Assembly (NCBI GenBank): GCA_029210775.1
Contig: JARGGI010000007.1
Span: 1 to 41,266, forward strand
Direction: 5' to 3'
Source of the DNA: Patescibacteria group bacterium
GTDB lineage: Bacteria > Patescibacteriota > Minisyncoccia > JAHIHE01 > JAGLIN01
DNA length: 41,266 nucleotides
Position 1 is the first letter of the stretch; the number at the start of each line of letters is the position of its first letter. Made by a program: the position numbers and the translations under genes. The notes beneath the pieces were generated by a model. It was not told the DNA's origin, made no database searches, and was given only the letters and a program-made list of their open reading frames with translations. Of this stretch, positions 1 to 41,266 are shown in pieces.

Positions 1-29
1 GTAGAGTGTCAAATCATTATTCACTCTTG

Positions 30-138
30 TGTCATTGCGAGAGAGTTAAGCGACCGAAGCAATCCCATATTTAGCATCACATATATTGCGATTCGTAGTT
101 TATAATAATGTGATTGCCACGATCCGCTCGCAATGACA
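30..138. repeat. Interspersed palindromic repeat, copy 1 (TGTCATTGCGAG...CTCGCAATGACA)
   Basis: 12-bp terminal inverted repeat TGTCATTGCGAG / CTCGCAATGACA; second copy at 2279-2407. Confidence 0.8.
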
Positions 139-273
139 GATTGTTGTCATTCTATTTTTCAAATGAGTAATTACATTCAAACACAACAAAAAATTGAGAT
201 TTAAAACTCAGTTTCCTTATATAAAATCTAAAATTCAAGCTATCTCGCAATGTAATAAACAGAATGTAAATAT

Positions 274-302
274 TTGACAGATAATATCGTAAAATATAGA
301 AT
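274..302 (+). promoter_or_regulatory. Sigma70-type promoter TTGACA-N17-TAGAAT
   Basis: TTGACA at 274-279, TAGAAT at 297-302; same architecture upstream of paralog at 8292. Confidence 0.65.
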
Positions 303-339
303 TATAATTATTAATCAAATCAAATCAAATCTCAACCAA

Positions 340-1185
340 ATGAATGAAGTCAAAAATCAAAAGAATATATTAAATAATAGAAAATGTATTCTAATTGCTG
401 TCATTTTAGCTTTAATCAACATTAGTATTTACTTCTATTTTTCGAATAATAAAGATAAGTCTAATCCTGTTCCAGAAAAACAAGACATTAAAAAAGAAGA
501 AGTTCAAAACAATGAAAATATCACTCCGATCATCCCAGAACGTCCTGAAGAAAAATGGATAACATATACTAACAATGAGTTAGGTTTTTCAATAGAATAT
601 CCTGAGATGGTATATGGTGTATATAGATGTAAACCTCAAAAACCATTTTGGGTTCCCTTGAAAGTTTTTGAGGATAACGAAAATGGAATAGTTTATATCA
701 CGGAGGAATATTATTATGACGATTGGGACAGTGAATTGCAAAATAATTTGGGACCTTGTAAGAAAATTACTAATTCTTTTAAAAAACTAAATGAAGAAAG
801 AAATAATTCAATAGAAGTTAGTGATGATTTTATCGTTTATTCAAATCCGTTCTTAACGCGTGTATTTGTTTTTGAAAATATCACAAATGAAAATGAATTA
901 GATAAATTTATCAAAGACAATTACGGCTCAGAATGTTTTATAAATAATAAATTACAATGGAATCAAAATAATATTTATGAAATTGATATTCAAGGAAAAG
1001 AATCACCAGAAGGAATAAATCCGAAATGTCCTTTAAATTATGTTTACAAGGTTTTATACTCACCTGAAAATAATAAGGCTATGTCGGTAAAACTTGGACA
1101 AGAATGCGGTTTTACAACTGACTATAATTCAAAAGACTATATATGCTATGATAAAAAAATGATTGATAGTTTTGAATTTAATTAA
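340..1185 (+). CDS. Membrane-anchored hypothetical protein, paralog of 8292..9143
   Basis: ORF; N-terminal TM segment; motif YTNNELGFSIEYPEMVYGVY shared with 8292 ORF. ORF-track start (274, TTG) overlaps the -35 box, so ATG at 340 (MNEVKNQKNIL) preferred. Confidence 0.8.
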   Translation: MNEVKNQKNILNNRKCILIAVILALINISIYFYFSNNKDKSNPVPEKQDIKKEEVQNNENITPIIPERPEEKWITYTNNELGFSIEYPEMVYGVYRCKPQKPFWVPLKVFEDNENGIVYITEEYYYDDWDSELQNNLGPCKKITNSFKKLNEERNNSIEVSDDFIVYSNPFLTRVFVFENITNENELDKFIKDNYGSECFINNKLQWNQNNIYEIDIQGKESPEGINPKCPLNYVYKVLYSPENNKAMSVKLGQECGFTTDYNSKDYICYDKKMIDSFEFN

Positions 1186-1195
1186 ATTTTAATAA

Positions 1196-1236
1196 AAAAA
1201 ATGTGGGAGATTGTTTTCTTCCACATTTTTTTATAT
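1196..1236 (+). terminator. Rho-independent terminator
   Basis: AATGTGG...CCACATT hairpin followed by T-run just after stop at 1185. Confidence 0.7.
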
Positions 1237-1292
1237 TCTTTTATTTTGACTTTCAGTTTTTATTTATTCACAATTCAATACCGCAAACTTTC

Positions 1293-1544
1293 TCAGATTT
1301 GCTTTTTCTCTTTCCTAACCAAATAAACAGCGAGACAAGCAAAGAGATAAAACTCTAAAAAAAGCAACATTAGAAATAGAATTTGAAAAATGTTTTCATT
1401 ATAATGCTCTAAGTTTTCAAAACCAACCATATTAATGATTACGCCGTATAAAGCTGATGTCATCTTTCCCCAAATAAAAGATAACGCTAAAAAAACAAAG
1501 AAAATCTTTATTTTCGTTTTAGTAATTTTCAAAAATTGTTTCAT
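1293..1544 (-). CDS. Small membrane protein, unknown
   Basis: 83-aa ORF with two hydrophobic segments. Confidence 0.55.
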   Translation of the reverse strand: MKQFLKITKTKIKIFFVFLALSFIWGKMTSALYGVIINMVGFENLEHYNENIFQILFLMLLFLEFYLFACLAVYLVRKEKKQI

Positions 1545-1598
1545 AGTTTGGTTTCGTTAATGATAATTAATATAAGTTAAGCATAATAATTTAAAAAG

Positions 1599-1632
1599 AG
1601 GAAGGGTTGATTAATTGTCAACCCTCTTTTCT
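1599..1632 (-). terminator. Rho-independent terminator for the 1653..2111 gene
   Basis: AGGGTTGA/TCAACCCT hairpin with T-run on minus strand. Confidence 0.65.
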
Positions 1633-1652
1633 ATTGACTGAGAACATTATTC

Positions 1653-2111
1653 TTACTGAACTATTGCATGAATGTATATTATATTCTCAGTATATGTTTC
1701 GTAGCGGAATCTATAACCAATGGTATTGCTTCCACTATACAGGATTTGAGTTGTTTTTGACCAATAATATTCAACAGCAACTGACCTCCATACGTGCCAC
1801 TGATCATTTGGGTTTGCCATGTCTTTCCACGCAAATTCTATGATGGGTGGACCATACTTTGGATCATCTGGTTTCAGCAAATAAGACAAATCTGCATGCC
1901 AAGTAGAAAACATTCTATTTCCTTGTTGATAAGGATAGAAATTTATTTCTACAGTATCGCCTGGATGAAGCCAAAAACCTGTTTCCTGCCCAGTAATTAG
2001 CGGGGCACGCACTATTTCCGTTGCTTCCGCTGTCGTTGCCATGGCAAACATTGCCACTATTAGCAGTAATAAAACTACTGATATTCTCGCTTTATTTTTC
2101 TTTTTTGTCAT
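1653..2111 (-). CDS. Secreted protein of unknown function with signal peptide
   Basis: ATG preceded by GAGGTGAT; n-region KKKNK, hydrophobic core, cleavage near TTAEA. Confidence 0.8.
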   Translation of the reverse strand: MTKKKNKARISVVLLLLIVAMFAMATTAEATEIVRAPLITGQETGFWLHPGDTVEINFYPYQQGNRMFSTWHADLSYLLKPDDPKYGPPIIEFAWKDMANPNDQWHVWRSVAVEYYWSKTTQILYSGSNTIGYRFRYETYTENIIYIHAIVQ

Positions 2112-2158
2112 TTCATATCACCTCAAGTGATCGTTTTTATATTCACAATTCAATACCG

Positions 2159-2175
2159 CAAACTTGTTAAGTTTG
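2159..2175 (-). promoter_or_regulatory. 5'-leader stem-loop
   Basis: CAAACTTGTTAAGTTTG inverted repeat; counterpart in leaders at 9899-9918 and 11883-11902. Confidence 0.5.
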
Positions 2176-2230
2176 TTTTTTTTGTTTTTATTTTTAACGA
2201 ACTTTTTTATCACCTGCCTCAATATTTTCT

Positions 2231-2261
2231 ATAATAGCAAAAAAAAAATGTAGAGTGTCAA
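2231..2261 (-). promoter_or_regulatory. Poly-T-spacer promoter P1 (TTGACA-N19 with T10-TATTAT)
   Basis: rc: TTGACA CTCTACA T10 GC TATTAT; extended -10 TGC. Confidence 0.65.
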
Positions 2262-2278
2262 ATCATTATTCACTCTTG

Positions 2279-2407
2279 TGTCATTGCGAGAGAGTTAAGC
2301 GACCGAAGCAATCCCATATTTAGCATTACATATATTACAATTTGCAGTTTATGGTCGTAAAATTTCTGCTTTTCGGCAGGCAGTTCCACGCTTCGCTCTC
2401 AATGACA
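2279..2407. repeat. Interspersed palindromic repeat, copy 2
   Basis: Homologous to 30-138; right end diverged (CTCTCAATGACA). Confidence 0.75.
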
Positions 2408-2509
2408 GATTATTGTCGTTTTATTTTTTATATCAGTAATTCAATCTTACACAACAAAAAACTGGGTTTTAGAAACTCAGTTTTTTTATGTTAAAATCTA
2501 AAATTCAAA

Positions 2510-2980
2510 CTATCTCGCAAAATGAGCGAATGCTCGATTTGCTTCTGCCATTTTTTGAACATCTTCTCTTTTCTTCATTGCGTTTCCAGTGCCATTTGTG
2601 ATGTCTAAAACTTCTTCTGCAAGTTTACTTGCCATTGGTTTGCCTTTTTTGTCTTTGGCAGCACCTATCAACCATCTAAAAGCCAATTGCATTCTTCTAT
2701 CACCACGAACTTCCATTGGAACTTGATATGTAGCTCCACCAATTCTTTTTGATTTAACTTCTAAAATCGGAGCAACTTTATTAAAAGCATCTTCAAAAAC
2801 TTCTACAGGATCTTTTTCTGATTTCTCTTTTATAATTTCCAACATACCATAAACAACCTTCGTTGCAACAGTTTTTTTTCCGTCTTTCATTATATAATTT
2901 ATAAATCTTGCAATTAGTGCATTATTATATTTGAAATCAGGCTTAATGCCTCTGTCAATTCTTTTTTTTCTTCTTCCCAT
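2510..2980 (-). CDS. rpsG: 30S ribosomal protein S7
   Basis: MGRRKKRIDRG...; MRKSKRIGGATYQVPMEVR-type core (KSKRIGGATYQVPMEVRGDRR). Confidence 0.98.
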   Translation of the reverse strand: MGRRKKRIDRGIKPDFKYNNALIARFINYIMKDGKKTVATKVVYGMLEIIKEKSEKDPVEVFEDAFNKVAPILEVKSKRIGGATYQVPMEVRGDRRMQLAFRWLIGAAKDKKGKPMASKLAEEVLDITNGTGNAMKKREDVQKMAEANRAFAHFAR

Positions 2981-3021
2981 GATTGTTTATATAAATAAAA
3001 AATTAAAAATCATTTACAAAA

Positions 3022-3441
3022 TTATTTGGAAGCCTTCTTAGCTCCATATTTACTTCTTTCTTGTTTTCTTCCTTCAACTCCTGCAGTATCCAAAACACCT
3101 CTGACAACATGATATCTTACACCAGGAAGATCTTTTACTCTTCCGCCCCTAATCACAACCACAGAATGTTCTTGAAGATTGTGTCCGATACCTGGAATAT
3201 ATGCAGTTACTTCAGAACCATTTGTTAGTTTTACTCTCGCAATCTTTCGAAGAGCTGAGTTTGGCTTTCTTGGAGTTACAGTTCCGACCTTAACACAAAC
3301 CCCCCGCTTGAAGGGATTTCCCCTTTTTGCAGTTGATGGTTTGTTTTTCAAAAAATTAAAATTACGAGCAAGTGCCGGAGTTTTCGACTTCTTTGCAAAT
3401 TTCTTTCTTGATTTTCTAACTAATTGTTGTATAGTTGGCAT
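3022..3441 (-). CDS. rpsL: 30S ribosomal protein S12
   Basis: [14 protein letters not shown]...[20 protein letters not shown]...; internal ATG at 3441 is the family-typical start. Confidence 0.98.
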
Positions 3442-3760
3442 TGATATTAAATTAAATATTTTTATTATAAAAACAGTTAAAAATAACACAAAAGCAGAAG
3501 TTTGTGTAATTCTTACTTAGTTTATTGATTATCATTTTGATAACCTAAGATTAACAGAAGTTTGAATATATGTCAAGAATACTATTTTTAACTATTTAGA
3601 ACTGCTTATCTTCATCTATTTTTTTTAAAACAATATATGAAATTATTGAAATCTAAATAAATAATTCAACTAATTTAAACCATTTTTCAAATCCTTTCCA
3701 ACTCCTCTTGTCCAAGAAAAGGATAATTAGAGAAAATCAACAAACCCTATTTAATAGCCA

Positions 3761-4405
3761 TTAAAACATCGTGTAAAGCAAATCGGGACTTCCAGTAGCA
3801 AATAAAAACAAAAATATCATTATTGGGATTATAAGTTGAAATCCAAAAATAATAAACAACAACAAAAATATAATCCCATTTTTCTCTAAAACTTCTCTAA
3901 TATTTCGCATTGAATATGGCAAAAAATGAAAAAGAATTTTGGAACCATCTAGAGGAGGAATTGGCACCAAATTAAATATAGCCAATAAAATATTATAAAA
4001 AACAATAAATCCAAACATAATTATTATACTACTGTTAACAGCAGTGCCCTGTAACAACAGTATTCTTATGATAATTCCAAAAACCAAGGCTAATACTAAA
4101 TTGGAAAAAATACCAGCTACAGCAACAAACAATTCTCCATTTTTTTTATCTCTCAAATTATATGGATTATAGGGAACGGGTTTTGCCCATCCAAATATAT
4201 ATCCCGTACCAGAAAGCAATAAAAATAAAGGTAAAATAATTGAACCCATCAAATCAATATGCGGTAAAGGATTTAATGTTAATCGACCCATAAATCTTGC
4301 TGTTGGGTCTCCAAGCCTGTTTGCCATCCATCCATGAGAGAACTCATGAATCACGATTGAAAATATTAGAATTATAAAAATGAATATTTGAAGAATCTCT
4401 GTCAT
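3761..4405 (-). CDS. Site-2 protease family (M50) membrane metalloprotease
   Basis: HEFSHGWMANRLGDPTA motif plus LVPIPPLDGSKIL motif, multiple TM segments. Confidence 0.9.
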   Translation of the reverse strand: MTEILQIFIFIILIFSIVIHEFSHGWMANRLGDPTARFMGRLTLNPLPHIDLMGSIILPLFLLLSGTGYIFGWAKPVPYNPYNLRDKKNGELFVAVAGIFSNLVLALVFGIIIRILLLQGTAVNSSIIIMFGFIVFYNILLAIFNLVPIPPLDGSKILFHFLPYSMRNIREVLEKNGIIFLLLFIIFGFQLIIPIMIFLFLFATGSPDLLYTMF

Positions 4406-4472
4406 ACTTGCCAAATTTAAAAAATTAGTTTAAGATATAATTATTGTTAAATAATAAGTTAATAATATATTT

Positions 4473-4649
4473 ATGAGCAGAACATGTCAAGTTTGTGGCA
4501 GAGGAACAAAGGCAAGCCAATCTAGAAGTCACTCAAATATCGCTACAAAAACGAAACAATATATAAATATACAGACAAAAAAAATTGATGGAGACAAGGT
4601 GAAAGTCTGTGCGAAATGTATCAAAACAGCCGCAAAAAACAAATCCTAA
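4473..4649 (+). CDS. rpmB: 50S ribosomal protein L28 (58 aa; absent from supplied ORF track)
   Basis: MSRTCQVCGRGTKASQSRSHSNIATKTKQYINIQTKKIDGDKVKVCAKCIKTAAKNKS. Confidence 0.93.
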   Translation: MSRTCQVCGRGTKASQSRSHSNIATKTKQYINIQTKKIDGDKVKVCAKCIKTAAKNKS

Positions 4650-4670
4650 ATATTACAATCGTTTACATTT

Positions 4671-4707
4671 TATAAAACAAACGCTAAGATTTAGCGCTTG
4701 TTTTTTA
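4671..4707 (+). terminator. Rho-independent terminator after rpmB
   Basis: ACAAACGCTAA/TTAGCGCTTGT hairpin then T-run. Confidence 0.7.
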
Positions 4708-4718
4708 ATTAGACAAAC

Positions 4719-4991
4719 TTATTTTTCATCCCAAAATTTTTCTGCTTCTTTTTCCATTTTCTCAAGTCTTGTATAATAGTCTGGAAACTCATTCAGATGA
4801 GCAAGCGCAATTTTGCCAGTCATCACAGGATCGTTGTTTGTCACATTTGTATGTGCATCAACAAGACCATGCTCCAATTCAACATCCATTCCCATTCTGA
4901 ATTGTTCAACATTAAACTTGCTCCAATCAATTTTAAGACTATTCCCAACTCTTTCTGCCTCAGCACTTGAAAAATTATTTTTTGTAGACAT
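4719..4991 (-). CDS. Small conserved protein, DUF5661-like
   Basis: FNVEQFRMGMDVELEHGLVDAHTNVTNNDPVMTGKIALAHLNEFPDYYTRL resembles DUF5661. Confidence 0.7.
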   Translation of the reverse strand: MSTKNNFSSAEAERVGNSLKIDWSKFNVEQFRMGMDVELEHGLVDAHTNVTNNDPVMTGKIALAHLNEFPDYYTRLEKMEKEAEKFWDEK

Positions 4992-5013
4992 ACATTTATA
5001 ATTAAATATTTAA

Positions 5014-5445
5014 TTAATTCTTTATAAGCTTAATTCCCAGCCCCGAAATTTTACCACCTGCGAAAACTAAAATGAAAATAAATAGAGACCAAGAAGAAAG
5101 ATTTAAAAGTTTTAAAACAAATTCTTCAGGAATAATTTCTTTGATTTGATTGCCCATTTGATCCTTGATTGCATCTTCAAGTTGTCCCTTCTGCTGAATT
5201 TCTAAACTTTTAAGATAATTAGGATCAGATAATCTTGACTTGTCAATTATAATCCCCTCGTCACTAACTGCTTCAATGTCTTCTTTATTAAGATTAACAA
5301 CACCCTCACTGGTATAAGAAAAAACCTTTGGTGCTTCTTTTTTTGCAGTAAAAATCAGATATGAAAAATATATTCCCCAAAAAATAATCATAAGTCCTAA
5401 GAACAATAATACATAACCCACAATTTTATTTGAACTGTTTTCCAT
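5014..5445 (-). CDS. Two-TM membrane protein, unknown
   Basis: 143-aa ORF, N- and C-terminal TM segments. Confidence 0.75.
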   Translation of the reverse strand: MENSSNKIVGYVLLFLGLMIIFWGIYFSYLIFTAKKEAPKVFSYTSEGVVNLNKEDIEAVSDEGIIIDKSRLSDPNYLKSLEIQQKGQLEDAIKDQMGNQIKEIIPEEFVLKLLNLSSWSLFIFILVFAGGKISGLGIKLIKN

Positions 5446-5599
5446 TTTTTTTGTTTTAAAATTAATTAACTCAATTTACATCTCTATTATAAGCATTAAC
5501 ACATATATTATCAAACAATGTTATCCACTATAAATGTAATTAAGTTTTATAAAAAAGGTGGGATTAATTATCCACCTAAATTTAACATATTGACATTGT

Positions 5600-6070
5600 C
5601 TAATTTAATCCCCTCACGCCTATCTTTTGATTTTCTGTGTACATTTTATCTTGTTTCAATGATTCAGAAAAAATCATTCTTGCGACTTCTTCACCGAAAA
5701 TTAATTCTATTAGATTTAGAACTACTGAAATATCTGACACATTATAATCATCGGGAAGAAGAAAATTTTCAAAAACTAATTCCTTTTTGCCTTCTTTCTC
5801 TAAATTAATTTTTTGAATTCCAATCCTCTCCCATAAAAATGGTATTTTTAGAGAAGATTCACCTCCATATTTCATTGGTAGATTATTAATATCAACAGAC
5901 AAAATACTTTCAATATTTTTTATTTCAATATATTTGAACATTGATATGTCTTCCAATGTTCCAACTACTAAATGCCATTTACCAGAATATATAAATTCAG
6001 TCCAAACTGTTTCTCCTTTGTTTTTTTCCAAAACATTCATCGGTTTTATACCAAATGCCGAGAGTACCAT
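5600..6070 (-). CDS. Hypothetical protein
   Basis: 156-aa ORF, collinear with neighbours. Confidence 0.65.
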   Translation of the reverse strand: MVLSAFGIKPMNVLEKNKGETVWTEFIYSGKWHLVVGTLEDISMFKYIEIKNIESILSVDINNLPMKYGGESSLKIPFLWERIGIQKINLEKEGKKELVFENFLLPDDYNVSDISVVLNLIELIFGEEVARMIFSESLKQDKMYTENQKIGVRGLN

Positions 6071-6132
6071 TTTTGATTTCCTCCTTATTTTTTTTTATTA
6101 TACCAAACAATAATAATTTCACAAGTTTAATT

Positions 6133-6708
6133 TTATCCATTAAAAATGCTTGCTAAAACCTCATTCTTCCCTTCTCCGCTTTTTGCCGAGTAAAAAATAA
6201 TTTTCTTGCCACCCGCCTTTTTGTATATCTCTTTTAATTTTTTACTTCTTTCGCTTCTTTTTAATTTATCTTCCTTATTCGCAACAATTATAAATTCATG
6301 ACCATTTTCATTTAAAATATCAATCATTTCCAAATCAAGCTTCGTGAGACCAACTCTCGCATCAACAATCATAACAATTTTTCTGTTCGCAATTTCAACG
6401 GAAATCAAATACCACAAAATTAATTGTCTAATTTTTTCCCTTTGTTCAAAAGATGCTTTTGCAAAACCATACCCTGGTAAATCAACAAAATAAATTTTTT
6501 CATTAATAAGAAAAAAATTAATCTCTTTTGTCTTTCCTGGAGTTGAACTTGATTTCACTAATTTTTTTCTTCCTACCAAAGAATTTATCACGCTTGATTT
6601 TCCAACATTAGACCTTCCTATAAACGCAACTTGAAGCTTATTTTCTTCTAATATCCTATCCGCTCCAATCACAACTCCCTTCACAAATTCAGCTGATTTA
6701 ATACTCAT
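6133..6708 (-). CDS. engB: Ribosome biogenesis GTPase YihA/EngB
   Basis: GRSNVGKSSVINSL, TPGKTKEINFF, DLPGYGFA, NKEDK motifs. Confidence 0.95.
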   Translation of the reverse strand: MSIKSAEFVKGVVIGADRILEENKLQVAFIGRSNVGKSSVINSLVGRKKLVKSSSTPGKTKEINFFLINEKIYFVDLPGYGFAKASFEQREKIRQLILWYLISVEIANRKIVMIVDARVGLTKLDLEMIDILNENGHEFIIVANKEDKLKRSERSKKLKEIYKKAGGKKIIFYSAKSGEGKNEVLASIFNG

Positions 6709-7892
6709 ATTTTTAATTTAAACATTTTAGATAAACTTTTGCTTTTAACAATTTTCCACCTCACAAGTAAATTAGAAAACAAAAAAGGAACTATAAAATT
6801 AAAGATTACACTTGAAGTAATGATAACTGAATACAATTCAATTCCGATTAGACCTTCTTGAAATAATATTTTTGTGATAATAATACTTGTACTAAACTTA
6901 ACAGAAAGTCCTATACCTAATAAAATTGATTCTTTTTTTCCTAATTCCTTTTTGGTCAAAAAATAACTTGAGACTATTTTCACACTCTTTGTGACTACAA
7001 TAATCAATAGTATTACAAGTGGATATTTAATTAATATATCGACGCTAACAAACATTCCAACCCACAAAAAGAATATTGGTGCGAAAAAACCATAAGAAAT
7101 TGCTTTAACTTCTTTTTCAACTAAATCTAATCTCTTTTGATGCATAAAAGTTTTCAAAGAAATTCCTGCAAGAAGAGCAGCAAGAGGAGTGGCATCAGCA
7201 TAGATTCCAATTCCGAGAAACAAAAACAAAATAAAAATTGAAAAAATAAACATCGTATCAACATTCATAAATCGAAACTGTTCTCCTTCTTGTCTGAAAT
7301 GTACAAATCCAGCAGTCAGTAAAAATAAAATTATAAGAGATATTAAAGTTATGTAAATCCTACTTGGGTCGTGAGAAGTTATTAAAACAGAGACAATAAT
7401 CAATATTAATATTTCAATAATATTACCCGTAACCCCAATGTCAACAATTGCTCTTCCTAATTTTGTCTTAAGCATCCTAAACTCATCTAAAAGAGGAATT
7501 AAAATAACTTCTCCAACAGAAGCAAAAGATAGCGAAACTAAAAATGAAATAAACCAGTCATAAGCAAAAATATAATAAACAATTAAACTTCCAAAAATTG
7601 CTTCAAAAAAAATAATTACAAATGTTGATTTCAAAATAAACCGTTCTTTTTTCTTCAATTCCTGCAAGTTTATTTCAAAACCAACAATAAATAGTAAGAA
7701 ATACATTCCAAGCTCAGCCATAAAAATAAATGTCTGTGAATTTGTGGCAGAACTAAAAGGATTATAAATCGCAAGTAAAAATCCAAAAATTAATGATGCA
7801 AATATCCATGGCACTCTAATTTTTTCCAAAAATCTTCCAAATATAAAAATGAACAAAAAAGCTGTACTGATGAATAAAAATAAATTTTGCAT
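6705..7892 (-). CDS. Cation:proton antiporter (CPA2-like)
   Basis: About 12 TM segments; GIGIYADATPLAALLAGISL and PIFFLWVGM motifs; overlaps engB start. Confidence 0.85.
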   Translation of the reverse strand: MQNLFLFISTAFLFIFIFGRFLEKIRVPWIFASLIFGFLLAIYNPFSSATNSQTFIFMAELGMYFLLFIVGFEINLQELKKKERFILKSTFVIIFFEAIFGSLIVYYIFAYDWFISFLVSLSFASVGEVILIPLLDEFRMLKTKLGRAIVDIGVTGNIIEILILIIVSVLITSHDPSRIYITLISLIILFLLTAGFVHFRQEGEQFRFMNVDTMFIFSIFILFLFLGIGIYADATPLAALLAGISLKTFMHQKRLDLVEKEVKAISYGFFAPIFFLWVGMFVSVDILIKYPLVILLIIVVTKSVKIVSSYFLTKKELGKKESILLGIGLSVKFSTSIIITKILFQEGLIGIELYSVIITSSVIFNFIVPFLFSNLLVRWKIVKSKSLSKMFKLKI

Positions 7893-8001
7893 TTATAACA
7901 AATTAATTAATCTAACTTTATTATATTACTCTAAGGTAAAAAGCACAAACAAAAAAATGGATGATAAATTGCCAATGAAAATTTCCTTGTTATTTATTAG
8001 C

Positions 8002-8093
8002 ATATTATCAAAATGTCATTCTGAGTCTGCCTACTAAACGGGCAAGCTTATCGAAGGATCTCGCGGAAAAAATCTCCTAATATTTGATAATAT
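8002..8093. repeat. MITE-like palindromic element
   Basis: 11-bp inverted ends ATATTATCAAA / TTTGATAATAT around TGTCATTCTGAGTCTGCC...GGGCAAGCTTATCGAAGGATCT. Confidence 0.55.
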
Positions 8094-8164
8094 ATTAAAT
8101 TTGAAATTTTTAGCAATCTACCTTTCGTGATTTTATTTAGAGAATTAAAAAAATCCAATTATTA

Positions 8165-8222
8165 GTAGGCAGGAGTTGAGGAGAAGTTGGAGAGGGTGGA
8201 GAGATTGATGAAATGAAAATAT
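8165..8222. repeat. Partial copy of intergenic module (GGCAGGAGTTGAGG.GAAGTTGGAGA.GGTGGAGAG.TTGATGAAAT)
   Basis: Near-identical to 10346-10397; related to 15324-15360. Confidence 0.7.
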
Positions 8223-8224
8223 AT

Positions 8225-8253
8225 TTGACGAGAAATACTTTAAAATATAGAAT
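8225..8253 (+). promoter_or_regulatory. Promoter TTGACG-N17-TAGAAT
   Basis: Same layout as promoter at 274-302. Confidence 0.6.
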
Positions 8254-8291
8254 GCTAGTATTGATAGTTAAATTATATTTAATAAAATAGA

Positions 8292-9143
8292 ATGCAAATT
8301 AAAAAAAATATATTAGACAATAGAAAATATATTTTAATCGCCGTGCTTTTAACCTTTGCTATTGGCGGAGGAATTTTAAGTTATTTTCTAAACAAAAAAG
8401 TGGCCGTGCCTGTTTCTCAAAAAGAAGATGTTAAAAAAGAGGAGATTCAGAAAGAAGAAAAAACTGCTCCTATTATTCCAATTCAACCAAAAGAAGAATG
8501 GAAAAAATACACTAACACTGAATCGGGTTTTTCAATAAAATATCCCGAGATGGTGTATGGAGTTTATAAATGCTCTCCCAAAAAACCATTCTATGTTCCA
8601 TTAAAAGTGCTTGAGGATAATGAAAATGGAATAGTTTATATTACGCAGGAATATTATTACAAAGCAAAATACGATAGTGAATTAAATGAATATACTGGAC
8701 CGTGTGAAAAAATAATAAATTCTTTAAAATATTTAAACAGTCAAAGAGAAATTATTATAGATATTAATGATAAAGCAAGTCTAAATTATAATTCTTTTCT
8801 AACAAAAGTTTTTATTATAAAAAACATAAAAAACGATATTGAACTGAACAAATTTATCAAAGATAATTATGGTCCAGGATGCTTCGCGGGCGAAAAAGAA
8901 TTATGGAAACAAGTAGGAGTTTACGAAATAAAAATAAAAGGCGAAGACTGGGGTCCAAAAACAGACTTAGGAATTACAAGCTGTCCATGGAACTACACTT
9001 ACAAAATTTTATACGCTCCTGAAAAAAATAAATTGATGTCAGTAAATCTCGGGCAAGAGTGTGGTTTCGGAACTAAATATATTTCAGAAGAATCGTATAA
9101 GTGCTATGATAATGAAATGATTGATAGTTTTCGATTTGAATAA
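8292..9143 (+). CDS. Membrane-anchored hypothetical protein, paralog of 340..1185
   Basis: Shared motifs GFSIKYPEMVYGVYKC, VPLKVLEDNENGIVYIT, LGQECGF, CYDNEMIDSF. Confidence 0.85.
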   Translation: MQIKKNILDNRKYILIAVLLTFAIGGGILSYFLNKKVAVPVSQKEDVKKEEIQKEEKTAPIIPIQPKEEWKKYTNTESGFSIKYPEMVYGVYKCSPKKPFYVPLKVLEDNENGIVYITQEYYYKAKYDSELNEYTGPCEKIINSLKYLNSQREIIIDINDKASLNYNSFLTKVFIIKNIKNDIELNKFIKDNYGPGCFAGEKELWKQVGVYEIKIKGEDWGPKTDLGITSCPWNYTYKILYAPEKNKLMSVNLGQECGFGTKYISEESYKCYDNEMIDSFRFE

Positions 9144-9165
9144 AGATAGTAAGAAATAAAAAAAT

Positions 9166-9203
9166 TGCCGAAGATGATAATTATATCTTCGGCTTTTAAA
9201 TTT
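9166..9203 (+). terminator. Rho-independent terminator
   Basis: GCCGAAGAT...ATCTTCGGC then TTTT. Confidence 0.7.
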
Positions 9204-9226
9204 TTGTCATTCCTCTATTTTCTCAT

Positions 9227-9850
9227 CTACGGAACTCTTACAATATAATAGTTGTCGGCATTACTAACACCAAAGCCAGATCGTTTTAACAAGTGTTTCC
9301 CTATTAAAAGTGGGCTAACATAATTCTGATCCCAAACATAGAAGCCATCAACAATCCAACCCCCATTGTATGTCCAGTGCCATTGATCAAATACTGCCAC
9401 ATGACCATAATATGTATGGGGATCTGAAAATGTTGCTATAACAGTTCCTCGCGTTATGCTTCCGTCGTCAAACACGCGATTTCCACGTTCCCAATCGCCA
9501 GATGAAATACCTCCAGTATTACTCATTGCTTTCGCAAAATCCACGCATTGGCCGTTTCCTATTCTTATAACAGTTGTTGAACCATATTGTACTGGGGTTT
9601 TACTCTTACCATATGTATTAAGAGTTTGACCATAATAATATTTTAGCAAATAAGGCTTCTGTCCTACACCGCCAGAATACCACGCGTTACTACTATAACC
9701 TCCATAAGTATATGTATATAGAAGGTTCACATTCTCTGTGGTCACTTTCAAATCGTGTGCGGCTTCCGCTGTCGTTACTGTCGCAAATACTGCCACCATT
9801 AGCAGTCCTGCAACTGCCAATATTATTGTTTTATTTATTTTATCTTCCAT
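9227..9850 (-). CDS. Secreted CHAP/BPSL0067-like cysteine hydrolase
   Basis: Signal peptide; GNGQCVDFAKAM (Cys), GTVIATF, YGHVAVFDQW (His), WIVDGFYVWDQNY; start set after GAGGTGAT SD. Confidence 0.7.
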   Translation of the reverse strand: MEDKINKTIILAVAGLLMVAVFATVTTAEAAHDLKVTTENVNLLYTYTYGGYSSNAWYSGGVGQKPYLLKYYYGQTLNTYGKSKTPVQYGSTTVIRIGNGQCVDFAKAMSNTGGISSGDWERGNRVFDDGSITRGTVIATFSDPHTYYGHVAVFDQWHWTYNGGWIVDGFYVWDQNYVSPLLIGKHLLKRSGFGVSNADNYYIVRVP

Positions 9851-9898
9851 TTCTATCACCTCAAGTGATCGTTTTTATTTTGTTCGCAATTCTATCCC

Positions 9899-9918
9899 GC
9901 AAACTTTTTTAAGTTTGC
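9899..9918 (-). promoter_or_regulatory. 5'-leader stem-loop
   Basis: GCAAACTT-TTTT-AAGTTTGC perfect inverted repeat; identical at 11883-11902. Confidence 0.6.
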
Positions 9919-9979
9919 CTTTTTATTTTTATTTATTTTTTCAACGAACTTTTTATCTCCCTCCTTTTGATATAAAACA

Positions 9980-10011
9980 ATAATAGCGAAAAAAAAAATG
10001 TGAATTGTCAA
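9980..10011 (-). promoter_or_regulatory. Poly-T-spacer promoter P2 (N20, T10)
   Basis: rc: TTGACA ATTCACA T10 CGC TATTAT. Confidence 0.65.
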
Positions 10012-10062
10012 ATTTTAAAAATAATTAATCATATTTTTTCTCTCAAAATTTCCCAATAAAAA

Positions 10063-10100
10063 GTAGTGTATTTTGCAACGGCCGTGAAAAAATACACTAC
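10063..10100 (-). terminator. Stem-loop upstream of promoter P2, terminator-like on minus strand
   Basis: GTAGTGTATTTT/AAAATACACTAC 12-bp stem; rc followed by TTTTTATT. Confidence 0.45.
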
Positions 10101-10259
10101 AGTAAAAATATTAAAATTAGTAATAAATCAATATGTAAATACGCAAAAGACTCCACTTGGGAGAATGGAGCCAGTTTAGCACAAAAGGCTCCACAGCCCT
10201 AAAGGGACTCATGGAGCCAGCGCCTAACTTTGTTATAAGTTATAGGTTGTAAGATAAAG

Positions 10260-10397
10260 TGTCGGGGCGCCGAGGTATACTTGGAAACAAATTTGGGGTG
10301 ATTTGGGTGGAGATTTTGGAGAATTAGGAGAGCCTGCCATTCGGCGGGCAGGAGTTGAGGGGAAGTTGGAGATGGTGGAGAGGTTGATGAAATAAAA
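10260..10397. repeat. Intergenic module copy 1 starting with tRNA-Pro 3'-end fragment
   Basis: TGTCGGGGCGCCGAGGTATA...CCTGCCATTCGGCGGGCAGGAGTTGAGGGGAAGTTGG...; homolog at 15232. Confidence 0.85.
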
Positions 10398-10507
10398 AAT
10401 AGTAAAGAAATTTAATGTATTGAGACAAGAAAAAAAAGAAAACAACAAATTGACTATTAACAATATAAATGATAAGCTTGGATTATTAAAATTTAATAAA
10501 TCCGCTT

Positions 10508-11179
10508 ATGAAACCAACAGACAAAAAATTTGTTAAAATTATTGCCTTAATAGTTGTTTTAATTAGTGCAGTTATTATAGTTCTGTCTTGTGCTTCCAAT
10601 AAATTTTTTCATGAATATAAATTTTTTGATTTATTATTTGTTCCTATAGAGCTAAGAACGACTATAGAGCATGAAAAAACTTTGGGCATTGAAACGGCAA
10701 AGATCTCTTATCGGAAAGAAAAAAAGCTAGATTTAATGATAAAGGAATCCATAAAAGCGCAATTGGAATATTATTCCACGGAAAAAGATGAGAACTTGGA
10801 AAAAGTTAAGGATTTGTATCTGCCAGATGGATTTGAACAATATAAAGAATTTACAAAAGAAAAAGTTTCCTCTTTAAAAAGTTTTTTAAATAAAGATTCT
10901 TCCTACAATAAAATTGTGAGTGAAACTTTTTCTTATAACAACATAAAAACAATCAAATTTAGCCAACCAAGAACATACAAAGGTTTGCCTGATAGAATTG
11001 GGATAATAAATTATGTTAATTTTATTAATAATCCCGGAGCCATAGATAGTGTTTTATCTCGTATCTTTATTTTTAAAAATATTAATGGAGAATGGAAGAT
11101 TGAAAAACAGAAAGAAATTTTAATACGCACAGAATGGGCAGAAGAATCATTGATTCAAGAAATTAAAGACGGAAAATAA
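10508..11179 (+). CDS. Membrane-anchored hypothetical protein
   Basis: 223-aa ORF with N-terminal TM segment. Confidence 0.75.
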   Translation: MKPTDKKFVKIIALIVVLISAVIIVLSCASNKFFHEYKFFDLLFVPIELRTTIEHEKTLGIETAKISYRKEKKLDLMIKESIKAQLEYYSTEKDENLEKVKDLYLPDGFEQYKEFTKEKVSSLKSFLNKDSSYNKIVSETFSYNNIKTIKFSQPRTYKGLPDRIGIINYVNFINNPGAIDSVLSRIFIFKNINGEWKIEKQKEILIRTEWAEESLIQEIKDGK

Positions 11180-11261
11180 ACAAAATAAAGAGAACATAAA
11201 ATAAATGTCCTCAAGCTTTGTTTGTTTAGTGCTTTGATATTCCAGATTTAGAATACTAATT

Positions 11262-11846
11262 TTAGTAATTGTGCGTATCCTTTAGGAGAAGTACTCTAAA
11301 TTGAATCTCTGGCTGCTCACGTATCAAATCTGATACTTTTTTATTGACCCGATTATTAGAGTGATATGTTACATACACATCTGTGCCATCAATTTTTGTG
11401 ATGATCATTGAATGATCCCATTTTCCATCGCTAGTCCAATCCGCTTGCATAACATCGCCGACTGTAAATTGCGTTGGTCTTGTCCAGACATCACTGCGTG
11501 AAAAAGGTATTTCTCTTCCTCTTCCTGAGAGAATGACAAAATCCCTAAACTGTTCTACGCTTGTCCATGAATTAGAGTATTGACGCCATAGATAGCTATC
11601 ATAGTACCATATCATGCCAGTTTTTCTTTGTGTCCAGCCACCAGCTTTTAGTGAATGTGACACAAAATTTGTACAATCACCACCACCTGTATTAAAATAC
11701 CACGAACCTGGTACATTTTTTTCTCCATTGGCTATGGCATAATTTACCGTTGTTTGACGATTGTATATGTACGCACTTGCTATTCCTGTACTGCTTGCTA
11801 TTATGGCTAATACCAACATAACAAGAACTACTTTCTTTACTTTCAC
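11262..11846 (-). CDS. Secreted Amidase_6-like (putative amidase domain) protein
   Basis: Signal peptide; YNRQTTVNYA, GGDCTNFVSHSLKAGGW (Cys), WDHSMIITK (His); GTG start after AAGAGGTGATAAG. Confidence 0.8.
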   Translation of the reverse strand: MKVKKVVLVMLVLAIIASSTGIASAYIYNRQTTVNYAIANGEKNVPGSWYFNTGGGDCTNFVSHSLKAGGWTQRKTGMIWYYDSYLWRQYSNSWTSVEQFRDFVILSGRGREIPFSRSDVWTRPTQFTVGDVMQADWTSDGKWDHSMIITKIDGTDVYVTYHSNNRVNKKVSDLIREQPEIQFRVLLLKDTHNY

Positions 11847-11866
11847 CTTATCACCTCTTATACTTT

Positions 11867-11942
11867 TTCGCAATTCTATCCCGCAAACTTTTTTAAGTTT
11901 GCCTTTTTATTTTTATTTATTTTTTCAACGAACTTTTTATCT
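11867..11942. repeat. Leader repeat identical to 9883-9958 (76 bp)
   Basis: ttcgcaattctatcccgcaaactttttt...aacgaactttttatct identical by eye. Confidence 0.9.
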
Positions 11943-11962
11943 TCCTTTTTTTGATATTTCAA

Positions 11963-11992
11963 ATAATAGCAAAAAAAAAGAGATGTTGTCAA
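11963..11992 (-). promoter_or_regulatory. Poly-T-spacer promoter P3 (N18, T9)
   Basis: rc: TTGACA ACATCTC T9 GC TATTAT. Confidence 0.65.
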
Positions 11993-12174
11993 ATCGCGAA
12001 GATAAGGATAAGTTTCAAAAACAGAGAAAATAAAAAAACAGGATAATAATAAGTGTTACCATACTGTTTTTGATTTTATAGTTCCAATAAAAAAACCGCT
12101 TTGAAACTCCCATATATCAAAGCGTTTTAAAAACATCGCGCCGTGAAAGCGAAAAGGTGGCAAAAAATAATTTT

Positions 12175-12203
12175 TGACCAAACCATTTTTGCTTGATAGA
12201 ATA
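12175..12203 (+). promoter_or_regulatory. Promoter TTGACC-N17-TAGAAT
   Basis: Upstream of ATG at 12238. Confidence 0.6.
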
Positions 12204-12237
12204 AAATTGGTTTTAGAAAAAATTAAAAAGATTCTTT

Positions 12238-12732
12238 ATGAAAAAACTTACTATAAATAAAATCATTCCCGCTATTATTGTATTTGTCTTAATATTTTTA
12301 TTTGTTGAATATATAACAGGTTTTGAATTCATCTTTTTTGATATATTAAGATACGTATCTCTTGTTGCTATGCCAGCAGGAATAGGGTTTGTGTTTGCCG
12401 TTCTTTTTATGGAGTTTGCAAAAAAAATAAATTCGGAAAAAATATTGAAATATACTTTATTCTTTTCTTTTGTTTTTTTATTGCTCTTATTTTCCTACCA
12501 TTTGATATATATTTATACTGATTTATTAAAAAACTTCTATAGCTACCATGATTTTGAACAATTTATTTATTACTACCGATATAAAGGATCGCTTCCATTT
12601 GGACAATTTTTTATAGATATTCTTACACTTCTTTTTATGCTTAATGCGTCTTTTATTGGATTTATATCAGGATTTATCTCTAATATTTATTTGAGCAATA
12701 TACCAAATCGAAAAATAAAAAAGAGAGAGTAA
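12238..12732 (+). CDS. Integral membrane protein, unknown
   Basis: 164-aa ORF with about 4 TM segments. Confidence 0.75.
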   Translation: MKKLTINKIIPAIIVFVLIFLFVEYITGFEFIFFDILRYVSLVAMPAGIGFVFAVLFMEFAKKINSEKILKYTLFFSFVFLLLLFSYHLIYIYTDLLKNFYSYHDFEQFIYYYRYKGSLPFGQFFIDILTLLFMLNASFIGFISGFISNIYLSNIPNRKIKKRE

Positions 12733-12768
12733 AAAAAGAAAACTCTCTCACAACTAAACTTTTGTAGT

Positions 12769-13191
12769 TTACATATATTTCCAATATTCGTGAGGTTTCA
12801 AGTCCTGATAGTAGTATTCTATACCCGAAACTGTTTTTCCAATCCAGGAATGGAACCAGATTTCTTCTTTTACCGAATAGAAAGTTCTTTCTTGTTTCCA
12901 CTCTGGAGTAGCCATAACAGAATACGTTATACTTCTAAGCAAGGATACATCTCCATTTCGAATAGCTTTTGCTCCCTCTTCTGTCAGATATAATCTACAG
13001 CCATAGCCATATCCTCTGTCGTATACCGTGTCATATTCTACACGATCTACATAGAGCTTGAGAGCAGATGTAATATCACTGTGCTCGTATTGTACTGCGG
13101 AATGCCCGTCAAAATCATTGTATGTTTTCGCCGAAGCTGCCGGCGTTAGCGATAGTGTCGCCACCAACGCTAATCCAAATATTACTACCAT
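12769..13191 (-). CDS. Secreted protein of unknown function, paralog of 14524..14953
   Basis: Hydrophobic signal, AASAKTY; motifs HSAVQYEHSDITSALKLYVDRVEYD shared with 14953 ORF. Confidence 0.8.
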   Translation of the reverse strand: MVVIFGLALVATLSLTPAASAKTYNDFDGHSAVQYEHSDITSALKLYVDRVEYDTVYDRGYGYGCRLYLTEEGAKAIRNGDVSLLRSITYSVMATPEWKQERTFYSVKEEIWFHSWIGKTVSGIEYYYQDLKPHEYWKYM

Positions 13192-13281
13192 TGTCTTTGT
13201 CGCTTTTATTTTCTCACCTCTTTTTATTTTTATGCCTCTGCGTCATTAGAAATAAAACATTGTTTCGTTTTTATTCCCTCT

Positions 13282-13328
13282 TCAGAGACAGTGAAAATTT
13301 TCTAAAATTTAAAAACTCACACTGTCTC
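13282..13328 (-). promoter_or_regulatory. 5'-leader stem-loop of 12769..13191
   Basis: AGAGACAGTG...CACTGTCTCT 10-bp perfect inverted repeat. Confidence 0.6.
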
Positions 13329-13374
13329 TAAAAATTTTAAGAGGCGTATTTTTTTATTTTATTTTTATTTTTGA

Positions 13375-13588
13375 ACGAACTTTTTATCTCCTCCTTTTAA
13401 TATAAAACAATAATAGCGAAAAAAAAATGTGAATTGTCAAATTTTAAAAATAATTAATCATATTTTTTCTCTCAAAATTTCCCAATAAAAAGTAGTGTAT
13501 TTTGCAACAGCCGTGAAAAAATACACTACAGTAAAAATATTAAAATTAGTAATAAATCAATATGTAAATACGCAAAAGACTCCACTTG
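13375..13588. repeat. Promoter-region duplicate, copy B
   Basis: Near-identical to 9946-10159; poly-A one nt shorter. Confidence 0.9.
13410..13440 (-). promoter_or_regulatory. Poly-T-spacer promoter P4 (N19, T9)
   Basis: rc: TTGACA ATTCACA T9 CGC TATTAT. Confidence 0.65.
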
Positions 13589-13641
13589 AAAGAATAGGCT
13601 AACAATAAAAAAAAATCGCTATGATAAACGATTATTTTGTG

Positions 13642-13780
13642 TGTCGGGGCGACGAGATGCAGTTAGAAATAATTCCACGTCTGTTTAGACTGGGAATTTT
13701 GGAGAATTAGAAAAGTCTGCCTGCCGTAGGCATATCCTGACTGTCGTATGCATAGCCTGTCTGCCGGAAGATTTCTTTAA
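13642..13780. repeat. Degenerate intergenic module copy 2 with CCTGCCGTAGGCAT tandem units
   Basis: TGTCGGGGCGACGAG, GATTTTGGAGAATTAG-like text, then 20-bp imperfect tandem units. Confidence 0.65.
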
Positions 13781-13813
13781 AAAGATTTATTAATATAATA
13801 AGTATACCCCGTC

Positions 13814-14404
13814 TTAATAAAATTCAGAGCATCTATGGAGAATTGAATGTTTAGTGTTTATCCATGCTCCAAAAAGTAAAAAATATGACGAAAAAACAAG
13901 AACTGTAAAAATAATAAGTTTATATTCGTTATAAAATTTTATTTTTAGATAACTTAAAACAACTATTACTAAAATAATGATTACTGTAGCTATTATAAAA
14001 GCGAAGAAAAGAGACGATGGAATAAACAAAAAAGAAAAGAAAAATGATAATAGCAGAAGAAAAAAAATGGAGATAGCAAATATTATAAATTTCAAAGACA
14101 ACTTTTTATTATAAGAAAATATTTTAAGAAAAATAAAAAGATACATTATTAAAACAAAAATTCCCGATAATACTATCATAAAAAAACCAAAAGGAATCAA
14201 TTTGTTATAAAGAAATATATAAAAATTAATTCCTCCAATTGGCTGAATTATGTTAAGACAGAATTCTTTAAAGTTTAAATTTATCGCGGCGATATCATTA
14301 TTGGCATAAAGTTCCACATAAAACAAAATAAATAAGCTTATAACAAAAGTAGAGCTTATAATAAATGACATAAAAAAATTTATTGTTTTTTTAGTGTTTA
14401 ACAT
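13814..14404 (-). CDS. Integral membrane protein, unknown
   Basis: 196-aa ORF, multiple TM segments. Confidence 0.7.
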   Translation of the reverse strand: MLNTKKTINFFMSFIISSTFVISLFILFYVELYANNDIAAINLNFKEFCLNIIQPIGGINFYIFLYNKLIPFGFFMIVLSGIFVLIMYLFIFLKIFSYNKKLSLKFIIFAISIFFLLLLSFFFSFLFIPSSLFFAFIIATVIIILVIVVLSYLKIKFYNEYKLIIFTVLVFSSYFLLFGAWINTKHSILHRCSEFY

Positions 14405-14469
14405 AATTGTAAAATAGATTATAGCTAAATAATTATATTATAATATTAATACACTTTAATCGTAATTTG

Positions 14470-14515
14470 AAAAAAATTAGAGAGAAAAATTCCGTTTTAA
14501 TTATTCTCTCTAACA
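14470..14515 (-). terminator. Rho-independent terminator
   Basis: TTAGAGAGAA/TTCTCTCTAA then T-run on minus strand. Confidence 0.65.
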
Positions 14516-14523
14516 ATTTTGCC

Positions 14524-14953
14524 TTACATTAGATTATAGGGTGTTTCCCATGATTTCAGGTCGGCATAACGATATTCAATATCTACTACCATTCTGTTAG
14601 GCCAAATACCATGTTGAATAATCTCGTATTTTACCGAACGAAGAGATCTATCGCCAGACCATTCTGGAGCATACATAACATTATATGCAATTGATTCAGC
14701 AAGGTTTGGATAAAACAACAGCTGTTTTGCCCCAATCTGTAAAGTATAGCCTAGCACCAGCTCCTGAAGAACATACTATATCATACTCAATATGATCGAC
14801 AAACGGTCGAAGCGCTAACGAAATATCACTATGTTCATATCTTACTGCATCATGCCCCGCAAATGTATAATAGGTCTTTGCCGAGACTGGTGCTATCATT
14901 ACGCATAGCAATATTAGAAATATCGCCATTGAAATTATTGTTCTTATTCTCAC
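14524..14953 (-). pseudogene. Frameshifted secreted-protein gene, paralog of 12769..13191
   Basis: Two overlapping ORFs (14696..14953 and 14524..14757) align consecutively to the intact paralog; shift near GGGG at 14730-14733. Confidence 0.75.
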
Positions 14954-15089
14954 TTTATCACATCCAATTTATTTTGTCTGTATTTTCTATATTTCTTTCT
15001 ATTTTCAATTTATAAGCTATTCAACTGACAATTATATTTTATTTTTGTTTTAATAAATTACAGACTATCACCTCCTTTAATATAAAACA

Positions 15090-15120
15090 ATAATAGCAAA
15101 AAAAAAATGTGAATTGTCAA
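15090..15120 (-). promoter_or_regulatory. Poly-T-spacer promoter P5 (N19, T10)
   Basis: rc: TTGACA ATTCACA T10 GC TATTAT. Confidence 0.65.
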
Positions 15121-15231
15121 ATTTTCATATTTTTTTCGCAACTGAGTATAATAAATATATATATAAAGCTCCAATTGAAAGAATAGGCTAACGATATAAA
15201 AACAATCGCCAAAGTGGCGATTATTTTTATG

Positions 15232-15360
15232 TGTCGGGGCGCCGAGGTATAGTTGGGAACAATTTCCTGGCGACTTGGGCGAGGATTTTGGATAATTGGG
15301 AGAGCCTGCCATTCGGCGGGCGGGAGTTGAGGGAAAGTTGAGGAGGTTGATGAGATAAAA
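15232..15360. repeat. Intergenic module copy 3
   Basis: TGTCGGGGCGCCGAGGTATAGTTGGGAAC...CCTGCCATTCGGCGGGCGGGAGTTGAGGGAAAGTTG. Confidence 0.85.
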
Positions 15361-15531
15361 AAAGAATAGGGAGATTTAATATATTTGAATAAAAAAATAA
15401 CCAGAAATTAGATTTATGATTTTTCTAATTCTAGCTTTATGATTTATTGTTTCAAGTTTTATGTTTCAAGTTATTTTTTATCATCTCCGTGATTTGTTTT
15501 TTGTGTTTTCTGATGTTGGGATTTCTATCGC

Positions 15532-17490
15532 TTAACTATTCTTCGCCGTTTCCAGATCTTGCAAAATCTGATTCGCTTTTTCTTTTAGCGTTTCCGCGTC
15601 AGGCTGCATGATTTTTTTGTTATACTGGGCATTGACTTGGTTGATGAAAGCATTCATCATATTTTGCGCGGTATTCAGATTGTTGCCGAATTGCTTGTCA
15701 TCATCTGTGCTAATAATAGCTTGATCAACTTTAGTTTCGACGTTTGTCAGTTTTGCGAGTAGCGCGCTCTTTATTCCTGAATCAATGCCTGAACTATCTG
15801 TTAATTCAGATAGCCACTGGATTTCCAGCTTAGAATATTCCACCATACTTATTTTGTCAGCTTTGACTTTCAATTCCGCGGATGAAGTGTTGCCGATGCT
15901 TGTGTCTGTCGTTGATATTGCGGTGACATTGAAAGTATAAACCACATCTTCCATGCCAGCCCAATTTTGCGGGACATTTATTTCAAGAGGCCTGATTTCC
16001 GACATTCCTGGATCTATCGTAATTTGGGTGCTATTAAAAATAACCCAGGACGGCTGAATAGTTGCTGGGTATCCTCTTTGAAAACCAAAGTTTTTGAGTT
16101 CCAAGGAAATATTGTATTCATCGGCTATGTTGCCAAAGTTGGTTATATTAACCGAATAGCTTGCGAAATTTCCCGCGGTTGTTTCGGCGGATTCTGGAGT
16201 AATACTCACTATAACTCCGCGATTTTCCGGAGGTTCGCTAATATCGCCGATTGCCTCAAGGATCGCTGCCACGACATCATTCGCCGTTGGGGAAGTATAG
16301 ACATTTCCGTTAGTGCCTTCTGATATTTCAGCAAAAGCGTCATAAGCGGATTCAGATGATCCAATTATTATGCTGTAAACAATAACGGGGTCAATGCTTT
16401 CTGATGTTGATATGACATCCGCTAAAGTATGCCCGCCTGACCATGGTTCAGGAATGTGCGGAGGCGCGTCTCCCATTATGATAATGGCTTTCGTCACTCC
16501 ATTTCTCCAGCCGCTATTAGCGCTGTTTACTGGATCTTTATCCGGATCTTCCATAGAATGGACGAGCGCTGAATAAACTGATTCAGGTTCATCCGCTCCC
16601 CATCCAAGGCTTAACCCATTAATTGCACTAATAATGGAATCTTTGTCGTTTGAAAATGGCAGATCAAGATTATAGACATAATCGCTTGATCCTCCATATG
16701 GCAATTTAGGATAATCTCTATAATCAGCAATAGCTACCCGGTAATCCAACCCTTCGGAATTCAAAGCTTCAACAATCTCATTAGCCGATACTTTCACTGC
16801 GTCTATGTCATCCCACATACTTCCAGTGGTATCTACGAGGAAAATGAGGTCAAGCTTAGGTTGTATTGGGATTGACTTTTTAATCACCACTACAACAGCG
16901 CCACCCTGAGAATTCATAGCATTTGAAAACTGTGTATTATCATAAGTTATTACGCCATTTGTTCTTCCTGGATCATTAGTAATAATACCAGTAGCCGTAT
17001 ATCCTTTTGCTACAAGGAAGTGTCCGCCATAGGATTGCCCAAGAGGTGCACCAGTTACAGCAACAATAACGGGATGTCCTGCGTCAATTTCTTGCTTAAC
17101 TCTTGCCACTGTCCATCCGCTTGCCTTATAACTATTTGGGAAACCACCATATTCTATAGCTAAAGTTTCAAGTATCGCAATATCTGTATTAGATCCATTA
17201 TAGTCATTTATTGCCTGTGAACTTCCATACTCTTGAAAAAGCCAATCATCAATATCTTTAATTCCTTGATCCGTCGGAATAGTTCCATCATAGAAAGAGT
17301 ATATCATCAGCGAAGATGTTTGTCCGCAATTTTTAGTTTCACTCCAAGTTCCTGGCGGAACTTGTGATTTAAATGGAACATCAAGAGGATTGCTATATGC
17401 TCCGGCTAAACCAGTCAATAGAATCAGTCCCATTACGACAAAAGCCATCGTTCTTAATATCAGTCCCGTACTTCTATTCTTTTCTGTCAT
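15532..17490 (-). CDS. Secreted multidomain protein: C39-like peptidase + VWA + alpha-galactosidase NEW3-like domain + helical C-terminus
   Basis: NPLDVPFKSQVPPGTWSETKNCGQTSS, GGHFLVAKGY, NDPGRTNG; LIFLVDTTGSMWDDI (MIDAS); start at MTEKNRS after GAGGTAAAAGAG. Confidence 0.85.
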   Translation of the reverse strand: MTEKNRSTGLILRTMAFVVMGLILLTGLAGAYSNPLDVPFKSQVPPGTWSETKNCGQTSSLMIYSFYDGTIPTDQGIKDIDDWLFQEYGSSQAINDYNGSNTDIAILETLAIEYGGFPNSYKASGWTVARVKQEIDAGHPVIVAVTGAPLGQSYGGHFLVAKGYTATGIITNDPGRTNGVITYDNTQFSNAMNSQGGAVVVVIKKSIPIQPKLDLIFLVDTTGSMWDDIDAVKVSANEIVEALNSEGLDYRVAIADYRDYPKLPYGGSSDYVYNLDLPFSNDKDSIISAINGLSLGWGADEPESVYSALVHSMEDPDKDPVNSANSGWRNGVTKAIIIMGDAPPHIPEPWSGGHTLADVISTSESIDPVIVYSIIIGSSESAYDAFAEISEGTNGNVYTSPTANDVVAAILEAIGDISEPPENRGVIVSITPESAETTAGNFASYSVNITNFGNIADEYNISLELKNFGFQRGYPATIQPSWVIFNSTQITIDPGMSEIRPLEINVPQNWAGMEDVVYTFNVTAISTTDTSIGNTSSAELKVKADKISMVEYSKLEIQWLSELTDSSGIDSGIKSALLAKLTNVETKVDQAIISTDDDKQFGNNLNTAQNMMNAFINQVNAQYNKKIMQPDAETLKEKANQILQDLETAKNS

Positions 17491-17709
17491 CTCTTTTACC
17501 TCATATCTTTTTTCTATATCTCCCAGTTTTATCTTTCGAAAAAACAATTCTTTATTATTTTTTAAAGAACAATTTTCTCCTCATCAAAACAAAAACTGTG
17601 TTCCGCCTGCAAGTTTTTTTATTAAAGATTAAAAAATCATATAGATCTCAACCCTTAAACTTGTAAGCAGAACTGGGATTTTGTTTTAGGAATTAATTTA
17701 TTTTTTAAT

Positions 17710-18348
17710 TTATTTAATCCTAATTGTTGGTTCTACTATTTTTTGCACAATATCACACCCATGTGGAAATCCTGAACCATCATCATATCCTGTTCCGCAA
17801 CTTGAAACAAAAAATAAATATTTTTCTGAAATCAAGTAAGGATATCTACTTGATCCTGCCTCACAAAGATCAAAGTCATTTTTAAATTCTTTAAGATCAA
17901 TATAACCAATTTTATTAGGAATGGCTGTAACAATCCAGACTCCAGAATCTTGAGTTTGCCCATGATATTTAAATTGATATTCAATGCCACTGCTATTTTC
18001 CGAATAATAAGACAGCAGTTCTTCAAAATATTGTTTGCTCTTATTTGTTCCACAATCTTCAGACTTACTTTTTAGTTCTATCGCATTAAATTTGTTCAAT
18101 ATTTTAAATTCGCTTTTTGAAACAGAAAATTTTTGATCATCTTTGACATAGGTAAAAAATTCATTAAAAACATCATCATCAGAAATAATTTCATCATTTT
18201 CATCACCCCCCACTGAATCATCAGTCACTACAGGCACTTGAACCGGAATAACTGGCATTGATTTAATAAAAACAGCCAAGCTTAAAACTAACATGGCGAC
18301 AATTATACTTAATCCTATAAAAATAATTGGCAATTCTTTTTTGAACAT
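17710..18348 (-). CDS. Membrane-anchored hypothetical protein
   Basis: 212-aa ORF, N-terminal TM then soluble region. Confidence 0.75.
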   Translation of the reverse strand: MFKKELPIIFIGLSIIVAMLVLSLAVFIKSMPVIPVQVPVVTDDSVGGDENDEIISDDDVFNEFFTYVKDDQKFSVSKSEFKILNKFNAIELKSKSEDCGTNKSKQYFEELLSYYSENSSGIEYQFKYHGQTQDSGVWIVTAIPNKIGYIDLKEFKNDFDLCEAGSSRYPYLISEKYLFFVSSCGTGYDDGSGFPHGCDIVQKIVEPTIRIK

Positions 18349-18624
18349 AGTTTTGTTTTTTATTATTTGTTAATTGTCGATTTAAAAATAACAAAAAGCA
18401 AGAAATGTGTCAACTCTCTCCCTTTATTTTTCCATATGTAATATAAAAATTAAACAAGTATGATAGTAAGAGGTGTTGTTTTTTATATAAATTATTGATA
18501 TATTAATCACAAACACGAACAATAATCAATGAGTAGTTTTATGAAATCATACTCATCAATAGCAAAAAACAATATTAATAACTGTCATCATAATTTCTGT
18601 AAGCACCGCGCTTGGAGCAATTTT

Positions 18625-19239
18625 TTATTTTGCAAATTTGAAAGTAGAGAGAATCTGATGCATTTTTTCTTCTATAACAAGAGATGTAATAAGATAAACA
18701 TTCGAATTTTTAGAAAAAATATAATAAGTAAATTCAAGTCCGTCTTCTTCTTCGTAAACCTCCATGTTTATTCCAAAAAACTGAATTGCCCCCTTATAAG
18801 AATATTTTGCGCTCCCTTTTTCATATTCTTTTATCCACCAATCTTTAGCAGATAAGTTTTTCTGATTCTCATAAACATAAACCCAAAAACCAGTTTGTGC
18901 CACATCTTTTTTTTCAGGAGTAAAAGAAGCTACTTGCGCCACTGAAGATTCTTCGCCTCCTTGCCATTCATAAGGATATTTCACTTCATATCCATATTTC
19001 TCATTCCTATAAACATTCCAATCCGCGGTTTCATTGGGCGCAGAAGTCGGAACTGGAACATCGTCAGGCGTTGGCGCGGAAATTGTGTTTGGAGTTTGGG
19101 TAAGCGTGGCCGTGACATCAATTGGCGACGGTTTTTTGAGTGATAAAGAATAACAAACCGCCCATAACGCAATACCGATGGAAGTTATAATAATAACCAT
19201 CAACATCGTTTTGGGAATAAATAATTTATCTTTTGACAT
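18625..19239 (-). CDS. Membrane-anchored protein, PsbP-like region
   Basis: N-terminal TM, Pro/Thr-rich linker, YRNEKYGYEVKYPYEW motif. Confidence 0.7.
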   Translation of the reverse strand: MSKDKLFIPKTMLMVIIITSIGIALWAVCYSLSLKKPSPIDVTATLTQTPNTISAPTPDDVPVPTSAPNETADWNVYRNEKYGYEVKYPYEWQGGEESSVAQVASFTPEKKDVAQTGFWVYVYENQKNLSAKDWWIKEYEKGSAKYSYKGAIQFFGINMEVYEEEDGLEFTYYIFSKNSNVYLITSLVIEEKMHQILSTFKFAK

Positions 19240-19384
19240 AAGTCTTATTTTAGCGAATTATGACTTGATTTTAGCATAAAAACAAACAACCGACAAAACT
19301 TTTTCATCAAGCATGTAAAGCTGAAAGTCTGCGGGATTTTTTAATGCGCAAAAGGCTTTATGGCTTTGAGACAGAGAATATATA

Positions 19385-19473
19385 GCCGGCGCGCTGAATA
19401 CACAAAAACTCCATTTGAAAAAATGGAGCCAGCACGCTGAATACACAAAAACCCCATTTGAAAAAATGGAGCC
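19385..19473. repeat. Tandem hairpin repeat (two units, about 43 bp each)
   Basis: GC[G/A]CGCTGAATACACAAAAAC[T/C]CCATTTGAAAAAATGGAGCCA x2. Confidence 0.85.
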
Positions 19474-19525
19474 AGCGCCTAACTTTGTTATAAGTTATAG
19501 GTTGTGAGTTATAAGTTAATATTTG

Positions 19526-19598
19526 TCGGGGCGCCGAGATTCGAACTCGGAGTCCCTTGGTCCCAAACCAAGTGCGTTAGCCGTTACGCTACGCCCCG
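19526..19598 (-). tRNA. tRNA-Pro (anticodon TGG)
   Basis: rc folds as cloverleaf: CGGGGCG/CGCCCCG acceptor, CTTGG-TTTGGGA-CCAAG anticodon arm, CCGAG-TTCGAAT-CTCGG T arm; CCA not encoded. Confidence 0.95.
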
Positions 19599-19849
19599 CG
19601 AAATTACTAATTCATAATATAAGAAAAATCAAAAATAGTCAATTTGTTAAATTGAAAAGTGACCAATAGAATCTATTTTTAGAATCAAATGGTCACCTGT
19701 GCGATAGTAAATTTCCTTTCTATCTTAATAATAACCAAGAAAATCACTAATTTACTAATATAAATGTATAATAAAAAAAGTATTTCGTCAATATTGTGTA
19801 TTGGTAACAAATATTTTACACAAATCTTTTAATACTCTAAAATATAATT

Positions 19850-20374
19850 ATGAATGAATATGTAAAACTCGCAAAAACCTCAATTGAAAACTACATAAAA
19901 ACTGGTAAAATTATTCAAATTCCAAAAAATTTACCAGAAAATTTTTATAATGAGAAAAGAGGAATATTTGTTACAATCTATAAAACAAATCCTGAAAAAA
20001 AATTACGAGGTTGCATTGGAACTATTTCGTCAACAAAAGAAAATATTGCCAAAGAAATCATTGATAACGCAATTTCAGCTGCAACATGCGACTACCGATT
20101 TGATTGCATACAAGAAAACGAACTAAAAAACTTGCAATATGAGGTTAGCATTTTAAATACACCTGAACAAATATATTCAAGTCACGACCTTGATCCAAAA
20201 AAATATGGTGTGATTGTCAAATCAAAAGATGAAAAATCTGGCATTCTTCTTCCTGACATTGAAGGTATTGAAACCCCCGAACAGCAAATTTCAATTGCGT
20301 GCCAGAAAGCAGGGATTGATGTAGAAAAAGAAGAATTTGAACTTTATAGATTTACAGTGAGTAAACATAAATAG
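19850..20374 (+). CDS. AmmeMemoRadiSam system protein A / AMMECR1 family
   Basis: LRGCIGTI, AISAATCDYRF, YEVSIL, YGVIVK..GILLP motifs. Confidence 0.9.
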   Translation: MNEYVKLAKTSIENYIKTGKIIQIPKNLPENFYNEKRGIFVTIYKTNPEKKLRGCIGTISSTKENIAKEIIDNAISAATCDYRFDCIQENELKNLQYEVSILNTPEQIYSSHDLDPKKYGVIVKSKDEKSGILLPDIEGIETPEQQISIACQKAGIDVEKEEFELYRFTVSKHK

Positions 20375-20480
20375 TATTTAGTATTAGTTTCAGCATCATT
20401 TCAAACATAATCCTAATATGTGTCAGAATAAACTTCATTCAAAATAACATTACATAGAATAACAATTTATTATAGTGTAA

Positions 20481-22577
20481 ATGATAAAAGAAAAAAACAA
20501 AAAACTTATTGCCCAAGTAATCCCCGCTTCAAAACTACCACAAGACATGGCTCAATTTTTTAGTTATACAGTTCCAAAAAAATTTGAGAACAAAATCAAA
20601 GTAGGAAATATAGTAGAGATATCTCTTAGAAAAAAAAATGCTTTGGGAATGGTTTATAAGCTTCAAAAAGAAAATATTGAGCAATTAAATTACAAATTAA
20701 AAGAGATTAATAAAACATTAGACAATTCAATCAGCATATCTGAAAAACAAATTCAACTGGCAGAATATATATCAAATTATTACTATGCCCCACTAAGTTT
20801 AATTATTAAAACTATAATTCCCACCATTACAAAAAAGGAATCCAGAAAAGATATAGATTTAAATCAAAATTACAGAGTAAAAAAAATAGATGATTCCAAA
20901 AAAGACAAGGCAATAAAATTCATTAAAGATAAAAATGAAATTTTATTTATTCATAATTTACATAATCAAAAACACAGTTTGTATCTTGACCTTATAAAAA
21001 GCATACTCAAAAAAAATGAGCAAGCTCTTGTTTTAATGCCAGAATATTTTGACATATATAACTTTTCCCAATTTTATATAGATTGTTTTACACAAGAAAA
21101 AGTGGCAATTATAAACAGCGAACTTACAAATAATCAATATTTTGAGCAGTGGAAAAAAATCAAAAACGGAGATGCAAAAATAATTATTGGAACAAGACAA
21201 ACAGTTTTTGCTCCATTTCGAAATCTAAAATTAATAATTATAGACGACGAGCAAAATTCAAGCTACAAACAATGGGATCAAAATCCAAGATATCATTGCG
21301 TAACTGTTGCAAAAAAACTGTCAGAAATATGTAAAGCAAAAATTATTCTTTCATCCTCTACTCCATCTGTTGAAAGTTATTACAAAACAACGATTAAGAA
21401 TCATTTGAATATATTTACAAAACTAGCTCCTGACATTTCAAGTAAAACGAAACAAAATGAACAATTAACAAATTTGACTGATTGCACATCATCAGAATTA
21501 TCTCCAATGGATCAAAACAATAATTCTCGAAAAATTTTTCACAAACTTGAAATAATAAATATGGGAGATGAAAGAAAAAGGGGAAACTATTCTGTTTTTT
21601 CTGAAAAATTAAAAAATGACTTAATTGAAAATGTCTATCAAAAAAAACAAGTCATCATTTTTATACCAAGACTTGGTGAAAATACTGTTACAAAATGTAA
21701 CGATTGCAATTTTATAGCAGAGTGTGAAGAATGTAGAAATTCACTAATCAAATATGAAAACCACCTTTATTGCACACACTGCAGAAAAAATATCAATTTA
21801 ATCAAACAATGTCCAAAATGCCAAGGACAAAATATAAAATCTTTCGGATATGGGTCAGAAAATATAGAAAATGAGATTAATAAAATATTTGAAAATAAAA
21901 ACATAAAAATCCAAAGACTTGATAGTGCCAAAGTGTCAGACGGTAATAATCAAACAAAAATATATAAAAATTTTATAAACAGAAAAATTGATATATTAAT
22001 CGGAACTCAAATGGTTTTGAAAAACTGGAACATGAAAAATTTAAGTATCTTTTCCATAATGTTTCCAGAGATTATTTTTTCTCAACCTGATTTCAAATCA
22101 AAAGAAAAATCATTTCAATTTTTAAATTTTATTTCTCAAATTGCAAACGACAAAACGCAAGTTATTATCCAAACAAATGACATAGACAACTTATCATATA
22201 AATTATTAGAAGAAAGGAATAGATTAACTTTTTATCAAAATGAAATTAACAACAGAAAATCTTCACAAACAATTGGCTATCCCCCATTTTCCCAATTAAT
22301 AAAACTGATATATAAAGACCAAAACCTTGAAAAGTGTAAATTCGAATCAGAATCAATGTATAAACTGCTTCAAGAAAAAATATCAAGCGACAAAAATCTA
22401 AAAATCAACTTCGAAATCACCAAACCATTCCCAGCTTCAAGGTTCAAAGAATATGGAAAATATCGATATAATATAATAATAAAATCAATTTGCAAAAAAT
22501 TAGAATTTAGAGATTCTTTGCTAAATCATATAAAAAAAGACTGGATCATTGATATTGACCCAGATGGGGTTTTATAG
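20481..22577 (+). CDS. priA: PriA-like primosomal protein N' with degenerate helicase motifs
   Basis: Zn-binding CNDCNFIAECEECRNSL..YCTHCRKN..CPKCQGQ, GTQMVLKNWNM, SQPDFKSKEKSFQFL, PPFSQL; motifs I and VI not recognisable. Confidence 0.85.
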   Translation: MIKEKNKKLIAQVIPASKLPQDMAQFFSYTVPKKFENKIKVGNIVEISLRKKNALGMVYKLQKENIEQLNYKLKEINKTLDNSISISEKQIQLAEYISNYYYAPLSLIIKTIIPTITKKESRKDIDLNQNYRVKKIDDSKKDKAIKFIKDKNEILFIHNLHNQKHSLYLDLIKSILKKNEQALVLMPEYFDIYNFSQFYIDCFTQEKVAIINSELTNNQYFEQWKKIKNGDAKIIIGTRQTVFAPFRNLKLIIIDDEQNSSYKQWDQNPRYHCVTVAKKLSEICKAKIILSSSTPSVESYYKTTIKNHLNIFTKLAPDISSKTKQNEQLTNLTDCTSSELSPMDQNNNSRKIFHKLEIINMGDERKRGNYSVFSEKLKNDLIENVYQKKQVIIFIPRLGENTVTKCNDCNFIAECEECRNSLIKYENHLYCTHCRKNINLIKQCPKCQGQNIKSFGYGSENIENEINKIFENKNIKIQRLDSAKVSDGNNQTKIYKNFINRKIDILIGTQMVLKNWNMKNLSIFSIMFPEIIFSQPDFKSKEKSFQFLNFISQIANDKTQVIIQTNDIDNLSYKLLEERNRLTFYQNEINNRKSSQTIGYPPFSQLIKLIYKDQNLEKCKFESESMYKLLQEKISSDKNLKINFEITKPFPASRFKEYGKYRYNIIIKSICKKLEFRDSLLNHIKKDWIIDIDPDGVL

Positions 22578-22586
22578 AAACATTGT

Positions 22587-22739
22587 TTATTCTACACCTA
22601 TTTCTATTTCATAAACTCCTTCTTCAACTTCCATAACATTACATTCTACTTTCGTTTCTTTAATCTCGATTATTCCCAATTTAACAAACAGAGATGCTAT
22701 GCCGTAACGTATTTTTGTTATTTGTTTAATTATATCCAT
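22587..22739 (-). CDS. Small protein, 50 aa (absent from ORF track)
   Basis: MDIIKQITKIRYGIASLFVKLGIIEIKETKVECNVMEVEEGVYEIEIGVE; SD AAAGAGGTTGGG; upstream promoter. Confidence 0.55.
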   Translation of the reverse strand: MDIIKQITKIRYGIASLFVKLGIIEIKETKVECNVMEVEEGVYEIEIGVE

Positions 22740-22775
22740 TGCTTCCCAACCTCTTTTTCTTTTTATGTTATTATA

Positions 22776-22804
22776 ATTCTATATATTTATCTAATATTTG
22801 TCAA
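22776..22804 (-). promoter_or_regulatory. Promoter TTGACA-N17-TAGAAT
   Basis: rc TTGACA aatattagataaatata TAGAAT. Confidence 0.65.
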
Positions 22805-22850
22805 AAAAAACTGGATCGCTTATGCTAAATCCAGATTATTTTATTTAAAA

Positions 22851-23549
22851 TTATTTTTGATTTTCTACAAATAAACTATGATACATACTTGCTCCGCCTC
22901 TGCCTTTTCGATGTCCATTATTTGACAACATTTCCCATACTTCATAAAATCTATTATATCCCGGATAAAGAAAATTATCCTCAAGGTAAAACACAATGTC
23001 TTCAGAAGACATTTTAAAATATTTTAACAATTCTTTTGGTGTAACACATCTTTTACTTAATTTTTTATCTATCCTTTTGATTTCTTCTTCACTATAGCTT
23101 ATGTTATTAAATTTAGAAGCATAAAAGAAAAATCTAACAATTTTATCTTTTTTTTTGCCACCATTGCCATTTTCAGTCTTAGCCCTATTGCCATTTTTTT
23201 CTTTCTTATCACACATTTGATAGTCTTCCCTTAAAATTTCAAATTTTAGTTTTCCTAAAACTTCGGTTGGAAGAAGATCGCCGACTTTAAAAATATAATT
23301 AAAATTATAATGTAACTTCTTAAGAATCTTTTTTGTATTATCTACATCAATTCTACTGAGCAATAGACATATTCTGTCAATTTCTGCTTTTTTTCCGCTC
23401 TTTTTTCTGTTTTTGCTTTCCGCAATTTTTCGCAGTATTTCAATCTTGATTGTTAAAGGAATTGTATGATGATAATTAAATTCATCATTGCTAACATCCT
23501 CTTTAAATAAATAACTATCTTCCTTAATAATATCACGAAATATTCCCAA
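22851..23549 (-). CDS. Hypothetical protein
   Basis: 232-aa ORF; TTG start after AGAGGAGGTTGATG. Confidence 0.65.
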   Translation of the reverse strand: MGIFRDIIKEDSYLFKEDVSNDEFNYHHTIPLTIKIEILRKIAESKNRKKSGKKAEIDRICLLLSRIDVDNTKKILKKLHYNFNYIFKVGDLLPTEVLGKLKFEILREDYQMCDKKEKNGNRAKTENGNGGKKKDKIVRFFFYASKFNNISYSEEEIKRIDKKLSKRCVTPKELLKYFKMSSEDIVFYLEDNFLYPGYNRFYEVWEMLSNNGHRKGRGGASMYHSLFVENQK

Positions 23550-23718
23550 TTACATCAACCTCCTCTTTTAAATTTTAAAAGAACAAGATATACCCTCCTT
23601 GTTCTTTTTTGTTTTATCTATATTTTCTATTTTTATTTCTGCCTATATTTTATCATTATTAAAATATAAGTCAAAATAATATAACTGCGCTAAAAAGTAT
23701 GACTTTTCAAATCAATCT

Positions 23719-24840
23719 TTATCCCCTTCCTTTAATAAAATCTTCTACCATTTCCTTAGCAACTGAATCTGAAAATTGTTTGAGCGGATGTTTCATAAAA
23801 TAAGACGAAGGACCTGAAACAGGACCACCAATTCCTCTGTCTAAAGCAAGTTTTGCGCATCTAATAGCATCAATAACAACTCCGGCCGAGTTAGGAGAAT
23901 CAATAACCTCAAGTCTTGCTTCAATATTAACAGGAACATTACCAAATTTTTTTCCCTCTATCCTAATAAAGGCTATTTTTTTATCATTAAGCCACGGCAC
24001 ATAATCAGAAGGACCGATATGAATATTATCATCATTCAACCTCGTTATCAATTGTGACTGAACAGACTCTGTTTTGCTTATTTTTTTGCTTTTTAATCTT
24101 TTTCTTTCAAGCATATTCAAAAAATCAGTATTTCCACCAACATTGAGCTGATATGTATTAACTAATTTTACTCCTCTGTCCATTAGCAATTTAGTCAAAA
24201 CTCTATGTACAATAGTCGCTCCTAATTGAGATTTAACATCATCACCAATTATAGGCACTCTTCTTTTTTTAAATTTATCCGCCCAAACTTTATCTGAAGC
24301 TATAAAAACAGGAATGGCGTTTATAAAAGCAACTTTTTCTATCAGACACTTGCCAGCATAATATTTGGTTGCTTTTTCTGATCCAACTGGCAGATAATTT
24401 ATAAGAACATCTGGCTTCGTATCTCTTAAAACTTTACTAACATCAATTGATGCTTGTTCTGAATCAACAGCAAACATTTCTTTTGTAGTAGTAGCTACGC
24501 CGTCCATAACGGGACCTTTCTGAACTTTGACATTTAAATTTGGAACTCTTGAAAATTTATCCGTACAATTCGGATAAGCAAAAATGGCCTTACTTAAATC
24601 TTTACCTACTTTTTTTGAATTGATATCAAAAGCAGCTACAAACTTTATATCGCCAATCTTATATCCACCTAAAACATTGTGCATGAGACCAGGGACCCTG
24701 GATGATTTTTCATTAATTTTTTTATAATATTGTACTCCCTGCACCAAAGAAGAAGCACAATTTCCAACGCCTAAAATAGCAACTCTTATTTCTTTTTTAT
24801 TTATTATAATATTGCTTTTTGTTTTTGTTTTTGTTTTCAT
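23719..24840 (-). CDS. Inositol-3-phosphate synthase family protein
   Basis: [87 protein letters not shown]. Confidence 0.93.
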
Positions 24841-24952
24841 CTTTTTATCTTAATATTTAATCAGCAAACAAAATAATGTCTACCTATTAAACATTATACA
24901 ACTTTAAGAAATGATGAAAAGCTATTTATGCACAAATCAAGTTAAGTTTCTA

Positions 24953-24980
24953 TTGACTAAATAAAATATTGGTATAAAAT
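24953..24980 (+). promoter_or_regulatory. Promoter TTGACT-N16-TAAAAT
   Basis: Upstream of small ORF at 25036. Confidence 0.6.
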
Positions 24981-25035
24981 CACAAAAGGCACTTGGTTTT
25001 TTATACCAAGGTCTAAATGGAAAGGAGATAAATCA

Positions 25036-25158
25036 ATGAGCAAAAAAATAGAAGCAAAGAAATTTGAAGACGAAGAAGACATAATTGGAAAATTTGTATG
25101 TAAGTTCCTAAAGGCCTTAGGACTTACAAGCCCCAAAAGAAAGGGCTACTTCGTATAG
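25036..25158 (+). CDS. Small protein, 40 aa (absent from ORF track)
   Basis: MSKKIEAKKFEDEEDIIGKFVCKFLKALGLTSPKRKGYFV; SD AAAGGAGATAAATCA, own promoter and 3' hairpin. Confidence 0.6.
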   Translation: MSKKIEAKKFEDEEDIIGKFVCKFLKALGLTSPKRKGYFV

Positions 25159-25365
25159 TTCTTTGCGAGTGGGAGGAGAGCAATTCTCCTCCTGCGACCT
25201 TTCACCATAAATTTATTTTACCTAAAATCTATCACATCTGAAATTAGTCAATAACACTCTTAAGAGTTGTTTTTTTTATATATAATTCCAAATATCACTG
25301 TTGTCTAAATTTGAATTATAAGATAGTATTAATAAGTAATAATTAAAGCTAAATATCAATAAATT

Positions 25366-26601
25366 ATGAAAATGAAATTAATATTTTTTATATCCGTTTT
25401 TTTTATATCTTTGTTATTTCCATATAACAATAGGATTTCTGCCCAGGAAGAAAATCCAGAAAAAGTCAGAATAATTTATTTTTATGCTGAAAACTGTTCA
25501 AATTGCGAAATAATTGAACCTTTTATAGAAGAAATCACAAAAGAATATGACAATAAAATTGAATTTATAAAACACGATGTTAGAAAAAAAGAAGAATGTA
25601 GGCAGCTTTTTTTTCATTTTGCTTCAACTTATAATGTTCCAGCCGAAGATGCAAAGACACCAATAATTTTTATCGGAAAAGATTATCTTTTTGGAGTGTC
25701 AAATATCAAAAACAACCTCAAAGAAAAAATAGACATAGCAACGAAAAACAATGAAAGTCTATTATTTGACTGCCATGAGTTTCTTGATGCTTGGCCTAAT
25801 GTAGATAAGATTGATTTTGTTGGAGGAGATGGCGGTGATGATGGATGTAGTATAAATTTAGATACACAATGTATTATTGAAGAAAACAACAGAATAGATC
25901 AAAATAGAAAACTATCCTTAACTCTCATTATAACAACAGCAATTATTGATTCAATCAACCCCTGCGCTATTGCTGTTTTGATTTTCCTACTTGGAATATT
26001 GCTTTCGCTAAAATCATCCAGAAAAAAAATAATAAAAATTGGCCTTGTTTATATTGGAGCCGTTTTTATCACTTACTATCTTGCAGGTTTGGGAATTATC
26101 AGAATAATAACTCAATTTGACATTGCAAAAGAAATTGCAATTTTTGCTGGTGTTATTGTTTTGTTTGCTGGATTTATAGAGATAAAAGAAGGTATCTATC
26201 CTGACGGAAAACAAATTCTAAGAATACCAGAAAAATCCAAGCCTATATTTACAAGTTTTTTAAAAAAAGGAACTATCCCTTCAGTTTTTATCGCAGGTGT
26301 TCTTGTTTCTGCCTTTGAACTTCCATGCACAGGACAAGTTTATTTGGGAATTTTGAGTATGCTTTCACAAGAAAGCTTAAAAACCGAAGGATATGCATAT
26401 CTGTTTATATATAATTTAATTTTTGTTTTGCCACTTGTGATAATATTATTAATTGCTGCCTGGGGCTTTAACATTAAGCGTATGGAAAAAATGCGTAAAA
26501 AAACCAGAATGACCGTAAAACTTCTAATGGGCTTGGTTATGATATTACTAGGATTATTTCTGCTTTATCAAGATCAAATCATAAAAATGTTTGTGATATA
26601 A
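25366..26601 (+). CDS. Thioredoxin-fold + CcdA/DsbD-like transmembrane protein
   Basis: YFYAENCSNCEIIEPF redox motif; DSINPCAIAVLIFLLG and ELPCTGQVYLGIL TM cysteine motifs. Confidence 0.85.
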   Translation: MKMKLIFFISVFFISLLFPYNNRISAQEENPEKVRIIYFYAENCSNCEIIEPFIEEITKEYDNKIEFIKHDVRKKEECRQLFFHFASTYNVPAEDAKTPIIFIGKDYLFGVSNIKNNLKEKIDIATKNNESLLFDCHEFLDAWPNVDKIDFVGGDGGDDGCSINLDTQCIIEENNRIDQNRKLSLTLIITTAIIDSINPCAIAVLIFLLGILLSLKSSRKKIIKIGLVYIGAVFITYYLAGLGIIRIITQFDIAKEIAIFAGVIVLFAGFIEIKEGIYPDGKQILRIPEKSKPIFTSFLKKGTIPSVFIAGVLVSAFELPCTGQVYLGILSMLSQESLKTEGYAYLFIYNLIFVLPLVIILLIAAWGFNIKRMEKMRKKTRMTVKLLMGLVMILLGLFLLYQDQIIKMFVI

Positions 26602-26722
26602 AAAAGATTAGCCAAAACTAATCAACAAAATTCATAAAAAACTATAACCCTAAAGCAAAGCGATATAAGCTCGAGACCATAACTACAGAATTATCACACG
26701 AGAACAAAGAAAAGTTAATCTA

Positions 26723-27133
26723 CTATTCTCCACTGTGTAACTTAAACCCCCTGTCTTCCGCTTCTTTCATGGAGTTAAAAAATATCTTGTTTTCATCCTT
26801 AATCCTCTTGACAATTGCACAATCTACTTTATGATAAATCTTGCTATTCTTGCTGGCTACAAAACTTCCGATAGATTCATTCATACCTGAACTTTCAGAA
26901 GTTTCATTGTCATCTCCAGAATTTTTCAATACGCTAACAGCCTTAATACTATCAACCTCACTTCTTATTAAATCCTTACAATCTTGATTTGTTTCTTCAA
27001 AAACCAATCCTCTATTTCCTGTCTGTTCTTGAGAATAAAAATATCCCGAAAAAAAACCAACGCAAAGAATAAGAAAGAATCCAATAAATATAAACACTTT
27101 TTCTTGATTTTGTTTTATAAAATCCAATTGCAT
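26723..27133 (-). CDS. Membrane-anchored protein with Ada-like Zn-binding C-terminus
   Basis: N-terminal TM; SKIYHKVDCAIVKRIKDENKIFFNSMKEAEDRGFK. Confidence 0.65.
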   Translation of the reverse strand: MQLDFIKQNQEKVFIFIGFFLILCVGFFSGYFYSQEQTGNRGLVFEETNQDCKDLIRSEVDSIKAVSVLKNSGDDNETSESSGMNESIGSFVASKNSKIYHKVDCAIVKRIKDENKIFFNSMKEAEDRGFKLHSGE

Positions 27134-27226
27134 CGCTTTGTGATTAAATTAAAATTTATTTTATCATCATTTACTAAATAGCAACAATTGAGCACTTTAC
27201 TCTATTATAAACCATCATTTAAAAAT

Positions 27227-28447
27227 ATGAAATATATATTCCACTTAGGCAGAATATCATCATTATCAGTTGCTGAAATAATAACGATTTTTGATAAAAC
27301 AAATATAAACTATCAGATAAAGTTTATAAGAAAAAATGTACTTGTTATAGAAATAAATCAAGATATAAATTTCAAAGAACTGCTTCCGCAAATGGGCGGA
27401 ACAATTAAAATTTCGGAAGTTCTAAGAGATTATAAAGTTTTAGACGATATAACTGAAAAAATATTGCAAGAAGTTAACAAGAAGTCTGGCAGGAAAACTA
27501 TTGGCTACAGCATTTATTTTGAAAATGAGAAAAACCTCAAAACGTCACAACAGGTCAAAAAAATGTTTACAGATATAAAAAAATCTCTTTCTGAAAAATC
27601 AAGCGTGAGAATTGTTTTTCCTGAAAAAAATAAAAATGAACTCAATAGCGCTTCAGTTATAAAAAATAAACTAACAACAAAAGGTTGGGAATTTAATTTT
27701 ATCTTTTTAAATAACCAAATATTTCTTACAAAAACCTTAGCTATGCAAGATGTTGAAAATTATTCAAGGCGCGATTACGACAGACCAAAAAAAGATTCAC
27801 ACACAGGAATGATGCCACCAAAACTCGCTCAAATCATGATTAACTTAGCAAATATCGAAGAAGGAAAAATAATATTTGATCCTTTTTGCGGAATTGGAAC
27901 AATCCCTCAAGAGGCCTTGCTCAATGACTATAAAGTTATAGGAAGCGACGCAAATGAAAAACAAGTTGAAAATTGCATTGCTAATCTAAAATGGATATCA
28001 AAAAAATATAATATAAAATATCCAAATTACAAGATTTTTCAATCTGATGTCGGAGATATAATCAGAAAAATAAGCAAAAATTCAATTGATGCCATTGTAA
28101 CTGAATCAACCCTTGGACCAGTTTATACAAAAATCCCACAAAAATCTGAAATTAAAAACAATTTTAATCAACTTGAAAAAATATATTTGAGATTCTTTCA
28201 AACCGCAAAACTTGTATTGCGAAAAAAAACAAGGATCGTTGTTACAATTCCCGCCTATAAGATAAAACAACAATACTCATTTGCGCCATTTATTGACAAG
28301 TTGGAAAAAATAGGTTATTCTATCGTATGTCCGCTAAAGCGTGAACATATAACAAAATTTACAAAAGTTACTTCCAGAAACTCCATAGTTTACGACAGGC
28401 CAAATCAAGTAGTTGCTAGAGAAGTAATGATATTCGAAAATAAGTAA
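27227..28447 (+). CDS. TRM11-like RNA methyltransferase
   Basis: [50 protein letters not shown]. Confidence 0.8.
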
Positions 28448-28461
28448 TTAATCACAAAACA

Positions 28462-28779
28462 ATGGCACATAAGAAAGCTGGTGGTACAGCGTCCAACCTC
28501 AGAGACAGTAAACCAAAATATCTTGGCGTTAAAATTTTTGGAAATCAAGCTGCAAAGGCTGGGAATATTATAGTGAGACAAAGAGGTAATCAATTCAGAC
28601 TCGGCAAAGGCGTGATGCAAGGTAAGGATCACACAATTTTTGCTGTAATTGATGGGTTCGTAAAATTCACCGAAAAACAAATCACAAAATTTAATGGCAA
28701 CAAAAAAAGAGTGAAATTTGTCAGTATTGTAGAAAGCAAAACTCCACAAAACGAACCAAAGAAAATTGCTGTAAAATAA
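28462..28779 (+). CDS. rpmA: 50S ribosomal protein L27
   Basis: [42 protein letters not shown]. Confidence 0.96.
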
Positions 28780-28799
28780 ATTTTATTGAATTGATATAT

Positions 28800-29188
28800 T
28801 TATAAAAAACAGGCGAAAGCCTGTTTTTTTGAATAATAAAAATATTTGTATGGATATTTTAATTCAACTACACAATAAAAATCAATCGGCCACTCGACAA
28901 GAACACTTGCTAATAGCCAAAGTCCAAATGCTATAAAAGTAATCCTGTTTACCTGTTTTGATTTTATTGATAATCTATTACTCAATTCAAAATATAAAAT
29001 AAACCACGCCCAAATAGGATTTAATATTGCAAAAAGATAAACTTTTTTATATTCGTCATCAGTTAATAGATCTTGAGATATTTGTCCTGGTTCTAATTTA
29101 GATAAAACTTTTTTTGCTACAATTAGAGAACCAATTATTGGGACTAAAAGCTAACCAGTATTATTAAATTAAGCATTACGCTTTTCAT
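28800..29188 (-). pseudogene. Frameshifted small membrane-protein gene
   Basis: MKSVMLNLIILVSF* then, +1-shifted, LLVPIIGSLIVAKKVLSKLEPGQ...ILNPIWAWFILYFELSNRLSIK... Confidence 0.6.
28804..28831 (+). terminator. Rho-independent terminator of rpmA
   Basis: AAACAGGC-GAAA-GCCTGTTTTTTT. Confidence 0.85.
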
Positions 29189-29253
29189 AAAATTTAATCT
29201 AAATTTTATTTATAAAACTACTTCGACTTTTCTTATTATTAATATTTAAACCA

Positions 29254-30888
29254 TTATTTATTCTTCATCCCCGCCTTTATAAACTCTCTAAACAAAGGAT
29301 GTGGACTCAATGGTCGGGATTTAAATTCAGGATGAAATTGGGAAGCAACGAAGAAGGGATGTTTATTTTTCGGCAATTCTACAATTTCCATTAACCTGCC
29401 GTCAGGAGAAGTACCAGAAAAGATCAAGCCCTGTTCTTGTAAAATTTCAACATAATCAGAATTAACTTCCCATCTATGACGATGCCGTTCTGAAATTTCA
29501 AAACACTTATAGGCATTGCAAGCAATGGTTCCATTTTTTAGCTTTGCGGGATATGCACCAAGCCTCATAGTTGCTCCATAATTTTTTTCTTTTAGATTTT
29601 TCTTTTGTTCTGGCATAATATCTATGACAGGATATTTCGTATTTTTGTCAATTTCAGTCGTGTTTGCCGTTTCTAGTCCGCAGACATTTCTGGCAAATTC
29701 AATACAAGCAATTTGCATTCCATAACAAAGCCCCAAGAAAGGAATTTTATTTTTTCTTAAATATTCAATCGCTTTAATTTTTCCTTCAACTCCCCTGCTT
29801 CCAAATCCTCCTGGAATAATTACTCCGTCTAATTTTTTTAATTCTGATAATTTTTCAGGACTTTTCTCATATTCTTCTGAATTAATCCATTCAATAATTG
29901 GTTTGCGATTATTTGCCCAAGCAGCATATTTAATTGATTCAATTACTGAAATATATGAATCTGAAAGCACAAAATCTCCCGTTGAAAAATACTTCCCTAC
30001 AATACCAATCCTTACCTCTCCTTGAAGATTGTGAACTTTCTTCACAAAAGTTCTCCATTCCTTTAAATCATTCTTTTTTGCTCTCAAATTCAATTTAGAA
30101 AGTATTCTTTGGGCCAAATTCTCATCATCAAAATTAACTGGCACATCATAAATGGAATCAACATCTGGTGCAGATAGAACACAATCTTTCTCCACATTAC
30201 AAAACATTGATATTTTTTCTCTCCTTGCCTGATCTATCCGCACTTCACTTCGACAAAGAATAAAATCTGGCTGAATACCAACCGAATTCAAAGACCGAGC
30301 TGCATACTGTGTCGGTTTTGTCTTCATTTCACCAATTTTGCTTGGCACAGGAAGATAACTCACTAAAAAGAAAAGGATATCTTTTGGTATCTGAAGTTTT
30401 AACATACGGGCAGCTTCTAAAAAAAGTATATTTTGGTATTCTCCAATCGTGCCACCTATTTCAATTAAAACAAAATCTGCCTTTGTGTTCCTGGCAACTT
30501 TTTTAATTCTTCTAATCACTTCCAATGGTATATGAGGAACAACTTCCACACATTTTCCTTCATATTCCAGGTTTCTCTCTCTATGTATCACAGATTCATA
30601 TACTCGTCCAGTAGTCATATAATTATCAGAAAGGATATCAATACCCAAAAATCTCTCATAATTACCTATATCTTGGTCAGTTTCTACTCCATCATCAGTT
30701 ACAAAAGTCTCACCATGTTCAATTGGATTCATTGTTCCAGCATCAACATTAATATATGGATCAATTTTAATAGCTGTCGTAATATAGCCCTTACCTTGGA
30801 GAACTTTTCCAATTGAAGCAGTTGCAATCCCTTTGCCAATCCCAGACATAACCCCACCTGCAACAAAAATATATTTTGTTTGTGACAT
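29254..30888 (-). CDS. pyrG: CTP synthase
   Basis: KYIFVAGGVMSGIGKGIATASIG, KIDPYINVDAGTMNPIEHGE, GLCYGMQ, QFHPEFKSRP. Confidence 0.98.
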   Translation of the reverse strand: MSQTKYIFVAGGVMSGIGKGIATASIGKVLQGKGYITTAIKIDPYINVDAGTMNPIEHGETFVTDDGVETDQDIGNYERFLGIDILSDNYMTTGRVYESVIHRERNLEYEGKCVEVVPHIPLEVIRRIKKVARNTKADFVLIEIGGTIGEYQNILFLEAARMLKLQIPKDILFFLVSYLPVPSKIGEMKTKPTQYAARSLNSVGIQPDFILCRSEVRIDQARREKISMFCNVEKDCVLSAPDVDSIYDVPVNFDDENLAQRILSKLNLRAKKNDLKEWRTFVKKVHNLQGEVRIGIVGKYFSTGDFVLSDSYISVIESIKYAAWANNRKPIIEWINSEEYEKSPEKLSELKKLDGVIIPGGFGSRGVEGKIKAIEYLRKNKIPFLGLCYGMQIACIEFARNVCGLETANTTEIDKNTKYPVIDIMPEQKKNLKEKNYGATMRLGAYPAKLKNGTIACNAYKCFEISERHRHRWEVNSDYVEILQEQGLIFSGTSPDGRLMEIVELPKNKHPFFVASQFHPEFKSRPLSPHPLFREFIKAGMKNK

Positions 30889-30917
30889 AATATTTATATT
30901 TATTAATCAGTAAATGA

Positions 30918-30943
30918 AAAATAGGACACAAAGCCCTATTTTT
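30918..30943 (-). terminator. Rho-independent terminator of rplI
   Basis: AAAATAGG/CCTATTTT inverted repeat next to stop. Confidence 0.6.
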
Positions 30944-31389
30944 TATTTTACCCCTTCAACTACTAAATTTATTCTCGCCTCAAGCCCATGATCAAAATCA
31001 ATAATTATTTCGTGTTCACCTATTGATTTTATTGGTTCATTCGTAACAATTTTGTTTTTTGAAACATTAAATCCTTTAACAGAAAGAGCTTTTAAAATTT
31101 CATCGTGTTTTATTGCAGCATAAAGCTTTCCTGAGGCATCTGCCTTAGCCTTGATAGTAACGGAAGCTCCTTCAAGCTCTCCAACCATATTTTCAGCAGT
31201 TTTTAAATCATCTTCAGCTTGTTTTTTAGCTTTTAGCTTCATTTCTTCAGCTTGTTTTTCAGCTATTTTTGTTGCAGTTTTTACGTATCCCCCGGGAATC
31301 AGAAAATTCATAGCATAACCATTAGAAACCTCTTTGATTTCACCAGTATTTCCTAGATTCTGCACATCTTTTATTAATACTACTTTCAT
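30943..31389 (-). CDS. rplI: 50S ribosomal protein L9
   Basis: MKVVLIKDVQNLGNTGEIKEVSNGYAMNFLIPGGYV. Confidence 0.96.
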   Translation of the reverse strand: MKVVLIKDVQNLGNTGEIKEVSNGYAMNFLIPGGYVKTATKIAEKQAEEMKLKAKKQAEDDLKTAENMVGELEGASVTIKAKADASGKLYAAIKHDEILKALSVKGFNVSKNKIVTNEPIKSIGEHEIIIDFDHGLEARINLVVEGVK

Positions 31390-31447
31390 ATCTTTTAATT
31401 CTTACTTTCTTAATTAATTATATTTTAAACCAACCTTCTTATTAAGT

Positions 31448-31723
31448 TTACAACATTATAACAAATTTATCAAACTCCGCCTTATAAACTCCATATTTAA
31501 CATCTACCTTTTTAACATTAGCATTGTCTATACCATTATAACACCAATCAATTAATTTTTTCAAGTTTTTTTCATCACCCTCTGCAAATATTTCAACTTC
31601 ACCAGTTGGAATATTTTTTACCCATCCTGTTAAAGATAAGCTTTCTGCTTTTTGTTTGGATTTAATTCGAAAAAATACACCTTGAACTTTGCCAAAAATT
31701 AGCAGAGTAATACTTTTTTTCAT
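31448..31723 (-). CDS. acyP: Acylphosphatase
   Basis: GKVQGVFFRIKSKQKAESLSLTGWVKNIPTGEVEIFAEG. Confidence 0.92.
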   Translation of the reverse strand: MKKSITLLIFGKVQGVFFRIKSKQKAESLSLTGWVKNIPTGEVEIFAEGDEKNLKKLIDWCYNGIDNANVKKVDVKYGVYKAEFDKFVIML

Positions 31724-31736
31724 ATAATAAATATTT

Positions 31737-33002
31737 TTATTTTGAACTTAATATTTCAATTGCTTTTTCCAACTGAGGATCCCTGTTATTTTCCCAATCA
31801 TCTAAAGAAAGTTCAACTTCAAAATCAGGATTAATTCCATTTTTATTTATATCAATTCCATTTGGAGTCAACCATCTAGCAATTGTGACCTTAATTGCAC
31901 TACCATCTCTCAAATTTTGCATTTCTTGTACTAACCCTTTTCCAAATGTCGTTTTTCCAACAAGTTTTACTCCATCATTATCTCTTAATGCACCTGCAAA
32001 AATTTCAGATGCACTCGCACTACCTTCGTTTATTAAAATTACAATAGGAATATTTTCAAACTTTCTATTTCCTTTCGCTTTATAAATTTCTTTTTTTTCG
32101 CCAAAATCTTCTATAAAAATTACTTCTCCCTTATCCAAAAATTTACTTGCAATATCTTCTAATGTACTAACATATCCGCCTGGATTATTTCTTAAATCAA
32201 TAATTATTCCAGATGGATCACTAACAAGAATACTATTAATTTTACTATCAAATTCGCTAGTAGTTTCATCCATAAACTGACTTATTCTTATGTAAGCGAT
32301 ATTGTTTTCTAAAGTTTCCCATTCGACAGTATTTATTTTAATAATATCTCTTATAACGTATATTTCTTTCAAATCATCAGAACCTTCTCTGTTTATTATT
32401 AATTTTACTTCAGAACCCTTTTCTCCTCTTACAATACTTACAGCTTCATCCAGACTTAATCCCATAATTTCAGTTCCATCAACTTTTAATATCTTATCTC
32501 CAGGAAGAATACCAGCTTTTTCCGCTGGACTATCTTTAAGAGGTGCTATTACTGTTAAAAACTTATTTCTAAAACCGATCTCTGCTCCAATACCACTAAA
32601 ACTTCCTTTCATGTCTTGTTCAAAAACCGCTCTATCCTCTGGAACAAAAAAAACTGTATAAGGATCATTTAACGAGTCTACCATTCCAGAAACAGCACCA
32701 TAAACCATTTTTTGATAGTCTAATGGCTCAAGATTATATTTATTTTCGATAACACTCCATGCTTCCCAAAAAATACTGAAATCAGCTTTATTCTCAATTT
32801 TATCATTTTTTTGATCTATAATATTCCAAAAATAACCAATTCCATTGTCCTTATTAATTTCCTCATTGTCAATATTTACAAGACCATTAATATTATTTTT
32901 ATAATCCCAAAAACGTAAAAAATCATTCATTGAAAAACCAGCGCTAAAACTAGTCAAAATTAATAAAAAGATAAAAAATGATTTTTTTAACGTTTTCTTC
33001 AT
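31737..33002 (-). CDS. S41 family C-terminal processing peptidase
   Basis: PDZ domain; IIDLRNNPGG, NEGSASASEIFAGALRD, GKTTFGKGLVQ. Confidence 0.95.
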   Translation of the reverse strand: MKKTLKKSFFIFLLILTSFSAGFSMNDFLRFWDYKNNINGLVNIDNEEINKDNGIGYFWNIIDQKNDKIENKADFSIFWEAWSVIENKYNLEPLDYQKMVYGAVSGMVDSLNDPYTVFFVPEDRAVFEQDMKGSFSGIGAEIGFRNKFLTVIAPLKDSPAEKAGILPGDKILKVDGTEIMGLSLDEAVSIVRGEKGSEVKLIINREGSDDLKEIYVIRDIIKINTVEWETLENNIAYIRISQFMDETTSEFDSKINSILVSDPSGIIIDLRNNPGGYVSTLEDIASKFLDKGEVIFIEDFGEKKEIYKAKGNRKFENIPIVILINEGSASASEIFAGALRDNDGVKLVGKTTFGKGLVQEMQNLRDGSAIKVTIARWLTPNGIDINKNGINPDFEVELSLDDWENNRDPQLEKAIEILSSK

Positions 33003-33181
33003 AACAATGTTATTAAATATTTATTAATAAGTTCATTCCTCGTTAAGGCTTATGCGTTTTAAAAAAAATATAAGTGTAAATGTATTTCATCTTTACCCAA
33101 TAAACAGGCCTGTCAAAATGTTATGGTTAAGTGAGTATATCTCTCAACAAGCTTAATTTTATAATAATCGCAAGTCCTGTC

Positions 33182-34324
33182 TTAATTGAATATACCCCTA
33201 CATACTCCATGGATATTATTAAAATTATCACCTTTTGGTAGGAGTATATAAGCTCCATTTATATCTCTCGAAGAATAAAGATAACCATTATTTGTAGTAT
33301 CAAATACCTTTTTTCTCGTTTCTTTAATATCAATTTCTTTAATCATTTCCGCTATGTCCTTAATTTCCCATAATTCTGCATCCGTTTTTATATGATTTCC
33401 AAAAGAATTTAATATCGAAACCACTTTTAAAGGATTCGATATTACGCCTAAACCAAATGCTTTTTCTTTTACGGCTAACAACACTTGTTGCTGTCGTCTT
33501 GCTCTGTCAAAATCATTTGTACTAAATCTTGCTCTTGCAAAAAGCAGGGCCGTAGCACCATCAATTGTTTGTGTTCCCTTTGGAAGTTCAATTACTCCTT
33601 CTTCAAACTGATTTGTTTCTACAAACGGTTCATTTAAAGTTATTGTAATTCCCCCTAATGTATCTATAATTTCCTTAAATGCTTCAAAGTCAACACTCAT
33701 TGAATAATGTATATCCAGTCCCGTAACATGTTCAACGGCAACTGTGCTATATTCTAAACCTTTTTGCCATCCGCCATCCATTGTTCCAACAGCATATGCT
33801 TCATTGATTTTATTATTATAATCGTGATAAGGAATTTCAACATAAAGATCTCTTGGAATTGAGATTAAAGCAAGTTTTTCTTCCTTCGGTTTAATACTAA
33901 CCACCATAATAGTGTCAGTTAACAAGCCACCATTTGGATCTCCAACTCCCCTAATCCCAAGAAGTAAGATATTTAATCTATCAAGTTCGTTTCTCTTAAG
34001 TTTATCAATTGTCGAAGTTTCTCCTTCGGTAGGCAAAATTTGAAAAAAAGTACCGTTAATTGGTAACATTTTAATAATACTTTTGATAACTGAGTTTTCT
34101 TTACCCGTAACTTTATCAAAAGTAGAATTTGTTTTAAAAACCAAATACCCGCCTGAAACAAATAAAATTAAAAACACAATTACAAAGCTATTAAATATTT
34201 TTTTAGATAGTTTTTTCCTATTTTTTTTCTCAGATTTATCAGACTTAGAATCAACAAAATCATCGTCATTTTGATTGACTATTCTTTCAATATCAAATTG
34301 TTTTTCTGGAGGATAATACACCAT
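33182..34324 (-). CDS. LytR-CpsA-Psr (LCP) family protein
   Basis: LLTDTIMVVSIKPKEEKLALISIPRDLYVEIP, FARARFSTNDFDRARRQQQVL. Confidence 0.93.
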   Translation of the reverse strand: MVYYPPEKQFDIERIVNQNDDDFVDSKSDKSEKKNRKKLSKKIFNSFVIVFLILFVSGGYLVFKTNSTFDKVTGKENSVIKSIIKMLPINGTFFQILPTEGETSTIDKLKRNELDRLNILLLGIRGVGDPNGGLLTDTIMVVSIKPKEEKLALISIPRDLYVEIPYHDYNNKINEAYAVGTMDGGWQKGLEYSTVAVEHVTGLDIHYSMSVDFEAFKEIIDTLGGITITLNEPFVETNQFEEGVIELPKGTQTIDGATALLFARARFSTNDFDRARRQQQVLLAVKEKAFGLGVISNPLKVVSILNSFGNHIKTDAELWEIKDIAEMIKEIDIKETRKKVFDTTNNGYLYSSRDINGAYILLPKGDNFNNIHGVCRGIFN

Positions 34325-34437
34325 AAACTAAAACTTAGCAAACAAAAAAACAGACTCTTTACCTATTCATTTTTACATTTTTTCATAATAATGTAAAGAA
34401 AACGCAATATAATACTTTTAATCTCCGTATAATATTA

Positions 34438-36234
34438 TTAAATTTTTTCTGTTATTCGATTTAATGAATATAAAATAGCTGTAACAACAACTATAAACAT
34501 TAAAACTTTATCATTAAAAATTACCACATCAAAAAAACTATAAGCACAAATCCATGAGAAATATACAAAAAAAGAACCAGCAAATATTTTCAAATATTTT
34601 TTTTCAATTTTAAAATAAGCTAAATAAGCTGTTTTCAAAATATTATACAAAATATATAAAAAAATAAAAAGACCAAAAACTCCAATTTCCGAGGCAATGT
34701 CTAAATAAACACTATGGGCAGAAGAACCTTTTTTAAGTGCTGTTGATTTTTCTCCTAAAACATAATTAAAATTTCCAAAACCAGCGCCCAATAAAGGATG
34801 CTTTCCGATTGAAGTAATTGTTTCTTTCCAAATTTGGATTCGACCCTTATTAGAAGTTTCATCAAAATTATAAATTGAAAAAGCTCTCTCAAACATTGAT
34901 GAACTTCTCCAATTATCACTACTTAGATAGATATTGCTTATTATTGCCTGAGCCTTCTGATTTTGCTTTAATGTAAAACTCGCAACTGGCATTAAAACGT
35001 AAAATAATAAAACGGAAAAAATTAATAATTTTGAATAATGTTTAGAATTCTTTTCAACATTTATACTAAAACTTACTTTACTTTTTAGTAATTTTTTTAG
35101 TTCAGAAATATATAAAAGAATTTTTTCCAACCTTGAATATTTTTTTTCTTTTTGTGATGCTGATAAATACAAAAATAAACTAGACATTAAAGCAAAAACA
35201 CTTCCCACCCATGACCCTCGAGATCCAGAGAAAAATATAGCCAAAAAGAATAATATTAAAATTACTGACAAATATTTTTTCTTCATTATTCCCCTTTTAA
35301 ATTGATCCGTTGGAGATATAAATATAAAAGACAAAACAACTGGGATTGAAATAATAATCATCATCGAAAACGAGTGAGAATCTGGCATAACTGAAAACAT
35401 ACGCAAAGTCGGCGGAAAAAAATTATAATATGAAAACCATGTATTGCTATAACTCAACAAATAACTCAAATTCTGACCATAAAACGTTTTTATGACACTT
35501 ACTGTCCAAAACTCCCAAAACTGTGAAAGTGTAAAGAAAAATGTAGATAAAAACTGAAAATAGCCTATAGATAGAATTGTAACGGAAGAATAAAAAACAG
35601 CTTTCAAAACCTCTCTCAAATCACTTTCTTTTTGTATCGCAAAAACTACAATCGGAAAAAGTAAGAATATATTTACAAGAAACAATATTTTTTTAATCCC
35701 CATTCCAATATCTTGAGCTGAAATTAAAGAGATAGAGGCGATGATGAAAAAGAAAATTGTAAGAAAAAATAATTTATTTATCTTGTCATTTTGAACTTGT
35801 TTCAGAATATGCGTTGGCTCCATAGTCCTCATTGCAGTGAGGATGTGGAGCCTGTTTGCAAACCGTTGCTTATTAAATAATCTTGCACATCGGCTCCACA
35901 GCCATTCGGGACTATGGAGCCAACTTGCTACAAGTTCAAGATGAAAATTTTTATATCTTTCCAATCCAACTTTCAAAAACAAAATAACGATTAAAATCCT
36001 CCAAACGCTCATTGAATCAGAAATTTGATTTGCTGGCAGAGCGACAAAAAAAGGAATGGAAATAATAAATAATTTTAAAGAATCCAAAACGCTCAATCTC
36101 AAAAAACTAAAAGACAACATAATCAAGATTATATAAGAAAATTCTTGGGGCACAATTTCTGCAATCATAGCAAAGACTAAAATTATTTCAGAAAAAAAGA
36201 TTGTTTTAAGTGGTGTGAATGGAAATATTGACAT
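34438..36234 (-). CDS. O-antigen ligase family membrane protein (contains in-frame repeat insertion)
   Basis: Multiple TM; KGRIQIWKETITSIGKHPLLGAGFGNF, SAHSVYLDIASEIGVFGLFIFL. Confidence 0.88.
   Translation of the reverse strand: MSIFPFTPLKTIFFSEIILVFAMIAEIVPQEFSYIILIMLSFSFLRLSVLDSLKLFIISIPFFVALPANQISDSMSVWRILIVILFLKVGLERYKNFHLELVASWLHSPEWLWSRCARLFNKQRFANRLHILTAMRTMEPTHILKQVQNDKINKLFFLTIFFFIIASISLISAQDIGMGIKKILFLVNIFLLFPIVVFAIQKESDLREVLKAVFYSSVTILSIGYFQFLSTFFFTLSQFWEFWTVSVIKTFYGQNLSYLLSYSNTWFSYYNFFPPTLRMFSVMPDSHSFSMMIIISIPVVLSFIFISPTDQFKRGIMKKKYLSVILILFFLAIFFSGSRGSWVGSVFALMSSLFLYLSASQKEKKYSRLEKILLYISELKKLLKSKVSFSINVEKNSKHYSKLLIFSVLLFYVLMPVASFTLKQNQKAQAIISNIYLSSDNWRSSSMFERAFSIYNFDETSNKGRIQIWKETITSIGKHPLLGAGFGNFNYVLGEKSTALKKGSSAHSVYLDIASEIGVFGLFIFLYILYNILKTAYLAYFKIEKKYLKIFAGSFFVYFSWICAYSFFDVVIFNDKVLMFIVVVTAILYSLNRITEKI
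35786..35944. repeat. Nested palindromic element inserted in-frame within the O-antigen ligase CDS
   Basis: Outer IR TCATTTTGAACTTG/CAAGTTCAAGATGA; inner perfect 15-bp IR TTGGCTCCATAGTCC/GGACTATGGAGCCAA; total 159 bp. Confidence 0.85.
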
Positions 36235-36289
36235 AAGTTTAAGATTATGATAGAGTGTATTGTTTTTTTAAATTTAAGAGGTAAAGGAT

Positions 36290-36682
36290 ATGGTAAATTC
36301 GCAAAAGAAAAGTAAAAAATTAAAAGAAGAAATTGCCTCTAATAATGAGATGGGTATAGAAAAAATAATAAAAGATACGGTTAAATTGCCCGTATGGGAG
36401 GATATTGAAGATTTGTTTAAAAAACTTAAGGAGATAAAAACCTCAATGGATAAGAGCGACGAAACAGATTTAAAATTCCTACTTCGCCATTGGGATGGTT
36501 CCTTTCTTAAGTTAAAAAAGACGATTAAAGCGGCAATGGAAACCAACGACCAACAACACATAGAAAACGCTCGTCATAATATAGAGATGACGATCGACAA
36601 TATAAAGGAAGATGAATACATAACCGAACCCCACAATAGGGATTTATGTAAGATCTTCGGACAATTAAAATCTCTAATATAA
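36290..36682 (+). CDS. Hypothetical, charged helical protein
   Basis: 130-aa ORF; preceded by AAGAGGTAAAGGAT SD-like sequence. Confidence 0.65.
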   Translation: MVNSQKKSKKLKEEIASNNEMGIEKIIKDTVKLPVWEDIEDLFKKLKEIKTSMDKSDETDLKFLLRHWDGSFLKLKKTIKAAMETNDQQHIENARHNIEMTIDNIKEDEYITEPHNRDLCKIFGQLKSLI

Positions 36683-36821
36683 GTGGAGTGTGTGGAATTT
36701 TTTAATAGTTTTCTGCGCTATCGGAATTCATTAAGGAAAGTTCCTATTTTTTTTAATTTACAAAACTCTCTGTCATTTACAAAACATTCGGACCGAAGCC
36801 CTCGCTCCAAAAATAATATCT

Positions 36822-36848
36822 CAATATTCAATATTCAATATTCAATAT
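36822..36848. repeat. Heptanucleotide tandem repeat (CAATATT)x4
   Basis: Direct reading; overlaps the stop of the GT4 gene. Confidence 0.9.
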
Positions 36849-37958
36849 CTTTTCCAAAGTTTCATCAGCGCACCTTTCCCAGCCAAATCTTTTTATATTC
36901 TCATTACCGCGCCGAATCAAATCTAATTTATAATTTTCATCAGAAATTATTTTGTTTAAACTGTTATAAATCTCTTCAACAGTATTATTTTTAACAAACT
37001 CAACTGAATTATCCCCTACTTCAATTAAAGAACTATTATAGCTGGTTATAACCGGTTTGCCAAAAAATTGCGCCTCAATAACGGGCAAACCAAATCCTTC
37101 ATAATCAGATAAATAGATATTAACCTCACTTGAACTATAAAAAACAAGCAACTCTTCTTCGCTTACAAAATCCAAGTGAACAATCGCATTTTGACCAAGA
37201 TTTTTATTGGCGGTTTTTATTTGCTTATTTATATCAATAAGCGGATACGTATGATTTTTACCTATAATCAAAAGCTGATAGTCTTTGTATTTCCTATTAA
37301 TTTTTTCGAACACTTCTATAATTTCAGGAACATGTCTGCGATTAAACATTGAACCGACACATAAAACAAATTTTTTTTTAAGATTATATTTTTCTTTCAC
37401 AGCCTTTATTTTTCCCTCATCAATCATTTTTATAAAACTATCATCTGGAGATAAATTGGTAACGGTAATCTTTTCGGGATTAATTTTATAATATTTTACA
37501 ATTTCTTCTTTGCTATAATTTGAGACCGTAAAAATTTTATCAGCAGTTTTCGCCGAATATTTTGAAAGTTTACGCAAAATTATTTGGCTTTTAAAATCAA
37601 ACCATTCTGGATGAGCTTCATATGAAATATCATGTAAAACAATTGATGATTGAACTGGACAATAAAGAGGCTTTAAATAAAACGGAGAAAAGAAAAAGTT
37701 GATTTTATCTTTTTTTAAATAATATGGTAATAAAAAATGCTGAAAGAAAAAATTGCTAGAAAAGCCAAAAGGATTTTTTAATAATTTTAGCTTGAAATTA
37801 TCGCTCTTAAGAAAATTATCTTGCAAAATCTCATCTTTAAAATAAAGATGAAATTCATTGTTTTTGTTTTTCTTCCAAAACTTCAAAAGATTAGATAGAT
37901 ATCTTCCAATACCTGTCTTTTGTCCTTCAAGAGTTCTTGCATCAATTCCAATTTTCAT
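36828..37958 (-). CDS. Glycosyltransferase family 4
   Basis: MKIGIDARTLEGQKTGIGRYLSNLL, FVLCVGSMFNRRHVPEIIEVF, NIYLSDYEGFGLPVIEAQFFGKPVITS. Confidence 0.93.
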   Translation of the reverse strand: MKIGIDARTLEGQKTGIGRYLSNLLKFWKKNKNNEFHLYFKDEILQDNFLKSDNFKLKLLKNPFGFSSNFFFQHFLLPYYLKKDKINFFFSPFYLKPLYCPVQSSIVLHDISYEAHPEWFDFKSQIILRKLSKYSAKTADKIFTVSNYSKEEIVKYYKINPEKITVTNLSPDDSFIKMIDEGKIKAVKEKYNLKKKFVLCVGSMFNRRHVPEIIEVFEKINRKYKDYQLLIIGKNHTYPLIDINKQIKTANKNLGQNAIVHLDFVSEEELLVFYSSSEVNIYLSDYEGFGLPVIEAQFFGKPVITSYNSSLIEVGDNSVEFVKNNTVEEIYNSLNKIISDENYKLDLIRRGNENIKRFGWERCADETLEKILNIEY

Positions 37959-38056
37959 AATTAATAATCAATTATTCAATATATTAACATTTTAGCATTT
38001 TGACATAAACATGTCATTAATCCAAAAGATTATAACATTAATTACACCTTTTTCTA

Positions 38057-38102
38057 ACAAAAACTCCCCACATAATATAATATGTTGGGAATTTTTGTTA
38101 AA
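38057..38102 (-). terminator. Rho-independent terminator of the HU gene
   Basis: AACAAAAACTCCC...GGGAATTTTTGTT imperfect hairpin. Confidence 0.65.
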
Positions 38103-38114
38103 ACTTAGGCAAAT

Positions 38115-38390
38115 TTATTTTACAGCATCCTTAAGACTTTTTCCAGCTTTAAATTTTGGTACATTCATTGCAGGAATTTGAATTTTTTGCTCTGGATGTT
38201 GAGGATTAACTCCTGTTCTTGCTTCTCTTCTGCTTACGCTAAAAGTTCCAAACCCAGTAAAAGCAACCTTTCCACCTTCAACTAATGTTTTTGTGATTGA
38301 TTCAAGAACAGCGTTTATTACTCTTTCAGTATCTTTTTTTGAAGTGTCAGTTTTTGCCGCTACAGAATCGATTAATTCATCTTTTGTCAT
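38115..38390 (-). CDS. HU family DNA-binding protein
   Basis: MTKDELIDSVAAKTDTSKKDTERVINAVLESI...GFGTFSVSRREARTGVNPQ. Confidence 0.96.
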   Translation of the reverse strand: MTKDELIDSVAAKTDTSKKDTERVINAVLESITKTLVEGGKVAFTGFGTFSVSRREARTGVNPQHPEQKIQIPAMNVPKFKAGKSLKDAVK

Positions 38391-38508
38391 ATTCTACACC
38401 TCCCTTCATAGTTAAAAATTAAATTATTTATAAACGAAAAACAAAACGGATTTCAATTATATAACTCAATAAATCCATTATACATTATTCGCTGAAATAA
38501 GGCAAATT

Positions 38509-39303
38509 TTATAAAGAACTTTTTATAACTTCATTTATGCGTTGTATTTTTGTAGTTTTACCACTTTTTTTATCAACATCCAAAATAACTGCATTGATAA
38601 GAATATTATCATCATCACTTATTTGATATTGAAACTTTGTTTGAGTTAACATATGTTCTATAACAAGATCTTTCTCACAACCCAATATTGAATCCTTCGG
38701 TCCAACCATACCAACATCAGAAATATAACCCATTCCTCCGCTTAATATTTCTTCGTCTGCAGTCTGAATGTGAGTATGAGTCCCCAATACTGCAGAAACC
38801 CTTGAGTTTAGATAGAAACCAAGAGCCCTTTTTTCGCTTGTAGCTTCTGCATGAAAATCAACAACGATTATATTGGCATCCTTATTACGGTCTAATATTT
38901 TATCGACCGTTTGAAATGGACAATCAGGATGATTATTTATAAAAACTCTTCCAATTAAACTTATGACTAAAACTTTTTTGGACCCAATAATTAATTTTTT
39001 ATATCCTTTTTCAAGGCTAACAGCTGGGAAATTAGCTGGAAATAATAGATTCTGATCATCTTTTTCAAGTATATCAAAAGAGTCTTTTGTATCCCAAATA
39101 TGATCACCACAAGTTATGATATTTACTCCATATTTTGTTATTTCCTCAACGGTGTTTTTTGTAACACCCTTACCATGCGCCATATTATCTGCATTTGCAA
39201 TAATCAAATCCAATTTATATTTCTTCTTATAAACAGGCAAAACCTGCTTCAGAATATTCCGAGCAGGTCTTCCTACAAGATCGCCAAATAATAGAATTTT
39301 CAT
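38509..39303 (-). CDS. YmdB-like metallophosphoesterase (TIGR00282)
   Basis: MKILLFGDLVGRPARNILKQVLP, CGDHIWDTKD, VVDFHAEATSEKRALG, GTHTHIQTADE. Confidence 0.95.
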   Translation of the reverse strand: MKILLFGDLVGRPARNILKQVLPVYKKKYKLDLIIANADNMAHGKGVTKNTVEEITKYGVNIITCGDHIWDTKDSFDILEKDDQNLLFPANFPAVSLEKGYKKLIIGSKKVLVISLIGRVFINNHPDCPFQTVDKILDRNKDANIIVVDFHAEATSEKRALGFYLNSRVSAVLGTHTHIQTADEEILSGGMGYISDVGMVGPKDSILGCEKDLVIEHMLTQTKFQYQISDDDNILINAVILDVDKKSGKTTKIQRINEVIKSSL

Positions 39304-39334
39304 TACTAAGTACTTAAAAAACTAAATATCTCGA

Positions 39335-40864
39335 TTATCTAGCATATTCAATCGCTCTTGTTTCTCTTATCACATGAACCTTAATTTCTCCAGGATAATT
39401 AAGATTTTCTTCAATTTTATCAGCTATATCTCTTGAAATTTTAGTAGCTCCAAAGTCGTCAATTTTTTCAGGAGTTACAAAAATCCTTATTTCTCTACCA
39501 GCTTGAATTGCGTATGATTTTTCTACTTCTTCAAATGAATTGGCAATTTCTTCAAGTTCTTCAAGTCTTTTTAGATAATTTTCAAGAGTGTCTTTTCTTG
39601 CTCCTGGTCGAGATGCTGAAATTGCATCTGCCACTCTAACTATAACTGATTCGGTTGATTCATAAGGAAAATCCTCATGGTGAGATTTCATCGCCTTGAT
39701 AATATCTTCTGAAATTCCAAATTTAGACAGAATATTCATTCCAATTTCAATATGAGTTCCCTGAATCTCATGATCAACTGCTTTTCCAATATCATGCAAT
39801 AATCCAGCTTTTTTAGCTGTTGTAACATTCGCACCAAGTTCTGAAGCAAGTGTTGCTGATAAATGAGCAACTTCAATTGAATGAAGTAAAACATTTTGAC
39901 CATAACTTGTTCTATATTTCAATCTTCCTAAAAGTTGAATTAGGTTTGGATTAAAGCCAGCAACACCAACCTCTGTAACAGCTACTTGTCCAGCCTCTTT
40001 AACTTTTTCTATAATTTCTTTTTTGACTTCCTCAACAACTTCCTCGATTCTCGCAGGATGAATTCTGCCATCAGACATAAGTTTCTCCAAAGAAAGCTTT
40101 GCGACTTGTCTTCTGATTGGATCAAATCCAGAAACAATAATTGTCTGCGGAGTATCGTCAATAATTACTTCAACTCCAGTAGCTTGTTCAAGTGTTTTTA
40201 TATTTCTTCCCTCACGTCCTATAATTCTTCCTTTCATTTCATCACTTGGCAAACTTACAGTTGATGTTGTTGTTTCTGATGTATGTGCACCTGAATATTT
40301 TTGTATAGATTGAACTATAATATCATTTGCCTTCTTCTTGAGTTCATCTACTCCCTCTTCTTCCAAATACTTCATTCGCTTTAAAACATCCTCCTTGTAA
40401 TATTGTTCAACCTTATCAAGAATAATCTGCTTAGCATCTTCTCTTTTTAATCCTGCAACTTTTTCAAGTTTTTCTAATTGTTCTTTTTTAATCTGTTCAA
40501 CATCTTCTTTTATCTTCATAATCTGTTTTGCTTTTTCCTGAAGAACAATTCGTTGTTTTTCAAATTCCTCAGTCTTTTTTTCAAGATGTTCTTCTTTGCT
40601 TGCAATTCTTTGTTCATTTCTATTTAACTGCCTATTTCTTTGAATCTCTTCGTTTTTTGCGTCATCCAATACTTTCACAGCCTTATTTTTTGATTCAAGT
40701 ATAATTTCCGCAGCTTTATCTTTTGCTTCAGTAATTATTTTATTCACTTTTCCTTCAGCTGTTTCCATTTGCTTTGTCGCAAGAAACTGCCTTCCCAAAT
40801 ATCCAATAACAGATCCCGCGCTAAAAGCAACTAAAAGACCAATCAATATTTGTATATCTTCCAT
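39335..40864 (-). CDS. rny: Ribonuclease Y
   Basis: KH domain MKGRIIGREGRNIKTLEQATGVEVIIDDTP; HD domain LLHDIGKAVDHE. Confidence 0.97.
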   Translation of the reverse strand: MEDIQILIGLLVAFSAGSVIGYLGRQFLATKQMETAEGKVNKIITEAKDKAAEIILESKNKAVKVLDDAKNEEIQRNRQLNRNEQRIASKEEHLEKKTEEFEKQRIVLQEKAKQIMKIKEDVEQIKKEQLEKLEKVAGLKREDAKQIILDKVEQYYKEDVLKRMKYLEEEGVDELKKKANDIIVQSIQKYSGAHTSETTTSTVSLPSDEMKGRIIGREGRNIKTLEQATGVEVIIDDTPQTIIVSGFDPIRRQVAKLSLEKLMSDGRIHPARIEEVVEEVKKEIIEKVKEAGQVAVTEVGVAGFNPNLIQLLGRLKYRTSYGQNVLLHSIEVAHLSATLASELGANVTTAKKAGLLHDIGKAVDHEIQGTHIEIGMNILSKFGISEDIIKAMKSHHEDFPYESTESVIVRVADAISASRPGARKDTLENYLKRLEELEEIANSFEEVEKSYAIQAGREIRIFVTPEKIDDFGATKISRDIADKIEENLNYPGEIKVHVIRETRAIEYAR

Positions 40865-41180
40865 TATATATTTCTCCTAAATCGATTGGTCAAATACCAA
40901 TGCACAATCTAGAATTTCTATCAACTGTTATATTTACATCAATAAAAACAAACTTTTGAATAAATTTTTATTCATTATAAACCAACTTTAAATTTCAAAA
41001 TTAAATTATTCCTTTTAATTAAAAGGCTTAGTGATTTATAAATTTTTACAAATAGTTTAAATTTCACAACAATAAATAATAATCATATTAGATAGAAACC
41101 AAGATTAGTTCAAGCATATTCAGCCAATCTAAGTTAATTTTTTATTACAGTTAATATGTTATCAGATATAACTTAACTTG

Positions 41181-41266
41181 TCAAAGTTTTGTACAAGACG
41201 CATACATAGGTAACACATTACTAAATTTCATAGGAGTTTCATAATTTAGGGTTTGATGCGGTCTGC
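41181..41266 (-). mobile_element. C-terminal fragment of rve-type IS transposase, cut by window edge
   Basis: Minus-strand translation RPHQTLNYETPMKFSNVLPMYASCTKL*. Confidence 0.8.

Follow-up and report, generated by a model that had tools for sequence, protein, structure and literature searches.

Homopolymer tracts in the promoter spacers of exported-protein genes: candidate contingency promoters in a tRNA-Pro-linked island of Patescibacteria

Background

A near-perfect repeat upstream of two unrelated secreted genes, whose copies differ in the length of a homopolymer, raises the question of whether that run has a part in setting transcription or is incidental to the spread of the repeat. 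The case considered here comes from a 41,266-nucleotide stretch of DNA (hereafter the window), which is contig C63 of a draft genome of 1.17 Mb in 65 contigs, rated 100% complete and assigned to the Patescibacteria (Paceibacteria-like). An initial annotation had reported a recent promoter-region duplication of about 210 bp at this locus, and had taken the unequal homopolymers of the two copies as a sign of rapid slippage. Using alignments, pattern scans and comparisons with related and public genomes, we place this homopolymer within a family of similarly built promoters. On the balance of these sequence comparisons, slippage-tuned, phase-variable transcription of exported proteins appears to be the best explanation, and we hold it to be somewhat probable.

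Results and discussion

The duplicated block and its homopolymer

The duplication is real. Pairwise alignment and a repeat search alike recover two minus-strand copies of the block, namely 9946..10166, comprising the promoter u2 and an upstream region with a palindrome, and 13375..13595, carrying the promoter u4; within them, 9990-10166 and 13419-13595 align without gaps at 98% identity. A match of 177 nt at this identity within 41 kb is far beyond chance. As far as CTCCACTTG, a few bases past which identity is lost (~10166/13595), the alignment gives exactly the differences that the initial annotation had listed: two G/A substitutions (GATATA/AATATA and CGGCC/CAGCC), an indel in a C-run (CTCCCTCC versus CTCCTCC), and the homopolymer, which is A10 at 9989-9998 and A9 at 13419-13427. 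A recent duplication, or alternatively gene conversion, ahead of two unrelated secreted genes is thus well supported; the homopolymer is among the few differences between the copies. A search of the genome for more copies found no further full-length copy of the block; there are five promoters of the same build, plus a sixth that is truncated at the left end of the window. Two points had been missed earlier: the A10/A9 run belongs to a promoter read on the minus strand, where it sits between the -35 and -10 boxes, and besides u2 and u4 the window contains three others of this build.

The palindrome of the block lies at 10063..10100 (minus strand; copy at 13492-13529), is followed by TTTTTATT and resembles a terminator. 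Elements of this kind, 34-40 nt long with AGTGTATTTTGCAACGGCCGTTGCAAAATACACT as the best form and T's thereafter, are dispersed across several genera of the family (L023, L027, L028, L029, L031-L034) and also occur in contig C3 of the same genome (C3:80-126); they are either terminator-like or REP-like.

Five promoters of common build before secreted genes

Alignment of the regions upstream of the secreted genes yields a common minus-strand build, TTGACA-(7 nt)-T9/10-(2-3 nt: GC or CGC)-TATTAT. In all five window promoters a pure homopolymer lies between recognisable -35 and -10 boxes, starting 7 nt past the former and ending 2-3 nt before the latter, with tract lengths of T9, T9, T10, T10 and T10. 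Promoter u1 (2231..2261; TTGACA-CTCTACA-T10-GC-TATTAT, tract 2239-2248, spacer 19) stands before a secreted protein of 152 aa whose family was not recognised (1653..2111), and u2 (9980..10011; TTGACA-ATTCACA-T10-CGC-TATTAT, tract 9989-9998, spacer 20) before a secreted CHAP-like protein of 210 aa (9227..9859; CHAP E 0.00046, under the curated cut-off). The gene behind u3 (11963..11992; TTGACA-ACATCTC-T9-GC-TATTAT, tract 11971-11979, spacer 18) encodes a secreted protein of 203 aa with an Amidase_6 putative amidase domain (11262..11873; E 2.2e-29), and that behind u4 (13410..13440; TTGACA-ATTCACA-T9-CGC-TATTAT, tract 13419-13427, spacer 19) a secreted protein of 140 aa, again of no recognised family (12769..13191). 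Behind u5 (15090..15120; TTGACA-ATTCACA-T10-GC-TATTAT, tract 15098-15107, spacer 19) lies a paralogue of the 12769-13191 gene, the reading frame of which is broken in this assembly (~14523..14955). All these promoters and genes are on the minus strand. By repeat search, the minus-strand region 1..103 is 95% identical to 2250-2352 and represents the region upstream of the truncated sixth promoter; the left end of the window reads ..TTTGACACTCTAC, just short of where the tract of this promoter should begin. The signal-like N-terminal segments of the window genes, together with their CHAP and amidase domains, are the basis for predicting that their products act at the surface or outside the cell. 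Adjoining the secreted genes are also two paralogous genes for membrane-anchored proteins on the plus strand (274-1185 and 8292-9143), with 77% DNA identity over 251 nt.

The pattern TTGACAN{3,11}T7N{1,6}TATTAT has five matches genome-wide, all of them in this window, against none for the reversed control pattern, showing that the tract is over-represented at the spacer position. The window has only three A/T runs of 10, which are its longest homopolymers, and all three are in u-promoters; T9/A9 runs are also present in coding sequence, which makes a run of 9 unremarkable by itself. We also considered that the T run might be the tail of a terminator, and rejected this because there is no stem directly upstream. 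The five promoters are paralogues by sequence, and the position and T content of their tracts therefore count as one event, not five. Their paralogy is what would be expected of a static promoter family, in which promoter and leader were duplicated together, the T tract is a constant trait of AT-rich promoters, whether structural or compositional, and the A10/A9 difference is neutral drift. An extended -10 (TGC) is seen in three of the five (u1, u3 and u5); it may soften the effect of spacing and, in a static family, could make spacing unimportant.

Spacer lengths compared with public promoters

A scan of public genomes with TTGACA-N5..9-T7-N0..3-GC-TATTAT, a pattern permitting spacers of 14-21, returned at least 117 stretches. 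T tracts before the -10 box are thus common in ordinary promoters, and the occurrence of T7-T9 before GC-TATTAT in many of them across bacteria again suits a static family. However, such ordinary promoters keep to 16-18 nt even with T9-T11, which the window promoters do not. Among the 117 matches listed, the spacer is 16 in 8, 17 in 93, 18 in 14, 19 in 2 and 20 in none, so that 115 of these 117 unrelated promoters of the same build fall within 16-18; all 13 with T9 or longer, among the matches listed, have exactly 17. The public promoters hold 17 despite long tracts, and four of the five window promoters depart from that. Comparing the window spacers (18, 19, 19, 19, 20) with the 117 public matches listed, for spacers of 19 or more, Fisher's test gives p = 8e-6, a value that overstates independence because the five window promoters are related paralogues. 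A sigma-70 scan limited to spacers of 16-18 correspondingly detects only u3 of the five.

Relatives with the same promoter and other tracts

When 54 relatives were searched at the DNA level, the leader and promoter region turned up in several genera. We also built a covariance model of the leader from parts 3' of the promoter, which makes it blind to the tract; it gave 14 matches in seven genomes (that at 1263-1313 being partial), and a match in G004 was discarded as it looks coding. In G007, of the same family, one promoter has T8 with a spacer of 17 and another T7 with a spacer of 16, the tract starting 7 nt past the -35 box. The same offset is seen in G016, of another family, with C9 (spacer 19) and T9 (spacer 18). 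G005, found by a route other than the leader model, has T9 with a spacer of 18, and a second unit in it, nearly identical over 75 bp upstream, has a T7 tract. The 7-nt offset is hence constant across paralogues and relatives while spacers run through 16, 17, 18, 19 and 20; in other words, the flanks are kept while tract length shifts the spacing across the functional optimum. Before some leader-bearing genes (in G003, G006, G011 and G016:C39) a pure tract of comparable size is absent.

The C9 promoter of G016 has the same leader and offset and drives a secreted homologue 39% identical to the CHAP protein of the window. With its homologous protein, same leader, same offset and different base, it is the most telling case. 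A C9 tract within an AT-rich promoter is not explained by general T-richness, which we rejected as the sole cause of the tract on this case and on the poly-G cases that follow. In a class-wide scan of 384 genomes, TTGACNN{4,9}G8N{1,5}TANNAT has 19 matches in 16 genomes and its C8 version 4 matches, with reversed controls at 0 for both; the T9 version has 8 matches in 368 genomes, five of them in the present genome. Most of the poly-G tracts lie directly against the -10 box, and the spacers are 18-20. Related poly-G promoters within one genus have tracts of G10, G10, G11, G9 and G10, plus one interrupted as GGGGAGGG, with the leader conserved, and G058 has the identical promoter TTGACAAAATTCC-G12-TAAAAT before two type IV pilin-like genes that differ from each other. 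Roughly half of the genes with poly-G or poly-C promoters encode an export-type N-terminus; the others are hydrophilic, and no role was assigned to them. Several of these hydrophilic proteins without an export signal, encoded behind poly-G promoters, start with MGIEDG- or MPxPEE-like sequences and possibly form a family (L220, L221, L217, L224, L253, L255, L256).

Both the change of the tract to C9 before a homologue and the recurrence of poly-G and poly-C in the same spacer, with controls at zero, speak against a static promoter family, which we regard as unlikely. These comparisons also bear on the notion that the A10/A9 difference is an assembly or sequencing artefact, the homopolymer having been miscalled in the draft. 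The assembly is indeed a draft for which the read type is not given, and the window ends within a repeat, immediately short of a tract of this kind. Against this, the spacers of all five promoters are off the optimum, and tracts also differ between genomes of other genera that were assembled independently, so that the case does not depend on that single base; an artefact is accordingly very improbable.

A tRNA-Pro-linked island

The promoters are flanked by an antiporter/YihA-like gene pair (6133-7892) and by a tRNA-Pro(UGG) gene (19525..19598, minus strand) that anchors the island, an order that is kept in G007. The last 15 nt of this tRNA, CTCGGCGCCCCGACA, recur exactly or with one base off at three further sites (10260, 13642 and 15232). 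The first of these repeats (10260-10274, minus strand) is preceded by a conserved boundary of ~110 nt, the whole spanning 10260..10382; related repeats lie at 13642-13656 and 15232-15246, the latter with a boundary to 15354. The cassettes are thus bounded by direct repeats of the tRNA 3' end, as in tRNA-anchored elements. Arrays of such units are also found in G007, G006, G001, G010 and contig C23 of the same genome; in C23 a ResIII gene precedes the unit. The ~110-nt boundary is a conserved polypyrimidine stretch, and units combining it with the tRNA-Pro 3' end recur elsewhere (L185, L187, L188, L189, L024). One copy has a frame open through the tRNA end, but in view of the stops in other copies and of a length difference not divisible by three we disfavour a conserved coding sequence as the nature of the boundary. 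The arrayed units bound variable genes, such as those for secreted proteins, an acetyltransferase and ResIII, and possibly constitute a cassette system.

From their sequence, the repeats look like the outcome of repeated integration or recombination at the tRNA 3' end, and the promoter block was probably copied in this way. It could then be argued that the homopolymer is an incidental passenger of a mobile cassette, the block having been copied as one component of a unit that has tRNA-Pro 3'-end repeats at its borders. The presence of the tRNA-Pro 3' end and conserved boundary upstream of u2, u4 and u5, the arrays in the relatives and in C23, adjoining the ResIII gene, and the end of the u4 copy within the region following the tRNA end are all in line with this. 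On the other hand, no integrase gene was recognised among the window ORFs or adjoining the units in the DNA read, and copying of a cassette accounts for the spread of the block, not for the position of the tract in the spacer or its change of base. As a full account of the homopolymer it is doubtful, if slightly less so than a static family; it is compatible with slippage-tuned promoters, and the two can be true together.

The predicted 5' leaders

The 5' leader of u2 (about 9860-9973, minus strand) has AAAAGGAGG near its inferred 5' end, a hairpin of 8 bp formed by GCAAACTT-AAAA-AAGTTTGC (9899-9918) and a Shine-Dalgarno region; leaders of this family also occur at about 11863-11957 and 2138-2226. 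In a search of 1-20500 no leader or riboswitch family of Rfam was matched, the tRNA alone scoring above a family threshold. A GGAGG is found near the inferred 5' end of the u2-type leader, and no conserved ORF follows it, for which reason we rejected a translated leader peptide. Leaders of the cry3A type carry a 5' stabilising Shine-Dalgarno, and by analogy the GGAGG is possibly such an element. A second leader type, with a AGAGACAGTG...CACTGTCTCT hairpin, is seen at about 13270-13350.

Slippage as a tuning device

The slippage-tuned reading of these promoters also has to be seen together with the repair capacity of the organism. Loss of mismatch repair increases slippage in short homopolymers. 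This genome lacks the MutS ATPase domain, as do 17 of 18 genomes of its order; among 14 control genomes, 11 have it. We accordingly retain rapid slippage as a reading with indirect support, from the location of the tract in the spacer, the absence of MutS and the different tracts of relatives at a kept 7-nt offset; the single A10/A9 difference on which the initial annotation had based it would not prove it.

The block provides a sigma-70-type promoter on the minus strand for exported-protein genes, with the T run filling most of the -35/-10 spacer, and on this we base a proposed mechanism. Slippage of the replication polymerase would add or remove T's, and would go unchecked because MutS is missing. 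With the number of T's the spacer would vary from about 16 to about 20 nt, and transcription would go up or down with it, each gene being tuned independently of its neighbours. The predicted result is transcriptional phase variation at contingency loci, giving a mosaic of secreted proteins that are probably aimed at host cells. By spacing alone, the assembled tract lengths are expected to make u3 (18) the most active promoter, with u2 (20) at the other extreme. The window promoters are therefore best viewed as candidate, rather than proven, members of the class of simple-sequence-repeat contingency promoters with the repeat in the -35/-10 spacer, because two defining features, variation in the population and an effect on expression, rest on inference.

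Three known systems offer points of comparison. In the vlp system of Mycoplasma hyorhinis (Citti and Wise 1995, as described in PMC10502178), experiments showed that the length of a promoter-region poly-A tract switches the transcription of each gene independently. The present locus shares with it an exported-protein gene family, a small genome and a promoter-region homopolymer for each gene; unlike the vlp genes, which encode lipoproteins of a Mycoplasma facing its host, it encodes secreted enzymes and unassigned proteins, the tract is of T (C or G in relatives) and switching is predicted from sequence. In porA-type promoters of Neisseria meningitidis (van der Ende 1995, cited in PMC5084427), a homopolymer lies between the -35 and -10 boxes and its length sets their spacing. 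The location of the tract is the same here, and the class-wide poly-G tracts directly against the -10 box are a further likeness, but porA-type cases concern single genes of a proteobacterium for which population data exist, in contrast to a paralogous promoter set in a tRNA-linked island of Patescibacteria. In the Streptococcus pyogenes HT Spy1336-7 system, a single T in a T9/T10/T11 tract strongly alters transcription (PMC7098570). The tracts of 9-10 here compare with the 9, 10 or 11 there; the S. pyogenes system differs in being one divergent gene pair, for which its authors favour altered spacing of regulator sites, not of the -35 and -10 boxes.

Conclusions

Taking the window and the class together, we tentatively suggest, at a little under even chances, that spacer homopolymers of T, C and G are a recurrent, lineage-wide phase-variation device of Paceibacteria without mismatch repair, diversifying exported proteins (cell-wall-hydrolase-like and type IV pilin-like ones) within one population and spread in the present genome as tRNA-Pro-adjacent cassettes. 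For Patescibacteria, Saccharibacteria and Parcubacteria, the literature searched, which left most subscription journals outside, yielded nothing relevant about phase variation, and a spacer-homopolymer on/off dial of this type is apparently new for Patescibacteria. The group is very large; its members are small, for the most part uncultured and probably host-dependent, and the variation of their host-facing proteins is largely a blank. The source bacterium itself probably lives on other microbes. If the proposal is true, existing metagenome reads would already hold the answer, as mixtures of tract lengths at a few defined positions could be counted without cultivation, and the tracts so counted would adjoin genes with a likely part in attachment and attack.

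Follow-up and report, generated by a model that had tools for sequence, protein, structure and literature searches.

The window analysed here, the whole 41,266-nt stretch of DNA from a very small, uncultured bacterium of Patescibacteria type, contains five minus-strand promoters that all read TTGACA-N7-T9/T10-(C)GC-TATTAT, with the homopolymer lying between the -35 and -10 boxes and with spacers of 18-20 nt. The promoters are located as follows:

2231..2261, minus strand, promoter 1, TTGACA-19-TATTAT, T10 tract at 2239-2248
9980..10011, minus strand, promoter 2, TTGACA-20-TATTAT, T10 tract at 9989-9998
11963..11992, minus strand, promoter 3, TTGACA-18-TATTAT, T9 tract at 11971-11979
13410..13440, minus strand, promoter 4, TTGACA-19-TATTAT, T9 tract at 13419-13427
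15090..15120, minus strand, promoter 5, TTGACA-19-TATTAT, T10 tract at 15098-15107

The genes downstream encode proteins of a secreted type:

1653-2111, minus strand, secreted-type protein of 152 aa with no Pfam family and an N-terminal signal-like segment, behind promoter 2231
9227-9850, minus strand, secreted-type protein with a signal-like segment and a CHAP-like match that falls below the Pfam cut-off (E 4.6e-4)
11262-11846, minus strand, secreted-type protein, Amidase_6 (PF12671, E 2.2e-29), with a signal-like segment
12769-13209, minus strand, small secreted-type protein with a signal-like segment, likely starting at an ATA codon at 13209 (first ATG at 13191)
14953 to ~14545, minus strand, frameshifted paralogue of 12769-13209, behind promoter 15090

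All five sites lie where the original prediction had placed them, with the predicted spacers of 19, 20, 18, 19 and 19 nt, and the expected count of this pattern over 100 dinucleotide shuffles was 0.00. A search of the whole 1.17 Mb assembly for TTGACA-N7-T9/T10-(C)GC-TATTAT returned these five sites and no further match. The promoters at 274, 8225, 12175 and 22776, which had been described as lacking a T tract, were also as claimed on inspection, i.e., a TTGAC-type box, a spacer of 17 nt and TAGAAT. The claim that a signal-peptide gene stands behind every T-tract promoter held for four of them, where an intact open reading frame follows, but not for 15090, which precedes the frameshifted gene. 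Judged by their sequence, the five are best explained as vegetative (sigma-A-type) promoters in which a T-rich spacer runs directly up to GC-TATTAT.

Our analysis of the regions behind these promoters identified a conserved leader that had previously been overlooked, in which a Shine-Dalgarno (SD)-like GGAGGTGA close to the predicted 5′ end of the RNA is followed, after a gap of ~5-13 nt, by a boxA-like GTTCNTTNAAAA. Behind the five promoters, this SD-boxA segment is located between the promoter, with its predicted transcription start, and the start codon, ~100-190 nt ahead of the latter. With two further genes, SD and boxA occur at seven places in the window:

2191..2202, minus strand, boxA-like GTTCGTTAAAAA after SD-like GGCAGGTGAT, leader of promoter 2231
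9938..9949, minus strand, boxA-like GTTCGTTGAAAA after SD-like AAAAGGAGGG (~9959-9968), leader of promoter 9980
11922..11933, minus strand, boxA-like GTTCGTTGAAAA after degenerate SD-like AAAGGAAG, leader of promoter 11963
13369..13380, minus strand, boxA-like GTTCGTTCAAAA after SD-like AAAAGGAGGAG (~13388-13397), leader of promoter 13410
15048..15062, minus strand, degenerate boxA GTAATTTATTAAAAC after intact SD-like AAAGGAGGTGAT (~15067-15078), leader of promoter 15090
17559..17570, minus strand, SD-like GATGAGGAG and boxA GTTCTTTAAAAA, with no long T tract, in front of the gene for a secreted C39/VWA protein (15532-17547)
23573..23584, minus strand, SD-like AAGGAGGG and boxA GTTCTTTTAAAA, with no long T tract, in front of gene 22851-23549, in which no signal peptide was seen

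The SD-like site near the 5′ end is of the AAAGGAGG type at 9980, 13410 and 15090, and is weaker at 2231 and 11963; in the 15090 copy, where the gene is frameshifted, boxA has been lost. The 16S rRNA leader of the same genome contains a single boxA-like site, AATATAAAGTTCATTAACAAATG, and the 16S-leader motif AAGTTCATTAACAAA has the same core as the AAGTTCGTTNAAAA of the mRNA leaders. Since the leader motif is thus the organism's own 16S-leader motif, we read it as boxA, a putative loading site for NusB-S10. Both nusB (tblastn E 6e-19, G000 C33) and RNase J (TIGR00649, 573.7 bits) are encoded in the genome. The 12-nt boxA pattern is short, so that some of its 27 matches in 724 kb are expected by chance; an SD-like site is present just upstream of 6 of these 27 matches, compared with ~1 at control positions.

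The original prediction read the T tracts as contingency elements of a phase-variable secretome, where slippage would shift the spacer over ~17-20 nt and set the expression of each secreted protein, in an ON/OFF or graded manner, independently. That tract length sets the spacer was borne out across copies (T8 gives 17, T9 gives 18-19 and T10 gives 19-20 nt), with spacers varying only with the tract, and even the near-identical duplicates at 9980 and 13410 differ in carrying T10 versus T9. In addition, our search for a MutS homologue found none in this genome, which is estimated to be 100% complete, and T10 is the longest A/T run in the 724 kb examined, with three of the nine runs of 10 located in these promoters (the other six lie in 683 kb, with none of at least 11). 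Precedents exist in Streptococcus pyogenes, where expression changes when an intergenic tract differs by one T (9T or 10T; PMC7098570), and in the T tract of sabA in Helicobacter pylori (PMC4081817). Against this reading, the three T10 tracts lie at, and not beyond, the genome's general ceiling of 10, and the long homopolymer is not kept in orthologous and homologous promoters, where tracts are T9 in two, otherwise T8, T8, T7, T6 or absent. Furthermore, T8-T11 before GC-TATNAT in other genomes is accompanied by a spacer of exactly 17 nt in 106 of 117 matches, and such promoters drive housekeeping genes, e.g., guaB, rplU, rpoB and tRNA genes (names read by eye from translations); a T8-T11 tract adjoining the -10 box is, by sequence, commonplace among ordinary promoters whose spacer is 17 nt. 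Three of our five promoters carry an extended -10 (TGC-TATTAT), so that spacer effects should be blunted, and one of the five downstream genes is already frameshifted. We therefore consider contingency promoters unlikely, with tract slippage as a lineage-specific tuner being plausible.

Spy1336/R28-Spy1337 of S. pyogenes (PMC7098570) and sabA of H. pylori (PMC4081817) resemble the promoters described here in having a tract of ~9-10 or more T in the region that controls a surface-protein gene, but length variation within populations and a change in expression have been demonstrated there, whereas our tracts are known from an assembly; the sabA tract, moreover, lies beside the -35 box and not within the spacer. 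Ordinary sigma-A promoters (guaB, rplU, tRNA genes) share the arrangement TTGAC-N8-T8+-GC-TATNAT, but hold the spacer at 17 nt, in contrast to the 18-20 nt found here. In summary, the promoter observation is confirmed and the promoters and their shared module do stand at secreted-protein genes, the phase-variation reading is not established, and a different conserved feature, the SD-boxA leader, is present.

Examination of the surrounding DNA demonstrated that promoters 9980 and 13410 are located within a common 177-nt block of 98% identity, the core of which is also present at 15090. Because these three share repeat DNA, the five promoters are not five independent cases. A further repeat lies at the contig end:

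1..103, minus strand, 95% match over 103 nt to the DNA upstream of promoter 1, as a second copy cut by the contig end

These large DNA repeats joining the copies, together with the presence of paralogous genes and broken copies, would fit a reading in which the common promoters and leaders are leftovers that hitch-hiked along with recently duplicated genes and give no more than ordinary constitutive expression. We regard this as improbable, since the leader matches the rRNA-leader motif, and since SD and boxA are retained across genera despite diverged flanking DNA. The same SD and GTTCNTT leader occurs in relatives reached by two routes. Protein homology alone found it in G007, in G006 and at the CHAP homologue of G005, which has no T tract and yet reads AAAGGAGGTGTTATAAAAGTTCATTAAAAAG. 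A motif model found it in G011, where the downstream gene is an Amidase_6-type homologue (41% identity, E 5e-23), and in G010, ahead of a signal-peptide protein; the motif match of the four relatives found with this motif-trained model is not independent evidence. Two G005 members have an imperfect boxA (GTACATTAAC and AAGTATAAACA), and the G007 C21 leader reads GTTTTTTAAAA at boxA. Homologues of the 1653-2111 protein are present in G006 (frameshifted), G007 and G009, with the G009 homologue lying inside a ribosomal operon without the module. A direct pattern search with the long SD-leader consensus at 3 mismatches gave only one site, so a profile was needed, and the G005 rRNA operon was not found in the ~259 kb of stretches examined. 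The leader is conserved longer than the tract. Promoter and leader together are best explained as a duplicated expression module, in which the T tract is at most a putative switch.

A third reading, in which the leader is a translational attenuator, i.e., a tiny open reading frame is translated from the first SD in competition with Nus-boxA binding, giving feedback by translation or secretion status, also appears improbable. Several members do have a UUG 4-9 nt after the SD (for example, the tiny open reading frames UUG-UAG in G007 and G006, and UUG-UUC-UUU-UAA at 23573), and boxA-SD competition has a precedent in suhB (PMC5725501), but in the leaders of all five promoters the first SD is not followed at a suitable distance by AUG, GUG or UUG. 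A leader peptide was rejected, as the K/N-rich frames, although alike in 2231 and 9980, lack a suitably placed start codon and are broken in other copies. A known RNA family was ruled out, as an Rfam search matched only a tRNA in the window. A hairpin, GCAAACUU...AAGUUUGC, is present in the leaders of 2231, 9980 and 11963 and in both G007 leaders, with a different hairpin in the 13410 and G011 leaders; G006 contains one compensatory change from A-U to G-C but also mismatches, and we therefore do not claim a conserved structure.

Our preferred reading, to which we assign a probability of roughly 0.6, is that a duplicated strong promoter and SD-boxA leader would keep transcription processive and the mRNA stable. 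The proposed module runs from the promoter through the 5′ SD-like GGAGGTGA, boxA GTTCNTTNAAAA, in most cases a hairpin, and the real SD, to the start of the secreted-protein gene. In the nascent leader, boxA would act as in the rRNA operon, loading NusB-S10 onto RNA polymerase, and this may allow processive transcription through the long AT-rich leader and the gene, while the 5′-proximal SD-like site, which in most copies has no start codon that could be used, would bind 30S subunits and so slow the decay from the 5′ end by RNase J. The T tract would then be a spacer element of drifting length, standing at T9-T10 in this lineage. This model builds on the observed sequences and how they are conserved, on the rRNA-leader match and on the nusB and RNase J genes, and from these we infer that NusB-S10 binds and that transcription and stability are affected.

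Two known systems resemble parts of this module. In the Escherichia coli suhB 5′ UTR (PMC5725501), as here, an mRNA leader carries an rRNA-type boxA that is separated from an SD by a few nt, in a genome with nusB. Unlike here, boxA there lies 6 nt from the gene's own SD and represses its translation, so that the effect of our leader could be the opposite of the one proposed; in our case, an SD-like site followed by boxA is found close to the predicted 5′ end, well ahead of the start codon, at secreted-protein genes of a Patescibacteria-type genome. The STAB-SD of Bacillus thuringiensis cry3A (reviewed in PMC4113751) is likewise an SD-like site that does not direct translation and is located close to the 5′ end of the mRNA, with ~100 nt between it and the start, and RNase J is encoded here too, but no boxA is described there, and stabilisation here is a proposal from sequence.

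We also consider, as possible though doubtful, a wider reading in which an rRNA-type boxA behind a 5′-terminal ribosome-binding site, on the mRNAs of an expandable secreted hydrolase-like set in this Patescibacteria family, would tie secretome output to the Nus/S10 pool and so to ribosome synthesis; slippage-prone T tracts would add variation gene by gene in this MutS-less lineage. A poly-T promoter spacer should not by itself be read as a phase switch, the same layout being common in housekeeping promoters. Patescibacteria secreted proteins probably act on neighbouring cells, and to our knowledge very little is known about how they are controlled. An SD-boxA leader common to several secreted-protein genes, and matching the rRNA-leader motif, offers a concrete, reporter-testable hypothesis, and, if it is true, Nus-factor control would apply to a set of secreted proteins as well as to rRNA.

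Our search confirms that the window contains five minus-strand promoters of the form TTGACA-N7-T8-N2-6-TATTAT, with the positions and spacers originally claimed, against an expected count of 0.00 in the shuffled window:

2231, minus strand: T-tract promoter
9980, minus strand: T-tract promoter
11963, minus strand: T-tract promoter
13410, minus strand: T-tract promoter
15090, minus strand: T-tract promoter heading a frameshifted gene

A slightly looser pattern gave no further T-tract promoter in the 1.17 Mb assembly, where the window is contig 63. The original prediction placed all five upstream of signal-peptide genes. Four head intact genes with signal-like N-termini; these encode a 152-aa protein and a small protein, both unknown, as well as a CHAP-like and an Amidase_6 protein. 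At 15090 the gene is a frameshifted paralogue of the small unknown secreted protein (12769-13209). In this paralogue (14545-14953) the promoter is intact, the gene broken and the leader boxA degenerate. The 12769-13209 gene seemingly starts at ATA (GAGGTGAGAAA-ATA-AAA-GCG, 13191-13209), which gives a proper signal-peptide n-region; its first ATG has no SD.

Sequence comparison indicates that the promoter copies are related by duplication. Positions 9990-10166 and 13419-13595 are 98% identical, the promoter core of 9980 and 13410 is also present at 15090, and the stretch upstream of promoter 2231 has a second copy in the opening 103 nt of the contig. Paralogous plus-strand genes lying between the secreted-gene units (274-1185 and 8292-9143; 77% DNA identity over 251 nt) suggest larger duplicated blocks. 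An intergenic repeat, GTGTCGGGGCGCCGAGGTATA...GCCTGCCATTCGGCGGGC..., recurs upstream of several units (8168-8219, 10259-10398, 13682-13721 and 15231-15370).

Scanning one genome per species across many bacterial and archaeal species with TTGAC-N8-T8-N0-3-GC-TATNAT returned at least 117 stretches. Among the matches listed, the spacer is exactly 17 nt in 106 of 117, with runs of T8 to T11; this sharp peak indicates that these are real promoters. The genes downstream, judged by eye from translations, include guaB (in many Lachnospiraceae), rplU, rpoB and tRNAs, and a T run adjoining GC-TATNAT is thus a common, ordinary promoter form. Run length and spacer length are uncorrelated in the listed matches (0.06), unlike in the window, where spacers reach 18-20 nt because the tract is T9-T10 while the N7 and (C)GC on either side of it are fixed, so that spacer length tracks the run. 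Spacers of 16 and 17 nt are the most frequent for TTGACA/TATNAT in the window's genome, and the orthologue of the 2231 gene in the related genome G007 has T8 and a 17-nt spacer.

The original prediction was that tract slippage would switch each secreted-protein gene, making the promoters candidates for phase variation. Slippage would be mechanistically easy, since the runs are long (A/T runs of 10, the longest within the 724 kb examined, occur nine times, three of them in the window's T-tract promoters) and a search for MutS domains, positive in most control genomes, gave none in the assembly. The near-identical duplicates 9980 and 13410 already differ by one T, and a single-T change (9T/10T) can matter in S. 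pyogenes (PMC7098570). Slippage is plausible on these points, and they partly support phase variation but do not establish it; we consider it unlikely. The conserved element is the SD-boxA leader (an mRNA leader with an SD-like site followed by a putative boxA, the NusB-S10 loading site). With low confidence, we infer that slippage may adjust promoter strength. A/T runs in the 724 kb whole-genome sample are capped sharply at 10 despite MutS not being found.

Evidence for the SD-boxA leader comes from relatives, where family homologues were found by protein search and their upstream DNA read. Of the G005 homologues, two have T9 and one has no tract; those in G007 have T8 and T7, and the G006 promoter combines T8 with a weak -10, ahead of a gene that is frameshifted. 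A profile of promoter and leader, searched across 286 genomes of the class, recovered at E < 1e-12 the five window sites plus sites in G005, G006 and G007, with a second G007 site at E 3e-6. Weaker matches include G011 (T6), whose downstream gene is of Amidase_6 type and homologous to 11262-11846 (41% identity, E 5e-23); G010 (T5), upstream of a gene with a signal peptide at its start; G017 (T6), where a membrane-protein frame follows; and G002, which lacks a tract. Of the other matches, most of those between E 1e-4 and 1e-2 are probably chance. Common to the credible matches is the leader AGGAGGNGATAAAAAGTTCNTTNAAAA, which lies ~100-240 nt upstream of the start codon and starts ~11-22 nt past the -10 box, and hence near the expected RNA 5' end. 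On these sequences, the conserved biology is the SD-boxA leader. In G006 (C20, L022/L025), the orthologue of the 1653-2111 gene has frameshifts and a weak -10, TATTAA, promoter and gene decaying jointly.

The boxA consensus GYTCTTTAANA is gamma-proteobacterial (PMC5725501). Because the leader element GTTCNTTNAAAA resembles boxA, we sought the organism's own rRNA operon (contig 11), whose 16S leader has a single boxA-like site, AATATAAAGTTCATTAACAAATG, ~100 nt behind a TTGACA-16-TATTAT promoter. This site matches the mRNA leaders, for example those of the G005 CHAP (TAAAAGTTCATTAAAAAG) and amidase (AAGTACATTAACAAAAT) genes. The 16S 3' end is GGATCACCTCCTTT, making GGAGGTGA a perfect anti-SD match, and nusB and RNase J genes are present in the genome. 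An SD-like site also stands just before boxA, with no long T tract, at three further genes:

15532-17547: gene for a secreted C39/VWA protein
22851-23549: gene in the window
contig 64: one gene

Within 724 kb, an SD-like site lies at most 20 nt upstream in 6 of 27 boxA matches versus ~1 at control positions, an excess that is suggestive and not decisive, since the six include a duplicated pair (two) and one match, L233, possibly within a coding region. On contig 64, an SD-like and boxA leader at 2077 (L222) precedes a 193-aa gene, with a hairpin in between, and several further boxA-like sites occur within the first 6 kb. A relic copy of the leader hairpin segment, GCAAATCTGAGAAAGTTTGCGGTATTGAATTGTGAA (1259-1307), is found where ORF 1293-1544 has its 3' end, and no gene follows it.

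The leader sequence, its conservation, its likeness to the rRNA-leader motif and the presence of the trans-acting genes are seen directly. BoxA would load NusB-S10, making transcription processive, and a 30S subunit would bind the 5' SD and shield the mRNA from RNase J, as described for the stabilising 5' SD (STAB-SD) of cry3A (PMC4113751). Since the suhB boxA represses (PMC5725501), the effect of boxA in these leaders could take either sign. Among the open-access papers listed for boxA in mRNA leaders, we found no description of the SD-boxA arrangement. The SD-boxA leader is a new combination of known parts in a new setting.
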